IMG/VR virus record: IMGVR_UViG_3300044822_000131
Span: 1-54,728 of that record
Origin: a virus
Strand: one strand, 5' to 3'
Length of the DNA: 54,728 nucleotides
Shown here: positions 1 to 54,728 of the stretch, piece after piece
Layout: every line of letters starts with the position of its first letter
How positions within the stretch are numbered: the first letter of the stretch is position 1
Program-made: the position numbers and the translations under genes
The notes under the pieces: model-generated
The model's input: the letters and a program-made list of their open reading frames with translations, nothing else
What the model was told of the DNA's origin: nothing
The model's database searches: none

Positions 1-917
1 GCGAGGTCCTGGAGCTTCAGCGGTTGCTCCTCGTCGACACGATGGGCGAGCAGTTGCGTATCGTCCGCCTTCAAGTTGACGCCGTACTTCTCGAGGATGA
101 CCGCTCGGTCGAACGCGCTCGCATTGTGACCGACGAGCAGCCCGCCTCTATCGAGGTGCAGCTTCATGGCAGAAACGCTCTCGGCGATCCGTTCCTTCTC
201 GACGATGTAGATCGTGTGGCCGTTGTCGATCCCGAGGAAGCGCACCTCGAGTTCCGGGTCGCGCAGCGGACGGGCGTTCGTTTCGATGTCGAAGCCCCAC
301 AAACCCGAATGGCCTTCAAGGTCGCATCCGTCCCATATCTTCCAGCGCACGTCGACGCGTGTGAACCCGCCGCTTAAGAGCCGCCGGCCGGTCTGGAAGT
401 CTTGAATGATCTCGCCTTCGTGCGACGGCTCCCGGAGCGCGTAGGCCGGGTGCAGCGTCGGCATGATCTTCACGGGCGCCGTCACGGTGATAGACTTGTG
501 CGGCTCCTGTACCTGCCCCCGGTACTTCGTGATCCCCGAGAGTCCCGTAAGACTCTTGAGCGCTTCGTTCCCGAGCGCGAAGATAATGTCCGGTTTGACC
601 GCTTCGATCTCGCGGACGAGATGCGGCTTGCAGGCGTTGATCTCTTTCGCCGTCGGCTTTCTGTTTGCGGGCGGTCGGCAACGAACGGCGTTCGTGACGC
701 GCACGTCCTCGCGGCGCAGGTTCGCCGCCAAGAGCAGGTGATTCAGCAGCTTGCCCGATTCACCGACGAACGGGACGCCCGAGCGGTCCTCAGAGTCGCC
801 CGGCGCTTCGCCGACGAGCATGATCGTCGCGTCCTCCGGGCCGTTCCCGTTGAGCAGCTGCCGCGTCGCCGTTTTGTAGAGCGGGCAGGCGGTACAGGTC
901 GCCTCGGATTCGTTCAC
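1..917 (-). CDS. Uracil-DNA glycosylase / family A DNA polymerase fusion, N-terminal part (variant B)
   Basis: About 305 residues are visible; the gene runs off the left edge. The N-terminal domain is a family 4 uracil-DNA glycosylase: GEAPG-x-x-ED-x-x-G-x-PFVG, TNAVRCRPP, and a late LHPAYAL motif. Four cysteines (CTAC near residue 10, RC, ACKPHL) should bind a 4Fe-4S cluster. It is followed by the start of a DnaQ-like proofreading domain with exo I (FDIET) and exo II (GHNASAFD). The polymerase palm would lie outside the window. The same UDG-Pol A fusion is known from phage SPO1-type polymerases. The start is GTG at 917, overlapping the stop of the upstream helicase (GTGA). It is clearly homologous to, but diverged from, the complete copy at 52202-54583, and probably belongs to an alternative genome version. 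Confidence 0.85.
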   Translation of the reverse strand, partial: MNESEATCTACPLYKTATRQLLNGNGPEDATIMLVGEAPGDSEDRSGVPFVGESGKLLNHLLLAANLRREDVRVTNAVRCRPPANRKPTAKEINACKPHLVREIEAVKPDIIFALGNEALKSLTGLSGITKYRGQVQEPHKSITVTAPVKIMPTLHPAYALREPSHEGEIIQDFQTGRRLLSGGFTRVDVRWKIWDGCDLEGHSGLWGFDIETNARPLRDPELEVRFLGIDNGHTIYIVEKERIAESVSAMKLHLDRGGLLVGHNASAFDRAVILEKYGVNLKADDTQLLAHRVDEEQPLKLQDL

Positions 918-2464
918 AGCGTCAAGAACTCCAAGAAGTTCGTACGGCCGCGCAGCATGACCGAGGCGTCGAGCTTTTCCTTGACGACGCGCTTGGCAAA
1001 ACCGTCCGCGCTGTTCCGCATTTGAAAGTAGGTGATATGCGAGGTTAAGCCGGGGTGCCATATCCGGCGGCGCATTTGTTCGTGCATCGCCGGGTCCATC
1101 GACCAGGAATGAAAGAAGAGGTGCCGCGCGCGGGCAAGCGAGATCCCGACGCCGCCGACTTGCTCTTGGATAACGAGCACGCGCAGCGGTGTTTCGGCCG
1201 TCGAGTTTACGTCGAAGACCGAGAGCGCTGCGAGCGTTTCCGCCTCGGGCGTGTGGCCGTTGACGAGCGCGACGCTTTCAACGCCGTGCGCGTGCCCGAT
1301 CGCTTTGCGAAGCGCTTCGCCGGCAGCCGTGAACGCGTACGAGATGACGACCCGTTGCCCCATCGCGAGCGGTTCGGTTAGGTCCGAGAGCACCGCATCG
1401 GTCTTCGTGTGATGGATCCAGCGCAGGTCGCCCGTCCCCTCGTCGACCAAGAACCCGGCGCACAGTTGCAGGTGACGCAGCAGCTTCGTGAGCCGGTGCG
1501 TGCCGTCGACCGTGAGGTAGTCTTCTGCCAGCACAGACTCTTTGGCGAGTTCGTCGTAGAGCTTGCGCGCCCGTGGCGGGAAGTCGAGGTGCCGGGTCAC
1601 TTCGTTCCACGCTGACGGGCCGAAGTAGTCCTCGGCTTTCACGCGCTGCATGATCGAGAGCACGCGTTCGTAGAACTCCCCCTCGCGTTCGAGCCGCATC
1701 CGTTCGGGTTTGTTTTGGATGAACGGGTTGAGGTGAAAGTAGCGATCCAAGAACGCCTTTTTCGAGGTCCCAAACACGCTCGGATCGAGCACGACGTACT
1801 GCGCGTAAAAACTCGGAGCGCGCTGCGGGTCGGGCGTGCCCGAGAGCAGCCGCCGATACCCGGCACCTCGGGCGAGGCGCCGCAGCGCGCGCGAGCGGTG
1901 CGCGCCGGCCGACGAGATGAGGTGCGCTTCGTCCACGATGATCGCTTCCGGCCCCCACTTGCTTAGGAGGTCCGACAGCTTCTTCGAGGACGATCGCGCG
2001 CGGGCGAGCCGAGCTTCCGCGAGCGTGCCGAACGCCTCTCCCCGGAACAGGTAGGAGTCCTGCACGCGTTCGATCCGCTCGAAGTACACGTCGAGCGTGT
2101 CGAAGTTGAGCAGCAGCACGACGGGGGTGTTGCCCGCCGCGCCCGCAATCAGATCCTCGAGGACCTCCGCGCGCCAGGCCGTGTCGCTCTCGACGAGCGG
2201 AACGTAGTACCCAATCCCGCCCCCCGCGCTCGGGCGCCGGTAGCCTGCACGTTCAAGCTCGTCCGTCCACGTTAGGCGCAGCGGATTCTTCGGTCCGACG
2301 ATGAGCGTGCGCGCCACGCCGCGTTCGTGCTGTCGGCGCACGATTGCCGTAACTTCGGCGCGCGTCTTGCCGAGGCGCGGGTCGTACGCGAGATAAAACG
2401 CAGGCGCGAAGGCCCAATCGGAATACGCGTACTCTGCCTGGTAAGGACGTAACGGTTGAATCAT
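914..2464 (-). CDS. SNF2-like superfamily 2 helicase (variant B copy)
   Basis: A 516-residue DNA-dependent ATPase of the SNF2/DEAD-like class. Visible motifs in order: motif I (DPRLGKT, near residue 30), motif II (VDEAHL, near 177), motif III (LSGTPDP), and a motif VI-like segment (EQMRRRIWHPG, near 465). It should remodel or unwind DNA in phage replication or recombination. The ATG at 2464 lies 13 bases after the stop of the PAPS-reductase gene, behind a CCAGG ribosome site. It is a distant homologue of the helicase at 3227-4654: the middle parts align (for example DYFGPSAWNEVTRHLDF against DWFGKDRYQEIHRTVEM). It lies only in the left arm that the circular assembly would omit. Confidence 0.85.
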   Translation of the reverse strand: MIQPLRPYQAEYAYSDWAFAPAFYLAYDPRLGKTRAEVTAIVRRQHERGVARTLIVGPKNPLRLTWTDELERAGYRRPSAGGGIGYYVPLVESDTAWRAEVLEDLIAGAAGNTPVVLLLNFDTLDVYFERIERVQDSYLFRGEAFGTLAEARLARARSSSKKLSDLLSKWGPEAIIVDEAHLISSAGAHRSRALRRLARGAGYRRLLSGTPDPQRAPSFYAQYVVLDPSVFGTSKKAFLDRYFHLNPFIQNKPERMRLEREGEFYERVLSIMQRVKAEDYFGPSAWNEVTRHLDFPPRARKLYDELAKESVLAEDYLTVDGTHRLTKLLRHLQLCAGFLVDEGTGDLRWIHHTKTDAVLSDLTEPLAMGQRVVISYAFTAAGEALRKAIGHAHGVESVALVNGHTPEAETLAALSVFDVNSTAETPLRVLVIQEQVGGVGISLARARHLFFHSWSMDPAMHEQMRRRIWHPGLTSHITYFQMRNSADGFAKRVVKEKLDASVMLRGRTNFLEFLTL

Positions 2465-2468
2465 AGCA

Positions 2469-2626
2469 CCTGGAAGGTCACTTGCAACTCGCGCAGAGTT
2501 CGCCGCGCTTGCCGCTCGATCGGCGTCCCGGTGGCCGGGTTCCCCAAACAGCGTGCTTTCCTTTGGCCTCCACCTCTTCTTCGAGCGCGTGGATCCGGCG
2601 CGCTACGTCAGGGTAGAACGCCTCGA
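2469..2626. repeat. Internal copy of the 158-bp repeat shared with the window end
   Basis: Matches 54571-54728 at a constant offset of 52,102. The last 127 bases (2500-2626) are identical. There is one mismatch at 2499 and one at 2477, and similarity stops at 2469. It covers the 3' end of the PAPS-reductase gene and its junction with the next gene. The exact 127-bp run looks like an assembly overlap of one k-mer; see the finding on circularity. Confidence 0.95.
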
Positions 2627-3230
2627 TGTCCTTGATTTCTTCGGCGTGGGCAAATGCGCCGCACAGACACTCGCCGCTCATATGCAGTAGCGCCGCGACC
2701 TCACTCTCGGGTACGTCGTGCTCCTCGCGGTAGGCGCGCAGGTCGTCCTTCGTCCTGTCTAGGAATGGCGCTACCCAAACCTGCGCGCCTTTGCGCCTCA
2801 CTTCGACAACGTGTCCCATGCGCCGATCGGATTCGGATAGACGTACTCCGGTTATCAGCATGATGCGATCCCGCCGGCTTGTCTTGTGCTCACGCACGAG
2901 AGCCTCGATGCAGCGCTCCTTTAGCCGTGTATACATAAAGAGATGCCCGCCAGGCCCAGGGAACCCGTGTTCTAAGACGATCGCAGCGTAGGAAACCGGC
3001 GGATGGTATTCAAGCAACGGGATGCTGTAGCGAGAGCAAAAATCGTAGACGAACTCGCGTGTCTGCGGAATCCCGATCGTAGTGTTAATGTGGACCGCCG
3101 CGTCGGCGAGGCCGGCATGCCATACTGCGTGGAGTAGCGCCGCCGAATCGTTGCCGCCCGAAAACAGGACGAACCGATGCGAGCAGTCATGCTCGGTGGA
3201 TGCGCGGGCAATTATCTCTTGGAAGCTCAT
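2478..3230 (-). CDS. PAPS-reductase-family / N-type ATP pyrophosphatase protein
   Basis: 250 residues. The adenylate-binding PP-loop SGGNDS is near residue 24, typical of PAPS reductase and related enzymes that adenylate a substrate. Cysteines in GECLCGAFA and the terminal CASCK could carry sulfur or bind metal. Such genes are common in phages and are variously linked to sulfur assimilation or base/DNA modification; the sequence does not decide which. Its ATG overlaps the stop of the upstream helicase (ATGA at 3227-3230). Its 3' end (from 2500) is the segment repeated at the right end of the window. It is followed by a helicase gene here, but directly by a polymerase gene in the right-hand copy. 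Confidence 0.8.
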   Translation of the reverse strand: MSFQEIIARASTEHDCSHRFVLFSGGNDSAALLHAVWHAGLADAAVHINTTIGIPQTREFVYDFCSRYSIPLLEYHPPVSYAAIVLEHGFPGPGGHLFMYTRLKERCIEALVREHKTSRRDRIMLITGVRLSESDRRMGHVVEVRRKGAQVWVAPFLDRTKDDLRAYREEHDVPESEVAALLHMSGECLCGAFAHAEEIKDIEAFYPDVARRIHALEEEVEAKGKHAVWGTRPPGRRSSGKRGELCASCK

Positions 3231-4654
3231 GCCGCGGCCCGCTTGCGGCGGATGCGGCCGAAGACGAGGCTCTCGCGGTCGGCGTTGCGGAGGGACTCGT
3301 GCAGGTCGCGCTTGTCGGCCAGCAGGTTCGCCACGAACGCATCGACCGTTCCGTCGACGTCGTAGTACGTGATCGTGCGCGGGACCGGGGCGCTGCCGTC
3401 GTGCTTGTAGACGCGATCCCGGCTCTGCTCGTCGTCGGTGAACGAGAACGTCCGCGAGAGGTAGGCGAGGTGCCGGCCCTCGCGCAGCGACACGCCCTCG
3501 GACCCCGACTGCATTTGGACGACGATTGCCGCCGCACCGGGGAAGGCGTTGAACGCTTCGATGTCCTCGGCCCCGGTGCCACGGCCCAAGCGGAACACCG
3601 GCATGTCAGGGAACGCGCGGCCGATCGTGGTTGCGGCCACCTCGCCTTCGTGGACGAAGCGGTGGAACACGACGATCTTCTCGTCCGACGCGACGATCTC
3701 GTCCATGTCGGCGATCAGCGCGTCGATCTTGGCCTGGTGCATCGGCAGCGCGCCCTTGGTCGTGCCGTCGGCGTCGAGGTCGGGCAGGAAGCCCGAGGTG
3801 AGCTGCTGGAGGCGCATCAGCCGCACGGCGGCGTTGGTGGCGGTGATCGTGGCCCAATCGTCGGATTGCAGGACCCACTCCTTGGCGAGCCGGTGGTAGA
3901 GGTTCCACGCTCGCGCGGGCATCTCGACCGTGCGGTGAATCTCTTGGTAGCGGTCCTTGCCGAACCAGTCCTCGCGCCGGTAGATGGCTGCCACCTTCAG
4001 GATCATCGCTTGGAGCTCGTCGACGTTGATGTGCGCCAGCACGCGCGAGGTATACATCGCGTCGCGGACGAGGAAGCGCTGGGCGAACCGCTCGTAGCTG
4101 GAGGGCCAGTTGTCGGGGTCGAGCGGCGCGAGCTGCGACCACAGCGAGCCGTAGTGGCGGGGGGCCGGCGTGCCGGTGAGGCTGCGGACGTAGGGTGTGG
4201 TGCGCGCGAGCTTGCGGTAGGCCCGGCCCCGATCGGTCGAGATCCCGCAGTAGTTGTGGCTCTCGTCGGCTACGAAAACGTCGAGCTTGGGGACGCCTGC
4301 GAAGGCGGCGTTCGCGAGCTTGTCGCGGTTGATGATGGCGACGCCCTCCCAGGCGGGGTCCGACACGAAGCGCTCGGCGGCGAGCCCACTGAGGTCGTAG
4401 AGCTCGTGCGTCGGGATGCCTGCGTCACCGAGCACCGACTTCCAGGTCGGGCCGACTTTGAGCGGCGCGGTCACGAGCGCCCGCCGCCACGCGCCGGCCC
4501 GCCGGCGCAGGGTGAGCGCTATCGCGTTCGTCTTGCCCATCCGGGGCGCGGCGTGAATCGCGCGCTTCGGGAGGTCGCCGTTGGTTTGGTCCTCGAGCCG
4601 CTCCCATTCGTAGGGGCCCTCGGGCTCGGGCAGTTTCCAGGGCCCGAGCTTCAT
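3227..4654 (-). CDS. SNF2-like superfamily 2 helicase
   Basis: 475 residues. Motif I is AAPRMGKTNA near residue 38, motif II VADESHN near 130, and the SAT-like motif III is LTGTPAP. The C-terminal RecA lobe carries VQMQSGSEGVSL and a motif VI-like QSRDRVYKHDG. A DNA-dependent ATPase for replication or recombination is the likely role. The ATG at 4654 overlaps the HTH gene stop (ATGA), and the gene overlaps the downstream PAPS-reductase gene by four bases, so the three are probably cotranslated. A second homologue exists at 914-2464. Confidence 0.85.
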   Translation of the reverse strand: MKLGPWKLPEPEGPYEWERLEDQTNGDLPKRAIHAAPRMGKTNAIALTLRRRAGAWRRALVTAPLKVGPTWKSVLGDAGIPTHELYDLSGLAAERFVSDPAWEGVAIINRDKLANAAFAGVPKLDVFVADESHNYCGISTDRGRAYRKLARTTPYVRSLTGTPAPRHYGSLWSQLAPLDPDNWPSSYERFAQRFLVRDAMYTSRVLAHINVDELQAMILKVAAIYRREDWFGKDRYQEIHRTVEMPARAWNLYHRLAKEWVLQSDDWATITATNAAVRLMRLQQLTSGFLPDLDADGTTKGALPMHQAKIDALIADMDEIVASDEKIVVFHRFVHEGEVAATTIGRAFPDMPVFRLGRGTGAEDIEAFNAFPGAAAIVVQMQSGSEGVSLREGRHLAYLSRTFSFTDDEQSRDRVYKHDGSAPVPRTITYYDVDGTVDAFVANLLADKRDLHESLRNADRESLVFGRIRRKRAAA

Positions 4655-4857
4655 GGACTCAGCAGCCCGGCTTCCACGCAGGCCCGAAGCAGGGCGGCGT
4701 GCTCGGCCCGCGCCCGCCGTTCAAGGCGAGAGACCTTCGTCTGCGTGATCCCGAGCTCTTTGGCTATGTCGTACTGGCTCCAACCCTTGGTGGCGCGCAG
4801 CGCTCGGATGCGCTTGAGGAGCAAGGCGTCGCGCTCGGCGCGTTCTGCTTTTGTCAT
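4651..4857 (-). CDS. XRE-type helix-turn-helix regulator, probably leaderless
   Basis: 68 residues from ATG 4857. A Cro/CI-type HTH is clear: GWSQYDIAKELGITQTKVSR, then a basic helix and a short C-terminal tail with no peptidase domain. It probably represses or autoregulates the early operon. Earlier in-frame starts exist (ATG 4869, TTG 4893). However, a good promoter (TTGACT at 4893-4888, 17-bp spacer, TATGAT at 4870-4865) puts the expected transcription start at the A of ATG 4857. I chose that start, which would give a leaderless mRNA as for lambda cI from PRM. It overlaps the helicase start by four bases. Operator-like repeats lie just upstream at 4918-4991. Confidence 0.75.
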   Translation of the reverse strand: MTKAERAERDALLLKRIRALRATKGWSQYDIAKELGITQTKVSRLERRARAEHAALLRACVEAGLLSP

Positions 4858-4864
4858 GGTACTC

Positions 4865-4893
4865 ATCATATCCGACTCAGTTAAACGAGTCAA
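4865..4893 (-). promoter_or_regulatory. Sigma-70-type promoter for the HTH gene
   Basis: Reading leftward: -35 TTGACT (4893-4888), 17-bp spacer, -10 TATGAT (4870-4865). Both hexamers match the consensus at five of six positions and spacing is ideal. Seven bases after the -10 is the A of ATG 4857, so the transcript may lack a leader. Confidence 0.7.
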
Positions 4894-4917
4894 TGAGGAG
4901 TAAGTGTAAACTGCCTA

Positions 4918-4977
4918 TGTATCATGTATCATGTATCACTAATATATAGATTTTTGTGATACATGATACATGATACA
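4918..4977. repeat. Perfect 22-bp inverted repeat made of three 7-bp units per arm
   Basis: Arms 4918-4939 and 4956-4977 are exact reverse complements, separated by an AT-only-but-one 16-bp spacer. Each arm is three tandem copies of GTATCAT (last unit GTATCAC). It lies between the primase stop and the HTH promoter, so it is an operator array or a small replication origin. The AT-rich spacer in a GC-rich genome fits either. As RNA it would fold into a 22-bp hairpin; reading leftward there is no U-tract after it, so a terminator is less likely. Confidence 0.85.
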
Positions 4978-4991
4978 CGAACAGATGTTCG
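4978..4991. promoter_or_regulatory. LexA (SOS box)-like palindrome
   Basis: CGAACAGATGTTCG fits the Gram-positive LexA/DinR consensus CGAAC-RNRY-GTTCG at every position. It directly abuts the inverted-repeat array and ends one base before the primase stop codon, about 85 bp upstream of the HTH promoter -35. If bound by host LexA it would tie this promoter region to DNA damage. It could be chance: one 14-bp match in 54 kb, and no second copy was seen. Confidence 0.5.
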
Positions 4992-6716
4992 CTATTTTTC
5001 TGCCCGTAGATACCGCATGACCGTGTTGCGCGTTACCCCGAGCGCCGCCTCGATCTCCTTGATCGAAGCGCCGTCCGCTCGCATCTCGCGCGCCTGCTCG
5101 GCCCGGCTTGCGGCGGCTTCGCCCCGGTCGACCGGCTCCTCAATGTCGCCCGCCTGCGCCGAGGAGAGCGACACCCGTTCGGGGTCGCTGGGCAGCACGA
5201 GCTCCAAGGGCACGAGCGAGCCGTCTTCGAGCCGCTCCATTTGGACCGAGCCGTCGCGGGGGTCGACGAGCACCCGCGGCTCGCCCGTGAAGTCCAGGGC
5301 GTAGCCGGGCTCCGGCCAGTTTGTCTTCTCCACGGTGAGCCGCAACGGCCCGCCCGGCTTGCGGGTGGCGCGCAAGAACACCCGCGCCACGTTTCGCATC
5401 TCGGTCGAGCCGAGGTACGCCCCGCCCTTGTTCTCGTGGAAGGTGCCCACGATCGTGCAGCCGGTGCGGGTCGCGATGTCGGCCAGCGCCCCAAGCGCCG
5501 TTCGTGCCCGCTCGGCCGCGTTTTGGCCCTTCTCGTGCTCGAAGTGGGTGTAGATGCTGTCCAAGTACAGGAAACCGCAGCCGGACTCCACCAGGGCAGC
5601 GGAAAGGGCCGTTGCGTCGCGGGGAAGTTGGAGGCTCGAGCCGACCGGGATGTGATACAGCCGCGAGAGGTCCGCGCCGAGCACGGCTGCGGTCAGCGCG
5701 AAGATTTGGAACGGCTCCTCGACCCCGACATGGCCGAACAGGCCGCCCGCCCGCGTCACTCGCGCGGCCATCCACGAGAGGAGGCGCGACTTGCCGATGC
5801 CCCCCTCACCGTAGAGCAGCACCATCTCCCCCTTGGGGAAGAACCGCTCTAGCCACCACTCCTTCGCCTCGACGACGAGGTCCGAGTCTGCTGCCACCTT
5901 CCACCCCTCCGGCCGCAGGCGCACCGCCGGCGCGTCCGGCGACCCCAGCTCCCACTTGGCTGCCGACTTCGCGATGCGGGCCGCGTCGCGGGCCGAGTAC
6001 AGCCCGCGCGCCGGGTCCTGCTCCAGCACCCCCGAGCCGATGATGCCGGTGAGCATGGCGGCGATCGCGCCCTCGGAGAAGCGCCGGGGCCCCCGTAGGA
6101 ACCCCGCGATCTTGGCAAGCTCGTTGTCGTTCTCGCCGATCGGGATCTTGTCGCGCTCCTCGAGCGCGAGCGCCATCTCAATGTCGCCGTGGTCGGTCGC
6201 CCGCTCCAGCAGCCAGTCCGGTGCGGGTGCCGGCGCGCGGTCGTCGATCACATGGTAGCGGAACCCGCCCTCGCGCAGCGAGCCGGGCCCCACGATGTAC
6301 CCCTTGGCCTTGATGTCCCCGATGACGGTCTGCCGGCCGTTCTCGTCGGCCACGACGTATTTGCAGTTGCGCCCCTCCCAGCCCGGCGGCACCGTGAACA
6401 GCGCATGCACGCCGCGCAGCGTCTTCTGCCGCCAGGTCGGCCCGAGCCGCCGCAGCTCCGCCTCGGCTAGTGGCCCCCCAACGTCGAAGTCGGCCAGGAG
6501 GAATTGTCCGTCGAGCGCGATCCCGATGTTGGTATCTTCGCCCCAATCCAAGAACATGTCCTGAGAGACCGCGGAGCGGTGGCCGTGCGCGGCCTTGGGC
6601 TCCTTGCCGGTCGAGATGCGCCCGTTGGGCATAACGTCGCCGGGCTGATAGAGATGCAGCAGCCGCGCGCCGGGCGGGAGTCCCGCACGCACGCTGCGAT
6701 TAGCCTCGGCGCTCAT
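4992..6716 (-). CDS. Bifunctional primase-polymerase / RepA-like helicase
   Basis: 574 residues from ATG 6716, which overlaps the upstream stop (ATGA). The N-terminal third is a prim-pol (archaeo-eukaryotic primase-like) domain with LLADFDVGG as the DxD metal site. The central domain is a RecA-fold ATPase of the AAA_25/RepA class: Walker A LLYGEGGIGKSRLL, Walker B CGFLYLDSIYTH. The C-terminus is an HTH (GASIKEIEAALGVTRNTVMR) that may bind the origin. One protein could thus melt, unwind and prime at the phage origin. An in-frame upstream extension to 6905 overlaps the preceding gene and is unlikely to be used. Confidence 0.85.
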   Translation of the reverse strand: MSAEANRSVRAGLPPGARLLHLYQPGDVMPNGRISTGKEPKAAHGHRSAVSQDMFLDWGEDTNIGIALDGQFLLADFDVGGPLAEAELRRLGPTWRQKTLRGVHALFTVPPGWEGRNCKYVVADENGRQTVIGDIKAKGYIVGPGSLREGGFRYHVIDDRAPAPAPDWLLERATDHGDIEMALALEERDKIPIGENDNELAKIAGFLRGPRRFSEGAIAAMLTGIIGSGVLEQDPARGLYSARDAARIAKSAAKWELGSPDAPAVRLRPEGWKVAADSDLVVEAKEWWLERFFPKGEMVLLYGEGGIGKSRLLSWMAARVTRAGGLFGHVGVEEPFQIFALTAAVLGADLSRLYHIPVGSSLQLPRDATALSAALVESGCGFLYLDSIYTHFEHEKGQNAAERARTALGALADIATRTGCTIVGTFHENKGGAYLGSTEMRNVARVFLRATRKPGGPLRLTVEKTNWPEPGYALDFTGEPRVLVDPRDGSVQMERLEDGSLVPLELVLPSDPERVSLSSAQAGDIEEPVDRGEAAASRAEQAREMRADGASIKEIEAALGVTRNTVMRYLRAEK

Positions 6717-6934
6717 ACGTCGCGCCTTAAGGACGCGATAAACGCCGTTGTCTCCGCTAAGGCTGCCATGTACTCTGCCGAAGGTTGTTTGTCGCGCTCC
6801 TGGCCTGGGCGGTATGCGGCCCAAATCCGATCCCGGAGCGACTTCGGAAGCATGAACCAATGCCTCTTGCACATATGCATCCTCGGCGGGACCGGCACCT
6901 CGCACCCTGGGGCATGGCAGTGGTGTTCGCTCAT
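6713..6934 (-). CDS. Small Cys/His (zinc-finger-like) protein
   Basis: 73 residues. HCHAPGCEVPVPPRMHMCKRHW resembles the Cys/His box of small phage and prophage proteins with a downstream SLRDRIWAAYRPGQ segment. It probably binds one zinc ion; function unknown. It is joined to both neighbours by ATGA overlaps and is the gene just upstream of the primase. Confidence 0.75.
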   Translation of the reverse strand: MSEHHCHAPGCEVPVPPRMHMCKRHWFMLPKSLRDRIWAAYRPGQERDKQPSAEYMAALAETTAFIASLRRDV

Positions 6935-7230
6935 ACGTCGCTTTGCTTTGTCATCGTACTCTTTTTCTTGCGCCGCTTTGCACGAAGCGCAGTCAGCGTC
7001 TTAGCGTTACGGTAGCGCTGCCGTCGCACGTTGATGTAGTAGCGAGCGTTAGCAGCACGACGCTCGCACAGGTCGGAGCAGTACTTGGGTATGCGACAGA
7101 CGTAGAGCGCGTTCATTTGCCGCTCTAGCGGGATGGTCCCGAAGCAGCGCTCGCATTTCCGCATTTCGTCATACGTCGCATCCCGGCGCTCCCTCTTGGG
7201 GAGCATGACGACGTCGTTCGTTTTCCTCAT
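6931..7230 (-). CDS. Small basic zinc-ribbon-like protein
   Basis: 99 residues. Cysteines in CERCFGTIP and later CSDLCERRAANARYY suggest a zinc ribbon; the C-terminal third is rich in Arg/Lys (LRAKRRKKKS). DNA or RNA binding is a guess. ATGA overlaps on both sides. Confidence 0.65.
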   Translation of the reverse strand: MRKTNDVVMLPKRERRDATYDEMRKCERCFGTIPLERQMNALYVCRIPKYCSDLCERRAANARYYINVRRQRYRNAKTLTALRAKRRKKKSTMTKQSDV

Positions 7231-7565
7231 TCGTCATACACCCCCGAATCGGCGGCGAACCGCCCCGTAGTTTCGTCGTGAACGTGGTTCCAGCAGTTCT
7301 CCGCGTGTGACATGTCGCGAAGGTGCTCGGGATTGAAGCAGAGCGTTTGCTCGCATGCGTGGTCGACCTCACCCGCGGGCCACACGCCGTTGAAATAGGC
7401 GAAGCTCATACGGTGCACGAGAACGGTGCGCCGCTCATACGACATTTTGCCGTAGCGCCGGCCCGATCGGGAAACGCAGTACGCGCCGGTCCACAGCCAG
7501 CAGCCGGCGGGGTCGATGAGCCGCCGCCGAAGCAGCCGCTCACCGACCGTTAGCCGCGCCGTCAC
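7227..7565 (-). CDS. HNH endonuclease (HNH_3 type)
   Basis: 112 residues from GTG 7565 (GTGA overlap). The AP2/HNH homing-type pattern is clear: CWLWTGA, then KMSYERRTVLVHRMSFAYF, EVDHACEQTLCFNPEHL and a final Asn in AENC. His/Asn residues in VHR, DHAC and NPEHL form the beta-beta-alpha metal nuclease. It sits as a normal cistron in the operon rather than in an intron, so it could be a free-standing homing or packaging-type nuclease. A longer in-frame start at 7667 would run back into the preceding gene. Confidence 0.8.
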   Translation of the reverse strand: MTARLTVGERLLRRRLIDPAGCWLWTGAYCVSRSGRRYGKMSYERRTVLVHRMSFAYFNGVWPAGEVDHACEQTLCFNPEHLRDMSHAENCWNHVHDETTGRFAADSGVYDE

Positions 7566-7768
7566 GGAGTTTGGTTCCCCATGTAGCCCAGCACTCTCCG
7601 CAAAAAGCACTCTCCGCAAACGTGTCGGTCGCGCCCGCGCGGGCGTGTCACACGCACCGTATGCCATCCGCGCGGGATGCCTTTGGAGATTGGGGTTCCT
7701 TGTTTGACGTTCCGTGACTCAGCCGTCTTGCAAAAGTCACAGCCGTAGGTGTAGGTGATTGTTATCAC
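7562..7768 (-). CDS. Small double-CxxC protein
   Basis: 68 residues from GTG 7768. Two knuckles, CDFC and CGEC, are about 40 residues apart (YGCDFCKTAES and HVCGECFLRRVL), a likely zinc ribbon. Function not recognised. GTGA overlaps with both neighbours fix both ends. Confidence 0.65.
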   Translation of the reverse strand: MITITYTYGCDFCKTAESRNVKQGTPISKGIPRGWHTVRVTRPRGRDRHVCGECFLRRVLGYMGNQTP

Positions 7769-7860
7769 GGAAGCGGCACCCACGCCCACACCACGCGCGC
7801 CGCAGCGTAAGCCGCGATGAGCACGATCCCAATTCCAACTCCGTCGCTATACCATTTCAT
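7765..7860 (-). CDS. Tiny membrane protein, 31 residues
   Basis: Translates as one hydrophobic span (VGIGIVLIAAYAAARVVWAW) ending in VPLP. ATG 7860 overlaps the upstream stop as TAATG and its own TGA overlaps the next GTG, so both ends are locked to neighbours. The absence of a free gap supports it as a real gene. Role unknown. Confidence 0.6.
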   Translation of the reverse strand: MKWYSDGVGIGIVLIAAYAAARVVWAWVPLP

Positions 7861-8051
7861 TAGCGAACCTTCGATCCGGTAAGCCGAAGCAAAAAGTAGG
7901 CTACGTTTACGCCTTGGTCGTAGGCTTCGTTATTGTCTTGGTTGTCGTCCCAGGTGCGGCCGTGCGCGCCGGGCGATTGTATGGCGTCTTTTAATCCAAG
8001 GATAAACGCTTGGACGCGCTCGCCGACCGCGAGCGAACTAAGCGCGCTCAT
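7860..8051 (-). CDS. Hypothetical small acidic protein
   Basis: 63 residues from ATG 8051 (ATGA with the preceding tiny gene). GRTWDDNQDNNEAYDQGVN in the middle and a hydrophobic C-terminus (VAYFLLRLTGSKVR). Family not recognised. Confidence 0.6.
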   Translation of the reverse strand: MSALSSLAVGERVQAFILGLKDAIQSPGAHGRTWDDNQDNNEAYDQGVNVAYFLLRLTGSKVR

Positions 8052-8176
8052 CGGCAGCTCATGTCGAACGCGCACGACGGCGTTGACTGGATGATCTCAT
8101 ACGCGCAGACTCCGATTAGCGCGAATATGACGAGGTACGCTCCTGCTAGGAGCATGTTCTGCGTGCGGCGGTTCAC
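8048..8176 (-). CDS. Tiny membrane protein, 42 residues
   Basis: Starts with GTG 8176 inside the preceding stop (GTGA) and ends in an ATGA overlap. One membrane span (MLLAGAYLVIFALIGVCAYE) with a short Cys-containing tail (TPSCAFDMSCR). Orientation would be N-in by the positive-inside rule (NRRTQN before the span). Function unknown. Confidence 0.6.
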   Translation of the reverse strand: MNRRTQNMLLAGAYLVIFALIGVCAYEIIQSTPSCAFDMSCR

Positions 8177-8451
8177 GGTGCACCGTCGGCCGGAATCGGT
8201 CGAATCTGATGCCATTGGTGTAGCGCGACAATCTCACCTAATCGGGCCACCTCGCCACAATCAATGCAGTACACTAACCTAGTCGCGCTAAAGTCCGCCG
8301 GAATCTTGGCTGCCGCCGATTGAGAATCTACGACGATGACCTTCTCCTCGAACTTGGGGCACGAGCACTCCCGGCCACATTGGCCGCAGTAGTCGTCGCC
8401 TTTGTGCTCGTCTAAGAACGAGCAAATCTCGTCTATTTCATTGGGATCCAT
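8173..8451 (-). CDS. Small zinc-binding-like protein with six or more cysteines
   Basis: 92 residues. CGQCGRECSC and a second knuckle CIDCG about 40 residues later look like a zinc ribbon. A clear ribosome site (AGGAAAG, 8 bases before ATG 8451) marks the head of a coupled mini-operon running down to the primase. It follows a hairpin terminator at 8481-8508. Confidence 0.7.
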   Translation of the reverse strand: MDPNEIDEICSFLDEHKGDDYCGQCGRECSCPKFEEKVIVVDSQSAAAKIPADFSATRLVYCIDCGEVARLGEIVALHQWHQIRPIPADGAP

Positions 8452-8480
8452 CGTTCGTTGCTTTCCTTTCGCAAAGAGAA

Positions 8481-8508
8481 CCCTGCGCCGGTGCGAACCG
8501 GCGCAGGG
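8481..8508 (-). terminator. Stem-loop terminator after the DUF932 gene
   Basis: Perfect 12-bp GC-rich stem (8481-8492 with 8497-8508) and a 4-base loop. Reading leftward it is followed by GTTCTCTTT, a weak U-rich tract. It lies 14 bases past the stop of the upstream gene, so it probably limits read-through into the zinc-finger cluster. Confidence 0.65.
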
Positions 8509-8521
8509 GCGTGTAGGTAGG

Positions 8522-9541
8522 TTAGACTTCCGCTAGGAACTTCGCCGCGAGCAACGTGAGCTCGTCACGCTCAAATGAACGCTCGAACATGCGCGCGACC
8601 TTAGTGTTGTCGTCGCACCCGTTGCGCTGCGTCAGCAGGTGTTGCTCGAGGTCCGCGACGGCGTTGTACGCGCCCCATGCGGTCCAACGAACCGCGTCGA
8701 GGTCCGGTGCTTGCGCCGCCTCCGCCAGCAGCGTGCGCTTCTTGTTCACGTTCGTTATCATCCGACTGGTCAACTCACGGCCCGGCAAATCCTCCGGAAC
8801 CGGGAACAGCACCTCGACCAGTTTGCGGTACGTTTCCTTTCCGATCGGCTTCGCCAGCAGTTCCTTGGCGAAGGCCTCGAATTGCTCGCGCTCTTTGGGG
8901 ATTAGGGCCAGCATGCGCCGCCCGGCCTCGATACGCTCGGCGTAGTTTTTCGTGTGCCGAATGGAGAGCGTCTGCCCCTTCTCACCCATCGCACCGGCGA
9001 AGGTGTTGCAGCACACCACGCGCGTGTTCACGACCTTGCACCGCAGCGACGAACTCCCATCGTGAGCCGTGGTCGCGAGAAGAAACGTCCGAATCTCATC
9101 GTCCGCGATGTAGAGCGACTTATCCAGTCGCACCAGTCCCCAACCGACACGCCCGTCGAACAGCAGCCCAGCCGTTTCGTAGTGCGCGTAGCCGGGCCGC
9201 GACGTCAATTCGTCGCACACGCTAAACATCGTCGGAAAGTCGATAACCTCGTAACCTTCGCCGACCGCGACGCCCGGCAACGGTTGGAGCGTGTCCGACC
9301 GGATAATCGCGTACCGTTCGGGCACCTTGATCGGCGGCTCACCCGCATCTTTCGCCGCCTTCGACGCGTAGGTCAGCATCGGCGACTTCCCCAATCGGAA
9401 ATCCATTCCGCACACCTTCATCATCTCGGCTGCCGTCGCGTACCCTTTCAGCTCCGTGGCCTGCCCGCGGTCCTCACCACGCATGCCTATCCACCAGGGT
9501 TGTTCACCGACATACGCCATGCGTTTCACGTTTGCGCTCAT
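8522..9541 (-). CDS. DUF932 phage/plasmid-like protein
   Basis: 339 residues from ATG 9541, behind GAGAGGAAT. It matches the DUF932 (TIGR03299-type) pattern: an early GEQPWW...G segment, VVNTRVVCCNTFAGAMG in the middle, then RHTKNYAERIEAGRR. The family is widespread in phages, plasmids and integrative elements; its function is not established, though it often lies near replication genes as here. Own ribosome site and a terminator on each side suggest a separately controlled, perhaps strongly expressed, gene. Confidence 0.8.
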   Translation of the reverse strand: MSANVKRMAYVGEQPWWIGMRGEDRGQATELKGYATAAEMMKVCGMDFRLGKSPMLTYASKAAKDAGEPPIKVPERYAIIRSDTLQPLPGVAVGEGYEVIDFPTMFSVCDELTSRPGYAHYETAGLLFDGRVGWGLVRLDKSLYIADDEIRTFLLATTAHDGSSSLRCKVVNTRVVCCNTFAGAMGEKGQTLSIRHTKNYAERIEAGRRMLALIPKEREQFEAFAKELLAKPIGKETYRKLVEVLFPVPEDLPGRELTSRMITNVNKKRTLLAEAAQAPDLDAVRWTAWGAYNAVADLEQHLLTQRNGCDDNTKVARMFERSFERDELTLLAAKFLAEV

Positions 9542-9627
9542 ACTAGATTCCTCTCGCTCATACACCGTCCGTCTAATCGGCCGGTGGCCCCTGTCTCATC
9601 AGTCTCCGATCGGGGCGGCAACGGAGA

Positions 9628-9654
9628 AACCCGCGGGGGGCGAGCCCGCGGGTT
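9628..9654 (-). terminator. Stem-loop, probable terminator
   Basis: A 10-bp stem AACCCGCGGG / CCCGCGGGTT (9628-9637, 9645-9654) with a 7-base loop, 14 bases after the stop of the next upstream leftward gene. Reading leftward, TTTCTCC follows. The interval 9542-9668 holds no gene. Confidence 0.55.
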
Positions 9655-9668
9655 CTCGACTAGGTTCG

Positions 9669-9998
9669 TTACGTGCCCGCACCTCCTGCGCCGTCGCGCG
9701 CCCAAAACTCTGCGAACGCCTCGCGCGCCTCGCGCGCCGTGGCGAACTTCTTGGGGTAGCCGTCGAAGTAGATGGGCGTTAGCGTGCCGCCCGCCTCGAA
9801 CGAAACGAGGGCGAGACTACAGCCTGGGCCCCACCATTGGACACACAGCGCGGGCGTTTGCGGCAGGACCCATATCAGCCCGCCCGTGAGCGTATACTGC
9901 GCGCGCGGTGCGTTCGACGGTCGCACCCAAGGGGTCGCCGTGCCGTCCGCGTGAACGTGGCGCATCGCGCCGGATACGCGCGCCGCACGCCTAGGCAT
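9669..9998 (-). CDS. Hypothetical protein
   Basis: 109 residues from ATG 9998, with AAGGTGG about 7 bases upstream; GTG 10007 is an alternative. The C-terminal half (LTPIYFDGYPKKFATAREAREAF) reads like a small beta-rich domain closed by an amphipathic helix. Family not recognised. It overlaps the metallopeptidase gene by 8 bases. Confidence 0.6.
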   Translation of the reverse strand: MPRRAARVSGAMRHVHADGTATPWVRPSNAPRAQYTLTGGLIWVLPQTPALCVQWWGPGCSLALVSFEAGGTLTPIYFDGYPKKFATAREAREAFAEFWARDGAGGAGT

Positions 9999-10659
9999 CG
10001 TGACCACCTTTTAGCGCCCCGCGCTTGGCGCACGACACCCGCGCGCGGCAGAGACCGTTCCGCAGGTTGCGCGCCTTCGTCGCCCGCCCGCAGTGGAAGC
10101 ACCGCGCCTCGTCGTCGCCTTGCGGGATGCTGGCGAACACCTGCGCGACGAGCGCCGACATAACCGGGTCGACCTGGGCCAGCCGCTCGCGCGACACCTT
10201 GGGCCACGGAGAGCGCTCGTCGTTCGCGCCGACGTAGGCGCGTACCGACTCGGCAAAGTACTCGTCAACGCCGCTCGCGGCGTAGGCGGTCACGAACGCC
10301 CGCGCGTCGCGGAACGCCTCGCGCACGCGCTGATCGACGCCCGTGAAGTAAACGCCGCCGCCCAGCGCACAGTCGAGGCCGTGCGCGAACTCGTGGACCA
10401 GCGCCATGTCCGATGCAACTTCGCGCAGGTAGATGGTGCGTTCCGTGACCACGAACAGCCCGGCCGGCGCGACCGGCCAGGCATCAACGTCCACGCCCAA
10501 ACGCCGGAGCTCGGGCGATGCGGCGCAGTACCCTTCGCCTGCCGCGAGAGGGCGCACGGCGATGCCGTGCGCCTCCGCGTACGCGATGACCGACTCCGGG
10601 TAGTAGCGCACCAAGCGCTCGCGCATGTCGGCCGGAATCCCCGCGCCGCCTAGCATGTC
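9991..10659 (-). CDS. Zinc metallopeptidase-like protein with C-terminal zinc ribbon
   Basis: 222 residues from ATG 10659 (10 bases overlap with the preceding gene; AGGG ribosome site). A gluzincin signature is visible: HEFAH in MALVHEFAHGLDCAL, then a glutamate in DEYFAESVRAY about 50 residues later as the third zinc ligand. This arrangement resembles anthrax-lethal-factor-like/PPEP peptidases. A short ribbon CFHCGRATKA...CRARVSC ends the protein. The substrate is unknown; in the early region it might cleave a host factor. No signal peptide, so it acts in the cytoplasm. Confidence 0.7.
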   Translation of the reverse strand, partial: DMLGGAGIPADMRERLVRYYPESVIAYAEAHGIAVRPLAAGEGYCAASPELRRLGVDVDAWPVAPAGLFVVTERTIYLREVASDMALVHEFAHGLDCALGGGVYFTGVDQRVREAFRDARAFVTAYAASGVDEYFAESVRAYVGANDERSPWPKVSRERLAQVDPVMSALVAQVFASIPQGDDEARCFHCGRATKARNLRNGLCRARVSCAKRGALKGGHDA

Positions 10660-11012
10660 GGGCACCCTGGCCGTTCGCACGCCCCAATATCCGGGTCGCC
10701 GCCGTCGCACGCCACCTCGCCGCCTTCGTCGTCGAAGGTGAACGTGATCGGTACGAACGGTTGACGGTTGTCGAACGCCACGACCGCTCGCAACGCAACT
10801 TCGGGAAGGGCGAGTGACCAGTTACCGAACCGGCCGAACGTCGTGCCGCCGACGGTAGCCGTCGGGTCCCATTGTTCGCGCAGCGCGACCGCGACCACGC
10901 AGCATGCGCAGTAGTCGTGCGGTAAGCCTGCGCCCGGGTTCTCGCGCCAAGCGGCCACCTGTGCCAGCGCCTGCGCGTTGTGCGCTTCGGTCACGTGAAT
11001 CGTCCGAATCAT
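10650..11012 (-). CDS. Hypothetical protein, Cys-rich ends
   Basis: 120 residues; ATGA overlap with the upstream gene. DYCACCVVAVAL near residue 35 and CERPGCPTC at the end suggest metal or disulfide bonding. The middle (TTFGRFGNWSLALPEVALRAV) is beta-rich. No family recognised. Confidence 0.6.
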   Translation of the reverse strand: MIRTIHVTEAHNAQALAQVAAWRENPGAGLPHDYCACCVVAVALREQWDPTATVGGTTFGRFGNWSLALPEVALRAVVAFDNRQPFVPITFTFDDEGGEVACDGGDPDIGACERPGCPTC

Positions 11013-11599
11013 AGCGCACCATCCAAGTCCAGGGCGTTGAGCGCGTCCCGGAGCTCGCGCAGCGTCGAAGTCGGAATATGCACCGAACCGTCGGTGTAGA
11101 GACCACCGATGGGCCCAATCGCCATCTCAACAGGCCCCGCCGCCGCGGCGCACGCCGCCGGATAGTCGGCACGCGGCACGCGCGTGGTCAGGAGCACGCC
11201 GTTGTCCATCGCGCCCATAACGACCCGTGACTCGCCGCGCGCCTGGTCCCAGAACTCCTCCGCCATCGCGCGCCCCTTCTGGTACGCCGCCTCGTCCGAC
11301 ACCTTCGCCGCCGCCCCGTCCCCGATCGGCCACGCGAAGTACACCGGCGTCGCACCCGTCGCATCCGGCAGCCCGGCCGCAAGGTGGTGCGTCCCGTTGT
11401 GGTGCGTGCAGCCGAGCACCACTTCGCCCGTCGGAGCCTTGGCGCGGCACCCGCCGTTCGTCGCGCCGCCGATCTCCTCAACGGTCCCGTGGTTCCACTT
11501 CGACACCGACGAGCCCAACGTCGCCGAACCCGCCGCCGTCAGCCGATAGCGCACGCTATCGCCAATGTCCGCCCGCGCCCGTTCACTGAGGTCCTTCAT
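11009..11599 (-). CDS. Hypothetical protein
   Basis: 196 residues, ATGA overlaps on both sides. Contains HHNGTHHLAAG, a histidine-rich stretch that might bind metal, and a C-terminal helix (STLRELRDALNALDLDGAL). I do not recognise it. Confidence 0.6.
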   Translation of the reverse strand: MKDLSERARADIGDSVRYRLTAAGSATLGSSVSKWNHGTVEEIGGATNGGCRAKAPTGEVVLGCTHHNGTHHLAAGLPDATGATPVYFAWPIGDGAAAKVSDEAAYQKGRAMAEEFWDQARGESRVVMGAMDNGVLLTTRVPRADYPAACAAAAGPVEMAIGPIGGLYTDGSVHIPTSTLRELRDALNALDLDGAL

Positions 11600-11835
11600 A
11601 CCGCCACCCCCGTAACGTCGCGAACGTAGTCTCCCGCGCCCTCGACGATAGCGACCATCTTGGCCACGATGTCAGCCGTGACCACCGATCTGCTACGCCC
11701 AGCCCGGATGAGGACCAGGGCGTTCCCGTGCCCCGCCGCGACGAGCCGCTCAACGTCTTTGTCGGTCAGGCCGCAGAACGCGGCTTCCGCCGTTACCACG
11801 CCTGCCTTCACGGCGGCGTCTAAACTGTTTGCCAT
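11596..11835 (-). CDS. Hypothetical small protein, first gene of the leftward operon
   Basis: 79 residues from ATG 11835, with a strong GAAAGGGAG ribosome site six bases upstream; an upstream in-frame extension to 11898 is unlikely. The sequence AEAAFCGLTDKDVERLVAAGHGNALVLIR reads like a small alpha-helical domain. It is the promoter-proximal gene of the leftward block and may be an immediate-early factor, by position only. Confidence 0.65.
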   Translation of the reverse strand: MANSLDAAVKAGVVTAEAAFCGLTDKDVERLVAAGHGNALVLIRAGRSRSVVTADIVAKMVAIVEGAGDYVRDVTGVAV

Positions 11836-12001
11836 TCGTACTCCCTTTCGCCGGGCCCGGCCATCCGCGGTGGCTGTCGATTCAGTACCGTCGTACACCG
11901 GGCCCCGCAGGGTCCGTTCGGCGCAAGCATGCTGTTCGCCCCCTACTCCCTGCTAAACGAAAAAATCTTTACAATTCCCATTTTCCTGCCGATCTCACCA
12001 A

Positions 12002-12030
12002 ACTTTAATGTAGTCGGTTTGACCTGTAAA
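12002..12030 (-). promoter_or_regulatory. Candidate leftward early promoter
   Basis: Reading leftward: TTTACA (12030-12025), 17-bp spacer, TAAAGT (12007-12002). Moderate match to sigma-70 sites in an AT-rich island. It would give a transcript with a leader of about 160 bases before ATG 11835. Confidence 0.4.
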
Positions 12031-12042
12031 ACCTTACACCGG

Positions 12043-12051
12043 TGCTAAACT
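12043..12051 (+). promoter_or_regulatory. Candidate rightward extended -10 promoter
   Basis: TGC-TAAACT fits an extended -10 element; a TTGACC at 12019-12024 is 21 bp upstream, too far for an ideal -35. Start near 12058 would place the stem-loop array at the 5' end of the late transcript. Confidence 0.35.
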
Positions 12052-12065
12052 ATGGCACTGTAGCA

Positions 12066-12254
12066 ACGCGAACTAGCTATGCTGTCGCATAGCTAGTGCG
12101 TAGTGAGCCGGCGACGCCGGCGTCTAGCTAGCGCGCGCTATGCGCGCGTAGCTATGACTAGCTACACCCGCTCGCGCGGGTGTAGCCACACCTAGCTACC
12201 CTCGGTAGCTAGGTCCCACCACTTGCTAGGACCGCCCTGGGGGGCGGTTCTAGC
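12066..12254. repeat. Array of six distinct stem-loops with a CTAGCTA core
   Basis: HP1: stem 12072-12082/12087-12097 (11 bp), extended by ACGC/GCGT to 12066-12101. HP2: 12107-12121 (GCCGGC, loop GAC). HP3: 12125-12154, 13 bp with one bulged G, loop TAT. HP4: 12161-12186, 11 bp, loop TCGC. HP5: 12190-12214, 11 bp, loop CTC. HP6: 12225-12254, 13 bp with one G-T pair, loop TGGG. CTAGCTA recurs at 12073, 12124, 12158, 12192 and 12250; CTAG occurs nine times. Stems differ in sequence, so structure rather than sequence repeats. It may be a replication origin, an RNA with tandem hairpins, or a packaging/initiation site. Confidence 0.85.
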
Positions 12255-12361
12255 TACGTGGGGGGGTAGGGGGGGTACCTCTCTGACGTATACGTTTATC
12301 TGACTCCGCTTGCTCGGACGCTAGGGACATCGCGCCCAAAGCGTGGTACGCTTCGAGTACC

Positions 12362-12841
12362 GTGGACGACTACGAGCTCCGAACGCTCCTCGCGACGATC
12401 CTTCATAAGCTCACCGAGCTCACCCGAAAGGTGGATGCCGTGGCAACCTCTCAAGCCCAACTCGACGCCTACATAGAAAGCGTGCTCGTGCCGGCGTATG
12501 CCGCGCTCGAGGCGCAGGGGACGCAGATCTTGGCGGCCGTCAACGCCCTGGTCGCGGCCTATCAGGCCAATCCCCAGGAAGATCTGACGCCGCAACTGAG
12601 CGAGTTGCAGACCCTGGCCGGGAAGATGTCGACCGATCAGACGCAGGCCGGCCAGTTTTTGACCCAGCTCCAGTCGGAGACTCCGCCCAATGCGTCGTCC
12701 GGGGCGGGGGGGACGGCCACGCAGTCGGTGGCGGCATCGGCGCGCGTGACGGCGGCGGGGAACCCGGCGGGGGTCTCGGCGACGTCGCCGGGGCAGCCGG
12801 GGGCTGCCGGCTCGGGAGGGACCACGGTCGGCTCGGAGTAA
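12362..12841 (+). CDS. Coiled-coil hypothetical protein, first rightward gene
   Basis: 159 residues from GTG 12362. The first 110 residues are helical with heptad-like spacing (LHKLTELTRKVDAVATSQAQ), followed by a Gly/Ala/Ser-rich flexible tail. Small phage coiled-coil proteins of this kind are usually unassigned. It lies directly after the stem-loop array, whose transcript would be its 5' leader. Confidence 0.6.
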   Translation: MDDYELRTLLATILHKLTELTRKVDAVATSQAQLDAYIESVLVPAYAALEAQGTQILAAVNALVAAYQANPQEDLTPQLSELQTLAGKMSTDQTQAGQFLTQLQSETPPNASSGAGGTATQSVAASARVTAAGNPAGVSATSPGQPGAAGSGGTTVGSE

Positions 12842-12933
12842 CACTCGGCGCACGCCGCACGCACGCCTGACCAGGGTGGGCCCCTCTCGATCGCAACCGT
12901 CACGCACAGGCGGGTGGGGCGGTCGAGGGGGGC

Positions 12934-12962
12934 TTGTTCATGTGAACGAGGGGTGCTAGAAT
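12934..12962 (+). promoter_or_regulatory. Rightward promoter with internal palindrome
   Basis: TTGTTC (12934-12939), exact 17-bp spacer, TGC-TAGAAT extended -10 (12957-12962). GTTCATGTGAAC (12936-12947), a palindrome with a 2-bp centre, covers the -35 edge and could be an operator. Only six bases separate the -10 from ATG 12969, so initiation would fall at or next to the start codon, the same geometry as at 4857. Confidence 0.6.
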
Positions 12963-12968
12963 CGGGGC

Positions 12969-13187
12969 ATGCCGATGTACGAGTACGAGTGTCCTAGCCC
13001 AGAGTGCGGGCAGCGCGTGGCGCTGCGCCGCGCCTTTGCCGAGCGCGACCTGCCGGTCTTGTGTCCGAACGCCCTTCACCTCGCGTTCGAGGGCAGGGGG
13101 GACTGCGAGGAGATGAGGCTCGTGGTCTCGGTGCCCGGCGTGGCGCACGTTGAGGGCGGGACCGGCGCGTCGCGATCGGCGCGCTGA
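12969..13187 (+). CDS. FmdB-like zinc-ribbon protein
   Basis: 72 residues. It opens with MPMYEYECPSPECG, the hallmark of FmdB-family ribbons (usually MPxYEYxCxxCG), and CPN supplies another ligand. FmdB-like proteins are small putative regulators. No AGGAGG-type ribosome site is needed if the mRNA is leaderless as the promoter suggests. The stop overlaps the next ATG (TGATG). Confidence 0.7.
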   Translation: MPMYEYECPSPECGQRVALRRAFAERDLPVLCPNALHLAFEGRGDCEEMRLVVSVPGVAHVEGGTGASRSAR

Positions 13188-13570
13188 TGTGCGTCGGGGA
13201 CGAGTTTGACCAGGTGCCGATCGAAGACAAGGCGTTCTGGGAGCAGGTGGCCGGCCGTGACATGCATCAGCGCGCATACGATGCCATGATGGCGAGGATC
13301 GCCGCCGGCGAGACTGTCGAGGTCGAGCATGACCCCCCGTCGCCCATGTGCTACATCGACCGGCTCACGGCGCAGGAGGTTGTACCGTCGGCGGGGACGG
13401 CGCAGGGGGTTGTACTGTCGCCGGAGATCCCGCAGCAGCCGCGCATCCTCGACCGCACCCACGAGACCGATGATCCCGTGCCGCTTGGGAACGGGTGGAC
13501 GCTCGTGTGGCACGCTGACTTTCGGGCGTTCGGGAGGCGGTGGTTCATCTCGGTCGAGCGCAAGCCGTGA
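13187..13570 (+). CDS. Hypothetical protein
   Basis: 127 residues. The middle holds an imperfect tandem repeat (QEVVPSAGTAQGVVLSPE) at about residues 65-80, encoded by GC-rich repeats near 13375-13415. Ends with LVWHADFRAFGRRWFISVERKP. Not recognised. Coupled to both neighbours. Confidence 0.6.
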   Translation: MCVGDEFDQVPIEDKAFWEQVAGRDMHQRAYDAMMARIAAGETVEVEHDPPSPMCYIDRLTAQEVVPSAGTAQGVVLSPEIPQQPRILDRTHETDDPVPLGNGWTLVWHADFRAFGRRWFISVERKP

Positions 13571-13758
13571 TCGTGGTGCATATCTCGCTCGCGGCGTTTT
13601 TGGGGTGCATCGTCAACGCCGTGCTGTGCTTCGCGAGAGGGGATGTGTCGGCTGTGGTGTGGTCCGTGGCGGCGCTCGGGTGGCTTGGGTCCGCGTGCAA
13701 CGCCTTTGCGTTCGTCAATGCTTTGAAAGAGGTCGACAAGGGGTGTGGGAAGCCGTGA
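13567..13758 (+). CDS. Small two-span membrane protein
   Basis: 63 residues from GTG 13567 (GTGA). Two hydrophobic segments, VHISLAAFLGCIVNAVLCF and AVVWSVAALGWLGSACNAF, joined by a short RGD loop. Could be a superinfection-exclusion or holin-like protein; no direct support. Confidence 0.6.
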   Translation: MIVVHISLAAFLGCIVNAVLCFARGDVSAVVWSVAALGWLGSACNAFAFVNALKEVDKGCGKP

Positions 13759-14060
13759 GCACCGAGGTTGAGGGAGGTCGCCAGGTTGCGCTTATCGTGC
13801 GTAAGGGGCCCGCGGCGAAGGTGTACTTCGATGACGAGAGCGGCCAGTTTCGCGTCAACGTCATCGTGCGTGGGGCGTTCGTTCCGCGGCGCTTCGCGGT
13901 GGCCCCGGTGGAGGGCCGGTGTAACGGCGATGAGGCGTTCGTGTGCTTCCCGCAGGGGGACGCTCTCCCGGCGGAGGTGACGGCGTGTTATCGGTTTCAT
14001 ACGTGGACGATCGACGTTGAGTTGACGCCGGAGGGGTGGAAGGTGGAGAGTGCCGGCTGA
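13755..14060 (+). CDS. Hypothetical protein
   Basis: 101 residues from GTG 13755 in the usual GTGA overlap; an open frame continues far upstream but shadows other genes. Beta-rich (VALIVRKGPAAKVYFDDESG, TWTIDVELTPEGWKVESAG). Not recognised. Confidence 0.6.
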   Translation: MSTEVEGGRQVALIVRKGPAAKVYFDDESGQFRVNVIVRGAFVPRRFAVAPVEGRCNGDEAFVCFPQGDALPAEVTACYRFHTWTIDVELTPEGWKVESAG

Positions 14061-14295
14061 GTTCCGATGCCTGTGCTGCGGGCACGATTGGGTGCAAGGG
14101 GGGACGGATGCGGCGGCTGGGCCGGCCAACGGCCAGTGCGTGCGCTGCGGGTCCCTCGTTGAGCCCGCCACGATGATCGTCGAGACCGCCCCGGATGCGA
14201 CGGTGGTGATGGTTCCGAATCGGCCGGGGCGGGATTGGGAGCATCAGGCCCACGCGCCGCAGGGCCGCAAGCCCTCGAAGGATGCGCTCGAGTGA
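14050..14295 (+). CDS. Small zinc-ribbon protein
   Basis: 81 residues from GTG 14050, overlapping the previous gene by 11 bases. CLCCGHDW and CVRCGSLVEP are two CxxC knuckles about 23 residues apart, a rubredoxin/ribbon-like zinc site. Function unknown. Confidence 0.65.
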   Translation: MPAEFRCLCCGHDWVQGGTDAAAGPANGQCVRCGSLVEPATMIVETAPDATVVMVPNRPGRDWEHQAHAPQGRKPSKDALE

Positions 14296-14612
14296 CGCGC
14301 CGGTCGGGGCAGGATCATCCGGCTGCGAAGCTGACTGAGGAGCAGGTTGCGGCGATCCGCGGCTCGCACATGGGGCCCTCGGAGTTGGCGCGGCTGTTTG
14401 GGGTGTCGAAGGCGACCATTTCCCTCATTAAGAGGGGTAAGTCGTGGACTGCTCCCCCGCAACCACAACCACAACCGGGTGTGGGGGGTGGAGAGCAGGC
14501 TGCGGTCGGTCGTAGCGCTCCCGAGCCGGTCCAGGGGGGGTCCGACGTAGCACGAACGGCGGACGCGGCAGGCTCGGGAGCGTTCCCGGTGGACCGGCGG
14601 GCCGCGAAGTGA
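14292..14612 (+). CDS. HTH protein with low-complexity tail
   Basis: 106 residues from GTG 14292. HTH: AKLTEEQVAAIRGSHMGPSE then LARLFGVSKATISLIKRGKSW, the kind often attached to phage HNH or terminase-small-like proteins. The rest is Pro/Gln/Gly-rich. By domain and position it might be a regulator or a terminase small subunit; no other small subunit was recognised. Confidence 0.6.
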   Translation: MTRRSGQDHPAAKLTEEQVAAIRGSHMGPSELARLFGVSKATISLIKRGKSWTAPPQPQPQPGVGGGEQAAVGRSAPEPVQGGSDVARTADAAGSGAFPVDRRAAK

Positions 14613-14707
14613 GGCTCGCCATGACGTTCCTGGTCGGGTCCGTGATCGGCGACGTCTTTGGGACGGTCGTCACCTGGCTGACGCTGCACGGGGGGCACGG
14701 TTTGTGA
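14609..14707 (+). CDS. Tiny hydrophobic protein, 32 residues
   Basis: Starts at GTG 14609 within the previous stop and ends with TGA inside the next GTG. Sequence is mostly one hydrophobic stretch (MTFLVGSVIGDVFGTVVTWL). Double GTGA overlap supports it as a real cistron. Confidence 0.5.
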   Translation: MRLAMTFLVGSVIGDVFGTVVTWLTLHGGHGL

Positions 14708-15204
14708 GCAGCACGGTGCCGGTGGTCGAGCGCATTATGACGCCGTTCGGGGACACGGTGGTGCTGGAGATGCTCGAGGATCCCTCGCCGCTCTCGAAGA
14801 TCGTGTTGCCGCAGGGCGCGCGGGTGCGGTATGACCGGGCCAAGCGGGCGCGCATCGTCGACGTCGGGCCGGATTGCAAGGAGCGGCTGCATCCGGGGCA
14901 AGAGGTCCTGGTCGCCCCGCGGTTCGACGGCGTGGCGCTCAACGTGCCGGGTACCTCGAAGGACGCCGGCCACTACACGGTCACGGTCTCGAAGGCGATC
15001 GTCGCCACGCTCACGGAGGGCCCCGACCCCGCGGCGCTGTACGCGGCGCTCGAGCGTATCCTTGCCCAATTCGACGACCTGCGGGGGACCGAGTACGAGT
15101 GGGTGGCCGTTCACCTCGCCGTGCGGCTGACGGGCCACCCGACGGTGGAGAGCCGGACGGCCGAGGCGCTGCTGCGGTTCTACACGCTGGACGTCAAACC
15201 GTGA
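14704..15204 (+). CDS. GroES (Cpn10)-like protein A
   Basis: 166 residues. Residues about 10-105 follow the Cpn10 plan: PFGDTVVLEML, a mobile-loop-like LSKIVLPQG, then ARIVDVGPDCKERLHPGQEV, VLVAPRFDGVALNV and a final YTVTVSKAIVATL. About 60 extra C-terminal residues form a helical extension. It may help fold the capsid protein with host GroEL, as T4 gp31 does. One of three GroES-like genes here (others 16164-16547 and 18355-18636). Confidence 0.6.
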   Translation: MSSTVPVVERIMTPFGDTVVLEMLEDPSPLSKIVLPQGARVRYDRAKRARIVDVGPDCKERLHPGQEVLVAPRFDGVALNVPGTSKDAGHYTVTVSKAIVATLTEGPDPAALYAALERILAQFDDLRGTEYEWVAVHLAVRLTGHPTVESRTAEALLRFYTLDVKP

Positions 15205-15911
15205 GGGAGGTGACGGCGGCGCTGCAGGCGATCGAGCGCGAGCAGTTCGTCGAGCCCGCGCGGCGGGCCGCGGCCGAGCGGCGCGCGACGACGCCGGAGC
15301 TTCGGCTCTTGCAGAAGCACTACTACAAGATGGGCGAGGACGATGCCGCGCGACTGGCGCGGGTGGACCCGCGCCATCACCAGTATGGGTGCCGGTGCTT
15401 TTCCTGCGACAAGGACGAGAAGCCGTGTCCGATCGAGGGTTGTTCGGCCGTCGTCAAGGGGACGATACGGCTCGCCGGCCATCTCGAGTTGCACCGCAAG
15501 AAGGCCCGCAACGCCGCGAGCGCCGTGCGGGCCGCGACCAAACCGGTCGGGCTGCCGTTTTTGGAGGCGCTGCTCGGAGATCCCGCGCGGGTCGCATCCA
15601 TTGACCTGCGCGAGCTGCGGGCCTTGGAGGCGCGGCTGCGCGTCCCCGGCCGGCGTCGCGTGCGGCGAACCGGCCTGCTGCGCCAAGTGCTGCTGTCGAT
15701 CGACGCGCACCCGAACGACCCGGTTGCGGTCCAGGCCCAACTACCGCCCGACCTCGCGCGTGTCATCTACCGCCTAGCGGTGGTGGCCGGCGTCAGCGCG
15801 CCGTCGGTCGTGGCCGCGATGCTGTCGTGGGGCATCGAACGGTTCGCCGAAGATTTACGGAAGGGCCGCGCTGCGACTGCGCCCCACATTCCGAAGGGAC
15901 TGGCCGAATGA
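15201..15911 (+). CDS. C2H2-like zinc-finger hypothetical protein
   Basis: 236 residues from GTG 15201. Near residue 75, CRCFSCDKDEKPC is followed by CPIEGCSAVVKGTIRLAGHL, where two Cys four residues apart and HLELH give a C2H2-like finger. The C-terminal part (LARVIYRLAVVAGVSAPSVV) is helical. DNA binding is likely; role unknown. Confidence 0.6.
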   Translation: MREVTAALQAIEREQFVEPARRAAAERRATTPELRLLQKHYYKMGEDDAARLARVDPRHHQYGCRCFSCDKDEKPCPIEGCSAVVKGTIRLAGHLELHRKKARNAASAVRAATKPVGLPFLEALLGDPARVASIDLRELRALEARLRVPGRRRVRRTGLLRQVLLSIDAHPNDPVAVQAQLPPDLARVIYRLAVVAGVSAPSVVAAMLSWGIERFAEDLRKGRAATAPHIPKGLAE

Positions 15912-16171
15912 TGGAGATGCCCGAGAGCCTCTCGCGTGGGATAGAGCTCGCGCAGGCCAAGGACGACCTCAAGGCCGAGATCGACGGGCTCACCGAGCGC
16001 GACTCGGCGGTGCTCATCATCGGCCGGCGGTGGATGAAGGACGGTAGAGAGTGGTCGAGCGTCCACGCTATGCGGAGGCTCGCGCACCACTTTGAGTCAA
16101 TCGGCATGCTCGAGTTGACGCTCGCTCAAATGTATAACGACCACGGCGATCCCAAAGCCGACGATGATTGA
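15908..16171 (+). CDS. Hypothetical helical protein
   Basis: 87 residues from ATG 15908 (ATGA overlap; a second ATG follows at once). Mostly helical with charged N-terminus (GIELAQAKDDLKAEIDGLTE). Not recognised. Confidence 0.55.
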   Translation: MMEMPESLSRGIELAQAKDDLKAEIDGLTERDSAVLIIGRRWMKDGREWSSVHAMRRLAHHFESIGMLELTLAQMYNDHGDPKADDD

Positions 16172-16547
16172 GTCCGGTGCGTTCGTAAAGAGCCGCTGGG
16201 TCTACACCGGGTGCCCGCGGGACTCGGTCGTGCGGCGGCTGCGCTTCCGCAAGGACCACGTTCTGTTCCGGCCGTACTCACCGCGGGGCTTCACCGCCGG
16301 TGGTTTGTGGCTTGAGCGCAACCCGAACCACCCGAAGATCTGGGGCTGGGTGCTCGCCGCCGACGCGAACAGCGATTTGGATCCGGGCGTGCAGCTCGTG
16401 GTGAAGCGCTGCATGGGCGAGCTCGTCGGCACGGAACGACCCACCAAGGAGCTCTACCCCGGCCATCGCTGGGAAGTCATCGCCCTGCCGATCAACGCGA
16501 TCGCGCTCGCCATCAACCCGCCCCTCGTTAGAATGGAGGCTGCCTAG
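16164..16547 (+). CDS. GroES (Cpn10)-like protein B
   Basis: 127 residues. From about residue 28 the order fits Cpn10: RKDHVLFRPYSPRGFTAGGL as first strands and mobile loop, NHPKIWGWVLAADAN (turn of the barrel), DLDPGVQLVVKRCMGE, and a closing WEVIALPINAIALAI. Similarity is weaker than for the other two, so this is a fold-level call. It lies directly upstream of lysozyme. Confidence 0.45.
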   Translation: MIESGAFVKSRWVYTGCPRDSVVRRLRFRKDHVLFRPYSPRGFTAGGLWLERNPNHPKIWGWVLAADANSDLDPGVQLVVKRCMGELVGTERPTKELYPGHRWEVIALPINAIALAINPPLVRMEAA

Positions 16548-16981
16548 TGCCCAAGATCAACGAAGCCGGTCTCGAGCTCATCGAGAAATACGAAGGCTTC
16601 TCGCTGCGCGCGTACCCCGACCCCGGCACCGGAGCCGAGCCCTATACGATCGGCTGGGGCCATACCGCGAACGTCCACCCCGGTTTTGCGATCAACAAGG
16701 CGCAGGCGGTGACGTTCCTCGAGAACGACCTGCAAAACGCCGAGGCCGAGGTCGAGAAACTGGTCGAGGTCGACCTCTCGCCAAACCAATTCGCGGCCCT
16801 CGTGTCATTCCAGTACAACACCGGAGCGCTCGCGGGCTCGACGCTGCTCAAAATGCTCAACCAAAAGAACTTCATGGGCGCAGCCGGCCAGTTCGGAGCG
16901 TGGGTCTACGCGGACGGCCAGGTGCTGCAAGGACTGGTGGCCCGGCGCGCAGCCGAGAAAGCGCTGTTTCTTACTCCATGA
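16547..16981 (+). CDS. Endolysin, GH24 phage lysozyme
   Basis: 144 residues, the full length of a T4-type/RrrD lysozyme. LIEKYEGFSLRAYPDPGTG contains the catalytic Glu, and YTIGWGHT the conserved Thr-bearing loop; the C-terminal LVARRAAEKALFL is typical. It hydrolyses peptidoglycan. No signal peptide, so a holin must release it; a candidate follows at 17052. Start GTG 16547 overlaps the previous TAG (TAGTG). Confidence 0.92.
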   Translation: MPKINEAGLELIEKYEGFSLRAYPDPGTGAEPYTIGWGHTANVHPGFAINKAQAVTFLENDLQNAEAEVEKLVEVDLSPNQFAALVSFQYNTGALAGSTLLKMLNQKNFMGAAGQFGAWVYADGQVLQGLVARRAAEKALFLTP

Positions 16982-17055
16982 ACCTGATGATACCGAGTCT
17001 CGGGACGATCCTCGTCATCATTCTCGTGCTTTGGCTCCCGGGGGTACTCCGATGA
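16978..17055 (+). CDS. Tiny membrane peptide, 25 residues, in the lysis cassette
   Basis: ATG 16978 overlaps the lysozyme stop and its TGA overlaps the next ATG. Sequence is one span: PSLGTILVIILVLWLPGVL. It could be an antiholin-like or lysis-timing peptide by position. Confidence 0.55.
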   Translation: MNLMIPSLGTILVIILVLWLPGVLR

Positions 17056-17306
17056 CTGCATCTCCGACCGATAACACGCCGACCCCGGTCCATCCGAAGG
17101 TCCAGAACGCGACCATTTCGGGTGGTGCGGCGGGCGCGCTCACGATCATCGTGGTGTGGGCGCTCTCGCTCAAGAACGTCATCGTCCCAACCGAGGTCGC
17201 GCTTTCGTTTAGCACCATATTTTCGGCCGCGGCGACGCTCGCAGGCGGCTATTTCACCCCCAATCCACCCGAATTGTCCGGCCCAGGGCCGGTGAAAGCT
17301 CCATAA
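17052..17306 (+). CDS. Putative holin
   Basis: 84 residues from ATG 17052. Two hydrophobic segments (SGGAAGALTIIVVWALSL and TIFSAAATLAGGYF) with short polar ends, next to lysozyme: the usual holin setting. It should form the membrane lesion that releases the endolysin. The holin family was not identified. Confidence 0.65.
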   Translation: MTASPTDNTPTPVHPKVQNATISGGAAGALTIIVVWALSLKNVIVPTEVALSFSTIFSAAATLAGGYFTPNPPELSGPGPVKAP

Positions 17307-17307
17307 C

Positions 17308-17706
17308 ATGGCAACGACCTCCATCGAGACCTCAATTTTCCAGGACCTCGGCATCGCCGAGCTTATTTTGGGCGACATCGCCGCATTTTCGGCCGGCCAG
17401 CCGGTCACGAGCCCCAAATCCATTCAAATCGGCGGGCAGGCGTGGATTCCGACCGTCCAAGTGCTCCCGAACGGCCCCACTGCACCCTTCGTGACCGTGT
17501 CGGGCGGCATCATGGCCGTCTTTTCGGTCGGCCTCGAGTTGTTCGAGGAGTTTTCGGCCGGCGCTTCGATCGCGCTCGCCTTCAAGTTCGGCAAAACTTG
17601 GTACGGCTTCACGCTTGCGCCCGAGCCGAGCGTGCCGTCCTCCATCGGGCTCGTACAGTCGCACTTGGGGCCCACGGCGACGATCACCATCTCGGGTAAA
17701 GAGTGA
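17308..17706 (+). CDS. Hypothetical protein
   Basis: 132 residues, ATG one base after the previous TAA. Hydrophobic and glycine-rich with a central VSGGIMAVFSVGLELFEEFS and beta-like ends. Family not recognised; might be membrane associated. Confidence 0.6.
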   Translation: MATTSIETSIFQDLGIAELILGDIAAFSAGQPVTSPKSIQIGGQAWIPTVQVLPNGPTAPFVTVSGGIMAVFSVGLELFEEFSAGASIALAFKFGKTWYGFTLAPEPSVPSSIGLVQSHLGPTATITISGKE

Positions 17707-18089
17707 AGATCGTCGTTGAAACCATCCCACACAGCGAGCAGCGCTACGACACGACCGGTGATTGGCAGTACCTTGAGGACGGAACGCTCGTCGTCAAGGT
17801 CTCGCGCCTGCGCCACGAGCGCTCGGAGTGGCTCGTCGCCATCCACGAGATCGTCGAGGCGTTTCTGTGCCGGCAGTACGGACTCGCCGACGCGGCGGTT
17901 ACAGCGTTCGACGAGCAATTCGAGAAGCAGCCGAATCCGCAGAACATCGAGCCGGGCGACCACCCGGATGCGCCCTACCGGGACGAGCACTGCTTCGCAA
18001 CCGCGGTCGAGCGCATGCTGTGCGCCGCCATCTCCTACCCCTACTCGTACTACGAAGCCGACGTCTACGCCGTGAGCAAGCACGGCTGA
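17703..18089 (+). CDS. Hypothetical protein with HExxE motif
   Basis: 128 residues from GTG 17703. LVAIHEIVEAFLCRQYGL carries HExxE followed by acidic and histidine residues (FDEQFE; DEHCFATAVERML). It resembles a small zinc-binding or minimal metallopeptidase-like fold seen in other phage proteins, but the third ligand is not certain. Confidence 0.55.
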   Translation: MKIVVETIPHSEQRYDTTGDWQYLEDGTLVVKVSRLRHERSEWLVAIHEIVEAFLCRQYGLADAAVTAFDEQFEKQPNPQNIEPGDHPDAPYRDEHCFATAVERMLCAAISYPYSYYEADVYAVSKHG

Positions 18090-18103
18090 AAGGACCCCTC
18101 CCT

Positions 18104-18358
18104 ATGGCTCTCGACCCCAACGTGTTCCAGAGCGCGGCGATGTCCGCGATGGAACGCGCGACGCAGGCCCAGCGCCAAGCGCAGGAGACCGCACAGGTCC
18201 TCTCGTTCTGCGTCCAGATCGTGTGCAACCGCGACAAGCTCATCCTCGACCAACACGAGCCCTCGCAGCGCTCCGTGCTCATCCTCGACAACGCCGAACG
18301 GGTCGTGCTCGCGTATCTCAAAGGGGTCAAGACGCAGGAGGCCGAGGCGGACAAGTGA
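18104..18358 (+). CDS. Hypothetical helical protein
   Basis: 84 residues from ATG 18104; GAAAGGA lies about 10 bases upstream. Gln/Ala-rich helix at the N-terminus (ERATQAQRQAQETAQVLSF). Coupled to the following GroES gene by GTGA. Confidence 0.6.
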   Translation: MALDPNVFQSAAMSAMERATQAQRQAQETAQVLSFCVQIVCNRDKLILDQHEPSQRSVLILDNAERVVLAYLKGVKTQEAEADK

Positions 18359-18636
18359 GGCCGCTCCGCGACTACGTCCTCATCGTGCGCGATCCCGAGG
18401 AGACCACCTCGAGCGGTGGTGTGGTCCTGCCTGACACCTCGGCCACCGCCCAGGCGCTCCAGCGCCCGAGCACAGGTGAGGTCATCGCGAAGGGGCCGAA
18501 GGTGACGGACGAGATCGCGCTCGGCGCGCGCGTGACCATCTCGGCCTATGCCGGCGTCGAGGTGCCGCCCGACAAGCCCGACGATCCGGTGTGGCTCCTG
18601 GCCCGTGAAGGGGAAATAATCGCGATTCGGGATTAG
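18355..18636 (+). CDS. GroES (Cpn10) co-chaperonin-like protein C
   Basis: 93 residues, normal Cpn10 length. VRPLRDYVLIVRDPEETTSS starts the barrel, GGVVLPDTS is the mobile loop that binds GroEL, GEVIAKGPK and IALGARVTI follow, and LLAREGEIIAIRD closes it. This is the clearest of the three. No GroEL is encoded, so it would work with the host chaperonin. It precedes the terminase gene by seven bases. Confidence 0.85.
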   Translation: MRPLRDYVLIVRDPEETTSSGGVVLPDTSATAQALQRPSTGEVIAKGPKVTDEIALGARVTISAYAGVEVPPDKPDDPVWLLAREGEIIAIRD

Positions 18637-18642
18637 GCAGGA

Positions 18643-20313
18643 GTGAACGACGACTTGCGGGGGTTGCTCGACGACCTCGACCGCGCTACAATAATGCCCG
18701 CGACTCCTTTCGCTACGCCGCAGCCGCCCCCCGTGTACTCCGAGGGGTGGCTGTATCGTTTCTGGAGGGATGATTGGGGCAGCCCGGTCTCTCCCCAACC
18801 GCACTGCGAGATGGCCGACTACATTCAATCGGCGCTCGGCGACTGCTCGTTCTCGGGCAGCGAGAAGAAGCTCGTCATGCTCGGCGTCCCGCGCAACACG
18901 TTGAAGACGACCAACGTGTCGGAAGCGACGCCGGTCGCCGTTCTCACCAAGAACCCGAACGCGAAGATACTGCTCGACGGCTTCCGCCATTCGATCAGTA
19001 AACTCCGGCTGCGCGCGATTCGCCGCAAGCTCGAACGCGACGTCGTCTTAGATCAGAAATACGGCACGATGGCTTGGAAGCCGATGTTCCGCGAGGATAT
19101 TTGGAACGCGGCCGAGATCCGCATCACGGCCGCGACCGACCTCGGCGTGCGCGAGTCGTCGATCGCGACGGCCGGCGTCGACTCCTCGGCGACGTCGCAG
19201 CACTTCGACCTCATCATCCCCGACGACTTGGTCAACGAGATCAACTCACGCACGCAGGACTCGCGCGAGCGCGTCTACGAGCATTTGATGGATCACATGG
19301 CGATCCTCAATCCCGGCGGCGTGATCCTCATGGTGTTCACGTTTTGGCATGTCAACGATGCCTACGCGCGCATCATCAAACTCGACGAAGCGCGCGAGCG
19401 CCGCGGCGAGCGGCCACTGTGGCGCAAGATGATCCGCTCGTGCTATGACGGCCCGAACGGCCTCTACTGCCCGACCCGCCTTTCCTACGAGCACCTCGAG
19501 GAACAGCGCGAGCTCATCGGCCCCTACCGCTTCGCCGCGAACTATTTGATGAAGCCGATCGCGGATGAGGACAAGACCTTCAACATGGACGCGCTCAAGA
19601 TGCGCCCGTTCAAGTTCTTCTCCACCGCCGAGCAGAGCTTCGGCGGCGTCATCCGCACCGAGAACGACGCGCAGTACATCGTCGAGACCACGATCGCGTG
19701 GGATCCGATGGGCCGCAAGGTCCGCAGCACCTCCGACTCCCACGGCATCACGGTCGTGGCGACCGACGTCGACGACAGGTGGTGGATACCCGAAGCGCTC
19801 TCAATCAAGACGACGCCCGAGTCCATCATCAACCGGATGTGTCTGCTCATTCAAATCTACCGGCCGTGGACGGTGTCGATTGAGGACGTCGTGGGCCAGG
19901 GGCTGTGGCTCGACATGTTAGCCGACGAGTGCGTGCGGCGCGGTATCGGCGTCGGGTTCACCGAGTTTGCGACGGGCGGCATCCCGAAAGAGCAGCGCAT
20001 CATTCTGCTGCAACCGCGCTGGGCGCGCGGCGGCATGATCCTTCGATCGAAACCGGATGCGCCCGACGAGCCGATGCACAAGGAGTTTTACAACCAACTC
20101 GACACGTTTTCGCCCGGCGGCATCGACCACGAAGACGTCCTCGACTCCCTGGTGCAGCACCTCCGGCTCACCCGCCGGCCCGACATTCGCGCGCTCCCGC
20201 GCGGCGAGAGCAACCCGGTCGACCCCGAGTACGCCGCCTTCCGTAAGCGACAACAGCAGGATGATCCGGGGATGCCGCTCACCGGCCGGTTCGGGACGAC
20301 CTGGACACCGTAG
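18643..20313 (+). CDS. terL: Terminase large subunit
   Basis: 556 residues from GTG 18643, ribosome site AGGAG. The ATPase has an atypical Walker A (GVPRNTLKTT near residue 84) and Walker B FDLIIPDDL near 188. The RNase-H-like nuclease begins with TIAWDPMGRK near 350 and continues to VSIEDVVGQGLW and GIDHEDVLDSLVQ, whose acidic residues should bind metal. It drives DNA into the prohead and cuts concatemers. The order terminase, accessory genes, portal fits a tailed phage, but 9 kb separates it from the portal. Confidence 0.9.
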   Translation: MNDDLRGLLDDLDRATIMPATPFATPQPPPVYSEGWLYRFWRDDWGSPVSPQPHCEMADYIQSALGDCSFSGSEKKLVMLGVPRNTLKTTNVSEATPVAVLTKNPNAKILLDGFRHSISKLRLRAIRRKLERDVVLDQKYGTMAWKPMFREDIWNAAEIRITAATDLGVRESSIATAGVDSSATSQHFDLIIPDDLVNEINSRTQDSRERVYEHLMDHMAILNPGGVILMVFTFWHVNDAYARIIKLDEARERRGERPLWRKMIRSCYDGPNGLYCPTRLSYEHLEEQRELIGPYRFAANYLMKPIADEDKTFNMDALKMRPFKFFSTAEQSFGGVIRTENDAQYIVETTIAWDPMGRKVRSTSDSHGITVVATDVDDRWWIPEALSIKTTPESIINRMCLLIQIYRPWTVSIEDVVGQGLWLDMLADECVRRGIGVGFTEFATGGIPKEQRIILLQPRWARGGMILRSKPDAPDEPMHKEFYNQLDTFSPGGIDHEDVLDSLVQHLRLTRRPDIRALPRGESNPVDPEYAAFRKRQQQDDPGMPLTGRFGTTWTP

Positions 20314-20352
20314 GGCCCCAGGCCGTATGATGGACCGCAAAGTGGAGGGACC

Positions 20353-20604
20353 ATGCAAAAAGACGGAATGACCAAGAAGGCGATCGCGAGCCCGAAGCCG
20401 ATGTCGCTCTCCGAGGCGATGGGTCGCGAGAAGCAGCCGGGCCTCGGCACCCCGCATATCGGGCCGAGCAAAGTCAACGACGAACTCAAAGGCGGTCGTG
20501 GGGCCAAGGGCGGCGGCAAGGGCGGGTCGGGCGGCGTGAAGTCGACGGCCGGCTACGACGTCAAGACGCGCGTGAGCTTCGGCTCGGCAGCGAAGAAGAA
20601 GTAG
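20353..20604 (+). CDS. Small basic Gly/Lys-rich protein
   Basis: 83 residues behind a GTGGAGGGA ribosome site. Lys/Gly-rich with GGRGAKGGGKGGSGG and a KKK terminus; probably disordered and nucleic-acid binding. May be a virion or DNA-condensing protein. Confidence 0.6.
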   Translation: MQKDGMTKKAIASPKPMSLSEAMGREKQPGLGTPHIGPSKVNDELKGGRGAKGGGKGGSGGVKSTAGYDVKTRVSFGSAAKKK

Positions 20605-20605
20605 C

Positions 20606-20848
20606 TTGGCCCGCCAAAAGAAGGGCATGCCGCGGGCGATGAAGCTCGAGGCCATGTCAAAAGAGCCTGCGATGCCGAAGGCCCCCAAGGTCGAGAAGCC
20701 GCAGAAAATCTCCGCCAAGCTCCCGGCGCTCCCCAAAGAGAAGATGCAGAAGCCGCCCCGCGAGCCCAAGGCGCGGGTGCCGAGCGCTCGGGCCACGAAG
20801 CCGCCGCACGTTGCGGCTCCAAAACTAAGCCGCCCCAAGAAGGGGTAA
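20606..20848 (+). CDS. Small Lys/Pro-rich histone-H1-like protein
   Basis: 80 residues from TTG 20606, one base after the preceding stop. Dominated by Lys, Pro and Ala (PKAPKVEKPQKISAKLPALP). Low complexity; likely binds DNA by charge. Resembles the H1-like tails found in some phages and bacteria. Base composition agrees with neighbours. Confidence 0.6.
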   Translation: MARQKKGMPRAMKLEAMSKEPAMPKAPKVEKPQKISAKLPALPKEKMQKPPREPKARVPSARATKPPHVAAPKLSRPKKG

Positions 20849-20851
20849 ACC

Positions 20852-22318
20852 GTGAAGCGTCGCGCTCTACTCGCCGTCAGCATCGCCGTGTTGATGGTCT
20901 TGCCGTCGCTTGTCCGCGCTCAACTCGGGCCGAACGTCACGAGCGGCCTGTTCTCCTCAACGAGCGCGAGCGGGTCGTTCCCCCGGCTCAACGTCAAGGG
21001 GGACCAAACCTGCACCTTCTTCGTGAACAGCGGCGGTGGTGCGACCTTCACCGTCACCGGGGCCAGCGACGCCGGCGTGAGCGGCACCCCGACGATGGTC
21101 ACGAACGCGCTGTTTCCCTCGAGCGGCGTCATCGTGGCCCCCGCCGCGAACACCTACTACTCAGGCTCGGTCTCGTCCCTCAACACCTTCTTCCAAGTAA
21201 CGTGGACCGGCAACACCGGCACCGTCCAGGGGACCGAGAGCTGCACCGCCGCTAACTCGGGCGGCACGTTCACCGGCACCGTGACGGCCAACGTCCCAAC
21301 TCCGCTCTCGGTGATCGGGCCCGGCGGCTCTCCAGTCCCGGTAAATATCTCAGGGGGCACCGGGTTTCCGACTCCCGTGCCGTATGCGACGAGCGCGGGC
21401 ACGGTCCTCAAAGTTGACGGCTCCGCCGTTACCCAGCCCGTTAGCGGCTCGGTCACGGTTTCGGGCACCGTCACGGCGACGGGCGTCGCGACCCCGGTTC
21501 CTTATGCGACGAGCGCCGGCACCGTCCTAAAAGTAGACGGCTCTGCCGTAACTCAGCCTGTTTCCGGCACCATCACCTGTTCAAATTGCACAGGCGCTAC
21601 CCCGATTCCCTATGCTACAGCGGCCGGCACGATCCTAGAAACGCAGATCGTGAACTCGCCTGCGCCAACGTACACGCCGCCCGTGGTCGCGACGACGCCG
21701 ACGCCGGGGCTGCCCGTGAACGCGGCCCTGCTCGGGTTCAATGCCTCCGGGCAGACCCAGGGCGTGTCCGTGGACTCGAACGGTTACGTGAACGTGGACT
21801 GCAAAACCAACTGCACGGTGTTTCCGTATGGGACCTCGACCGGGCAGACGGCGCTCTCGAACTCGTTCTTGGGGGCGGCGCTCGTCGGCTCCGGTGGCAC
21901 GGTCGCGCCGTTACAAGGGGACGCGGCCTGGAACCTGTACGTCGCCGAGCGCGCGTCAACAGGCGGCGGGTTCACGCACTACAGCGCCACCTCGATCACG
22001 GCCGGGACGGCAGCCACGATCTCGTCCACGGCCAACACCACGCTCGCGGCGCTCACCGTGTCCTGGTCCGTGCCGTCCACGACGACGAACTGTTACCTGA
22101 CGCTCTACAACTCGGCCTCGCCGACGGTCGGAACGGGCTTCGTTGCGATCTACCCGATCAATACCGCCGCGCCGGGCGAACTCGCGCTTCCGATCCCGCC
22201 GACGATAGGCGGCAAGTTCAGCACAGCTATTTCCTACGCGCTGACGACGACGCCCACGGGCTCGACGGCGTGCAATTCCGCCAGCAATCAGGTTTGGCTC
22301 GACGCCTGGTACATCTAA
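20852..22318 (+). CDS. Secreted beta-rich protein with internal repeats
   Basis: 488 residues from GTG 20852. A Sec signal peptide is clear: VKRRALLAVSIAVLMVLPSL then VRA-Q cleavage. Most of the rest is Ser/Thr/Gly/Val-rich beta sequence. VPYATSAGTVLKVDGSAVTQ occurs twice, near residues 178 and 218, and a degenerate third copy (IPYATAAGTILETQIVN) follows. Several cysteines (CSNC, CKTNC) suit an exported protein. It may be an adhesin or a cell-surface modifier; phage tail proteins normally lack signal peptides. First of five such genes. Confidence 0.75.
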   Translation: MKRRALLAVSIAVLMVLPSLVRAQLGPNVTSGLFSSTSASGSFPRLNVKGDQTCTFFVNSGGGATFTVTGASDAGVSGTPTMVTNALFPSSGVIVAPAANTYYSGSVSSLNTFFQVTWTGNTGTVQGTESCTAANSGGTFTGTVTANVPTPLSVIGPGGSPVPVNISGGTGFPTPVPYATSAGTVLKVDGSAVTQPVSGSVTVSGTVTATGVATPVPYATSAGTVLKVDGSAVTQPVSGTITCSNCTGATPIPYATAAGTILETQIVNSPAPTYTPPVVATTPTPGLPVNAALLGFNASGQTQGVSVDSNGYVNVDCKTNCTVFPYGTSTGQTALSNSFLGAALVGSGGTVAPLQGDAAWNLYVAERASTGGGFTHYSATSITAGTAATISSTANTTLAALTVSWSVPSTTTNCYLTLYNSASPTVGTGFVAIYPINTAAPGELALPIPPTIGGKFSTAISYALTTTPTGSTACNSASNQVWLDAWYI

Positions 22319-23856
22319 TTAGCGAGCAAGAGAAACCTAGCGACGAGCAAATCGCGGACGGGGCTCGCCGCATCCTCACGGCGATTGACAACGGCACGTT
22401 TCGCCGCGATGATCCCGGCGCGATCCGCATGATCGGCGAATGGGCGTTCGATAACCTCGCGGCCCTGGTTCGTTTCTGTGCGTTCTTCGTGCTGTTCGTG
22501 ACGGCGATCTTTCCGTGCGCGGCGAGTGCGGCACCGGCGGTTGTACAGAGCGTTCAGTGTTCTACCGTCGGCTCAGCGTGTAGCACAATCACGCTTTCAG
22601 CGACTCCGACGGCCGGGGACGCCGTAGCCGTTATGGCTGTGGGTGCGGGCGTGGGTAACGCACCAGGCAACATTTACGCCGATGCATCCTCCCATAATCT
22701 AACTATTCAGGCGAACCCTTATTATACTTCAACGTGTGCTGGAGGAGGCAACTGCGCTTCCGCCGTTCAAGCGTATTTAGCGCCATCGGGACTTTCGAGC
22801 GGAGCCTACTCAAGTTTCGGTTCTGGAGGTTGTAACTGTGCTGGCGTTGGGGCCGTAGAGATGAGCGGCGTAAATGCAGCGGTTTCAACAAGCACCGTCG
22901 GCACGTCTACTACCGCCACGCTTTCCGGGTTCCCCTCGGGCTCGATTATCGCGTTTGCCGTATCGCAATCGGGTTCGACAAGCAACCCGACGATCTCCAA
23001 TGCAGGCACCGTCACCTATCTCAATCCTTACTCGTCTGGGTCCAACCTCGACGTTTCAGGGTTTGCCATCGCAAGCGGTACGTCTACAACACTTACTTTA
23101 GGGGCTAGTGCGACTTCTAATTCGGTTATTGCTCTAACCGCGTTCTACTACATCGCCCCGACCGTCACCGTATCGCAAACCTGCGTGCAGTCAGGCACGA
23201 CCTGCGTGTTCGGTTCCGCGCCATCGAACGGGAGCGAGGTGGTTGGCGCGGTCGTCGGGGACGGCACCTGCACTCCTACAGTCACGGATTCTAACTCCGT
23301 TGCGTTGACGAGCCGCTACTGTTTTGGCATTGACGCTAGCTCGGGCCTGAGCGGCCAGGACTACAAGGTATCGGGGTCGCCGACCTCGACCTACGCCTGC
23401 CTGAGTGGCCCAACGTGCGCGCTATTAAACGTAACAGGCACGACGCTGCCCGGCACCTACAGTTCCACGACGGGACCCGATAGCGGCGTTGTTTCAACGA
23501 GCGTTGCAACGACCCCGGGCGACCTTGTTGTGTGCGCGGCTAGCGGTGGCGTGTCGGCGTTTTCGGGAATGAGTTTCGTGTCGGGCGTAAACTTCAACGT
23601 TCAAAACCTCTACTATAGCTACGGCGGGGGAGGTTCGAGTAGGGCCGTTATCTATGCGACCGCTACGGGAAGTTCTGCGACCTGCCAAACCAGTAGCTCC
23701 AACGCCGGATTTACGCTCGGGATCGGCCTTGCGGACTACACCCCCGGCTCATCGTCATCGACGAGCAAGGCGTGCAGCGCGTTCCCCTGGCCGTGTGCTT
23801 TCCAATCCGGCTACGCCCCGCGCCGCAAGGCAACGCTCGCGGACCTGCTGCGCTAG
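22294..23856 (+). CDS. Secreted beta-rich, cysteine-containing protein
   Basis: 520 residues if TTG 22294 is used (25-base overlap), or 475 from ATG 22429; the true start is undecided. A hydrophobic export segment LVRFCAFFVLFVTAIFPC ends ASA-AP, a good signal-peptidase site and an N-terminal length of 34 if ATG 22429 is right. The mature part is Ser/Thr/Gly-rich with many cysteines (CSTVGSACST, CAGGGNCASA, CNCAGVG), suggesting two related beta domains with disulfides. No family recognised. Confidence 0.65.
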   Translation: MARRLVHLISEQEKPSDEQIADGARRILTAIDNGTFRRDDPGAIRMIGEWAFDNLAALVRFCAFFVLFVTAIFPCAASAAPAVVQSVQCSTVGSACSTITLSATPTAGDAVAVMAVGAGVGNAPGNIYADASSHNLTIQANPYYTSTCAGGGNCASAVQAYLAPSGLSSGAYSSFGSGGCNCAGVGAVEMSGVNAAVSTSTVGTSTTATLSGFPSGSIIAFAVSQSGSTSNPTISNAGTVTYLNPYSSGSNLDVSGFAIASGTSTTLTLGASATSNSVIALTAFYYIAPTVTVSQTCVQSGTTCVFGSAPSNGSEVVGAVVGDGTCTPTVTDSNSVALTSRYCFGIDASSGLSGQDYKVSGSPTSTYACLSGPTCALLNVTGTTLPGTYSSTTGPDSGVVSTSVATTPGDLVVCAASGGVSAFSGMSFVSGVNFNVQNLYYSYGGGGSSRAVIYATATGSSATCQTSSSNAGFTLGIGLADYTPGSSSSTSKACSAFPWPCAFQSGYAPRRKATLADLLR

Positions 23857-25904
23857 TGTTCCGCATCGCGCTCCTGGTCGCCGTCCTGGTCCTGTGGCTC
23901 ACCGCAGGCGCGCAAGCGCAACCGACCGCCACCCCCACGCCGCTCTACACGTTCCCGCCGAGCGTGCCGTCCGCCACGCCGATCCCCTTCGGCACCAACC
24001 CGGCCGAAACCGACACCGCCGCACCGTGCGTACTCCCGAGCGGCAACGCCGTTTCTACCTGCGTTGACGACGCCGATGCGGTCGCCTCCTCAATCGCGAA
24101 CATCAACTCGCAGTTCTGCACCTCCACCACCGCGTTCTCGGGCTCGCCGACGACTGCCGACACGCTCGCAATCGACGGCACGCGCTTCATCATGCGGCGC
24201 GTCCGCGACGGCCTCGGCATCAACGGCGGCTGCCACAACACGACCGCCCTGCAGGCGTTCTTCACCCTCGAATACGGTGCGAAGTCGATGCGCGTCCTCG
24301 ACGGCGTTGACGGCATTTGGTTCGCTCCGGCGGAGTTGGCCGCGATCCAAGCGATCTGTGGCTGCTTGCAGAGCATCGCGTATTGGAACGAGAGCGATCA
24401 GTTGTTCGATCCGCCCGTGCAACTGTACGCTGCCGGCGGCACCATCGCCGCCGGGTCAACGACCGTTGCGATCCAGTACAGCGGCAGCGGTGCTCAGACC
24501 AACCAGGCCGGGAAGTGGATCGTCCCCGGCCAACTGTACCAGATCACGGACGGTGCAAGCAGCGAACTGGTGACGGTGCTCTCGGCCGCGCAGCAGACCG
24601 ACGGCACGGGGTCAAGCGTCGTCCTGCAGCACCCGACGGCGTTCTCGCACGCGAGCGGCACTGCGCTCAACTGCTGGAGCACGACCGGCGCGTGCCCCGA
24701 CTTCACCTACCCTGCCCTGAATTGGTACCACTACACCGCGCCGTACCTGCGCGCAAACGCCCCGAGCCTGGAAGTGCTGTGCCCGTCGATTGCGCTGCCG
24801 ATCACCAAGAGCTACCTGTTCCAGAGCAACGCGAACGGCTATCCGGGGTGGTCCTGCGACACAACCGAGATTCACAATTACACGATCTATAACCCCGAGA
24901 GCGCGAGCGGCGACGGCTATGTTGGGGTCGGCCCGCAGCATCTCCCGTGCGCGAGCGGCGGTCACAGTTACGGCTGGGTCGCCAATACTTGGTGCGTCAA
25001 GAATCAAGAGGTCGGCCCCGGCTACGAGAACCGCCCGACCGTCACCACGGAAAATAGTTGGCAGCAGTACCCCTACGGACAGACGCCATCGACCGGAGCG
25101 ACCGGAGCGATCCCCGACAACGTGGCGCTGCACTACTACGTTCGGGCTGCCTTCGAGAACCTCGATGACGGCAACATCGAAACGTACTACTTCCCGTGGC
25201 AGCAGGGGCAGGACGGCGCGACCTCGCCCTTCTGTGAGTACGGTTGGATTATCACGAACAACTGCGGACAGACGTATCCGGGAGCACCGTACTACTCGGC
25301 GGCGGCAACCGCGCTCATGTCTACCGTGCGCTGGCTTACGGACGCCGCCTGTCCATACTCGAACTTCCCCGGCGACATCACCTGTTCGTTCACGCCGAAC
25401 GTCACGATCGGAACGTGGTCCTCGAGTGCGCTGCCGTTCAACGCGCGCACGATCGAGAACAGCGCCGGGTATGTCTGGGTGTTCTTCGGTCAGGGGTGCG
25501 ACGAGTGGGATACGGTCGGCCAAGCGCCGATAACGTGTGCAACGCAGAGCGAAACCTACACCTCAACCGACCTTGCGACGGCAACAGGCGTCGGTGTGAC
25601 GAGCCTTGACGACACGACCACCGACCCGACCCCTCCGCCCCGCAGCGTGACCTACGCGGACGGGACGAGCGCCACCCACAACGTCTGCCCCGACGGCCCC
25701 GCCACGACGAACTACTACGGCTGCTGGAAGCCGGTCACGGCGCTCACGCCCTCGAGTAACGCCGTGACCGTAACGAGCCAGGGCGACCCGCAGGTGCTCG
25801 TGTATCAGCTTGCGACCGCGCCGGCCAAAACAACCGCGACCGCTCCGCCCCGCAGGGCGCTTGCAACCTACACCGTACCGACGACTTGGGGGATGTTCCC
25901 GTGA
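23856..25904 (+). CDS. Large secreted protein
   Basis: 682 residues from GTG 23856 (TAGTG overlap). Signal peptide FRIALLVAVLVLWLTAGAQA, cleavage before QPTATPTPLY, a short Pro-Thr linker. The mature protein has an aromatic, cysteine-containing globular domain (LNWYHYTAPYLRANAPSLEV, WSCDTTEIHNYTIYNPES, FFGQGCDEWDTVG) that looks like a carbohydrate-active or adhesion domain, but I cannot assign it. The C-terminus is simple Thr/Ala/Pro-rich. Confidence 0.7.
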   Translation: MFRIALLVAVLVLWLTAGAQAQPTATPTPLYTFPPSVPSATPIPFGTNPAETDTAAPCVLPSGNAVSTCVDDADAVASSIANINSQFCTSTTAFSGSPTTADTLAIDGTRFIMRRVRDGLGINGGCHNTTALQAFFTLEYGAKSMRVLDGVDGIWFAPAELAAIQAICGCLQSIAYWNESDQLFDPPVQLYAAGGTIAAGSTTVAIQYSGSGAQTNQAGKWIVPGQLYQITDGASSELVTVLSAAQQTDGTGSSVVLQHPTAFSHASGTALNCWSTTGACPDFTYPALNWYHYTAPYLRANAPSLEVLCPSIALPITKSYLFQSNANGYPGWSCDTTEIHNYTIYNPESASGDGYVGVGPQHLPCASGGHSYGWVANTWCVKNQEVGPGYENRPTVTTENSWQQYPYGQTPSTGATGAIPDNVALHYYVRAAFENLDDGNIETYYFPWQQGQDGATSPFCEYGWIITNNCGQTYPGAPYYSAAATALMSTVRWLTDAACPYSNFPGDITCSFTPNVTIGTWSSSALPFNARTIENSAGYVWVFFGQGCDEWDTVGQAPITCATQSETYTSTDLATATGVGVTSLDDTTTDPTPPPRSVTYADGTSATHNVCPDGPATTNYYGCWKPVTALTPSSNAVTVTSQGDPQVLVYQLATAPAKTTATAPPRRALATYTVPTTWGMFP

Positions 25905-26221
25905 CCTGGCTGCTCGCGCCCCTGCTCGCCATCGTCGCCGCCTCCCCCGCGCCGTCCCCGACCCCGGTCCCAACGTGGACGCCCTGGCCCGAAGTCACGG
26001 CCCCGCCCCTCACCGCCGACGAGATCGACGCGGCCCACCGCCGCGAGCGCAGACAGGACGCCGTCATCCTCTACGGCCTCATGCGCCCGTACTGCGGCCC
26101 CGACAGCGGCGGCTTTAGCGGCGTCCCGTCCTTCTCTGCCGAAGGCTACCCCGTGACCGTTCAGTGCGTGCGCTACAAGATTCGGGTGGACGCCCCCGGT
26201 AAAGCCACGCGCATCCCTTGA
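25901..26221 (+). CDS. Small secreted or lipid-free exported protein
   Basis: 106 residues from GTG 25901 (GTGA). The hydrophobic start [20 protein letters not shown] could be a signal peptide; a Pro-Thr linker ([14 protein letters not shown]) follows. The rest is helical then beta ([19 protein letters not shown]). Only two cysteines ([12 protein letters not shown]). Belongs to the secreted cassette. Confidence 0.6.
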
Positions 26222-27861
26222 ACTTGCGCGCAGGGCTGCTCGGCGTCATCCTGGTCGCGGTTATCGCAGGCCGGGGCGCAGCATCTCCGCAGCACCTCGC
26301 CGTCTTTGCCGCAACCGATGCGCGCACGACCGTCACGCCGTCACCGTCGCCGACGATCGGCGGCCAGTCGACGAACACCTACAAGTTCGCCGGCGGCATC
26401 CTCACGATCATCAACCGCTTCTTCTTCCAGCCCGCGTCGCCAGGACCGAGCCCGACGCCGACCCCCACGCCCTCTCCTACCCCAACCCCCACTCCGACCC
26501 CGACTCCCACCCCCACTCCAACTCCGACCCCGACACCTACGCCAACGCCTACACCCACGCCCACTCCAACACCGACGCCGACGCCCACACCTACCCCAAC
26601 GCCGACCCCAACACCGACTCCCACGCCAACGCCGACTCCGACGCCAACGCCTACCCCGACGCCGAGCCCCGGCCCGACGCTCGCGGCCACGCTCTGCATC
26701 GGCGGGCAGACGTACACCCTCGGCGACTTCGATAATTTCCAGGCCGACTCGTCCATCGACGTTGCCGACGCCTGGCCCCCGAGCGGGCACGAATGGAGCA
26801 ACCAGTACAGTTTCGGACGAGTAAATAACGCGGGAGCGGACGCTGCGTACTATCCATCGCTCTCACAGATAGCAACGTGGTCCTCGGAATACGGCTCGCA
26901 CTACGGCCCCGTTCTTCAACTCGACCCCGGTGCCGGCGTGCAGATTAACACCTACCCGGCCAGCCTTGCGAATACGTCGCTCGCCTCGAACTACACGGCC
27001 GGCACTACGACAGTCGTCGTCGCATCAAACAGCGGTATTGCCGTTGGTGATACCGCAAAGATCGGCATGGGGAACGGCACGGGTACTTACATGGGAGACT
27101 ACGGCTCAGGGACGAATTGCGGCACCGGCTCGGGACAGAGTTACGCGAACTGCGTTGTGCCGAAAGTGACGGCGATCTCCGGTACGACGATTACGCTCGA
27201 CCGGACCTTCGCGTTCAACCATTCGAGCGGGACGCACATCACCTTCACCCCCTCAGACGTCGAAACGGCGCTTGAGTCCGGCGGCTCCTACGCCTGGACG
27301 ATCGGCTTCCTCTCGGGGCTGCTGGCGAACAACAACAACGACACGACGGGGTATTGGGTCTACGACTCGGCGCTCGACGCGAATAACACCTCGGGCGATG
27401 AATGGTGGCCGTCGGATTGGCTGCTGAACATGACCGGGTCAACGCCCTACAACGAGTTTGACAACTACGAGAACTACTCGAACAACATCTTCTACGCCAA
27501 CTTTCTCCAGCAGACGCAACAGTGCAATAACGTTAGTGGACACAACGGGGCAGCGTGTCCTAGCCCGAACTACGTTCGCCCGACCGGCATCACCGTCACG
27601 AACTTCCACACTTATGCTACCCTCATCACGAACGGCTACGGCTACGCCGCGATGTTTATCGACGGCACCGCAGAAACGCCGCAGTGGACGATCTACAACC
27701 AGGCTCCGCTCGACCCGATCCTGCAGACCCAGGTGAGCGGGAACTACGTCGCCCCCGACCCCGAAACGTCAACCTCTGCTCATATCGTGAAGTACTACGC
27801 CCACTACACGGCCTCGCCGCTCACGGCGTGCAGCGGCGGTATCGCCACGCCGTCGCCGTGA
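26218..27861 (+). CDS. Secreted GH16-like (concanavalin-A-fold) protein with long Pro-Thr linker
   Basis: 547 residues from TTG 26218, overlapping the previous TGA. A signal-like start ([17 protein letters not shown]) leads to a Pro-Thr linker of about 75 residues (positions about 75-150). The C-terminal 390 residues look like a GH16/laminarinase-type jelly roll: [10 protein letters not shown], then NEFDNYEN, which contains ExDxxE, the catalytic signature of GH16, and later [20 protein letters not shown] with its DG, as in GH16 'FHTY...DG'. It might degrade host or biofilm polysaccharide. Family assignment rests on motifs only. Confidence 0.6.
26440..26666 (+). repeat. Degenerate hexamer repeat coding Pro-Thr
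   Basis: About 75 residues of alternating Pro-Thr. Third codon positions vary freely (ccg, cct, cca, ccc with acg, act, aca, acc), so the repeat is conserved as protein, not as DNA. It separates the membrane-proximal and GH16-like parts. Confidence 0.9.
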
Positions 27862-28043
27862 AGCGCCCGTTCGGCGCGCTCGTCCTCCTGCTGAGGACGA
27901 CGGAGTTCGCCTCGGAAACGACGCTGGGCGACATTGGCAAACTGCTCGGAGAGCCCGCGGAGCGGGTCGCCGATGCACTGGTCGCGATTCGGATGCTCGA
28001 AGGCCAGCCGACCTACCTCGACCTCAACGGTAACGTCCGATGA
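27858..28043 (+). CDS. Small winged-helix-like protein
   Basis: 61 residues from GTG 27858. [20 protein letters not shown] reads as an HTH, followed by a YLDLNGNVR wing-like end. Not recognised further. GTGA and ATGA overlaps on either side. Confidence 0.55.
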
Positions 28044-28321
28044 CCGCAGGCGACCTTCAGGGGCTCTTGACCGCAGCCGGGATCTTCCTCACCGGGGCTG
28101 CGGCCTTCGTGTCGGCCGCACGCAACGCCGTCACGTTAAAGCGCGTGGAGCGTAATACGAATGGCATCAACGTCGACTTCGAGGCCCGCGTCAAAGCGGC
28201 GATCGACGAGCTTGCCGCCGAGAAGATACGCACCGCCGTGCTCGAAGCGACCAAGGAGGCCCAGCAAAGCCGCATCAACCGGCTCGAAGCCGAGCACCCG
28301 CACTCCACGGAGGGGCAGTAA
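28040..28321 (+). CDS. Small membrane-anchored coiled-coil protein
   Basis: 93 residues. One N-terminal span (LLTAAGIFLTGAAAFVSAA) then a long charged helix (AIDELAAEKIRTAVLEATKE). The layout resembles phage spanin inner-membrane (Rz) or DUF-type membrane coiled coils; no lipoprotein partner was seen. Confidence 0.6.
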   Translation: MTAGDLQGLLTAAGIFLTGAAAFVSAARNAVTLKRVERNTNGINVDFEARVKAAIDELAAEKIRTAVLEATKEAQQSRINRLEAEHPHSTEGQ

Positions 28322-28324
28322 ACT

Positions 28325-28444
28325 GTGCGAATGGACGCCGACGCCGTGACCGAGCCGTGGGAACATCCTAGCGGTGGATACCAAGCCGCCGGACGACCTC
28401 TCCTCGCGACGCTGCAGGCGCAACGCCCCCCGTCATGGTGCTAG
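28325..28444 (+). CDS. Possible small protein, 39 residues
   Basis: GTG 28325 with GGAGGGGC about 9 bases upstream; TAG ends one base before the next ATG. Sequence DADAVTEPWEHPSGGYQAAG is not recognised. Supported only by the ribosome site and tight packing. Confidence 0.35.
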   Translation: MRMDADAVTEPWEHPSGGYQAAGRPLLATLQAQRPPSWC

Positions 28445-28445
28445 T

Positions 28446-28778
28446 ATGGCCTTCTGGGGCAGTACTGCAGAGGATAGTGGCAACCTCGGCCGGCGGCTGG
28501 ACACGGCGCTCCTAGCGGTTGCGACGCGCGCGGACCTCGAGCGGCTTGAAGCCAAGATGGTCCTACGGGAAACGCTGGAGGAGCGCCTCAAAGTCGAGAA
28601 GCACGATCGCGAATCCCTCGACGGCAAGATCGCCGCGCTCACGGCCGACCTCGAAAAACTCGCCGACAAGTTGGAGGGCCTCCCCAAGACGATCATCGGC
28701 TGGCTGTCGGGGGTGATGGTCATCCTGGCCGCGGTGGTGACGGTGACGCTGCACCTATCGGTCGGGGTTCACCCCTAG
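28446..28778 (+). CDS. Coiled-coil protein with C-terminal membrane span
   Basis: 110 residues from ATG 28446; an in-frame GTG at 28374 would add 24. Long charged helix (ETLEERLKVEKHDRESLDGK) and a final span (TIIGWLSGVMVILAAVVTVT). It mirrors the preceding membrane coiled-coil gene (span at the other end), so the pair may form a complex. Roles such as spanin or holin accessory are possible. Confidence 0.6.
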   Translation: MAFWGSTAEDSGNLGRRLDTALLAVATRADLERLEAKMVLRETLEERLKVEKHDRESLDGKIAALTADLEKLADKLEGLPKTIIGWLSGVMVILAAVVTVTLHLSVGVHP

Positions 28779-28844
28779 CGACGGGTACGGCATCGGCCCC
28801 CCTGGAACATCTCACCTTTCCGGCGTCCTTGAAGTGAGGCGACT

Positions 28845-29012
28845 ATGAACGGCATCGGTCTGTGGTACTGGCTTTTCCTCGTGTTCGGGGTCATTCTGCA
28901 GGGCGGGCTCGGCTACCAGGGCCGCGCGGCGAACCAGTGGTGGTGGGGGCCGTCGCTCTTGCAAACGATCCTGTTCGTATTGATCGGCTTGAAGTTGTTC
29001 GGTCTACCGTAA
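28845..29012 (+). CDS. Small two-span membrane protein, 55 residues
   Basis: ATG 28845 with GTGAGG upstream. Two hydrophobic stretches (LWYWLFLVFGVILQGGLGY and LLQTILFVLIGLKLFGL) around a Trp-rich loop (NQWWWGP). Lies eight bases before the portal gene. Could be a holin; no family recognised. Confidence 0.65.
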   Translation: MNGIGLWYWLFLVFGVILQGGLGYQGRAANQWWWGPSLLQTILFVLIGLKLFGLP

Positions 29013-29019
29013 GTCGTAG

Positions 29020-31032
29020 ATGCCTCGGAAGCTATTCGCGACCCAAACACAGAACCCGAAGGTCCCTCTCTCACGGCCGATCCCGAAGATTGACGACACC
29101 GAGCGGGCCGCGATCGGCAACGTCCTCACGAACCTCATTCAAATCAACCTCGGCAACCGCTCTCGACTCGACCAAAACCTCGACATTTGGAACGCGATCC
29201 TCGAGATGCGCGGCAAGCCGCTCAACATCCCGTGGGAGGGCGCGTCGCACATCGTCGGGCCGACCGTCTACACGGCCTACTACGAGTTTTGCTCGCGCAC
29301 GATCGGTTCGTGCTTGCAGCCGCGCCCCTACACGCTGCGCGGCACGGACCCGATCAGCGCGCAGTACGCGCACACCGTCGAGCAGTTTTACAACTCGGAA
29401 TGGGACAACTGCGATAGCTTCGACGCACACGAGCTCTGCATCCGCTACGGCGCACGCGACGGAGTCGCCATCATGGAAGTGCTCTACGACCTCTCGACGC
29501 ACGAAGAAATGTTCGACGTCGAGGAGGGCGTCTTCGACGACAACGCGCAGGCGGTGCTCGGGCCGGACGGCAACCCGCTCACCAAAACGACGCAGAAGGT
29601 CGTCAAGTTCGTCGACTACGACGCACCCCGCGAAGAAGCGGTCGACCTCAAGAGCTTCCTGTTGCTCCCCAACTTCGCGCGCACGATCAACAGCGCTCCC
29701 GGCGTCGCGCGCAAGGTATGGCTGACCGAGCAGGACATGCAGGCCAAGGTCAAGGCCGGCTATTGGGACCAGGACACGGTCGACGCGATTATTCAGTACT
29801 GTAGCGAGGGCGAGGGGGAGCAGGCGCGCGACCCGCAGGGCAACTCCCAATACACCATCTCCGGCATGATTAGCGTGGTGGACACCGCCATCTCCGGCGC
29901 GACCGACATTCCGATCGCGCGCGGGCCCTACGAGTTTTGGCGCATCCACACCAACCTGTTCGACCTCAACAAAGACGGCTTGTTCGAGGAGAACATCTTT
30001 TGGCTGCACGATTCGAGCCGCAAGAACCCCGGCGTCGTACCCTACGACTACTTCGGTGGCCGGCCGTTCTTTGACTTGGCTATGATCCCGCGGCCGGGCG
30101 TCTTCTACGGTTTCAGCATCCCGGAAATAGGCCGCGCGCAACAAGAGGAAAACGACACCCAAACCAACTCGCGGCTCAACCTGCTCGACCTCTCAACGCG
30201 GCCGAACCGCTACCGCACGCAAGGCGTGCGCTACCGCAACGACAACGGCACCTCGGATAAGTGGGACCTCGACGTCGAGATCGAAGTCACCAAGCCCGAC
30301 GACTTCGGGTTTGTGAAGCCGCCGCAGATCCCGCCCGAGTCGATGATCGAACAGGAGAAGATCACCGCCATTCTCGACCGCGCGCTCGGCTCGCCGCAAG
30401 CGCCGGCCGCAGCCCCGCCGGTCGGTGGTGTCCAGCAGCGCTCGGCGCGCGCCGCCGCCTTCCAAGCGCAGTTGATCGCGATGAACCTCAACCTGGTCAA
30501 CGAGCGCGTGCGGCGTTGGATGCTGAAAATCTACCGCTTCAAGGCCGGGCTCTACCAGCGCTACGGCCCCGACCAACTCGAAACGTCGTCGGAGGCCGCG
30601 ACCGGCCCCGCGCGCATGGTCGTGCCCAAAGAGATTCTCGCGCTCGACTACAAGTACGGCATCTCAGGGCTCGGTGGTGCGCTCGACAAAGAGCAGCGCC
30701 GCCAAGACGTTCTGATGCTCACGCAGGGGTTGCTCGACACCCCGCTCCAAGCGCTGTTCGTCGGCAACTTGCCGCGGCTGTGGAACCTCGCGCGGCTCCT
30801 GGTCGAGACCTACGACGTCCCCGACATCACGACGTACATCGGCACGCTCGACGAGGCGCAGCAGCTCCAGGTCGCCCAGCAGAAGGCCGCGGCCGATCAG
30901 GCCCAGCTCGACGCGATGATGCAGATCCTCTCGCACGGCGCGACCCCCGCCGGCGGGCCGTCGAAGCCTGCCGCGCCGCCGCAGCCCGCGCCGCAGCCGG
31001 CGCTCCAAGCGCTGCAGGGCGGTAGGCGCTGA
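29020..31032 (+). CDS. Portal protein
   Basis: 670 residues, the size of P22-type portals. The early part (WEGASHIVGPTVYTAYYEFC), FYNSEWDNC in the stem/wing, and the late helical run (QQRSARAAAFQAQLIAMNLN) fit the podovirus portal family. The C-terminal tail is Ala/Pro/Gln-rich. It forms the dodecameric DNA gate of the head. Followed by scaffold-like and capsid genes, as expected. Confidence 0.85.
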   Translation: MPRKLFATQTQNPKVPLSRPIPKIDDTERAAIGNVLTNLIQINLGNRSRLDQNLDIWNAILEMRGKPLNIPWEGASHIVGPTVYTAYYEFCSRTIGSCLQPRPYTLRGTDPISAQYAHTVEQFYNSEWDNCDSFDAHELCIRYGARDGVAIMEVLYDLSTHEEMFDVEEGVFDDNAQAVLGPDGNPLTKTTQKVVKFVDYDAPREEAVDLKSFLLLPNFARTINSAPGVARKVWLTEQDMQAKVKAGYWDQDTVDAIIQYCSEGEGEQARDPQGNSQYTISGMISVVDTAISGATDIPIARGPYEFWRIHTNLFDLNKDGLFEENIFWLHDSSRKNPGVVPYDYFGGRPFFDLAMIPRPGVFYGFSIPEIGRAQQEENDTQTNSRLNLLDLSTRPNRYRTQGVRYRNDNGTSDKWDLDVEIEVTKPDDFGFVKPPQIPPESMIEQEKITAILDRALGSPQAPAAAPPVGGVQQRSARAAAFQAQLIAMNLNLVNERVRRWMLKIYRFKAGLYQRYGPDQLETSSEAATGPARMVVPKEILALDYKYGISGLGGALDKEQRRQDVLMLTQGLLDTPLQALFVGNLPRLWNLARLLVETYDVPDITTYIGTLDEAQQLQVAQQKAAADQAQLDAMMQILSHGATPAGGPSKPAAPPQPAPQPALQALQGGRR

Positions 31033-31286
31033 GTCGCGAGCGGGAGCTCCTTGCCGAAGCGCTCGACACGCGCGCGTGGTCGATCGTCGAGCAGGAGTTG
31101 GTCCGGCAGATTCGCTCCGTGACCACCCCGCTACTTGAAAATGCCGACTTGACGGAGGGTGAGCGCCGCGGCTACGTCTACACCCGCCAGGCCCTCAAAA
31201 GAGGACTGATGGCCGTTTATGAGAAGGCCGGGCGGTCAATGCCTCGCGACCTGCAGAATGAATTGGAAGGATACAAGGGCGAATGA
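31029..31286 (+). CDS. Hypothetical protein, possible CTG start
   Basis: 85 residues if CTG 31029 is used: the CTGA overlap with the portal TGA copies the genome's usual junction, and LSRERELLAEALDTRAWSIV has a normal helical composition. The first standard start is TTG 31098 (62 residues). Mostly helical (ADLTEGERRGYVYTRQALKR). Not recognised. Confidence 0.6.
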   Translation: MSRERELLAEALDTRAWSIVEQELVRQIRSVTTPLLENADLTEGERRGYVYTRQALKRGLMAVYEKAGRSMPRDLQNELEGYKGE

Positions 31287-32116
31287 ACGGAGCTGACCTA
31301 GACCTCGACGGCGGTCCCGACCCGCTCGACCTCGACACACTGCTCAACGAAGAAGAAAAGTCTCAGCTCGAGCTCGAGCAACAGGACGCTGCCAAGAAGA
31401 ACGGCAAGGCCGGCGACTTCCCGGCCGACGACGCGCTCAAGCGCGCAAACGAGCTCCTGGCGAAGCAAGTCGCCGAGTCCTCGAAGCGCATCGCGGAGCT
31501 TGAGGAGAGCCGCTCCAAGTTCGACCAAACGACGCGTGACTACACCCCGCCCCCCACACCCGCCCCGCAGCCCCCGCCGCAGGTCGACCGCGGCAAGGTC
31601 AAAGAGGAGCTCGACAAACTGTGGACCGAGGCGGGTCCCGGTGAATGGGGCATCCGGCTGTTCGAGGCCGCGCGGCAAGCCGCGATCAGCGAGATGGAAA
31701 CGCGGCTCGGCCCGGTTGCGAGCGGTGCGGCCGGCACCGACATCCAGCAGTACATCGCCACTAGGTCCGACGCCGGGCCCGAGGCCATCGCCGAGTTTCA
31801 GGCGATGGTGCGCGATCCGAACACGATCAAGGCGCTGGCAAGCCAAGCCCCCGAGGTCCGCCGCAACTCGCTCGACTTCATGTTCGACGCCGCGGTCGGC
31901 CGCGCGTCCCGCAAAGCGCCGCCGAAGCAGAACAACCGCGACCGCCAGCCACCCCAAATCGCCGGAGGACAGACAATCTCAATGGGCACCGAGACCCCCA
32001 ACTCCTACAAGGGCAAGGCGCTCAACGAGGTCCAGAAAGAGATCGTGCGCTCCGCTCGCGAGGCCGGAATCACCGACCCCAAACGCATCCGCGCGATGAT
32101 TGAGGACGCAGAATGA
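31283..32116 (+). CDS. Putative scaffolding protein
   Basis: 277 residues. Acidic N-terminus (DLDGGPDPLDLDTLLNEEEK), coiled coil (LKRANELLAKQVAESSKRIA), Pro-rich hinge, and a helical basic C-terminus. Composition and place between portal and capsid fit a scaffold. Homology not seen directly. Confidence 0.6.
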   Translation: MNGADLDLDGGPDPLDLDTLLNEEEKSQLELEQQDAAKKNGKAGDFPADDALKRANELLAKQVAESSKRIAELEESRSKFDQTTRDYTPPPTPAPQPPPQVDRGKVKEELDKLWTEAGPGEWGIRLFEAARQAAISEMETRLGPVASGAAGTDIQQYIATRSDAGPEAIAEFQAMVRDPNTIKALASQAPEVRRNSLDFMFDAAVGRASRKAPPKQNNRDRQPPQIAGGQTISMGTETPNSYKGKALNEVQKEIVRSAREAGITDPKRIRAMIEDAE

Positions 32117-32760
32117 ACAACGTCGACGACGAGGAGCTTGAGGCCGGGCTCATCCCGAAGCCGCCGACGCGCACGCTCGGTGAGGACTACAGCATCCAGG
32201 GAGCGCGCAGCGCCGGCTCAATGGAGGCCCAGCACCGCGCGGCGCTCGAAGCGGCCAAGAACAGTGGCCGGGCGCTCATCCCGCTCCCGAACGGTGAGAT
32301 GGGATTCCTCGACGAGCACGACGAGTTTCTCGGCGATCACGCCTACATGGCCGGCGTCCACCGCTCCCTGTTCACCGACGCCGCCAAGCTCTTGAAGGAC
32401 CCGCAGCCGGGGTGGATCTACGTGTGGGCTGCCAAGTACGCGCCCAAGGGTGAGAAGGCGAACGCGATGACGCTCGCCATGATCCGCTCAGGCCGCTACT
32501 TCCCGGTCTCCATCGACGAGATCGACGACACGACCGACCTGCCGATCGAAAGTCACACGATCGGCAAGTACAACTGCGCCGGGATCGTCGACGTCCTGCT
32601 GATGGCGGTTCCTCCCCAAGCGCAGAAAATGATGTACCGGTGGCGGGCGTTCGAGGCCAAGCGCCGCACCAACCGCTACGCCGGCTTCACCGACTTCCAG
32701 AAGAAGGTCGACGAGGCCACGAAGGGCCTGGCCTACGCGGAGCACGAAGTAAAGGGCTAG
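32113..32760 (+). CDS. Head-region hypothetical protein
   Basis: 215 residues, ATGA overlap with the scaffold-like gene. Globular (GWIYVWAAKYAPKGEKANAM, GRYFPVSIDEIDDTTDLPIE) with a helical C-terminus. Likely a virion or assembly factor by position. Followed by a terminator. Confidence 0.6.
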   Translation: MNNVDDEELEAGLIPKPPTRTLGEDYSIQGARSAGSMEAQHRAALEAAKNSGRALIPLPNGEMGFLDEHDEFLGDHAYMAGVHRSLFTDAAKLLKDPQPGWIYVWAAKYAPKGEKANAMTLAMIRSGRYFPVSIDEIDDTTDLPIESHTIGKYNCAGIVDVLLMAVPPQAQKMMYRWRAFEAKRRTNRYAGFTDFQKKVDEATKGLAYAEHEVKG

Positions 32761-32786
32761 GCACGCCGGGTTCACAGCCAAAGGAG

Positions 32787-32821
32787 CGCGGGAGAGTGAG
32801 CCCCTCCCGCGTTTTCCTTTT
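32787..32821 (+). terminator. Rho-independent terminator
   Basis: Stem CGCGGGAG / CTCCCGCG (32787-32794, 32804-32811), 9-base loop, then TTTTCCTTTT. Best terminator in the rightward block. It would separate portal/scaffold from capsid expression, so a capsid promoter should lie in 32822-32896; none is obvious. Confidence 0.75.
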
Positions 32822-32896
32822 GCCTCAACTCCTCTCGAATGTCACTAACCCTCGTGGTAGCCTGGGTCAATGGCATCGAAGTCGTTGAGGTAGCGC

Positions 32897-33514
32897 ATGG
32901 CCGGCCTCGTCATTCCACCGCAGATACCGATCGTCGAGGTGCAGCCGGGGAACGTATCTCCGAACACCCCGAGCTACACCGCCGACTCCCACTGTAACGA
33001 GGGCGACATCGTCACCCTCGGGGGCGTCACCGCCGGCCAAATCGACCCCGCCGTTAACAACGACGGGTCGAACCTGTTGCTCGGCATCGTCCAAATGGAC
33101 TCGCTCGCGGTCTACACGCAGCTCGACGCCGGCTACCAGGGGGTGTTCGGTGCGACCAACGTCAACACGGGCCTGCTCCCCGCGGCTCCCGGTCAGACGA
33201 TGGTGGCGCTGTTCTTGGGCAACCCGGTTGCGATCAATCTCACCTCAACGACCGGCTGGGTGACGGGCGGTACGCAACAGGCGAACATCGGCACCCAGGT
33301 GGGTCTCGCGCTCGTCGGCGGCATCTACCTCGCCGACCCGACCGCCTCGAACAAAGTCGCCTACATCGTCCAGAAGTACATCGGCGCGACCACCCAAATC
33401 GTCAACTCGGCGAGCGCCCAGCCCTACGGACCCGGCGGCGTCGGCGACCTGGGAGCGAGGGTTTACATCAAGTTCCTCACATCGGCGCTCGCGCCAGGCG
33501 GGGGAGGCATCTAA
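32897..33514 (+). CDS. Putative head decoration / minor capsid protein
   Basis: 205 residues, GAGGTAG upstream of ATG 32897. Beta-rich small-residue sequence (NEGDIVTLGGVTAGQIDPAV, GIVQMDSLAVYTQLDAG) like capsid decoration proteins, directly before the capsid gene. Confidence 0.6.
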   Translation: MAGLVIPPQIPIVEVQPGNVSPNTPSYTADSHCNEGDIVTLGGVTAGQIDPAVNNDGSNLLLGIVQMDSLAVYTQLDAGYQGVFGATNVNTGLLPAAPGQTMVALFLGNPVAINLTSTTGWVTGGTQQANIGTQVGLALVGGIYLADPTASNKVAYIVQKYIGATTQIVNSASAQPYGPGGVGDLGARVYIKFLTSALAPGGGGI

Positions 33515-33517
33515 CCC

Positions 33518-34465
33518 GTGGCGACCGTCATCAATACCGGTACCTACTTCCGCGCTCAAACGCGCATCGTCAAGGACATCTACAGCAACTCGGTGCCGAC
33601 GAAGCCGCGCCGCTTCCCCGAGTTCTTCAACGAGTTCGACATCGACATGGACCGCTCGTTTTGGCAAGCGCTCTCCATCGTCGGATTCGGCACGCTGGCG
33701 CTGAAGACGCAGGGTCAAGTCGCCACCCTGGACTCCTCGAAAGAGGGGTTCATGACGATGTACCCGTTCTTCACCTACGCCCTGCGCTACATCGTCACCA
33801 AAGAAATGGTGCGCGAGGACGCAAAGAAGATCATCCCGCAGCTCCCCGGCCTGCTGCGCTACTCCAAAGATCAGACGATCGAGTTCCTCGTCTGGAACGT
33901 CCTCAACCTCGGGTTCCTCAACACGGCCGGCGGCGGCTACCAACTCGCGGACGGCCAACCGTTGTTCTCGACGGTCCACCCCTGCGCGGGCCAGGCGGGC
34001 CTCACCTACACCAACGACGTCGGCGCTGCCGCCTTCACGGTCGAGGTGCTCAACCAGGTCTACACGATCATGGGCAACATGCCCGACGACCGTGGACTCA
34101 CGACCTCACGCATGCCCGAGGACCTGTGGTACTGCATCGGGATGCACCAACAGGTCGTCGAGGTGCTGGGTTCGTTCTACTACCCCGACTCGAACGAGAA
34201 CCGCGTCAACTCGGTGGTGGGATCGCTCACCCCGCACGCGGTCGAGTATCTCGTGTCCGCGCCGCAGGGGCCGTTCCCGTGGTTCGTCGGCTCCGGTAAG
34301 GGCAAGCTCGGCACCGACTCGCACACCGCCTTCACGAACATCAAGTGGGATGAGCAGCGCTCTTACTACGAGGAACAGACCCAATCCATGTACCACGAGG
34401 TCGAGGTCCGGTTGCAGTGGGGCGCGGTCGAAGGCAGAGGGCTCGTCGGCTCGCAGGGAGCTTAG
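33518..34465 (+). CDS. Major capsid protein
   Basis: 315 residues from GTG 33518, a normal HK97-fold size without a delta domain. Features include the early RFPEFFNEFDIDMDRSFWQA (N-arm to E-loop), TMYPFFTYALRYIVTKEMVR and DGQPLFSTVHPCAGQ, the last typical of Mu/phage capsid families. Expected to be highly expressed and to form the procapsid shell. Confidence 0.8.
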   Translation: MATVINTGTYFRAQTRIVKDIYSNSVPTKPRRFPEFFNEFDIDMDRSFWQALSIVGFGTLALKTQGQVATLDSSKEGFMTMYPFFTYALRYIVTKEMVREDAKKIIPQLPGLLRYSKDQTIEFLVWNVLNLGFLNTAGGGYQLADGQPLFSTVHPCAGQAGLTYTNDVGAAAFTVEVLNQVYTIMGNMPDDRGLTTSRMPEDLWYCIGMHQQVVEVLGSFYYPDSNENRVNSVVGSLTPHAVEYLVSAPQGPFPWFVGSGKGKLGTDSHTAFTNIKWDEQRSYYEEQTQSMYHEVEVRLQWGAVEGRGLVGSQGA

Positions 34466-34468
34466 TCT

Positions 34469-34948
34469 GTGGCAATCCGGGGCAAGAACCGTTCGCCGCT
34501 CTCGGTCACGTTCAACGGCATCTACACCGAGAAGTTCGCGACGGCGTCCATCGCGCAGAACGAAGTTATCGCGACTATCGTCGACTATATCGCGCTCACC
34601 ACGCAGTGTAAGATCGTGCGCTGCATGGCGGTCGCTTCGGCCTACGCCGGCGCACCGACGCTGCAAATCGTGGTCGGCGTCGGCGCGGTGCCGGGCTCTC
34701 CCGGCTCAACCGACACCGTAGCGGTGGCCGGCACCACGCTGTTTGCCGCGCCGGTTGCGCTGACGGGCCTCTCGAGCGCGTCGGGCCAAATCATTCCGCC
34801 CGCCAATTACGACGTCATCTACCCGGCCGGCACGGTGCTGTCGATGCGCGCGGTCTCGGGTGCGGGCGTGACCGCCACGGGGCTGAAGGTGTCGCTCAAC
34901 CTCGTCCCGTTCGATCAGTACCCGCAATCAGCCTGGCCGACGTTCTAA
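34469..34948 (+). CDS. Virion protein, beta-rich
   Basis: 159 residues from GTG 34469. Jelly-roll-like (TLQIVVGVGAVPGSPGSTDT, PANYDVIYPAGTVLSMRAVS). Next to the capsid gene: likely decoration or fibre-like head protein. Confidence 0.6.
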   Translation: MAIRGKNRSPLSVTFNGIYTEKFATASIAQNEVIATIVDYIALTTQCKIVRCMAVASAYAGAPTLQIVVGVGAVPGSPGSTDTVAVAGTTLFAAPVALTGLSSASGQIIPPANYDVIYPAGTVLSMRAVSGAGVTATGLKVSLNLVPFDQYPQSAWPTF

Positions 34949-34960
34949 GGGCGAGCCGCC

Positions 34961-35401
34961 GTGGGTAGCGCGATCACGACGGTTGGCAATAAGGGCGGCA
35001 AACCGCTCTTTTTGTTCACGGCCGCAAATCAGGACTCGTTGTGCATCTTCTCGACCGCTCCGAACGCCGTATACCCCCCGGTAACGGGCAACAGCGTGGC
35101 GGTCGGCGACCTGCCGATGGGCTACAAGTCGCTCATCTTCCAACTCACCGGCACCAACACCGCCGGCTCCGTGCTCGTCTACGGCACGATCGACCTCGCG
35201 ACGGCGCGCGGGCTCGGTACGGAATGGACGCCGGTCCCAAGCCCGTCGACCGAAGCCGCCTACGGGTGGTCGAACCCGCTCACGAAGGCAGCGCCCGGCC
35301 AGGCAGCGCTCAAGGTTGACGCGCCGTTCATAGCGTACCGGGCGGTAGCAAGCGGCGACTTCGTCGGCAGCGCAACGCTCCTCGTATTGGCGGCACCATG
35401 A
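34961..35401 (+). CDS. Virion protein, beta-rich
   Basis: 146 residues from GTG 34961. Contains LFLFTAANQDSLCIFSTAPN and LIFQLTGTNTAGSVLVYGTI, like small receptor- or decoration-type domains. Not recognised. Coupled to the next gene (ATGA). Confidence 0.55.
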   Translation: MGSAITTVGNKGGKPLFLFTAANQDSLCIFSTAPNAVYPPVTGNSVAVGDLPMGYKSLIFQLTGTNTAGSVLVYGTIDLATARGLGTEWTPVPSPSTEAAYGWSNPLTKAAPGQAALKVDAPFIAYRAVASGDFVGSATLLVLAAP

Positions 35402-36195
35402 GTCAGAACCCGAACGACCCGAAGATCAAAGCCTACTACACGAACCAACGTAAGCAGGCCGAGACCAAGGCGCTGGGGGGCGATGCGGCCGCGCAGGCCG
35501 AGGTCGGCAAGATCGGCGCGAAGCTCGCCAAGGGCGGCAACAAGAGCGTCGCCAACCGAGACAAGCTCATCGCGAGCGGCGGCAAGAACGACCAGGCCGT
35601 CGCGGCCAACGTCGAAGACGATCCGGTCTCTTACATCGGCCCCGACGCCGTGATCGGTGGCGCACGGCTGGGCATGGCAGGCGCGAAGATGGCGGGCAAG
35701 CTCGCCGGGAAGTTCCTCGGCCGCAAAGCCGCCGACGCCGCGGGCGAGGCCGGCACGAAGCTCGCCACCCGCCGCGGATTCCCCGAGGATACGTCCTCGA
35801 GCCGCCCCCCGTCGACGCAGTTCGCCAACAAGAACCGCGGCCGTGGTCCCAAAGTTACCGCCACGATCGACCGCTCGCAGAAGGCGCTCAACCCCGGCCG
35901 TCGCGCGCTCTCGGGCGGAAAGGAAAAGAGCGGTCCCGGCGTGCCGGTCGGCAAAGTCACCCCGACGACGCGCGGCGCGTCGGCAGCGCGCAGCACGGGC
36001 CCGAAGGCGCTCGCCGGTGGTAAGGCCGCGACGAAGGCGGAGAAGGCCCCGCGGGTCAACCCGCGCTCGGGCGGGACTAACCCGCGGGCGGTCGGCAAGA
36101 ACCCGCGCGCCAACGCCAAGAAGGCCGAGCCGAAGCAGACGGAGATGAAGCTCACCGCTAAAGGGCCGAAAAAGACCGCTAAGAAGGCCGAATGA
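35398..36195 (+). CDS. Lys/Arg-rich, H1-like protein
   Basis: 265 residues. Short helical N-terminus, an Ala/Gly amphipathic segment (RLGMAGAKMAGKLAGKFLGR), then a long disordered basic tail rich in Lys, Ala, Pro and Arg. Likely condenses or binds DNA in the head, or is injected with it. Third basic low-complexity protein of the phage. Confidence 0.6.
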   Translation: MSQNPNDPKIKAYYTNQRKQAETKALGGDAAAQAEVGKIGAKLAKGGNKSVANRDKLIASGGKNDQAVAANVEDDPVSYIGPDAVIGGARLGMAGAKMAGKLAGKFLGRKAADAAGEAGTKLATRRGFPEDTSSSRPPSTQFANKNRGRGPKVTATIDRSQKALNPGRRALSGGKEKSGPGVPVGKVTPTTRGASAARSTGPKALAGGKAATKAEKAPRVNPRSGGTNPRAVGKNPRANAKKAEPKQTEMKLTAKGPKKTAKKAE

Positions 36196-37310
36196 ACCTC
36201 GGGCAAATCGCCGCGCGTGCTCGCCGATTGAAGGGCTCGCCGACGACGACGCGGTGGTCCGCCTCGGACCTGGCAGCGTTCGCCAACGACGCCCAAATCG
36301 CGACGGCCTTGAAGGTCGACATCCTCTCGGCGACGCTCCTGATCCCGACGCTTACGCAGCCGGCGGTGCCGGTGCTCACGGTCGAAGGGACTCCCGGCAG
36401 CACGACGATCAACTACGCCCTGGTCATCATCGCGACCACAGGCGCGGGCGACTCCATCCCCTCAACGACCGCCCAGGTGCAGAACGCGCCGGCCGTCCTC
36501 TCGAACGCGAACTACGTCCAGCTCGCCCTAGCAACCATTCCCGGCCGCGTGTACCGGGTGCTGCGCCAAATCGTCGGGACCGACTTCTTCCCGCAGCTCC
36601 TCACCCAATTCGTAGCGGCCGGCACGACGACGACCTTCAACGACCAGGGGCAATTCACGCCGATTCCCTACAAGATCAGCCGCGGCAACGAGTACGGCCT
36701 CCCCGACCTCGTCAAAGTTAAGCGCGTCTACATGCTCGACGTCGCGGGCGACCAACAGGAGCTCTACCCGACCGAGATCGCGTGGCTCGGCGGCGACACG
36801 AACGAGACCTTCGACCACAGCTCGGGCACGGTCCAGGGGCTGCCGCAGTTCACCCCGCAGTGGATCGCGCAGGGCCCCGTTCCCTACCCGGTGCAGGTGG
36901 CCGGCAACGGCCGCGTGCCGGTCACGACCCCGTGGCGGAACGTACCCCTTATGGGGAATAACCAGGGTCCGGCGTACTACCTGAATTACGGGATGCTCGG
37001 CGTCTTGCCGCCGACGATCGCGGGCGCGGGCAATCAGATTCAGGTCGACCTCATTCCGAAGCCGCCGATCATGCAGCAGTTCACCGACCTCTCGGCGTTC
37101 CCGGACGGCTTCTGCGACTGCCTGGCCTGGAAGATGCTCTCGTACATGGAGATCGGCGACGACACCACCCGCGACGTCGACTTCGAGGCGCGCTGGGAGC
37201 GCGCGTGCGCCGAGCTCCGCATCGAATACGTCGACAACATCCAGGGCAATAAGCCGCACGGGCTGATTCCAATGCCGCTTCGCGCGCAAATGCGGGAGTG
37301 GACCTGCTGA
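36192..37310 (+). CDS. Head-tail adaptor / tail-connector protein
   Basis: 372 residues. The start (LGQIAARARRLKGSPTTTRW, SASDLAAFANDA) is the helical 'gp4-like' adaptor pattern. It contains an inserted beta domain (TINYALVIIATTGAGDSIPS, near residues 70-150) absent from minimal adaptors. The C-terminal half returns to helices (FCDCLAWKMLSYMEIGDDTT). It should dock to the portal. The insert may be surface exposed. Confidence 0.7.
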   Translation: MNLGQIAARARRLKGSPTTTRWSASDLAAFANDAQIATALKVDILSATLLIPTLTQPAVPVLTVEGTPGSTTINYALVIIATTGAGDSIPSTTAQVQNAPAVLSNANYVQLALATIPGRVYRVLRQIVGTDFFPQLLTQFVAAGTTTTFNDQGQFTPIPYKISRGNEYGLPDLVKVKRVYMLDVAGDQQELYPTEIAWLGGDTNETFDHSSGTVQGLPQFTPQWIAQGPVPYPVQVAGNGRVPVTTPWRNVPLMGNNQGPAYYLNYGMLGVLPPTIAGAGNQIQVDLIPKPPIMQQFTDLSAFPDGFCDCLAWKMLSYMEIGDDTTRDVDFEARWERACAELRIEYVDNIQGNKPHGLIPMPLRAQMREWTC

Positions 37311-38737
37311 TGTATTTTTGGCCCTTCCAGCAGAACCCGCTTGGACTCATCCCGCAGACGATCAACTACGACCTCGTCGTCGAGGAACCGTACCCCGGAG
37401 TCTGCTTCTACCCGCAGGTGGCGGGCGCGGTCTACTCCGAGCTGCGCGTCGTCAACGCCGCGTGTTGGTGGGTCATCAACGCGATGTGGGATCCAAACAC
37501 GCTGCAGTGGGAGCAGAACCCGCCCTGCAACTCGGCGCTGCCCGCCTACGCGCTGATCCAGGACCTGTCGTCGGGCGCGTTCCGGCGGGCCGTCGCGCCG
37601 GCCACCGACGCGATCAACACGGCGGTGGTGTGGACCTACGTCTTGTCGTCCGACCAGTACGGCGACGTCAACATCTCGCCGCTCACGCTCACCGGCTCGA
37701 GCGAGGTTGCCGAGAACCTCGCGCCGACTTGGAACGCGGGCGGGGCGATCATGGTCGCGCGGCAAGAGCTCGTCACCGACACGGCCTCGAACGCGGCCTC
37801 GGCGCTCGACAAGCTCACCGTCAACGGGACCACGGTATGGGAAGTCCGCAAGGACGGCACGCTCGTCATCGGCATCGTCCCGACCTCGGCTATCTCCGGC
37901 GGCATCGTGAGCTCGATCGTCGCGGGGACCGGGATCCTCGTCACCAACGTGGGCTCGGTCTACACCGTCGGCCTCGCGCACGGCGACTACGTCGACCTCG
38001 GCAACGCGCAGACGATCACGGGCTCAAAGACGTTCACGCAGCCGCTGCTCTACAGCGACGGTTCGTTCAGTGGCAATATCGGCGGCGCGGTCTACATGGC
38101 CTACGGGGCCTACCACACGGGCACAACCTGGGTGGCGCTCGAGACCTCGGCTTCGATTGTCTATGCGACGCCGACCGGCTTCTCGTTCTACGTGAACATG
38201 GGCCTCACGATCGGCAACACGTTCATCCCGACGGGCGTGCTCACCATCAACTCGTCGGGGAGCATCTCGACCAACGGCAACCTTCAGGCCGCGGGCGGCG
38301 TCTTCACCGCCAACGTGGTCGTCGACGGGAACCTCACCGTTGACGGGACGCTCACCGCTTCCGCCGGCATCGTCAATTCGATCGACGGGCTCTCGGGGGT
38401 GGTGGGGCTCACCTCACCCGACAGCTCCATCGGCATCACGACGGCGGGCAACACCATCCAGCTTTCGTGGTCCCCGACCCTGCGCGCCTACGGCGGGCAC
38501 GGCACGACCAACTCCGGGGGGATGTTCGCGGTGACGGTTCCGTATGTGGTTCTCGGTGCGTCGGCGAACGTCGGGCAGACCTACCCCGGCACGGCGTCGT
38601 ACCAGGTCGACATCGACCAGGCGAGCTCCAACTTCGCGCTCGGTTACGTGTCGTTCTACGGCATCTCGGGCTCGTCGCTCGCTGGAAGCGGCCTTGGCAT
38701 CTACTACACGATCGTAACCTCCAACACGCTTGCATAG
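37310..38737 (+). CDS. Tail fibre / spike-like protein
   Basis: 475 residues from ATG 37310 (TGATG). An N-terminal globular domain (WVINAMWDPNTLQWEQNPPC) should bind the tail. Repetitive beta fibre follows, ending with a segment SIDGLSGVVGLTSPDSSIGI common to phage fibres, and a C-terminal head domain (YVSFYGISGSSLAGSGLGI). Probable receptor-binding protein. Confidence 0.7.
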   Translation: MYFWPFQQNPLGLIPQTINYDLVVEEPYPGVCFYPQVAGAVYSELRVVNAACWWVINAMWDPNTLQWEQNPPCNSALPAYALIQDLSSGAFRRAVAPATDAINTAVVWTYVLSSDQYGDVNISPLTLTGSSEVAENLAPTWNAGGAIMVARQELVTDTASNAASALDKLTVNGTTVWEVRKDGTLVIGIVPTSAISGGIVSSIVAGTGILVTNVGSVYTVGLAHGDYVDLGNAQTITGSKTFTQPLLYSDGSFSGNIGGAVYMAYGAYHTGTTWVALETSASIVYATPTGFSFYVNMGLTIGNTFIPTGVLTINSSGSISTNGNLQAAGGVFTANVVVDGNLTVDGTLTASAGIVNSIDGLSGVVGLTSPDSSIGITTAGNTIQLSWSPTLRAYGGHGTTNSGGMFAVTVPYVVLGASANVGQTYPGTASYQVDIDQASSNFALGYVSFYGISGSSLAGSGLGIYYTIVTSNTLA

Positions 38738-38745
38738 GGAGAACT

Positions 38746-38952
38746 ATGACCGACGGAACGCTTACGCTCGCATGCACGATCCCCGCATCAAGCCCGCTTG
38801 GGAAAGCGCTTGCCGCGGGGGGCGAGGCCGGCACCCTCGAGCTCGAGCAAGTGACGCTTGCGGGCGTCATCAAACGGCCGGGCAATAACGTCCACTTCGC
38901 GTTGCCGGTGGTGGCGAAGATCGCGGGCTTGGTGCTGCCGAAAGGCGACTGA
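38746..38952 (+). CDS. Small hypothetical tail-region protein
   Basis: 68 residues behind GGGAGA. One small beta domain (LTLACTIPASSPLGKALAAG; HFALPVVAKIAGLVLPKGD). Might be a fibre chaperone or connector; not recognised. Overlaps the nozzle ATG by one base. Confidence 0.6.
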   Translation: MTDGTLTLACTIPASSPLGKALAAGGEAGTLELEQVTLAGVIKRPGNNVHFALPVVAKIAGLVLPKGD

Positions 38953-40880
38953 TGCCGCGTCGCTCGCAGCTTGCTAACGACTTTTACACCGAGATGCTCG
39001 CGGTCGGCCCGTTCGGCGGCGTCGACCCCACCACGAGCCCGTTTCAAGTTGCACCGCAGAACCTCGTCGCCATCCACAACCTCATCCCGAACGTCCAATA
39101 CGGCGGCTACGCGACGGTACCCGGCCGCATCGCCGCCCTCGCTACGAATCTCCCAAGCACCCCGACCGGCATCGGCAAGATGCAGCGCGCGGGGCAGCCC
39201 GACGTCTACTTCTTCGCCGTCACCTCGGGCGGCGTCGGAGCGATCTACTACGCTCCGATCGGTGGCACGCCCGTTCAACTAGCGCTCCCGCATGCGCTCA
39301 CGCCCGGCCTCTTGACGTACTTCGTCCCGAACCGTTCGTGGCTGTTCGTATCGAACGGGACCGACACGCCGATCAAAATCGACACCACCCTCAAGGCGAC
39401 GCTGTGGGGCATCGTCGCGCCGACGCCGGCCCCGACCCTGGCGCTCTCGGGCCCAGGCCCCTTGCTCGGGGTCTACTACTACTGCGAGACCTTTAGCAAC
39501 AGTGTGCAGGAGTCGGGTCAAGGCGCGATCTCGCAGCCGATCACCGCGAACGGCAACTCTATCACGGTGAGCTTGACCGCGACGACCACCGACCCCCAGG
39601 TCACGACGCGCAACCTCTACCGGCTCGGCGGGGCGAACGGCGAGTTCCAGCTCATCAACTCGCAGCCGGTCGGCGACCTCGCGCCGTTCCTGGACGTTAT
39701 CGCGGACACCGCCGTCACCGGGCAGTCGCTCACGATCTTCCGCGACCCGCCGCCGGCCTGGACCGCCATCGCCGAGTACCAGGACCGCGTCTTCGGGTTC
39801 GGCACCACCGCGGACCCGACGCTCGTCGGGTGGTCGAACTACAACGAGCCCTGGGGGTTCAACCTCGACACCAACACCCTCGAAGCCGGCCCCAACAGCT
39901 TCAATGACGTCGCGGTCTCGTGCGGGTCGATCGGCTCCATGCTCGTGCTCAACAAGACGCGCCGCACCTACGCCGTAGTCGGCTACTCCGACGACACCTT
40001 CACCGTCATCGAATTGTTCCCGGTCGGCTGCCTCGCGGCGCAGGGTGCGATCTACGTCGACGGCATCGCCGCCTGGCCGTCCAAGCGCGGCATCCAACTC
40101 TGGAATGGCTCGAGCCGGCTCAACATCAGCCGCGGTGCGTTCCAGCAGAGCAACGTCAAGGCGATCCTCGACGGGTACTCGCTCGCCGACCAGTCCGTAT
40201 GCGTCGGCTTCTACTACGACACGCTCCTGTGCTGGAGCTTCCCGACGCAGAACACCACCCTCGTGTTCGACCCCGGCTCGTCGCAGTGGTTCGTGCTCGA
40301 CTTCGCGCTCGGCAGCGTGGTGTACGACCCCGAAAGCTCGGTGCCGGTGGTGGGCTCGAACCTGTCGGTAGCGGGCGACGTCGATCAGTGGTTCGCTTCG
40401 ACGACGGCGGGCGACCTCGGACAGCCGATCGTGGCGTCCGTGACGTCGCGCATCACCGACAACGGGCAGATTCACGCCGACAAGGCGTTCGTCTACTGCT
40501 ACGTCGAGGCTCCGGTCCAAGAGGGCGCGTTCGTCAACGTCTACATCTACGCGAACCCCGGTCCCGGCCAAATCCGGGAGGCGAACTACATCGACCTGGG
40601 TAACGGAGCGCTGCGGCACCGCTGGGAGCTCCGGCTCGGTTTCGAGGGCCAAGAGTTGCAGCTCGTCGCGCAGACGATCTCGCTTGAGCAAGTGAGCATC
40701 CACAAAATCTCGGTGTGGGGCAAGACCGTGCGAGTCCACAAACCCAACACGCTCGACGAGATTCTCCCCTACGCGCTCCGCGCGCCGGTCGTCGTCGTGC
40801 CGTTGCAGACGGTTCCGCCGCTGCCGGAGTCGCCCTACCCCTATGACGGGCCCGCACCGGGCCCGCAGCCGCCGCTCTGA
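38952..40880 (+). CDS. Tail nozzle / packaged-DNA stabilisation protein (P22 gp10-like)
   Basis: 642 residues. LVAIHNLIPNVQYGGYATVP near the start, repeated beta-strand pairs through the middle, GWSNYNEPWGFNLDTNTLEA and VGYSDDTFTVIELFPVGCLA fit podovirus nozzle (six-bladed propeller-like) proteins. It plugs the portal-tail channel and holds DNA after packaging. Short Pro-rich end. Confidence 0.75.
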   Translation: MPRRSQLANDFYTEMLAVGPFGGVDPTTSPFQVAPQNLVAIHNLIPNVQYGGYATVPGRIAALATNLPSTPTGIGKMQRAGQPDVYFFAVTSGGVGAIYYAPIGGTPVQLALPHALTPGLLTYFVPNRSWLFVSNGTDTPIKIDTTLKATLWGIVAPTPAPTLALSGPGPLLGVYYYCETFSNSVQESGQGAISQPITANGNSITVSLTATTTDPQVTTRNLYRLGGANGEFQLINSQPVGDLAPFLDVIADTAVTGQSLTIFRDPPPAWTAIAEYQDRVFGFGTTADPTLVGWSNYNEPWGFNLDTNTLEAGPNSFNDVAVSCGSIGSMLVLNKTRRTYAVVGYSDDTFTVIELFPVGCLAAQGAIYVDGIAAWPSKRGIQLWNGSSRLNISRGAFQQSNVKAILDGYSLADQSVCVGFYYDTLLCWSFPTQNTTLVFDPGSSQWFVLDFALGSVVYDPESSVPVVGSNLSVAGDVDQWFASTTAGDLGQPIVASVTSRITDNGQIHADKAFVYCYVEAPVQEGAFVNVYIYANPGPGQIREANYIDLGNGALRHRWELRLGFEGQELQLVAQTISLEQVSIHKISVWGKTVRVHKPNTLDEILPYALRAPVVVVPLQTVPPLPESPYPYDGPAPGPQPPL

Positions 40881-41389
40881 TGGCAGTCCCACCAACCCGG
40901 CAACCGCCGCTCACGGGGGCTCCCATCTCACCACTCGCGGGCCAAGGGCTGCGCCGGCTCGTGGTGCTGCCGACGTCGCCCGCCCCCGCGCCGTCGACGA
41001 GCGGCTCGCGGGGGGCAGTCAGCTTCTCCGCATCATGGACGGTCGGGGCCGACGCGCAGCCGTTCACGGTGGCCGCGAATCAGGTCCTCATCGTGCCGTT
41101 CCCGAATCTCCCGTCGCGCTCGACCTTCGCCGGCACGCTGCAGGCGCAGGGCTCGACGCTCTCGCTTACCAACCGCGACACCCTGCACTTCCTCGTCACG
41201 CTGCAGAGCGTGGTGGGCGCAACCCCGCAGGTCGGCCCGCGCGTCCGCACCACCGGCAACGTCATCATCACCTCCGCGATCTTGCCGGGGAGCACGCCCT
41301 ACCGCGGGTTCGCGGGGATCATCACCGGATCTCCCCTCGGTGGCGCGTCGGGGGTGATCTCCGGGACCATCACTGTCATCCGCTCGTGA
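40880..41389 (+). CDS. Small tail/virion protein
   Basis: 169 residues, TGATG with the nozzle gene. Pro-rich N-terminus (PPTRQPPLTGAPISPLAGQG), then beta (ANQVLIVPFPNLPSRSTFAG). Maybe a needle or fibre-attachment protein. Confidence 0.55.
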   Translation: MAVPPTRQPPLTGAPISPLAGQGLRRLVVLPTSPAPAPSTSGSRGAVSFSASWTVGADAQPFTVAANQVLIVPFPNLPSRSTFAGTLQAQGSTLSLTNRDTLHFLVTLQSVVGATPQVGPRVRTTGNVIITSAILPGSTPYRGFAGIITGSPLGGASGVISGTITVIRS

Positions 41390-41401
41390 TAGGATAGCCC
41401 C

Positions 41402-41539
41402 ATGAAAGCCTCGCGACTTCCGCCGATGGTGAAGATGCCGGCCCTCCCGAAGCTACTGCCGAAGATGCCGATGCTGCCGTTCATGGGCATGGCGAGCAAG
41501 ATGCAGGGCCCGCAAGGCGCGCTGCGGAGGGGTAAGTAG
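41402..41539 (+). CDS. Tiny Met/Pro/Lys-rich protein, 45 residues
   Basis: ATG 41402, AGGA eight bases upstream. Sequence KMPALPKLLPKMPMLPFMGM has 9 Met in 45. Amphipathic and basic; a small internal or membrane-active virion peptide is possible. TAGTG overlap with the next gene supports it. Confidence 0.55.
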   Translation: MKASRLPPMVKMPALPKLLPKMPMLPFMGMASKMQGPQGALRRGK

Positions 41540-42177
41540 TGGCGAACCTGCCCGCTCTTTTGCAAATGATCGCACAGCAGCCCGCACCATCGCCTACGCC
41601 GTCGCCTCAAATGACCGGCGTACCTCAGTTACTATCCACGCCCGCCCCAAAGGCGACTCCCGACATATTTACTCAGGCGAAGACGAAGTGGCCGATTCTC
41701 AACAACCCCGAGCTCGTCTACAAGTACTCACCGAAGGCGGGGTCGGAGAACTACCTTGAGACCTTCCCGCCGGGCGAGCAGGGCGACCCCTCAGAACCGC
41801 GTCCCAAAGACTTTCCGATGGACAAGTACGGCATCCAGGTCTACAAGTCGAACACCGACCCGATTAACGTGCTTGGGGATGCGGTGGTTCATGCGCTGCG
41901 CTTCACCGACCCTACGGTCAAGTCGACCTACAGCCAATTCGAGAAGTCGATCACCCCGCAACAAGAGGCCATACTTCGCAACCAGTACCAGTACTACGTC
42001 GCGCGGGGTGAGAAGCGATCGTATCAGCAGTGGCGCGACACCTCGGGAGTAACGCAACTATTCGGCGGGCGCATCTTCGCCGGCAAGCAAGAAGAACCGT
42101 GGCCGGCGGATTGGTATACCCCGGAGCAGAACAAAATGCTCGAGGGCCTTATGAAGTATCTAAGCAGGGCGAAGTAG
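41539..42177 (+). CDS. Internal-virion-region hypothetical protein
   Basis: 212 residues from GTG 41539. Pro-rich N-terminus (QQPAPSPTPSPQMTGVPQLL), then a globular domain (NNPELVYKYSPKAGSENYLE, ILRNQYQYYVARGEKRSYQQ). By place between nozzle and ejection proteins it may be an internal protein. Not recognised. Confidence 0.6.
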   Translation: MANLPALLQMIAQQPAPSPTPSPQMTGVPQLLSTPAPKATPDIFTQAKTKWPILNNPELVYKYSPKAGSENYLETFPPGEQGDPSEPRPKDFPMDKYGIQVYKSNTDPINVLGDAVVHALRFTDPTVKSTYSQFEKSITPQQEAILRNQYQYYVARGEKRSYQQWRDTSGVTQLFGGRIFAGKQEEPWPADWYTPEQNKMLEGLMKYLSRAK

Positions 42178-42546
42178 ATGGCCGGGATGCCGCCCCAAAT
42201 GAGCCCTCCGCAGGGCGGCGGCGGGATGCCCCAGCAGGTGCCGACGCCTTCGTCGCTGCCGGTGATCCTCGCGCTCTTACAGCGCGGGATGCCGCAGGGG
42301 CAGGGCAACGGCGCGGCGGCGGGCGCGGGGTCCATGTCGGCGATCTTGCCGCTTCTGATGCAAATGCTGCAACAGCAGGCCGGCGGTGGGGGAGCGCCCG
42401 GCGGTCCCCCCGGCCCGCAGGGGCCACCGCAGCAGGGCCCGCCGCAAGGGCAGCCCCAGGGTCAAATCTCGCCGCAGGTTGCGAGCATCATGCAACTTTT
42501 GATGGCCTTGAAAGGCGGAGCCCCCGGTGGCGCGGCACCCCGGTAA
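42178..42546 (+). CDS. Gly/Pro/Gln-rich protein
   Basis: 122 residues. Repeats like GPPGPQGPPQQGPPQGQPQG between two hydrophobic helices (SLPVILALLQRG; SAILPLLMQMLQQ). Could be a collagen-like or membrane-inserting virion peptide. Confidence 0.55.
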   Translation: MAGMPPQMSPPQGGGGMPQQVPTPSSLPVILALLQRGMPQGQGNGAAAGAGSMSAILPLLMQMLQQQAGGGGAPGGPPGPQGPPQQGPPQGQPQGQISPQVASIMQLLMALKGGAPGGAAPR

Positions 42547-42898
42547 GTTCGTCGCGCAAATTGGTCCCGAGCTTGCGCTGCCGCTCGCGCACGCCTATTG
42601 CCGCCACTTCGGCCTCGAGTTCGACCCCGAGGCCGGGGAGCGCATGTTCTTCGTCGGCGCGTTCGTGCGGTCGGGGCTGCGCGCCGTCTGCGGCCTCGCG
42701 TCGCTCGAGGGAGCGTTCCTGGTCTCGGGCATCTTCACGGACGGCTCGCCGTATGCGCCGCTTGGCGCGCGCATGATCGGCCTGCAGCTCGCGAGCATCC
42801 CGTGCGCGCTCGTCGGCACGCTGCACCTCCCGGCCTACGAGATGCGCCGGCTGTTCCGCAAGGACGGCTGGCAACTTACGCAGGGGGTGGTCGCATGA
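42527..42898 (+). CDS. Hypothetical alpha/beta protein
   Basis: 123 residues from GTG 42527, overlapping the previous gene by 20 bases. Globular (FVAQIGPELALPLAHAYCRH, FFVGAFVRSGLRAVCGLASL). A GNAT-like fold seems possible but no motif proves it. ATGA with the next gene. Confidence 0.55.
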   Translation: MARHPGKFVAQIGPELALPLAHAYCRHFGLEFDPEAGERMFFVGAFVRSGLRAVCGLASLEGAFLVSGIFTDGSPYAPLGARMIGLQLASIPCALVGTLHLPAYEMRRLFRKDGWQLTQGVVA

Positions 42899-44103
42899 GC
42901 TTCCTCATCCCAGGAATCGGGGCCGGTCTATCCCTCATTAGCGGCCTCATCGGCTCGAACGCGGCCAACCACGAAGATCAGCAGATCCAGCAGCTCCTCA
43001 ATCAGATCTCGAAGCAGCAGCAGGGCGTCCAGGGCAACCTCGAATCCTCGATCGGCGGCATACAGGGCACGGCTGCCGGGTACCTCGGCCTCCTCCCCGG
43101 CCTGCTCAGTTCGTTGCAAAGCGAGAACAAAGGCGTCGGCGCGCAAGCGCCGGGCGCAGCGCTGCAGTTCTTGCAGAACGCCCTCAGCCCAAGCGCGCTC
43201 GCTGGCACCACCGGCATCAACGCGGGCGGCTTGGCGGGCCTCGCCACCAATTACCTCTCCAACCCCGGTGCGACGAACCTCTCCCAAGTCACGCCGGGGC
43301 TCGAATCGTTTTACAAGCAGGAGGAGGCGACCGGGCTCAACCCCCAGGTCCAGCAGAACGCGCAGAACCAGCTCCTGCAGCAGTTCGACTCGTCCCTCGA
43401 CACGCTCGAAGGGCAGGCCGCGCCGGGGCAAAACCTAGCCGGCGCGCAGCAGGCGCTCCAAAACAACCTCCTCACCGCCAGCACGAACCTGGGCGGGCAG
43501 CTCGCGGGCGAATCACAGCAGTACAAGAACATCGGCGCGCAGGGTGTCGCATCGACCGCCGGCGCGCTCGATCAGCAGACGATGTCCATGCTGATGAACG
43601 CCTTTGGCCTGGGCAACCAGTACAACCAAACGGTGCTCGGCAACCAACAGTCGGGGGCCGGGTTCGGTCAGAACATCCTCGATCAGCTCGGCCAAACCGC
43701 CAACGTGGGCAACTCGCTCAACGAGTACGCTTCATCGTCGCTCGGCTCGCTCAACTCGTCGCTCATGAGCCAAGCCGACTACCTCACGGGACTCGGCCAA
43801 AACGCTGCGTCTGCGGCTGGGGCCAACAACCCGTTCTCGGCGCTCGCCAACTCGCTCTCGTTCTTGCCCACAGGCGGAGGGGCGGGCAGCGGCACGGCCA
43901 CGGTCGGAACCGATACGGACGCCGACCTTCCGGCACCCGAGAGCTACGCGCCTGCGGGTTTCTCGTTCAACCCGTCGCTCGCCCAAGTTCCCAGCGCGTC
44001 GCCGGGCAACTACTCCTACACCGGCCCGTACCCGAGCCTCCTAAACAACACGATGAGCGGCATGCCGACCGGACTCTACGGCCTGGGCCAGTACGCGGCG
44101 TGA
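42895..44103 (+). CDS. Internal virion / ejection protein, Gln/Ala/Gly-rich
   Basis: 402 residues from ATG 42895. Short hydrophobic start (FLIPGIGAGLSLISGLIGSN), then long helical, Gln/Asn-rich sequence (QQIQQLLNQISKQQQGVQGN), the composition of podovirus ejection proteins such as P22 gp7. Likely injected with DNA. Confidence 0.65.
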   Translation: MSFLIPGIGAGLSLISGLIGSNAANHEDQQIQQLLNQISKQQQGVQGNLESSIGGIQGTAAGYLGLLPGLLSSLQSENKGVGAQAPGAALQFLQNALSPSALAGTTGINAGGLAGLATNYLSNPGATNLSQVTPGLESFYKQEEATGLNPQVQQNAQNQLLQQFDSSLDTLEGQAAPGQNLAGAQQALQNNLLTASTNLGGQLAGESQQYKNIGAQGVASTAGALDQQTMSMLMNAFGLGNQYNQTVLGNQQSGAGFGQNILDQLGQTANVGNSLNEYASSSLGSLNSSLMSQADYLTGLGQNAASAAGANNPFSALANSLSFLPTGGGAGSGTATVGTDTDADLPAPESYAPAGFSFNPSLAQVPSASPGNYSYTGPYPSLLNNTMSGMPTGLYGLGQYAA

Positions 44104-45449
44104 CGCGGGTCGCGTATTGGACCGAGGAAGGCGTCACGCTCTCATGGGCGCGGCGCTTACTCGACGAGGGCACCGACGTCCTGGTCTACACCCGCAAGCC
44201 GCACGCGAAGGGCAACGGCGAGGGCATTGTCCCGCGGGCTACGTCGGTTGGGCAGTGGGAGGCGTGGGGCGCGCAGGATCCCAACACGATTTGGTTCTGC
44301 GACTGCACGGACTCGGGCGACTACTTCGACGGGCTCCGTAAGCAGGGCCGGCTCGTGGTCGGCGGCGGCAGCTTCATGGACCGGCTTGAGAACGACCGCG
44401 ACTACGGCCTGCGCTTCTCGGCGCAGAACGGCATCGACGTACCTCCGACCAAGCAATTCGGCTCGGTGCGCGCCGCGGTCGACCACATGCGCTCTACGAC
44501 CGAACAGGCCGTGGGTGACGGCGGCTGGGCGTGGAAGCCGAACCGGAACCTCGGCACGGCCTACTCGCTGTGCGGCGAGCCGGATGAAGTGACCCGAGAC
44601 TGCGAGCGCATGGTCATCCCCAAGTTCGGCGACCGCGTCGCGGCGGTGGTGCAAGAGCGCGTGCCGGGCGTGGCGCTCTCAACGGCGCGGTGGTGGAACG
44701 GCAAGGCGTGGACCGGCCCCTACGAAGGAACGATCGAAGACAAGGCGTTCATGGACGGCGGCATCGGCCCTTCGACGGGCTGCTCGCTCAACACGCTGTG
44801 GTTCTACGAGGACGAATCGCCGAAGATCGCGCAGGCGCTCCGGTTCGAGGAGATGGCGCTCGAGTTTCGAGCGAAGCAGGCCCCGCCCGGCATCTACGAC
44901 ATCAACGCGATCGTCAACGAGCGTGGTGCGTTCGCGCTCGAGTTCACCCCCCGGCTCGGCATCGACGCGGAGCTCGTCAGCCACCGCGCCTTCACCTCGC
45001 TCACCGAGGTCCTCGAACGGCTCGCCACCGGCGGCGACATCGACGACCTGGTGCGGATCGGCACCGCCTACCACGCGGTGCGGGTGTCGGTCATGCCGTA
45101 CCCGTGCGAGGACAAGAAGCTCGCGGACCTCAACATCCCGGTCGGCCTGCCGGTCGGTGGCCTCACCTCGCTGTGGGCCGGCGACTTCGCGTTTGCCGGG
45201 CTGCGCTTCAAAGACAGCCAGTTTGAGATAGCCGACCCCTACGGGTTCGTCGGCACCACCCTCGCGCTCGGGCGCGACGTCCACGCCGCCTACCGCGCTC
45301 TGAAGCGCTCCTGCGAAGCAATCGACGTCCCAGGACTCCAATACCGCACGGACGGGGCCGACGTCGTCGCGGAAAAAGTTGAGGAAATGGCGAAGGCGGG
45401 GTGGCCGACGACGCCGATCCTGCGCCGTGGCCGGAAGGAGGCATCCTGA
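44100..45449 (+). CDS. ATP-grasp ligase, PurD-like
   Basis: 449 residues from GTG 44100 (GTGA). Runs like phosphoribosylamine-glycine ligase: RLVVGGGSFMDRLENDRDYG, a preATP-grasp/lid part VAAVVQERVPGVALSTARWW, and FALEFTPRLGIDAELVSHRA, where Glu and Arg are the metal/ATP residues of EFNPRFGDPE. It should join a carboxylate to an amine with ATP. Placement between ejection genes is unusual for a metabolic gene; it may modify a virion or host component, or base. Substrate cannot be told. Confidence 0.7.
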   Translation: MTRVAYWTEEGVTLSWARRLLDEGTDVLVYTRKPHAKGNGEGIVPRATSVGQWEAWGAQDPNTIWFCDCTDSGDYFDGLRKQGRLVVGGGSFMDRLENDRDYGLRFSAQNGIDVPPTKQFGSVRAAVDHMRSTTEQAVGDGGWAWKPNRNLGTAYSLCGEPDEVTRDCERMVIPKFGDRVAAVVQERVPGVALSTARWWNGKAWTGPYEGTIEDKAFMDGGIGPSTGCSLNTLWFYEDESPKIAQALRFEEMALEFRAKQAPPGIYDINAIVNERGAFALEFTPRLGIDAELVSHRAFTSLTEVLERLATGGDIDDLVRIGTAYHAVRVSVMPYPCEDKKLADLNIPVGLPVGGLTSLWAGDFAFAGLRFKDSQFEIADPYGFVGTTLALGRDVHAAYRALKRSCEAIDVPGLQYRTDGADVVAEKVEEMAKAGWPTTPILRRGRKEAS

Positions 45450-46717
45450 TGCCCGGTCTCAATCTAGGCGCGCTCATCGCGCCCTACGGGCAGAGCCCGC
45501 TCACCGAATTGACGCAAGCCTTCTCGCAGTTCCCGCAAATGCAGGAGCAGGCGCAGCTCGACAAGCTCGCCGTCCAGGGCCAACAAGATCAGAACAAGAT
45601 CAACAAACAGATCATGGCCCAAAACGACATCGCGGTGAAGCAGCAGCAGTTCCAACTCGACCAGTCGCAGCAGCAGGCCGCGCAGACGAATTGGAACCAA
45701 ATGGGCCAGCAGTTCCTCAACAACCCGCAGTGGGCGATCAACCCGACGCCGGCCATGCGCGCGCGCTTGCAGCAGCTCGGCGACGCGATCGGCGTGTCCC
45801 CGTTCGACGAGAACGGCTCGGTCAACATCAACCTGTGGAAGCAGTCCTGGAACGCGCTCTCGCCCGACGACCAAATGAAGTTTTGGTCGATGCAGCCCGA
45901 TGTGCGCGCGGAGGCGGCGAAGAACCTCAAGGACCTGCCGCCCGACTTCGCCACGCGCCCGCGCGAGCTCGACCCGAAAGTGCAGGCCCAAATCTCCGCC
46001 TACGACGCGGAGGTGACGGAGCGGCTCGCTGCGGCCCGCAAGGACCTCGACCAAGGTGCCGAGTCCAAAGCGCGCATCAACCTCATCGGCAAGCAGACGA
46101 AGAAGGCCGACGCCGACGCGCAGGTGGCGAAGGTGAAGGCGGCGTGGGAGAACCGCTACATGCAGTCGGAGGTCCAGAAGAACATCGCCTCGGCCTCGGC
46201 GTCGTTCTCGAACGCTGCCGCTCGAGCCAAGGAGGCCGACGCTGCGATGCTGCGCGCGTCGCACACGAGCAACGCCGCGACCGGCCAGTCCTATGCCGCG
46301 GCGATCTACCGGAAAGCGCTCGACGACACGACCAAGGCGAAGGCGAGCATGGCAGCCGCCGCGCAGAGCCTCTCGGAACTTGGGCTGAAGCCGCCCTACA
46401 CTTCGGAGCAAATCTCCGCGCTACCCGACCCGACGCAGGAGGCGAAGGCGGTCGCTCTGATCGCCTCCTACAACCAGGCCGCGGCGACCGAGAAGCTCGT
46501 CGATCGGCAGCTCTCGAAGCTCTCCAGCGCCTTGCAGAGCAACTTCACGATCCAGTCCGCGGTGAAGGCGCTCTCGGACAAAGAGAACACCGTCACAAAC
46601 ACCGGCAAGCAGGCCGAGGGCGGCTACGAGATCGGCTCGACCTACGTCAAGGACGGCAAGAATTACAAGTACCTGGGAGGTCCGCTCAACAAAGCGTCGA
46701 GCTGGCAGCAGCAGTAA
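45449..46717 (+). CDS. Internal virion protein, Gln-rich coiled coil
   Basis: 422 residues from ATG 45449 (TGATG). Long helices rich in Gln, Lys and Ala (QQQFQLDQSQQQAAQTNWNQ, AARAKEADAAMLRASHTSNA). Typical of ejection proteins. C-terminus carries GGYEIGSTYVKDGKNYKYLG, a small beta hairpin-like end. Confidence 0.6.
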   Translation: MPGLNLGALIAPYGQSPLTELTQAFSQFPQMQEQAQLDKLAVQGQQDQNKINKQIMAQNDIAVKQQQFQLDQSQQQAAQTNWNQMGQQFLNNPQWAINPTPAMRARLQQLGDAIGVSPFDENGSVNINLWKQSWNALSPDDQMKFWSMQPDVRAEAAKNLKDLPPDFATRPRELDPKVQAQISAYDAEVTERLAAARKDLDQGAESKARINLIGKQTKKADADAQVAKVKAAWENRYMQSEVQKNIASASASFSNAAARAKEADAAMLRASHTSNAATGQSYAAAIYRKALDDTTKAKASMAAAAQSLSELGLKPPYTSEQISALPDPTQEAKAVALIASYNQAAATEKLVDRQLSKLSSALQSNFTIQSAVKALSDKENTVTNTGKQAEGGYEIGSTYVKDGKNYKYLGGPLNKASSWQQQ

Positions 46718-48973
46718 GTGGGATTCACGCCGCCTGCCCTAACGTCGAAGGTGCCGCAACCGCCGCCGGCGGCACCGAGCGGCGACTTCGAGCCGCCCCC
46801 ACCCACCGCCAAGGTCGATGGGGGCGACTTCGTGCCGCCCCCGCTCACCCCGCCGCCACCGCAGGGCACGTTCGCCGCCGCCAAGGCGAAGCTCGCAAAA
46901 ATCTCGGCGGCGACGAAGCCTGCCGAGGAGGCGCTGCGGCGCAACTGGTCCTACGCGGTCGGGCACCCGATGGAAGACGTCTTCGACGTTCTGGGCGGCT
47001 TCCAACGTACCGCGGGCGGCATCGCGGCGGCGGTCGAGCACCACGACACCCTCAAAGAAGCGCTCGACCGGGTAGCGCACGACGTCTTCCACCCCGGCGA
47101 CCTCTCGGAGCGGGAGCGGCAAGAGCCGGTCGAGGGCCGCGGGAGCACGCCCGACGATGCGACGTTCCGGGACACCGAGAGCATCCGCGCCCTGTTCCAT
47201 GCTCCGACCCACGAGGCGATCGACCACTTCGTCGCGACGCACGTTCCCGAGCAGCTCCGTGGCGCGGCCGGCACGTTCCTCAAGGGCGGTGAGGACATCG
47301 CGCTGCAGACGATCTCGGATCCCACCACCTACGTCGGCGGGTTTGCCCTCAAAGGCGTCTTGGGAGCGGCCAAGATCGGCGTGAAGGGTCTGCAAGCCGT
47401 CCACACGATGACGCAGGCCGCACAGGCCGCGGGAGCGCTCAAATACATGCCGTGGCTGCCGACGCTCACCGGCATGTACGGCAACCTCGCCGGGGCCGCG
47501 GTTAAGGCGATGCGGAACCCGCTGTTCCGGCCGCGCGCCGAGCTCGACCAGGTGCTCAACGAGGACGGCCGGGCCGTCCGCATGCAAATCGAAAGCAAGT
47601 GGGACCTCATCTCATCGAAGCGGCACGCCTTCGACCGGACGGCGGTCGACAGCACGATCGACACGGTGACGCGCGGTCGCGCCTACGCTCAGGCGCTCGG
47701 CATATCCCCCAAGCGGGTGACGAACATCGTCCGCAAGCTCGTCAACGGCACGCCCGAGGAGCGGCTCGCGGATCTCAACAAGATGCGCCAACACCTCTAC
47801 GACCGCGACGTCGCCAAAGAGACCTCAACGCACCTCGCGCAGTACGGCGGCTACAAGCCGGGCACGCTGCCGATGACGGCAGACGAATGGCGGAAATGGG
47901 CCAAGGCGAACCCCGACAAGCCGATCAACATGGGTGCGTTCGAGCAGGTCGCGCGGGTGCCGAGGGCGCTGATGCAGGCGAAGCTCTTTCTCAACCCGCT
48001 CCCTCACGGCCTTAAAAACGTCGGCGAGCTTTCGTTTTTAGCCGGCGGGCCGCGGGTCGTCTTCGACGGCATCCGAGCGATGCTCCCCGGCGGCGTCGAT
48101 GCGGCGATGAAGGACCGCATGGCGCGGATCGGCCTTGAGCCCGCCTACACCCACCAAGTCTCGAACGTGCTGTGGTCGAAGGTGATCCCCGGCTACGAAG
48201 CGCTGGCTGGCGGGCTTCAAGATGCGATGGGCCGGATGGAGCAGTCCTGGCGCGCGTCGCTCTTGAAGCGCCTCGACCGCAAGCTCGGTAAGTCGAACAA
48301 CGACCACGACGAGTATCTCAAAGCGTACATGGTCAACAAGCAAGTCGGCGACTACAAGAACGTCAACGGGTTCGTCAAGTTCTTTCAGGCGATCGGCGGG
48401 CCGTGGGTCGCGTTCCGCTTGGGCATCGTGCCGCAGGCGCTCATCCGCGCGGTGGCCGAGCATCCCGACCGGGTCGAAGCGCTCGCGCGGCTGCAAGAGG
48501 ATCCGCAGCGCAACCGCTCGGCCTACGGCCAGCGCGAGAATACGCTCGAGGAGGGCGGGCCGATCGACGACGCAACGAAGCTCGCGGTGGACCCGGTTAA
48601 GTTCATGAAGTCACCGGCCTCGGCCGGTATCGCAGGCCAAGTCGACGAGTCGCACGACGCGCTCGGCTACCAACCGCTCGGGGAGGTCGCCGGCGAGTTT
48701 GCGGGCGCTTTCAACCCGCTCGGCGGCGTCGGCGACGTCGCGGAGGCGATCGCCGGCCGCGGCATGCCGGGACCGCTCAAAGGCGGCGAGCCGACCTACC
48801 AGAAGCAAACCCTGGCCGACCGGCTCGTCACCGCCACCCTCGCAACGCTTGCGATCTACTTCCACGCGAACCCGAGCAGCGCATCACAGACCTACGAGCG
48901 CCGCGAGCAGCAGAGCGTGTCCCGCAAGTCGCATGGCTTCGTCGAGGATTTTCTCCAGGGCGCTACGCGCTAG
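46718..48973 (+). CDS. Large internal virion / ejection protein
   Basis: 751 residues from GTG 46718, directly after the previous stop. Pro-rich N-terminus, long helical body (ALKYMPWLPTLTGMYGNLAG, GQRENTLEEGG), an amphipathic GEFAGAFNPLGGVGDVAEAI near the end. Last rightward gene; may form part of the trans-envelope DNA channel. No lysozyme motif seen. Confidence 0.65.
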   Translation: MGFTPPALTSKVPQPPPAAPSGDFEPPPPTAKVDGGDFVPPPLTPPPPQGTFAAAKAKLAKISAATKPAEEALRRNWSYAVGHPMEDVFDVLGGFQRTAGGIAAAVEHHDTLKEALDRVAHDVFHPGDLSERERQEPVEGRGSTPDDATFRDTESIRALFHAPTHEAIDHFVATHVPEQLRGAAGTFLKGGEDIALQTISDPTTYVGGFALKGVLGAAKIGVKGLQAVHTMTQAAQAAGALKYMPWLPTLTGMYGNLAGAAVKAMRNPLFRPRAELDQVLNEDGRAVRMQIESKWDLISSKRHAFDRTAVDSTIDTVTRGRAYAQALGISPKRVTNIVRKLVNGTPEERLADLNKMRQHLYDRDVAKETSTHLAQYGGYKPGTLPMTADEWRKWAKANPDKPINMGAFEQVARVPRALMQAKLFLNPLPHGLKNVGELSFLAGGPRVVFDGIRAMLPGGVDAAMKDRMARIGLEPAYTHQVSNVLWSKVIPGYEALAGGLQDAMGRMEQSWRASLLKRLDRKLGKSNNDHDEYLKAYMVNKQVGDYKNVNGFVKFFQAIGGPWVAFRLGIVPQALIRAVAEHPDRVEALARLQEDPQRNRSAYGQRENTLEEGGPIDDATKLAVDPVKFMKSPASAGIAGQVDESHDALGYQPLGEVAGEFAGAFNPLGGVGDVAEAIAGRGMPGPLKGGEPTYQKQTLADRLVTATLATLAIYFHANPSSASQTYERREQQSVSRKSHGFVEDFLQGATR

Positions 48974-49140
48974 GGCGTATCACCGCGTATCCACGGGACG
49001 CGCGTCGCTAGTGCGTAGAGTCTACGAGCGTCCGCTATCGTGTACTCGACCGCGCTCGGGCCTGCGCCGTACCATCCCGCCGCCGCACGGATGCAGGCTG
49101 CTCGGATGCAGGCGTCGATGACTTCGGTGTCAGTTGGCAT
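48970..49140 (-). CDS. Small protein at the convergent junction, 56 residues
   Basis: ATG 49140 is preceded by a strong GGAGGGAG ribosome site. Sequence PTDTEVIDACIRAACIRAAA, GWYGAGPSAVEYTIADARRL reads as a compact helical protein. It overlaps the DUF3310 frame by 106 bases and the opposing late gene's stop by 4. Function unknown. Confidence 0.6.
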   Translation of the reverse strand: MPTDTEVIDACIRAACIRAAAGWYGAGPSAVEYTIADARRLYALATRVPWIRGDTP

Positions 49141-49346
49141 AGGCTCTCCCTCCGCTCTATCTCTCGGTTGACGTACCAGGCGGCTTTTTTGAGGTCCTCA
49201 ATGCCGCCCTTGGAGTCGGCCCGCCACAGGTACTTGACGGCGTTGCCGACGCAGAAGTTTAGGTGCTCGGTGATTTGGATGCACTCGACGCCCGAGGGGT
49301 GCTCGGTGTAGTGCTTCGGGTGGTTGATGGGATCGTTGTCGATGAC
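49035..49346 (-). CDS. DUF3310 (SaV-like) protein without a standard start
   Basis: About 103 residues. INHPKHYTEHPSGVECIQIT, then GNAVKYLWRADSKGGIEDL and AAWYVNREIER are the hallmarks of DUF3310, a small phage family often annotated as nucleotide-kinase-like. No ATG, GTG or TTG lies near the domain start; GAAAGGG precedes GTC 49346 and ATC 49343, and the next in-frame GTG is at 49400, inside the nuclease gene. Either a rare start is used or the domain is reached by a -1 shift from the VRR nuclease frame. The last 35 codons overlap the small gene at 48970-49140. Confidence 0.6.
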   Translation of the reverse strand, partial: VIDNDPINHPKHYTEHPSGVECIQITEHLNFCVGNAVKYLWRADSKGGIEDLKKAAWYVNREIERRESLCQLTPKSSTPASEQPASVRRRDGTAQARARSSTR

Positions 49347-49666
49347 AGAGCCCTTTCTACGTCGTCGACGTTGTAGGCGACGACGATGATCGCACCGCAC
49401 AATCGCATCTCGGCGATTGTGCGGGCCTGAATAGGGGTGACGAACTCGCCCGGCATCTTGGCCTCGACGCCGAGCAGCGTACCGCAGGGCTCGAGTATGG
49501 CGAGGATGTCGGGGAGGCCGGCGCGCTGATAGGGTCCCGCACCTGCGCGCCAGCAGAAGATGCCGCGGGCGCGCAGGTAGCGGACTATCCGAGCTTTGAG
49601 GGCCGATTCGTTAGAGGAGCGCGGCCTTTTCCTCGTCCGAGAGGTCCTCGTCGGGGGTGTCGTCAT
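49259..49666 (-). CDS. VRR-NUC domain nuclease
   Basis: 135 residues; the domain ends near residue 107 and the rest (STTIPSTTRSTTPSTP) is a low-complexity read-out over DUF3310. Conserved set: SALKARIVRYLRARGIFCWR, GLPDILAILEPCGTLLGVEA with D and ExK catalytic residues (AKMPGEFVTPIQ). Holliday-junction or flap-type DNA cutting is likely. ATG 49666 has AAGGCGG upstream and overlaps the SSB-like gene by 56 bases. Confidence 0.8.
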   Translation of the reverse strand: MTTPPTRTSRTRKRPRSSNESALKARIVRYLRARGIFCWRAGAGPYQRAGLPDILAILEPCGTLLGVEAKMPGEFVTPIQARTIAEMRLCGAIIVVAYNVDDVERALSSTTIPSTTRSTTPSTPRASSASKSPST

Positions 49667-50228
49667 TCGTCGCCGCCTTCGCAGGTTTCGCGGCTGCCGC
49701 CGGCTTCGCCGCCGCGCCGATCATGCGGTACTTGGTACGGATTTTCTTGTTGCCTTCCTCATCGAAGGCGTCGACGTACTGCCCCTCGGCGTTCTTTTCT
49801 TGCACGACCTCGCCGATGGTTTTGAACTTGATGCGGGGGGTGGTCGCGCGCTTGATTTTGGGCCCGACCATGCGCGCGACGGCGTTGATGTCCTTCTCGG
49901 TCGGGTTGCGCTCCCAATGGTAGTCCTTGGAGATGGGCTGTCCGATCGCGTTCATGTCGGCGATCAGCTCCATGACGCCCTGCGCGTAGAGCTTGCCGTT
50001 TTTTCCGGTGACGACTTTGAGGAAGTAGACCTTGGTGAACGGCGTCCCTTCGTACTCGCCTTCGAGCACCTCGAACCCGATCGACAGGTACGGCGTCTTG
50101 TTCGCGTTGTTGGAGGTCTTGCACTCGATGCTCTTGGCGACGCCCCAAAACTCTTTGCCGGGCGGGATGATGTCGCCGAAGGACGAGATTTGGTCTACGG
50201 TTACGGCTGATGTATCGTCTAAACTCAC
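49611..50228 (-). CDS. SSB-like protein (DUF669 type)
   Basis: 205 residues from GTG 50228 (GTGA). The OB-type core (FWGVAKSIECKTSNNANKTP, LSIGFEVLEGEYEGTPFTKV) is followed by an Ala/Lys/Pro-rich linker and an acidic tail DDTPDEDLSDEEKAALL, as in single-strand-binding proteins that recruit partners by the tail. It is coupled to the RecA-like gene. Confidence 0.7.
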   Translation of the reverse strand: MSLDDTSAVTVDQISSFGDIIPPGKEFWGVAKSIECKTSNNANKTPYLSIGFEVLEGEYEGTPFTKVYFLKVVTGKNGKLYAQGVMELIADMNAIGQPISKDYHWERNPTEKDINAVARMVGPKIKRATTPRIKFKTIGEVVQEKNAEGQYVDAFDEEGNKKIRTKYRMIGAAAKPAAAAKPAKAATNDDTPDEDLSDEEKAALL

Positions 50229-51016
50229 TTTGCTATTGCTTTCTTCGTAGTATTGTTTGTGGTGATAAGTTGGTCACTGGCTGTCGCCCCGAGCGACGTC
50301 TTACCGGCACCGGGGTGCCCGTAGATCGTGAGCACGGAGCTCTGTTTGCCGAGCACCTTCCAGAGCTTCGGCAGGGTCGGGTCCGGCAGCGCCTTCGGAA
50401 TCTTTTCCGAGAGCTCCCGCGAAACGTGGAACTTGGCAGTGGCCGATTCGGTGCGGCGCAGGTAGAGCACGCGGGTCTCGCGCGCGAAGATCGTGTTGCC
50501 TTTCTCATCGACCACGGGGTCGGTGAGCGACACCAAGCGGAAGACGTCCGAGGACGATGCGATCAGCGCCTCGACGAAGGCGGGGTTCCCTTGCGGTCCC
50601 GCCATCTTGAGGCCGGCCATCGCGTCGCGGACCTCGTCCTCGTGGGTGAGCACGATGACATGCGCGCCGCGCGCGCGGAAGTTGTTGATGCCGCGCATGA
50701 CGAGCGACGTCGCCATGTTGTAGACCGCCAAGTATTCTTTGTCGCCGAAGAACTTGTTGATCTTGCTGGGGTCCCACAGCGCGTCCTCGTTGCGGTTGCC
50801 GAGCATGCGGTCGATGCGGGTGGTGGTGAGCAACGCCGAGGCCGTGTCGAGCATGACGTTGTCGCCGGGCTCGAGCGTTCGCATGAGGTCCTGGCGGTGC
50901 CGATCGAAGTCGGCGAAGGTGGCGCACGGCAGGTTGATGATCCTGCCGTCGTCGATGTAGTCCTGGATAGAGTCGGTGCCGTTCATGTCGGCGTCGAGGC
51001 GATAGAACTTACTCAC
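50225..51016 (-). CDS. RecA-like (Sak4/AAA_24-type) ATPase with C-terminal P-loop
   Basis: 263 residues from GTG 51016 (GTGA). The parts of a RecA/AAA_24 domain occur out of order. The N-terminus begins at strand 2 (KFYRLDADMNG), Walker B NVMLD is at about 53-57, HVIVLTHED follows, and only at the end comes strand 1 and Walker A, TIYGHPGAGKTSLGATAS (P-loop 233-240, Lys239). Normal relatives have Walker A near the N-terminus. The frame is open throughout, so this is a circular permutation, not a frameshift. Sits between an SSB-like and a RecB-like gene, so a recombinase or annealing ATPase is likely. Confidence 0.75.
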   Translation of the reverse strand: MSKFYRLDADMNGTDSIQDYIDDGRIINLPCATFADFDRHRQDLMRTLEPGDNVMLDTASALLTTTRIDRMLGNRNEDALWDPSKINKFFGDKEYLAVYNMATSLVMRGINNFRARGAHVIVLTHEDEVRDAMAGLKMAGPQGNPAFVEALIASSSDVFRLVSLTDPVVDEKGNTIFARETRVLYLRRTESATAKFHVSRELSEKIPKALPDPTLPKLWKVLGKQSSVLTIYGHPGAGKTSLGATASDQLITTNNTTKKAIAK

Positions 51017-52020
51017 AGTTGAACCATCTTTCTGTCTTTCCAGAACGCCTCGACGGCGGCACGGCCGGGCACGCCGTAGACGGCTTGAACCGCGTCGATT
51101 ATTTTGAACCGGCGCTCCTCGATGAGCCAGTCGACGCGCGGATCGTCGAGCATCGTGCGGGGGTCGACCCGATCGGCCGGGTTGTAGGGGTCGGTGAGCC
51201 GGTCGAGCTCATCGTCCGAGAGCGTGCCGAACCAGTCGGCTTTGCAGATCGGTTTGAAGAAGCACCCGCCGCAGACGCCGTTGCCGTACTCGCGGTAGTT
51301 GGGCACGCGGTAGGTGCGCCGATGGCGGAGCGTTTCCTGAATGTCGAGCGCCACGTTGTAGAGCTCGCGGCGCGTGGTCTCACGCTCGAACTCCGACATC
51401 TCGAGCTCTTGCGGTTGGGGGTAGAGGTCCTCCTCATCCCAGGGCACCCAGGTGGCGACGGACTCGCCGCGGACCTTCTTGGTGAGGAACCGCCCGAGCT
51501 CTTGGCGAGCGTAGACCCAGCGGAACTTGGCCGGCATCTTGAAGTTGTCTTCGGCGATCGTGAGGTAGACGCGCGCTTGGAAGTCCATGTCGACGTCGGG
51601 CGTCGGCGCTTTCAGGAACGTCTTGTAGTCCTGGACGACGGCCTTTTTGTAGTCGGGGTCGTAGTCGTCTTGGTCGTCGTAGTAGACCAGGTCAAAGCTC
51701 CCGCGAACGTGGAAGCCCGGCGCGATCTCGGTGAAGTAGCCGCGCTCGATGGAGAGGATGCGGTTGGGTTCGGGGAGCGGGTGCGCGGCGAGGTAGGCCG
51801 CGGCCACCTCGTAGGCGGGCTCGCCGTCTGGTTGCGGAAGCTCGCCGTACTCGGCCGCGTGCGCCATGTAGGCGTGAAACTGAGAGCCGAAGTTGACGAT
51901 GCCGGGGACGTCGTCGCGTTTGGGTTGGTAGTGAAGCATCGTGTCGAACTCGAACATCTTTTTGCAGCGCATGAAGTTCTGCACCGCGGTCATCGACAGG
52001 ACGAGAGGCATCTCGCTCAT
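51013..52020 (-). CDS. RecB/Cas4-like PD-(D/E)XK nuclease
   Basis: 335 residues from ATG 52020 (ATGA). An early Cys (FMRCKKMFEF) and a late CGGCFFKPIC cluster give four Cys for a 4Fe-4S centre as in Cas4/AddB. The nuclease core has RGSFDLVYYDD and VVQDYKTF, which provide the D and D-x-K residues. Expected to trim DNA ends for recombination. A longer in-frame start at 52125 overlaps the previous gene and is rejected. Confidence 0.8.
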   Translation of the reverse strand: MSEMPLVLSMTAVQNFMRCKKMFEFDTMLHYQPKRDDVPGIVNFGSQFHAYMAHAAEYGELPQPDGEPAYEVAAAYLAAHPLPEPNRILSIERGYFTEIAPGFHVRGSFDLVYYDDQDDYDPDYKKAVVQDYKTFLKAPTPDVDMDFQARVYLTIAEDNFKMPAKFRWVYARQELGRFLTKKVRGESVATWVPWDEEDLYPQPQELEMSEFERETTRRELYNVALDIQETLRHRRTYRVPNYREYGNGVCGGCFFKPICKADWFGTLSDDELDRLTDPYNPADRVDPRTMLDDPRVDWLIEERRFKIIDAVQAVYGVPGRAAVEAFWKDRKMVQL

Positions 52021-52295
52021 TCGCCCCATCCCTCGGCGTAGATCAGCTCGCCGTCTTTGTTGAAGTGCAGGATGACGGTTGAGGCGTAGGAGCCAGGCTG
52101 TCCGTAGACGAGCTCGGCAGCGCATCCTTTAATGGAGGTCGCGAAGCGGCGGTCCCAAGGCTGCGACGACCGCTCCCCGGTCGCTTGACGATCCTCAAAT
52201 GTTATGAACTCGAGCTGACGGGAGCTATCTTTCTGCTCGCAGCGTTGTAAGGCGTGTTTGAATTGTTCGTATTCGGAGTTGATTGAGAATTGCAC
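52017..52295 (-). CDS. Hypothetical protein
   Basis: 92 residues from GTG 52295, behind AAAGGA about 6 bases away. Sequence (QFSINSEYEQFKHALQRCEQ, STVILHFNKDGELIYAEGWG) is a small alpha/beta protein. It overlaps the polymerase 3' end by 94 bases. Family not recognised. Confidence 0.65.
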   Translation of the reverse strand: MQFSINSEYEQFKHALQRCEQKDSSRQLEFITFEDRQATGERSSQPWDRRFATSIKGCAAELVYGQPGSYASTVILHFNKDGELIYAEGWGE

Positions 52296-54583
52296 AATAT
52301 TCCTTTCGCTTCTTGGTATGTTATCTCGACGTCGAGCGGCACGGTTGGGATGACGTTGAAGTGCTCCCGCAGTACTCGGAGCGGCTCGTCGATCATGCAC
52401 CGCCGAATCGTAGGCTCGGCCGCACGGGCCTCGTCCATCGAATCGAACTCGAACTTGATGTCATCGTGGACGAAGTCCACCATCGGCAGGTTTTCCCGGT
52501 TGCACGCACCGAGCGCGATCTCCGCGATGTCTGCACAAAAACCTTGCACCTGCATGTTACACGCTTCGCGCAGCGCTTCCCTCTTTTGATTCGCGTTTAG
52601 CAGGGCAAAATCGCCGAAGTTGCGTCGCCGTCCGGTGACGCTCTCGACGTAGCCGTGCTCGATGAGTTGACGACGCGTGCGAACGAACCAACGCTTCCAA
52701 TCCGGCATCGCACGGTGCCACGATCGGTGAACGTGTTCTCCCTCGGCGTCGGTGAGAAAGATTCCCATCTCGCGCGCGGCGTAGGACACCACCGTTGCGC
52801 CGACGCCGAGGAACTCTTGCGAGAAGTTGCCCGACTTCGCAACCTGCCGCTGCTGCTTCGTGACGTCGGCTTCGGTGATCCCCTCGTAGAGATGCGGTGC
52901 GAACCAGGTGTGCGGGTCCCAATTGGGATCGCGCGCGAAGTTTGCGATGACGGTGCGCTCGTTTGCCACGAAGGCTCCCATGCGAAACTCGATGGCCCGG
53001 TAGTCGGCGTGGACGAGCACCTTGCCGGGGGCCGGCGCTTTGATTTCCTTGAGCTCGCGGTCGAGGTTCTGCGTGCTCGGGTCGGTCGCCGAGGTGCGGC
53101 CGGTGAGCGTGCGCCACACGGTGTAGTGCGGGTGCGCCCGGCCGTCGCCCTCGTTCGTGATACGTTCGTAGGGCAGGATGTAGGTCGACATGCGCTTCTG
53201 TACCTCGCGGTACGCGAGCATCGCGCGCGCGAAGGGATGGTTGATGTAGACGAGCGCCTCCTTGTCGACGCAGTCCTTGCCCGTCTTGGTGAGCCCGAGG
53301 TCGAACCCGCAGTGCCGCAGCACCGCCGCAACGTGGTCGTTGCTGTTCGGATTGAACGCGATCGTCTTCACCTTCGTCTTGAGCTGCTTGTCGAAGACGC
53401 GCGAGTCGAACCCGGCCCGGTCGAGCTGCCAATAGACCTCGTTGAGCCGAAAGTCGAGCAGCTCCTCAGTCTTGGCTTTGTGCTTGGCGACGGCCACGGG
53501 GTCGATGTAGATGCCGCGCGCAGAGATAGCGTCGAGGGCGAGCCGCGCCGGCCGCATCATGTGGTCGACGATCTTGATGCGGTCGCCTAGCAGTTCGCGC
53601 GCCTTGTGGTAGAGCTTGATTGTCATCTCGGCATCGCGCGCGTTGTAGGCCGCGAGCTCGGGCGAGCCGAGCTTCGCGCCGTCGCGCTCCTCCTTCCAGC
53701 CCCGCACGCCGAGGTATTTGGTACAGAGCGGCTCGAGCCCAAGCGGCTGCGTTTCGTCCAAGAGGTAGCACAGCGCGGCGGTATCGTAGTCGGAACGCAG
53801 GCCCGTCATACGGTCGTCAAAGTCCCAGCCGAAGTGCGACACGATCGTGAGCGGCGGCATCGCTTGCAGCATCTCCTTCGCGAACCGCGACGACACGAAG
53901 GTGACGGTCCCGTTGGAGATGGCGGCTTGCGTCATACGGTCGGTGATAGCGCCGGTCTCGTCGTAGGTCTCGATGTCGTAGGCGACAACATCGCCCTCAA
54001 ACGGCTTTCCAGTCCAGGGCAGCCAGTTCGCCTTGACGGGCGGGATGCTGCGGTCGCGGATCTTGCGGAGGTCGCCGGTCACGACACCACGCGCGCTCGG
54101 GCCCTTAGAATACAGCACCCAAGCCGGGTGGTAGGTGGCCCACACGCCACAGTCGTGGTTGAAGGCGGCTTTGAGCTTCCACTCCTTGCCGCGTGCGTTC
54201 CCGATCGACACCGGGCCGATCAGCGTCTTGACCGCCACCTCGCCGAGCGCGATGATGACCTGCGGGCGCACGCGCCGAATCTCGGTCGCGAGGTGCGTCG
54301 CGCAGGCCGCGGCCTCGGCCGGCAACGGCGCGCGGTCCTTGGGCGTCGCGCACTTGACGGCGTTGGTGATGTAGACCTCATCCGGGTCGAAGCCTGCATC
54401 GCGGAGCATGACGTCGAGGAGCTTCCCCGACTTGCCGATGAACGGCAGCCCCTCGAGGTCCTCGGTGCGGCCGGGGTTCTGCCCGACGAGCATGACGGTG
54501 GCGCTCTGCGGCCCCTTGCCGCCGATGCCGACCGAGAGCGCGCTTCGGTGGAGCGGGCAGGCGGTGCAGTCCTGGAAGCTCAC
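52202..54583 (-). CDS. Uracil-DNA glycosylase / family A DNA polymerase fusion
   Basis: 793 residues from GTG 54583 (GTGA with the PAPS-reductase stop; an upstream ATG 54649 would overlap that gene). Domain 1: family 4 UDG, Cys 6, 9, 78 and 94 for 4Fe-4S, GQNPG 34-38, YHPAW about 151-155. Domain 2: proofreading exonuclease, exo I D203/E205 (YDIET), then SHFGWDFDD and YNARDAEM. Domain 3: palm with motif A HADYRAIEFRMG, motif B RQVAKSGNFSQEFLGVG, motif C VDFVHDD. The replicative enzyme. After EITYQEAKGIL a 30-residue Ser/Asn-rich tail overlaps the next gene. Confidence 0.92.
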   Translation of the reverse strand: MSFQDCTACPLHRSALSVGIGGKGPQSATVMLVGQNPGRTEDLEGLPFIGKSGKLLDVMLRDAGFDPDEVYITNAVKCATPKDRAPLPAEAAACATHLATEIRRVRPQVIIALGEVAVKTLIGPVSIGNARGKEWKLKAAFNHDCGVWATYHPAWVLYSKGPSARGVVTGDLRKIRDRSIPPVKANWLPWTGKPFEGDVVAYDIETYDETGAITDRMTQAAISNGTVTFVSSRFAKEMLQAMPPLTIVSHFGWDFDDRMTGLRSDYDTAALCYLLDETQPLGLEPLCTKYLGVRGWKEERDGAKLGSPELAAYNARDAEMTIKLYHKARELLGDRIKIVDHMMRPARLALDAISARGIYIDPVAVAKHKAKTEELLDFRLNEVYWQLDRAGFDSRVFDKQLKTKVKTIAFNPNSNDHVAAVLRHCGFDLGLTKTGKDCVDKEALVYINHPFARAMLAYREVQKRMSTYILPYERITNEGDGRAHPHYTVWRTLTGRTSATDPSTQNLDRELKEIKAPAPGKVLVHADYRAIEFRMGAFVANERTVIANFARDPNWDPHTWFAPHLYEGITEADVTKQQRQVAKSGNFSQEFLGVGATVVSYAAREMGIFLTDAEGEHVHRSWHRAMPDWKRWFVRTRRQLIEHGYVESVTGRRRNFGDFALLNANQKREALREACNMQVQGFCADIAEIALGACNRENLPMVDFVHDDIKFEFDSMDEARAAEPTIRRCMIDEPLRVLREHFNVIPTVPLDVEITYQEAKGILCNSQSTPNTNNSNTPYNAASRKIAPVSSSS

Positions 54584-54728
54584 TTGCAACTCGCGCAGAG
54601 CTCGCCGCGCTTGCCGCTCGATCGGCGTCCCGGTGGCCGGGTTCCCCAAACAGCGTGCTTTCCTTTGGCCTCCACCTCTTCTTCGAGCGCGTGGATCCGG
54701 CGCGCTACGTCAGGGTAGAACGCCTCGA
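54571..54728. repeat. Terminal copy of the 158-bp repeat
   Basis: Matches 2469-2626; 54602-54728 (127 bases) are identical, the preceding base differs (C against T), and a second mismatch is at 54579. The contig stops exactly at the end of a 127-base match. Confidence 0.95.
54580..54728 (-). CDS. PAPS-reductase-family protein, C-terminal fragment
   Basis: The last 49 codons of the gene seen complete at 2478-3230, ending GELCASCK, then TGA at 54580-54582. Truncated by the window edge. Directly followed by the polymerase GTG, whereas the left copy is followed by a helicase. Confidence 0.9.
   Translation of the reverse strand, partial: EAFYPDVARRIHALEEEVEAKGKHAVWGTRPPGRRSSGKRGELCASCK

Follow-up and report, generated by a model that had tools for sequence, protein, structure and literature searches.

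Our analysis of a 54,728-nt stretch of viral DNA (here referred to as the window) indicates that the product of one of its genes is very likely a naturally circularly permuted Sak4-type ATPase with a RecA/Rad51 core, for which we propose an annealing function and an origin. As shown by sequence comparison, the predicted chain corresponds to a linear Sak4 core that was opened at a new point, between the P-loop helix and strand beta2, and has lost its N-terminal extension. The features of the gene and of its neighbors are listed in Table 1.

Table 1. Features of the permuted ATPase gene and of the surrounding cassette
Feature	Position	Strand	Basis or remark
Putative circularly permuted Sak4-like RecA-core ATPase, 263 aa	50225..51016	(-)	Open frame, PHROG_124 and AAA_24 matches, relatives, rotation scan
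Strand beta2 and catalytic-acid/GTDS region, residues 4-15 FYRLDADMNGTD	50972..51007	(-)	Alignment in rotated order
Walker B-type strand VMLDT, residues 54-58	50843..50857	(-)	D57 and T58 invariant
K195-x-H197, counterpart of TKxR	50426..50434	(-)	Alignment; K invariant, H or R at +2 in 7/7
Fusion joint, residues 211-232 PDPTLPKLWKVLGKQSSVLTIY	50321..50386	(-)	Sak4 C-terminal helix to beta1
Walker A GHPGAGKT, residues 233-240	50297..50320	(-)	Direct reading; P-loop in 8/8 members
Remainder of P-loop helix and low-confidence C-terminal tail	50228..50287	(-)	pLDDT <50 at residues 252-263
UDG-domain/PolA DNA polymerase, at the head of the cassette	52202..54649	(-)	Pfam UDG 1.2e-32, DNA_pol_A 1.2e-47
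PD-(D/E)XK exonuclease, Cas4/AddB-like	51013..52125	(-)	PDDEXK_1 1.7e-14
SSB-like protein with acidic C-terminus (DEDLSDEEKAALL)	49611..50228	(-)	PHROG_7778 SSB 8e-4

Motif order, chain ends and predicted fold

Direct reading of the ATPase gene revealed a GTG start, a TGA stop and no internal stop codon, in agreement with an earlier note on this DNA, made from the sequence alone, that had described the frame as intact. The same note had placed Walker B ahead of Walker A, and the positions of the two motifs bear this out. The segment at residues 4-15 corresponds to ILFIDIGERGTDS of linear Sak4, which normally follows the P-loop helix. At the other end, the tail of the window protein terminates in TTKKAIAK and is Lys rich in most relatives, with the exception of the L009 protein.

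The ATPase gene shares a GTGA with the neighboring gene at each end, and the earlier note had taken these overlaps to fix both termini. The overlaps are indeed present; however, the window frame remains free of stops for 64 codons upstream of the ATPase start, so that the overlap alone is insufficient to fix the N-terminus. It is fixed by the relatives instead: four of them (L002, L008, L009 and L010) carry an in-frame stop 0 to 3 codons 5′ of the ATPase start, which makes a longer N-terminus impossible in those loci. Furthermore, a survey of the three forward frames, reaching 1.5 kb to each side of the gene, found no second [GA]x4GK[ST] motif at any of the eight loci. A wrong start with a P-loop located upstream was ruled out by this survey together with the upstream stops.

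The monomer prediction that the note had called for yielded confident AF2 models both of the window protein (pLDDT 83.9, pTM 0.83) and of the L010 protein, which is 28% identical to it (pLDDT 79.6, pTM 0.79). Both models have the same order of elements, with the C-terminal P-loop strand at pLDDT ~87-95 and the adjoining helix also at high confidence, and they argue indirectly that the P-loop strand inserts into the same RecA sheet. The best matches in BFVD were phage AAA/RecA-like recombinase proteins (E values down to 8e-10, TM of ~0.6 in a sequential alignment). A Foldseek search against the PDB gave weak matches to KaiC (0.015), a RAD51-paralogue complex (0.03) and CobU (7e-4); weak matches are to be expected when a permuted chain is aligned sequentially, and they do not constitute positive proof.

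Comparison of the rotated chain with linear Sak4

The Sak4 family corresponds to PHROG_124, Pfam AAA_24 (PF13479) and NCBIfam TIGR01618 (phage_P_loop), and its linear members include the Lebethron protein XPB67146.1, HK620 Sak4 and phage 52A Sak4 (PDB 8rc5). The window protein matched PHROG_124 at 3.3e-17 (relatives, 2e-14 to 5e-21) and AAA_24 at 2.5e-6, the latter match being above the family cutoff in all seven proteins. In native order, the PHROG_124 and AAA_24 matches consisted of out-of-order pieces in two stretches. When the profile search was performed with rotated sequences, as the note had suggested, each protein aligned to AAA_24 in one stretch starting from profile position 2-6, and the score rose by 2 to 8 bits in 7/7 cases (27.9 to 31.7, 33.4 to 37.5, 31.7 to 34.4, 49.0 to 54.9, 30.6 to 32.7, 43.1 to 48.9 and 53.0 to 61.2). 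The matched families have the P-loop first; none of them normally carries it at the C-terminus, an arrangement that the note had set against its own reading.

For the hhalign scan, the alignment of the permuted proteins was rotated at all positions, and each version was compared with 12 phage Sak4 proteins of linear order. The native order, in local mode, scored 107.3 and covered only columns 55-261 of the linear alignment, that is, the part after the P-loop, whereas rotation at residues 224-227 scored 139.4 and covered columns 28-260, the whole core. The optimum formed a sharp plateau at residues 221-230. A coarse scan, run in another hhalign mode, gave 98.0 for the native order and 133.4 at residue 221, with a minimum of 60.8 close to the opposite point. 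Such a profile is the expected signature of circular permutation. Collectively, the gain in AAA_24 score and the hhalign peak support the claim that the protein is a permuted Sak4/AAA_24 RecA-like ATPase, and the position of the plateau supports a cut that separates the P-loop helix from the next strand. It should be noted that identity to linear Sak4 after rotation is only ~16-26%. Judged by alignment coverage, the window protein represents the RecA core only, without a RecA C-terminal or a Rad51 N-terminal domain.

In the restored-order alignment, linear Sak4 reads P-loop, KPILFIDIGERGTDS, VVIDAAH, LAHD, YxTKxR, PEFIVDPTYDKLVAVIKG and then a stop or a basic tail, while the permuted proteins read YRLDADMNGTDS, VMLDTAS, LTHED, xxxKxH, IPKALPDPTLPKLWKVLG, followed by KQSSVLTIYGHPGAGKT, a helix and the end of the chain. 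The alignment thus shows a direct joint between the conserved C-terminal helix of Sak4 (DPTxxKLxxxL; DPTYDKLVAVIKG in the linear forms) and the beta1/P-loop strand. The spacing of the joint is identical across all members, and the N-terminal extension of the linear forms (~25-45 residues) is missing. The Sak4 family order, with the P-loop N-terminal and ahead of Walker B, was found in none of the eight contigs; given this and the descent from Sak4, the protein is best classed as a permuted Sak4 derivative and not as an ordinary member.

The report of the structure of Sak4(52A) with ATPgammaS (PDB 8rc5) places three residues of the neighboring protomer, Lys229, Arg231 and His232, at the nucleotide (PMC11846896). 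In our alignment, the counterpart of Lys229 is the invariant Lys195 and that of Arg231 is His197, a position occupied by His or Arg in all members. The contact of ATP in trans by the neighboring protomer is therefore probably kept in the permuted form.

Relatives and inheritance of the permuted order

The note had proposed a search for homologues with the same order, and full-length relatives with this order were found in seven other IMG/VR contigs, making eight genomes with the window. Direct searches with the ATPase sequence gave no hits; three of the contigs were first reached through the neighboring DNA polymerase and contained collinear, full-length ATPase homologues of 41-67% identity; L008, L009, L010 and L012 were added by profile-guided and single-query scans. 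Overall, the relatives share 28-67% identity with the window protein or 91% with one such relative. The P-loop lies 681-702 bases past the start codon in all eight contigs, and the residues conserved in the alignment of seven proteins include D10, G13, D57, T58, H125, K195, P213, L218, L222 and Y232 as well as P235, G236, G238 and K239 of Walker A; all of these except P213, L218, L222 and Y232 are named as invariant. Comparison of the 91% identical pair revealed ~104 synonymous and 31 nonsynonymous changes (dN/dS of ~0.035), a pattern that shows purifying selection on the permuted form within one phage lineage. The recurrence of the same order in the relatives, the invariance of Lys239 and Asp57 and the dN/dS ratio rule out both chance and assembly error; collectively, these comparisons indicate that the ATPase gene is functional and that its motif order is inherited.

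In a phylogenetic tree, the rotated proteins formed a single clade (100/100), and the polymerases of the host phages likewise formed one clade when two phages with linear Sak4 were used for comparison. Both results are consistent with one permutation event. No permuted homologue was found by tblastn among 50,697 phage records (queries P0002, P0003, P0005, P0007 and the rotated L010 protein), and no homologue was found in plasmids or, with two peptide-pattern scans, in GTDB contigs. A junction-specific DNA pattern run against all IMG/VR contigs, which misses L009, returned known members only. Either the permuted group is rare or the junction pattern is too strict. Intermediates with a tandem duplication of sak4 were not seen in a search that was not exhaustive.

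Cassette, proposed function and comparison with known systems

The minus-strand operon contains, in order, the UDG-PolA polymerase, the PD-(D/E)XK exonuclease, the permuted Sak4 and the SSB-like protein. The same order of polymerase, exonuclease, Sak4 and next gene, with a linear Sak4, occurs in Pseudomonas phages Lebethron and PMBT14, as well as in Caudoviricetes ctfzr933, Brevundimonas phage Strzyga and Desulfofustis phage MD02. The exonuclease probably starts at ~52020, and its family invariants are C54, C285, C288, C294, H84, D145, D166-x-K168, Q183 and Y187; the four invariant Cys residues together with the His, the Asp and the DxK are those expected of Fe-S nucleases of the Cas4/AddB type. 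The SSB-like gene overlaps the ATPase stop by 4 bp. Its product matches the SSB profile weakly in the window (8e-4, PHROG_7778) and the syntenic L012 protein does so clearly (PHROG_378, 3.8e-8), and the SSB-like proteins of most relatives have acidic C-terminal ends.

Several further observations were made in the window. The polymerase is a family A enzyme with an N-terminal domain of the uracil-DNA-glycosylase superfamily, and tblastn alignments suggest that this UDG-PolA fusion is widespread in 40-50 kb phages. A small nuclease-like open reading frame 3′ of the SSB-like gene (49259-49666, minus strand) has no Pfam match and carries the motif GLPDILAILEPCGTLLGVEAKMPG, which is VRR-NUC-like by eye; similar frames follow the cassette in L004, L008, L009, L010 and L012. 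The last 127 bases of the contig (54602-54728) are an exact repeat of 2500-2626. In the relatives, a helicase homologous to 3227-4654 directly precedes the polymerase, and the contig end therefore probably joins near position 2626; region 1-2499, with a second SNF2-type helicase, may represent an assembly branch, a strain variant or a duplication. The two tandem SNF2-like helicase paralogues (914-2464 and 3227-4654, minus strand) both match PHROG_62, and L002 and L004 have one such helicase at the same place. The protein encoded at 4992-6905 (minus strand), with homologues in L002 and L004, combines a Prim-Pol domain, a RecA-like AAA_25 helicase domain and a C-terminal match to a resolvase-type HTH. 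The 449-aa protein encoded at 44100-45449 (plus strand), in the convergent structural-gene block, has no Pfam family, is ATP-grasp-like by eye and is well conserved (58% in L003, 43% in L004). A DUF932 protein (E value of 9e-41) is encoded at 8522-9565 (minus strand).

HK620 Sak4 binds single-stranded DNA (ssDNA) and anneals it in an ATP-dependent manner. It is stimulated by the SSB encoded beside it, through the acidic tail of that protein, and the two together showed no strand exchange in vitro (PMC5928155). In staphylococcal phages, Sak4 and its SSB are needed for phage replication (PMC5499656). A Walker A mutation in PA73 Sak4 is quoted in the latter report as leaving recombineering intact, so that ATP dependence may vary among Sak4 proteins. 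Given the same cassette and the kept active-site residues, we propose the Sak4 annealing job for the permuted protein, whose most likely function would be that of an ATP-dependent, SSB-loaded single-strand annealing protein of the Sak4 type. The note had considered an altered annealing or strand-exchange enzyme; annealing is the more plausible of the two, since HK620 Sak4 lacks strand exchange.

We suggest that the gene likely arose by tandem duplication of sak4 and in-frame fusion of the copies, with copy 1 losing its front part and copy 2 its rear part. The protein would bind ATP at a restored RecA-type site, with Lys195-x-His197 probably provided in trans by the neighboring subunit. The adjacent Cas4-like exonuclease would resect DNA to ssDNA, which would be coated by SSB; the permuted Sak4, recruited through the acidic tail of the adjacent SSB, would then coat the ssDNA and anneal complementary single strands in replication and concatemer formation. 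The chain ends would lie beside the nucleotide site, where most members would also place the disordered Lys-rich tail. If linear Sak4 uses its N-terminal extension for contacts between subunits, these would have been replaced or lost in the permuted chain, which lacks this segment. It is possible, if unlikely, that the protein is the first permuted member of the RecA/Rad51 superfamily with a changed assembly, in which ATP-gated oligomers arise in a different way, for instance with the C-terminal P-loop element swapped or with the tail as a gate of the nucleotide site; such an annealase would behave differently from linear Sak4.

A protein that arose without true permutation, when a Sak4 lost its N-terminal P-loop and gained a C-terminal P-loop hairpin from another ATPase, appears improbable. 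The P-loop is too generic to prove Sak4 descent, and several other AAA/STAND profiles weakly match the C-terminal segment; however, the Sak4 profile alignment, once rotated, runs unbroken through beta1 and the P-loop, the joint comes at fixed spacing right after the C-terminal helix of Sak4 itself, and a single permutation event is the simpler route to what would be an identical topology. We give slightly less credence to a domain swap, in which the C-terminal P-loop strand and helix are donated to the next subunit and ATP sites exist only in chains or rings. The P-loop segment does lie at the terminus, on a short linker (GKQSS), and the unpermuted Sak4(52A) is reported to form filaments with ATP between subunits (PMC11846896), but the single-chain AF2 prediction places the segment with high confidence (pTM of ~0.8), and a short linker from the C-terminal helix fits packing within the chain.

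A shade less probable again is a catalytically dead or purely regulatory derivative, such as a mediator of another recombinase. Rad51 paralogues often are mediators and an Asp (D10) occupies the position of the catalytic Glu of RecA, yet K239, D57, D10, H125 and the trans Lys195 do not vary among proteins that are 28-67% identical, and no other recombinase was recognized among the window proteins scanned, a subset of the genes. The chance that a canonical Sak4 was misread through a wrong start, a frameshift or an assembly chimera, with the C-terminal P-loop incidental, is practically negligible. The open 64 codons upstream and the AT-rich 3′ end of the gene could be taken to favor it (GC of 0.41-0.46 at 50180-50299, coinciding exactly with the C-terminal tail of the ATPase and the first part of the SSB-like gene, versus 0.65 genome-wide); nevertheless, the order is identical in the seven other contigs despite their divergence, four loci have the upstream stop, and other P-loop motifs are absent within 1.5 kb. 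The relatives thus refute an assembly or frameshift artifact. As for a defense system, PADLOC gave P-loop noise only, and that reading was rejected.

The note knew of no established permuted Sak4/AAA_24 recombinase, and we likewise found no description of a permuted RecA-type ATPase among 5.39 million open-access papers searched in full text. The permuted protein shares with Sak4 the restriction to a RecA core, Walker A and B, the GTDS region, the TKxR-like trans motif, the DPTxxKL C-terminal helix and a gene flanked by those for a PD-(D/E)XK exonuclease and an SSB-like protein; in contrast to Sak4, its chain begins at beta2, ends just past the P-loop helix and has no N-terminal extension. Since unpermuted syntenic counterparts exist in cultured phages and a relative has been solved (8rc5), the group offers a clean natural experiment on which parts of its chain order and termini a recombinase needs to fold, to couple ATP and to assemble filaments. 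The group further shows that annotation relying on motif order can split such genes.

Permuted P-loop GTPases are known from the YRG (YlqF/YqeH/YjeQ) and cpRAS groups (PMC2430557). Like the permuted Sak4, these are P-loop NTPases whose P-loop was shifted C-terminally by circular permutation, and in cpRAS (G3-G4-G5-G1-G2) the cut likewise falls soon after the P-loop region. Unlike it, they are TRAFAC GTPases with a different function, and the homology is limited to the P-loop; no family with GTPase G4/G5 motifs and TRAFAC homology appeared in the Pfam, PHROGs and NCBIfam scans. RadB, the Rad51 paralogues and RecA share with the permuted Sak4 the RecA-fold core and the binding of ATP between subunits, but they retain the canonical order and possess extra N-terminal domains or polymerization segments.

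Follow-up and report, generated by a model that had tools for sequence, protein, structure and literature searches.

The viral contig analysed here, hereafter called the window, has a length of 54,728 bp and ends in a sequence which it also contains close to its start, and this raises the question whether it represents a single molecule, or a circular genome with a piece of different origin attached to it. The last 127 bases (54602–54728) are identical at 127/127 positions to 2500–2626, with the repeat reaching the last base of the window, while the first base to the left of the repeat differs between the two copies (C at 54601, T at 2499). This pair is the sole direct repeat of at least 30 bp in the window, with the second longest one measuring 20 bp, and approximately 4e-63 exact repeats of 127 bp would be expected by chance. 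The similarity extends 31 bp further to the left (2469–2499 versus 54571–54601, 29/31 identical, mismatches at 2499 and 2477) and then breaks off sharply at 2468/54570. The full homologous tract consists of 158 bp with two SNPs, and is located over the 3' end of a gene predicted to encode a PAPS-reductase-like protein, with both paths encoding the same C-terminus and stop codon of this gene. The exact length of 127 arises because the first SNP bounds the repeat on one side and the end of the contig on the other. The coordinates of all features are given in Table 1.

We compared both ends of 53 IMG/VR contigs for exact overlaps, which were found in 14 of them, and 127 was the only length to recur (5/14); the other lengths (65, 91, 97, 99, 103, 120, 123, 141 and 144) were each seen in one contig. 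One of the five contigs with a 127-bp overlap is G017, a relative of this phage. Common metaSPAdes runs also have 127 as their largest k, and the COBRA study, in which metaSPAdes runs with a maxK of 127 are listed, describes shared ends of maxK length for contigs which metaSPAdes or MEGAHIT broke off at a branch (PMC10914622). The window resembles these cases in having an exact 127-base overlap at a contig end where two paths meet, but differs from them in that incoming branch and closed circle lie on a single contig, which makes the overlap end-to-interior rather than end-to-end. The mismatch directly adjoining the overlap is what is expected of a branching de Bruijn contig. The 127-base repeat itself is very probably an assembly product of an already known kind, and the suggestion of the initial annotation that it marks a node of a k=127 graph is supported by both the recurrence of this length and the COBRA data; we infer that k=127 was used in assembling the sample from which the window derives.

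Two further contig ends are of note. In G008 (IMGVR_UViG_3300043788_000228) bases 1–119 are repeated exactly at 47551–47669 and are followed by imperfect similarity, and a repeat may have determined the contig end in this case as well. Contig L011 (G009) starts with an extended series of pentapeptide-like coding repeats (ADLSGANL..., positions 1–350), which probably caused the assembly to break there.

Table 1. Location of the repeat copies, the two sequence parts and the main predicted genes in the window
Feature	Position	Strand	Remarks
First copy of 127-bp node	2500–2626	+	In context within the intact PAPS-like gene
Second copy of 127-bp node (contig-end overlap)	54602–54728	+	Within 3' part of the PAPS-like gene; identical to 2500–2626
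Branch-side 31-bp homology extension	2469–2499	+	Last PAPS codons, stop, 9-bp spacer matching UDG-PolA_A start at 8/9
Circle-side 31-bp homology extension	54571–54601	+	Last PAPS codons and first UDG-PolA codons
Circular phage genome, 52,102 bp (well supported)	2500–54601		Terminal repeat and gene order in relatives
PAPS-reductase-like (PP-loop) accessory gene, 250 aa	2478–3230	-	PF01507, PHROG 424 (moron/AMG); 3' end common to both paths
SNF2-type helicase (circle)	3227–4654	-	PHROG 62; overlaps PAPS start
Primase-polymerase / AAA helicase-like protein (circle)	4992–6905	-	
Terminase large subunit (circle)	18643–20313	+	
Sak4-like AAA ATPase (circle)	50225–51016	-	PHROG 124
PD-(D/E)XK (RecB-like) nuclease (circle)	51013–52020	-	Downstream of polymerase
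UDG-exonuclease-DNA polymerase A fusion (circle)	52202–54583	-	GTG start overlaps PAPS stop
Side branch, other phage lineage (probable)	1–2468		Protein identities, trees, gene content of relatives
SNF2-type helicase (branch B), 516 aa	914–2464	-	60% identical to L113, 30% to circle SNF2
UDG-exonuclease-PolA fusion, N-terminal part (branch B)	3–917	-	Truncated by window start; 58% identical to L113, 35% to circle protein

Connecting 54601 to 2500 gives a circular phage genome of 52,102 bp, and the comparison with related sequences makes this closure well supported. The order primase-polymerase, SNF2 helicase, UDG-PolA, PD-(D/E)XK nuclease and Sak4, which is split between the two ends of the window, is intact in single contigs of six relatives (G008, G010, G013, G014, G017 and L121). 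These six contigs come from other metagenomes, and together with that of G012 (described below) their gene order supports the closure proposed in the initial annotation. G010 is collinear with the entire circle and runs unbroken from 54 kb through the join to 3 kb, while its structural genes continue across its own contig ends, and relatives are of similar size and show circular closure (e.g. G017, with 51,152 bp and its 127-bp overlap). The circle encodes a terminase, a head-tail adaptor-like protein and an internal virion protein, and the strands of those genes which have homologues agree with the two transcription blocks that had been proposed for it, with the switch located somewhere between about 9.6 and 14.8 kb. 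A DNA search of isolated phages gave no match to the window.

The contig as delivered would also allow a linear reading, in which one molecule of 54,728 bp or more carries two polymerase modules and a duplicated stretch of 127 bp. However, the repeat stops exactly at the end of the contig, its length is the modal one of assembler overlaps, the window begins and ends within genes, and two UDG-PolA genes are found in none of the relatives, which close as circles without an extra piece. One real linear molecule was rejected on repeat length, repeat position and gene order, and is in our view extremely improbable.

If the circle is complete, the remaining sequence has to be accounted for. Following the PAPS stop codon, the branch contains a SNF2 helicase gene and then the UDG-exonuclease part of a polymerase gene, with the two genes overlapping; because it begins in mid-gene, the branch is incomplete and does not amount to a full alternative locus. 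The initial annotation had already set positions 1–2499 apart as a side branch off the circular molecule, which our data refine to 1–2468, but its interpretation as variation within the population at one locus did not hold as far as allelic variation is meant. The amino acid identity between branch and circle is only 35% for the UDG-exonuclease and 30% for SNF2, which rules out plain allelic variation, and the nearest kin of the branch is a different phage, L113 (IMGVR_UViG_3300049216_000331, record G012), which was found using a profile of UDG domains. In phylogenetic trees the branch proteins pair with those of L113, apart from all A-type (circle-type) relatives, with support values of 98/97 for the UDG-exonuclease and 100/100 for SNF2. 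G012 carries its own terminase and head protein, and the main virion ORFs of the window gave no match when tested against G012 at E<=1e-8. The low identities, the tree pairing with L113 and the unmatched virion genes of L113 argue that the branch belongs to another lineage rather than representing an allelic form of the circle locus.

The L113 genome has the order primase-polymerase, SNF2 (60% identical to the branch protein) and UDG-PolA (58%), which is the same order as in the circle, and lacks the PAPS gene: upstream of SNF2 it has other sequence than the PAPS-like gene of the branch. A further difference is a small ORF of ~75 aa between SNF2 and UDG-PolA in L113 (G012:38470–38700), which is absent from the branch, where these two genes overlap. 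The tetranucleotide composition of the branch is within the range of the circle, with 9/50 circle pieces deviating as much or more, so that the branch does not stand out by its composition. Exact searches of IMG/VR with the 127-bp node and the first bases of the window gave no neighbouring contig of the same graph, nor was a contig with the continuation of the branch or with its own upstream PAPS gene found in IMG/VR, although records very close to the window may be missing from the set searched, and a single-protein search for close relatives of the branch SNF2 gave none in viral or genome contigs. The lack of the PAPS gene in L113, the unremarkable composition and the negative contig searches speak against the explanation that follows.

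The explanation which best fits these findings, and which we consider probable, is that the window represents a lasso-shaped path through a k=127 graph, with the branch coming from a different phage lineage that was present in the same sample and shared a recently exchanged PAPS gene with the circle. The node at 2500–2626 would have had two incoming paths (from the circle via the C at 54601, from the branch via the T at 2499) and a single outgoing path, and the assembler would have entered by the branch, gone round the 52,102-bp circle once and stopped upon reaching the node again. In the branch lineage, a near-identical end of a PAPS-like gene would be followed immediately by SNF2 and UDG-PolA genes of that lineage, this shared gene end would result from recent exchange of the PAPS gene between the two lineages, and the branch molecule would depart from the circle sequence somewhere to the right of 2626.

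The join could in principle also be a sequencing or library chimera without biological counterpart, as chimeric joins occur generally in metagenome assemblies (PMC10914622), with nothing specific to this window. However, the branch has its own two SNPs (2499 and 2477) within the shared tract, the node of 127 bases plus the differing base must have had read coverage, and homologous ends are not expected from random ligation; we regard a chimera as very unlikely. The same two observations, i.e. the SNPs of its own and the implied read coverage of the node, indicate that a PAPS-like gene end is probably present in the DNA of the branch.

A biological alternative is that the branch is a living recombinant which swapped its polymerase module at the PAPS stop codon and coexists with the parental genome in one sample. 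This would be a minority variant of the phage represented by the circle, in which PolA was replaced in place, from its first codons on, by the SNF2-UDG-PolA genes of the L113 lineage, resulting in the order circle-type SNF2, PAPS, branch-type SNF2 and branch-type PolA (SNF2_A-PAPS-SNF2_B-PolA_B). The path taken by the assembler does run from the branch into the PAPS gene and onwards, as in the window itself, and the main support comes from homology which continues past the PAPS stop codon: in the branch spacer, 8/9 bases match the start of UDG-PolA_A (chance about 2e-4), possibly a vestige of a circle-like arrangement, although the match is equally explicable as an ancestral stretch common to both lineages. 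There is also precedent in the crAss-like phages, where DNA polymerase genes have been displaced in place by those of distant clades (PMC7886860). These likewise show two distant versions of one replication gene occupying the same position beside a shared neighbour, whereas the branch in the window may belong to another phage altogether. On the other hand, such a recombinant needs two SNF2 helicases per genome, while searches with the branch SNF2 yielded one match in each of the family genomes examined and none of the relatives examined shows two, and the SNF2 and PolA of the circle go together in its relatives, as does the pair of the branch in L113. With these arguments on both sides we judge a recombinant of this phage to be unlikely, and the coexistence of such a variant with its parent in this sample doubtful.

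For the preferred reading of a lasso-shaped path with a branch from another phage, the properties of the PAPS-like gene are of relevance. The gene is missing from 8/8 relatives compared in full, and both its GC content (0.604) and its GC3 (0.697) are below those of the neighbours on either side, while its own relatives are scattered over many phages as well as actinobacterial and other bacterial genomes. The low GC3 and the absence from the eight relatives are as expected of a putative mobile accessory gene, and the lack of the gene in L113 would fit a recent insertion. Judged from the sequences, a recent exchange of the PAPS gene between two phages would be the simplest account of the shared gene end, and two phages with very different replication proteins but a near-identical PAPS-like 3' end in one sample would mark such an exchange. 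In a separate alignment of PAPS-like relatives, the C-terminal cysteines (around GECLCG and LCxSC) were invariant in 6/6 sequences, which suggests a metal or Fe-S site.

For the database record this means that the deposited 54,728-bp contig very probably consists of a complete circle of 52,102 bp with ~2.5 kb of foreign sequence in front, which corrects the record, and that the additional polymerase and helicase genes ought to be left out of the gene set of this phage.

Finally, the replication module itself has been described in part from other viruses. In the circle the UDG-exonuclease-PolA gene adjoins the PAPS gene, and viral PolA genes with SNF2- and RecB-like neighbours are known (PMC6302109), in which a family A polymerase is flanked by a SNF2 helicase upstream and a PD-(D/E)XK nuclease downstream, as found here. 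The polymerase in our sequences differs from these systems by its N-terminal uracil-DNA glycosylase domain, and the word uracil is absent from that paper. Both lineages have a phage family A polymerase with a UDG domain fused to its N-terminus. The N-termini of the polymerases are not conserved among the sequences compared, and the label exonuclease is based on alignment and a DxET motif rather than a Pfam hit. Among isolated phages, those of Pseudomonas and Serratia contain full-length UDG-PolA relatives with an identity of about 24–27%.
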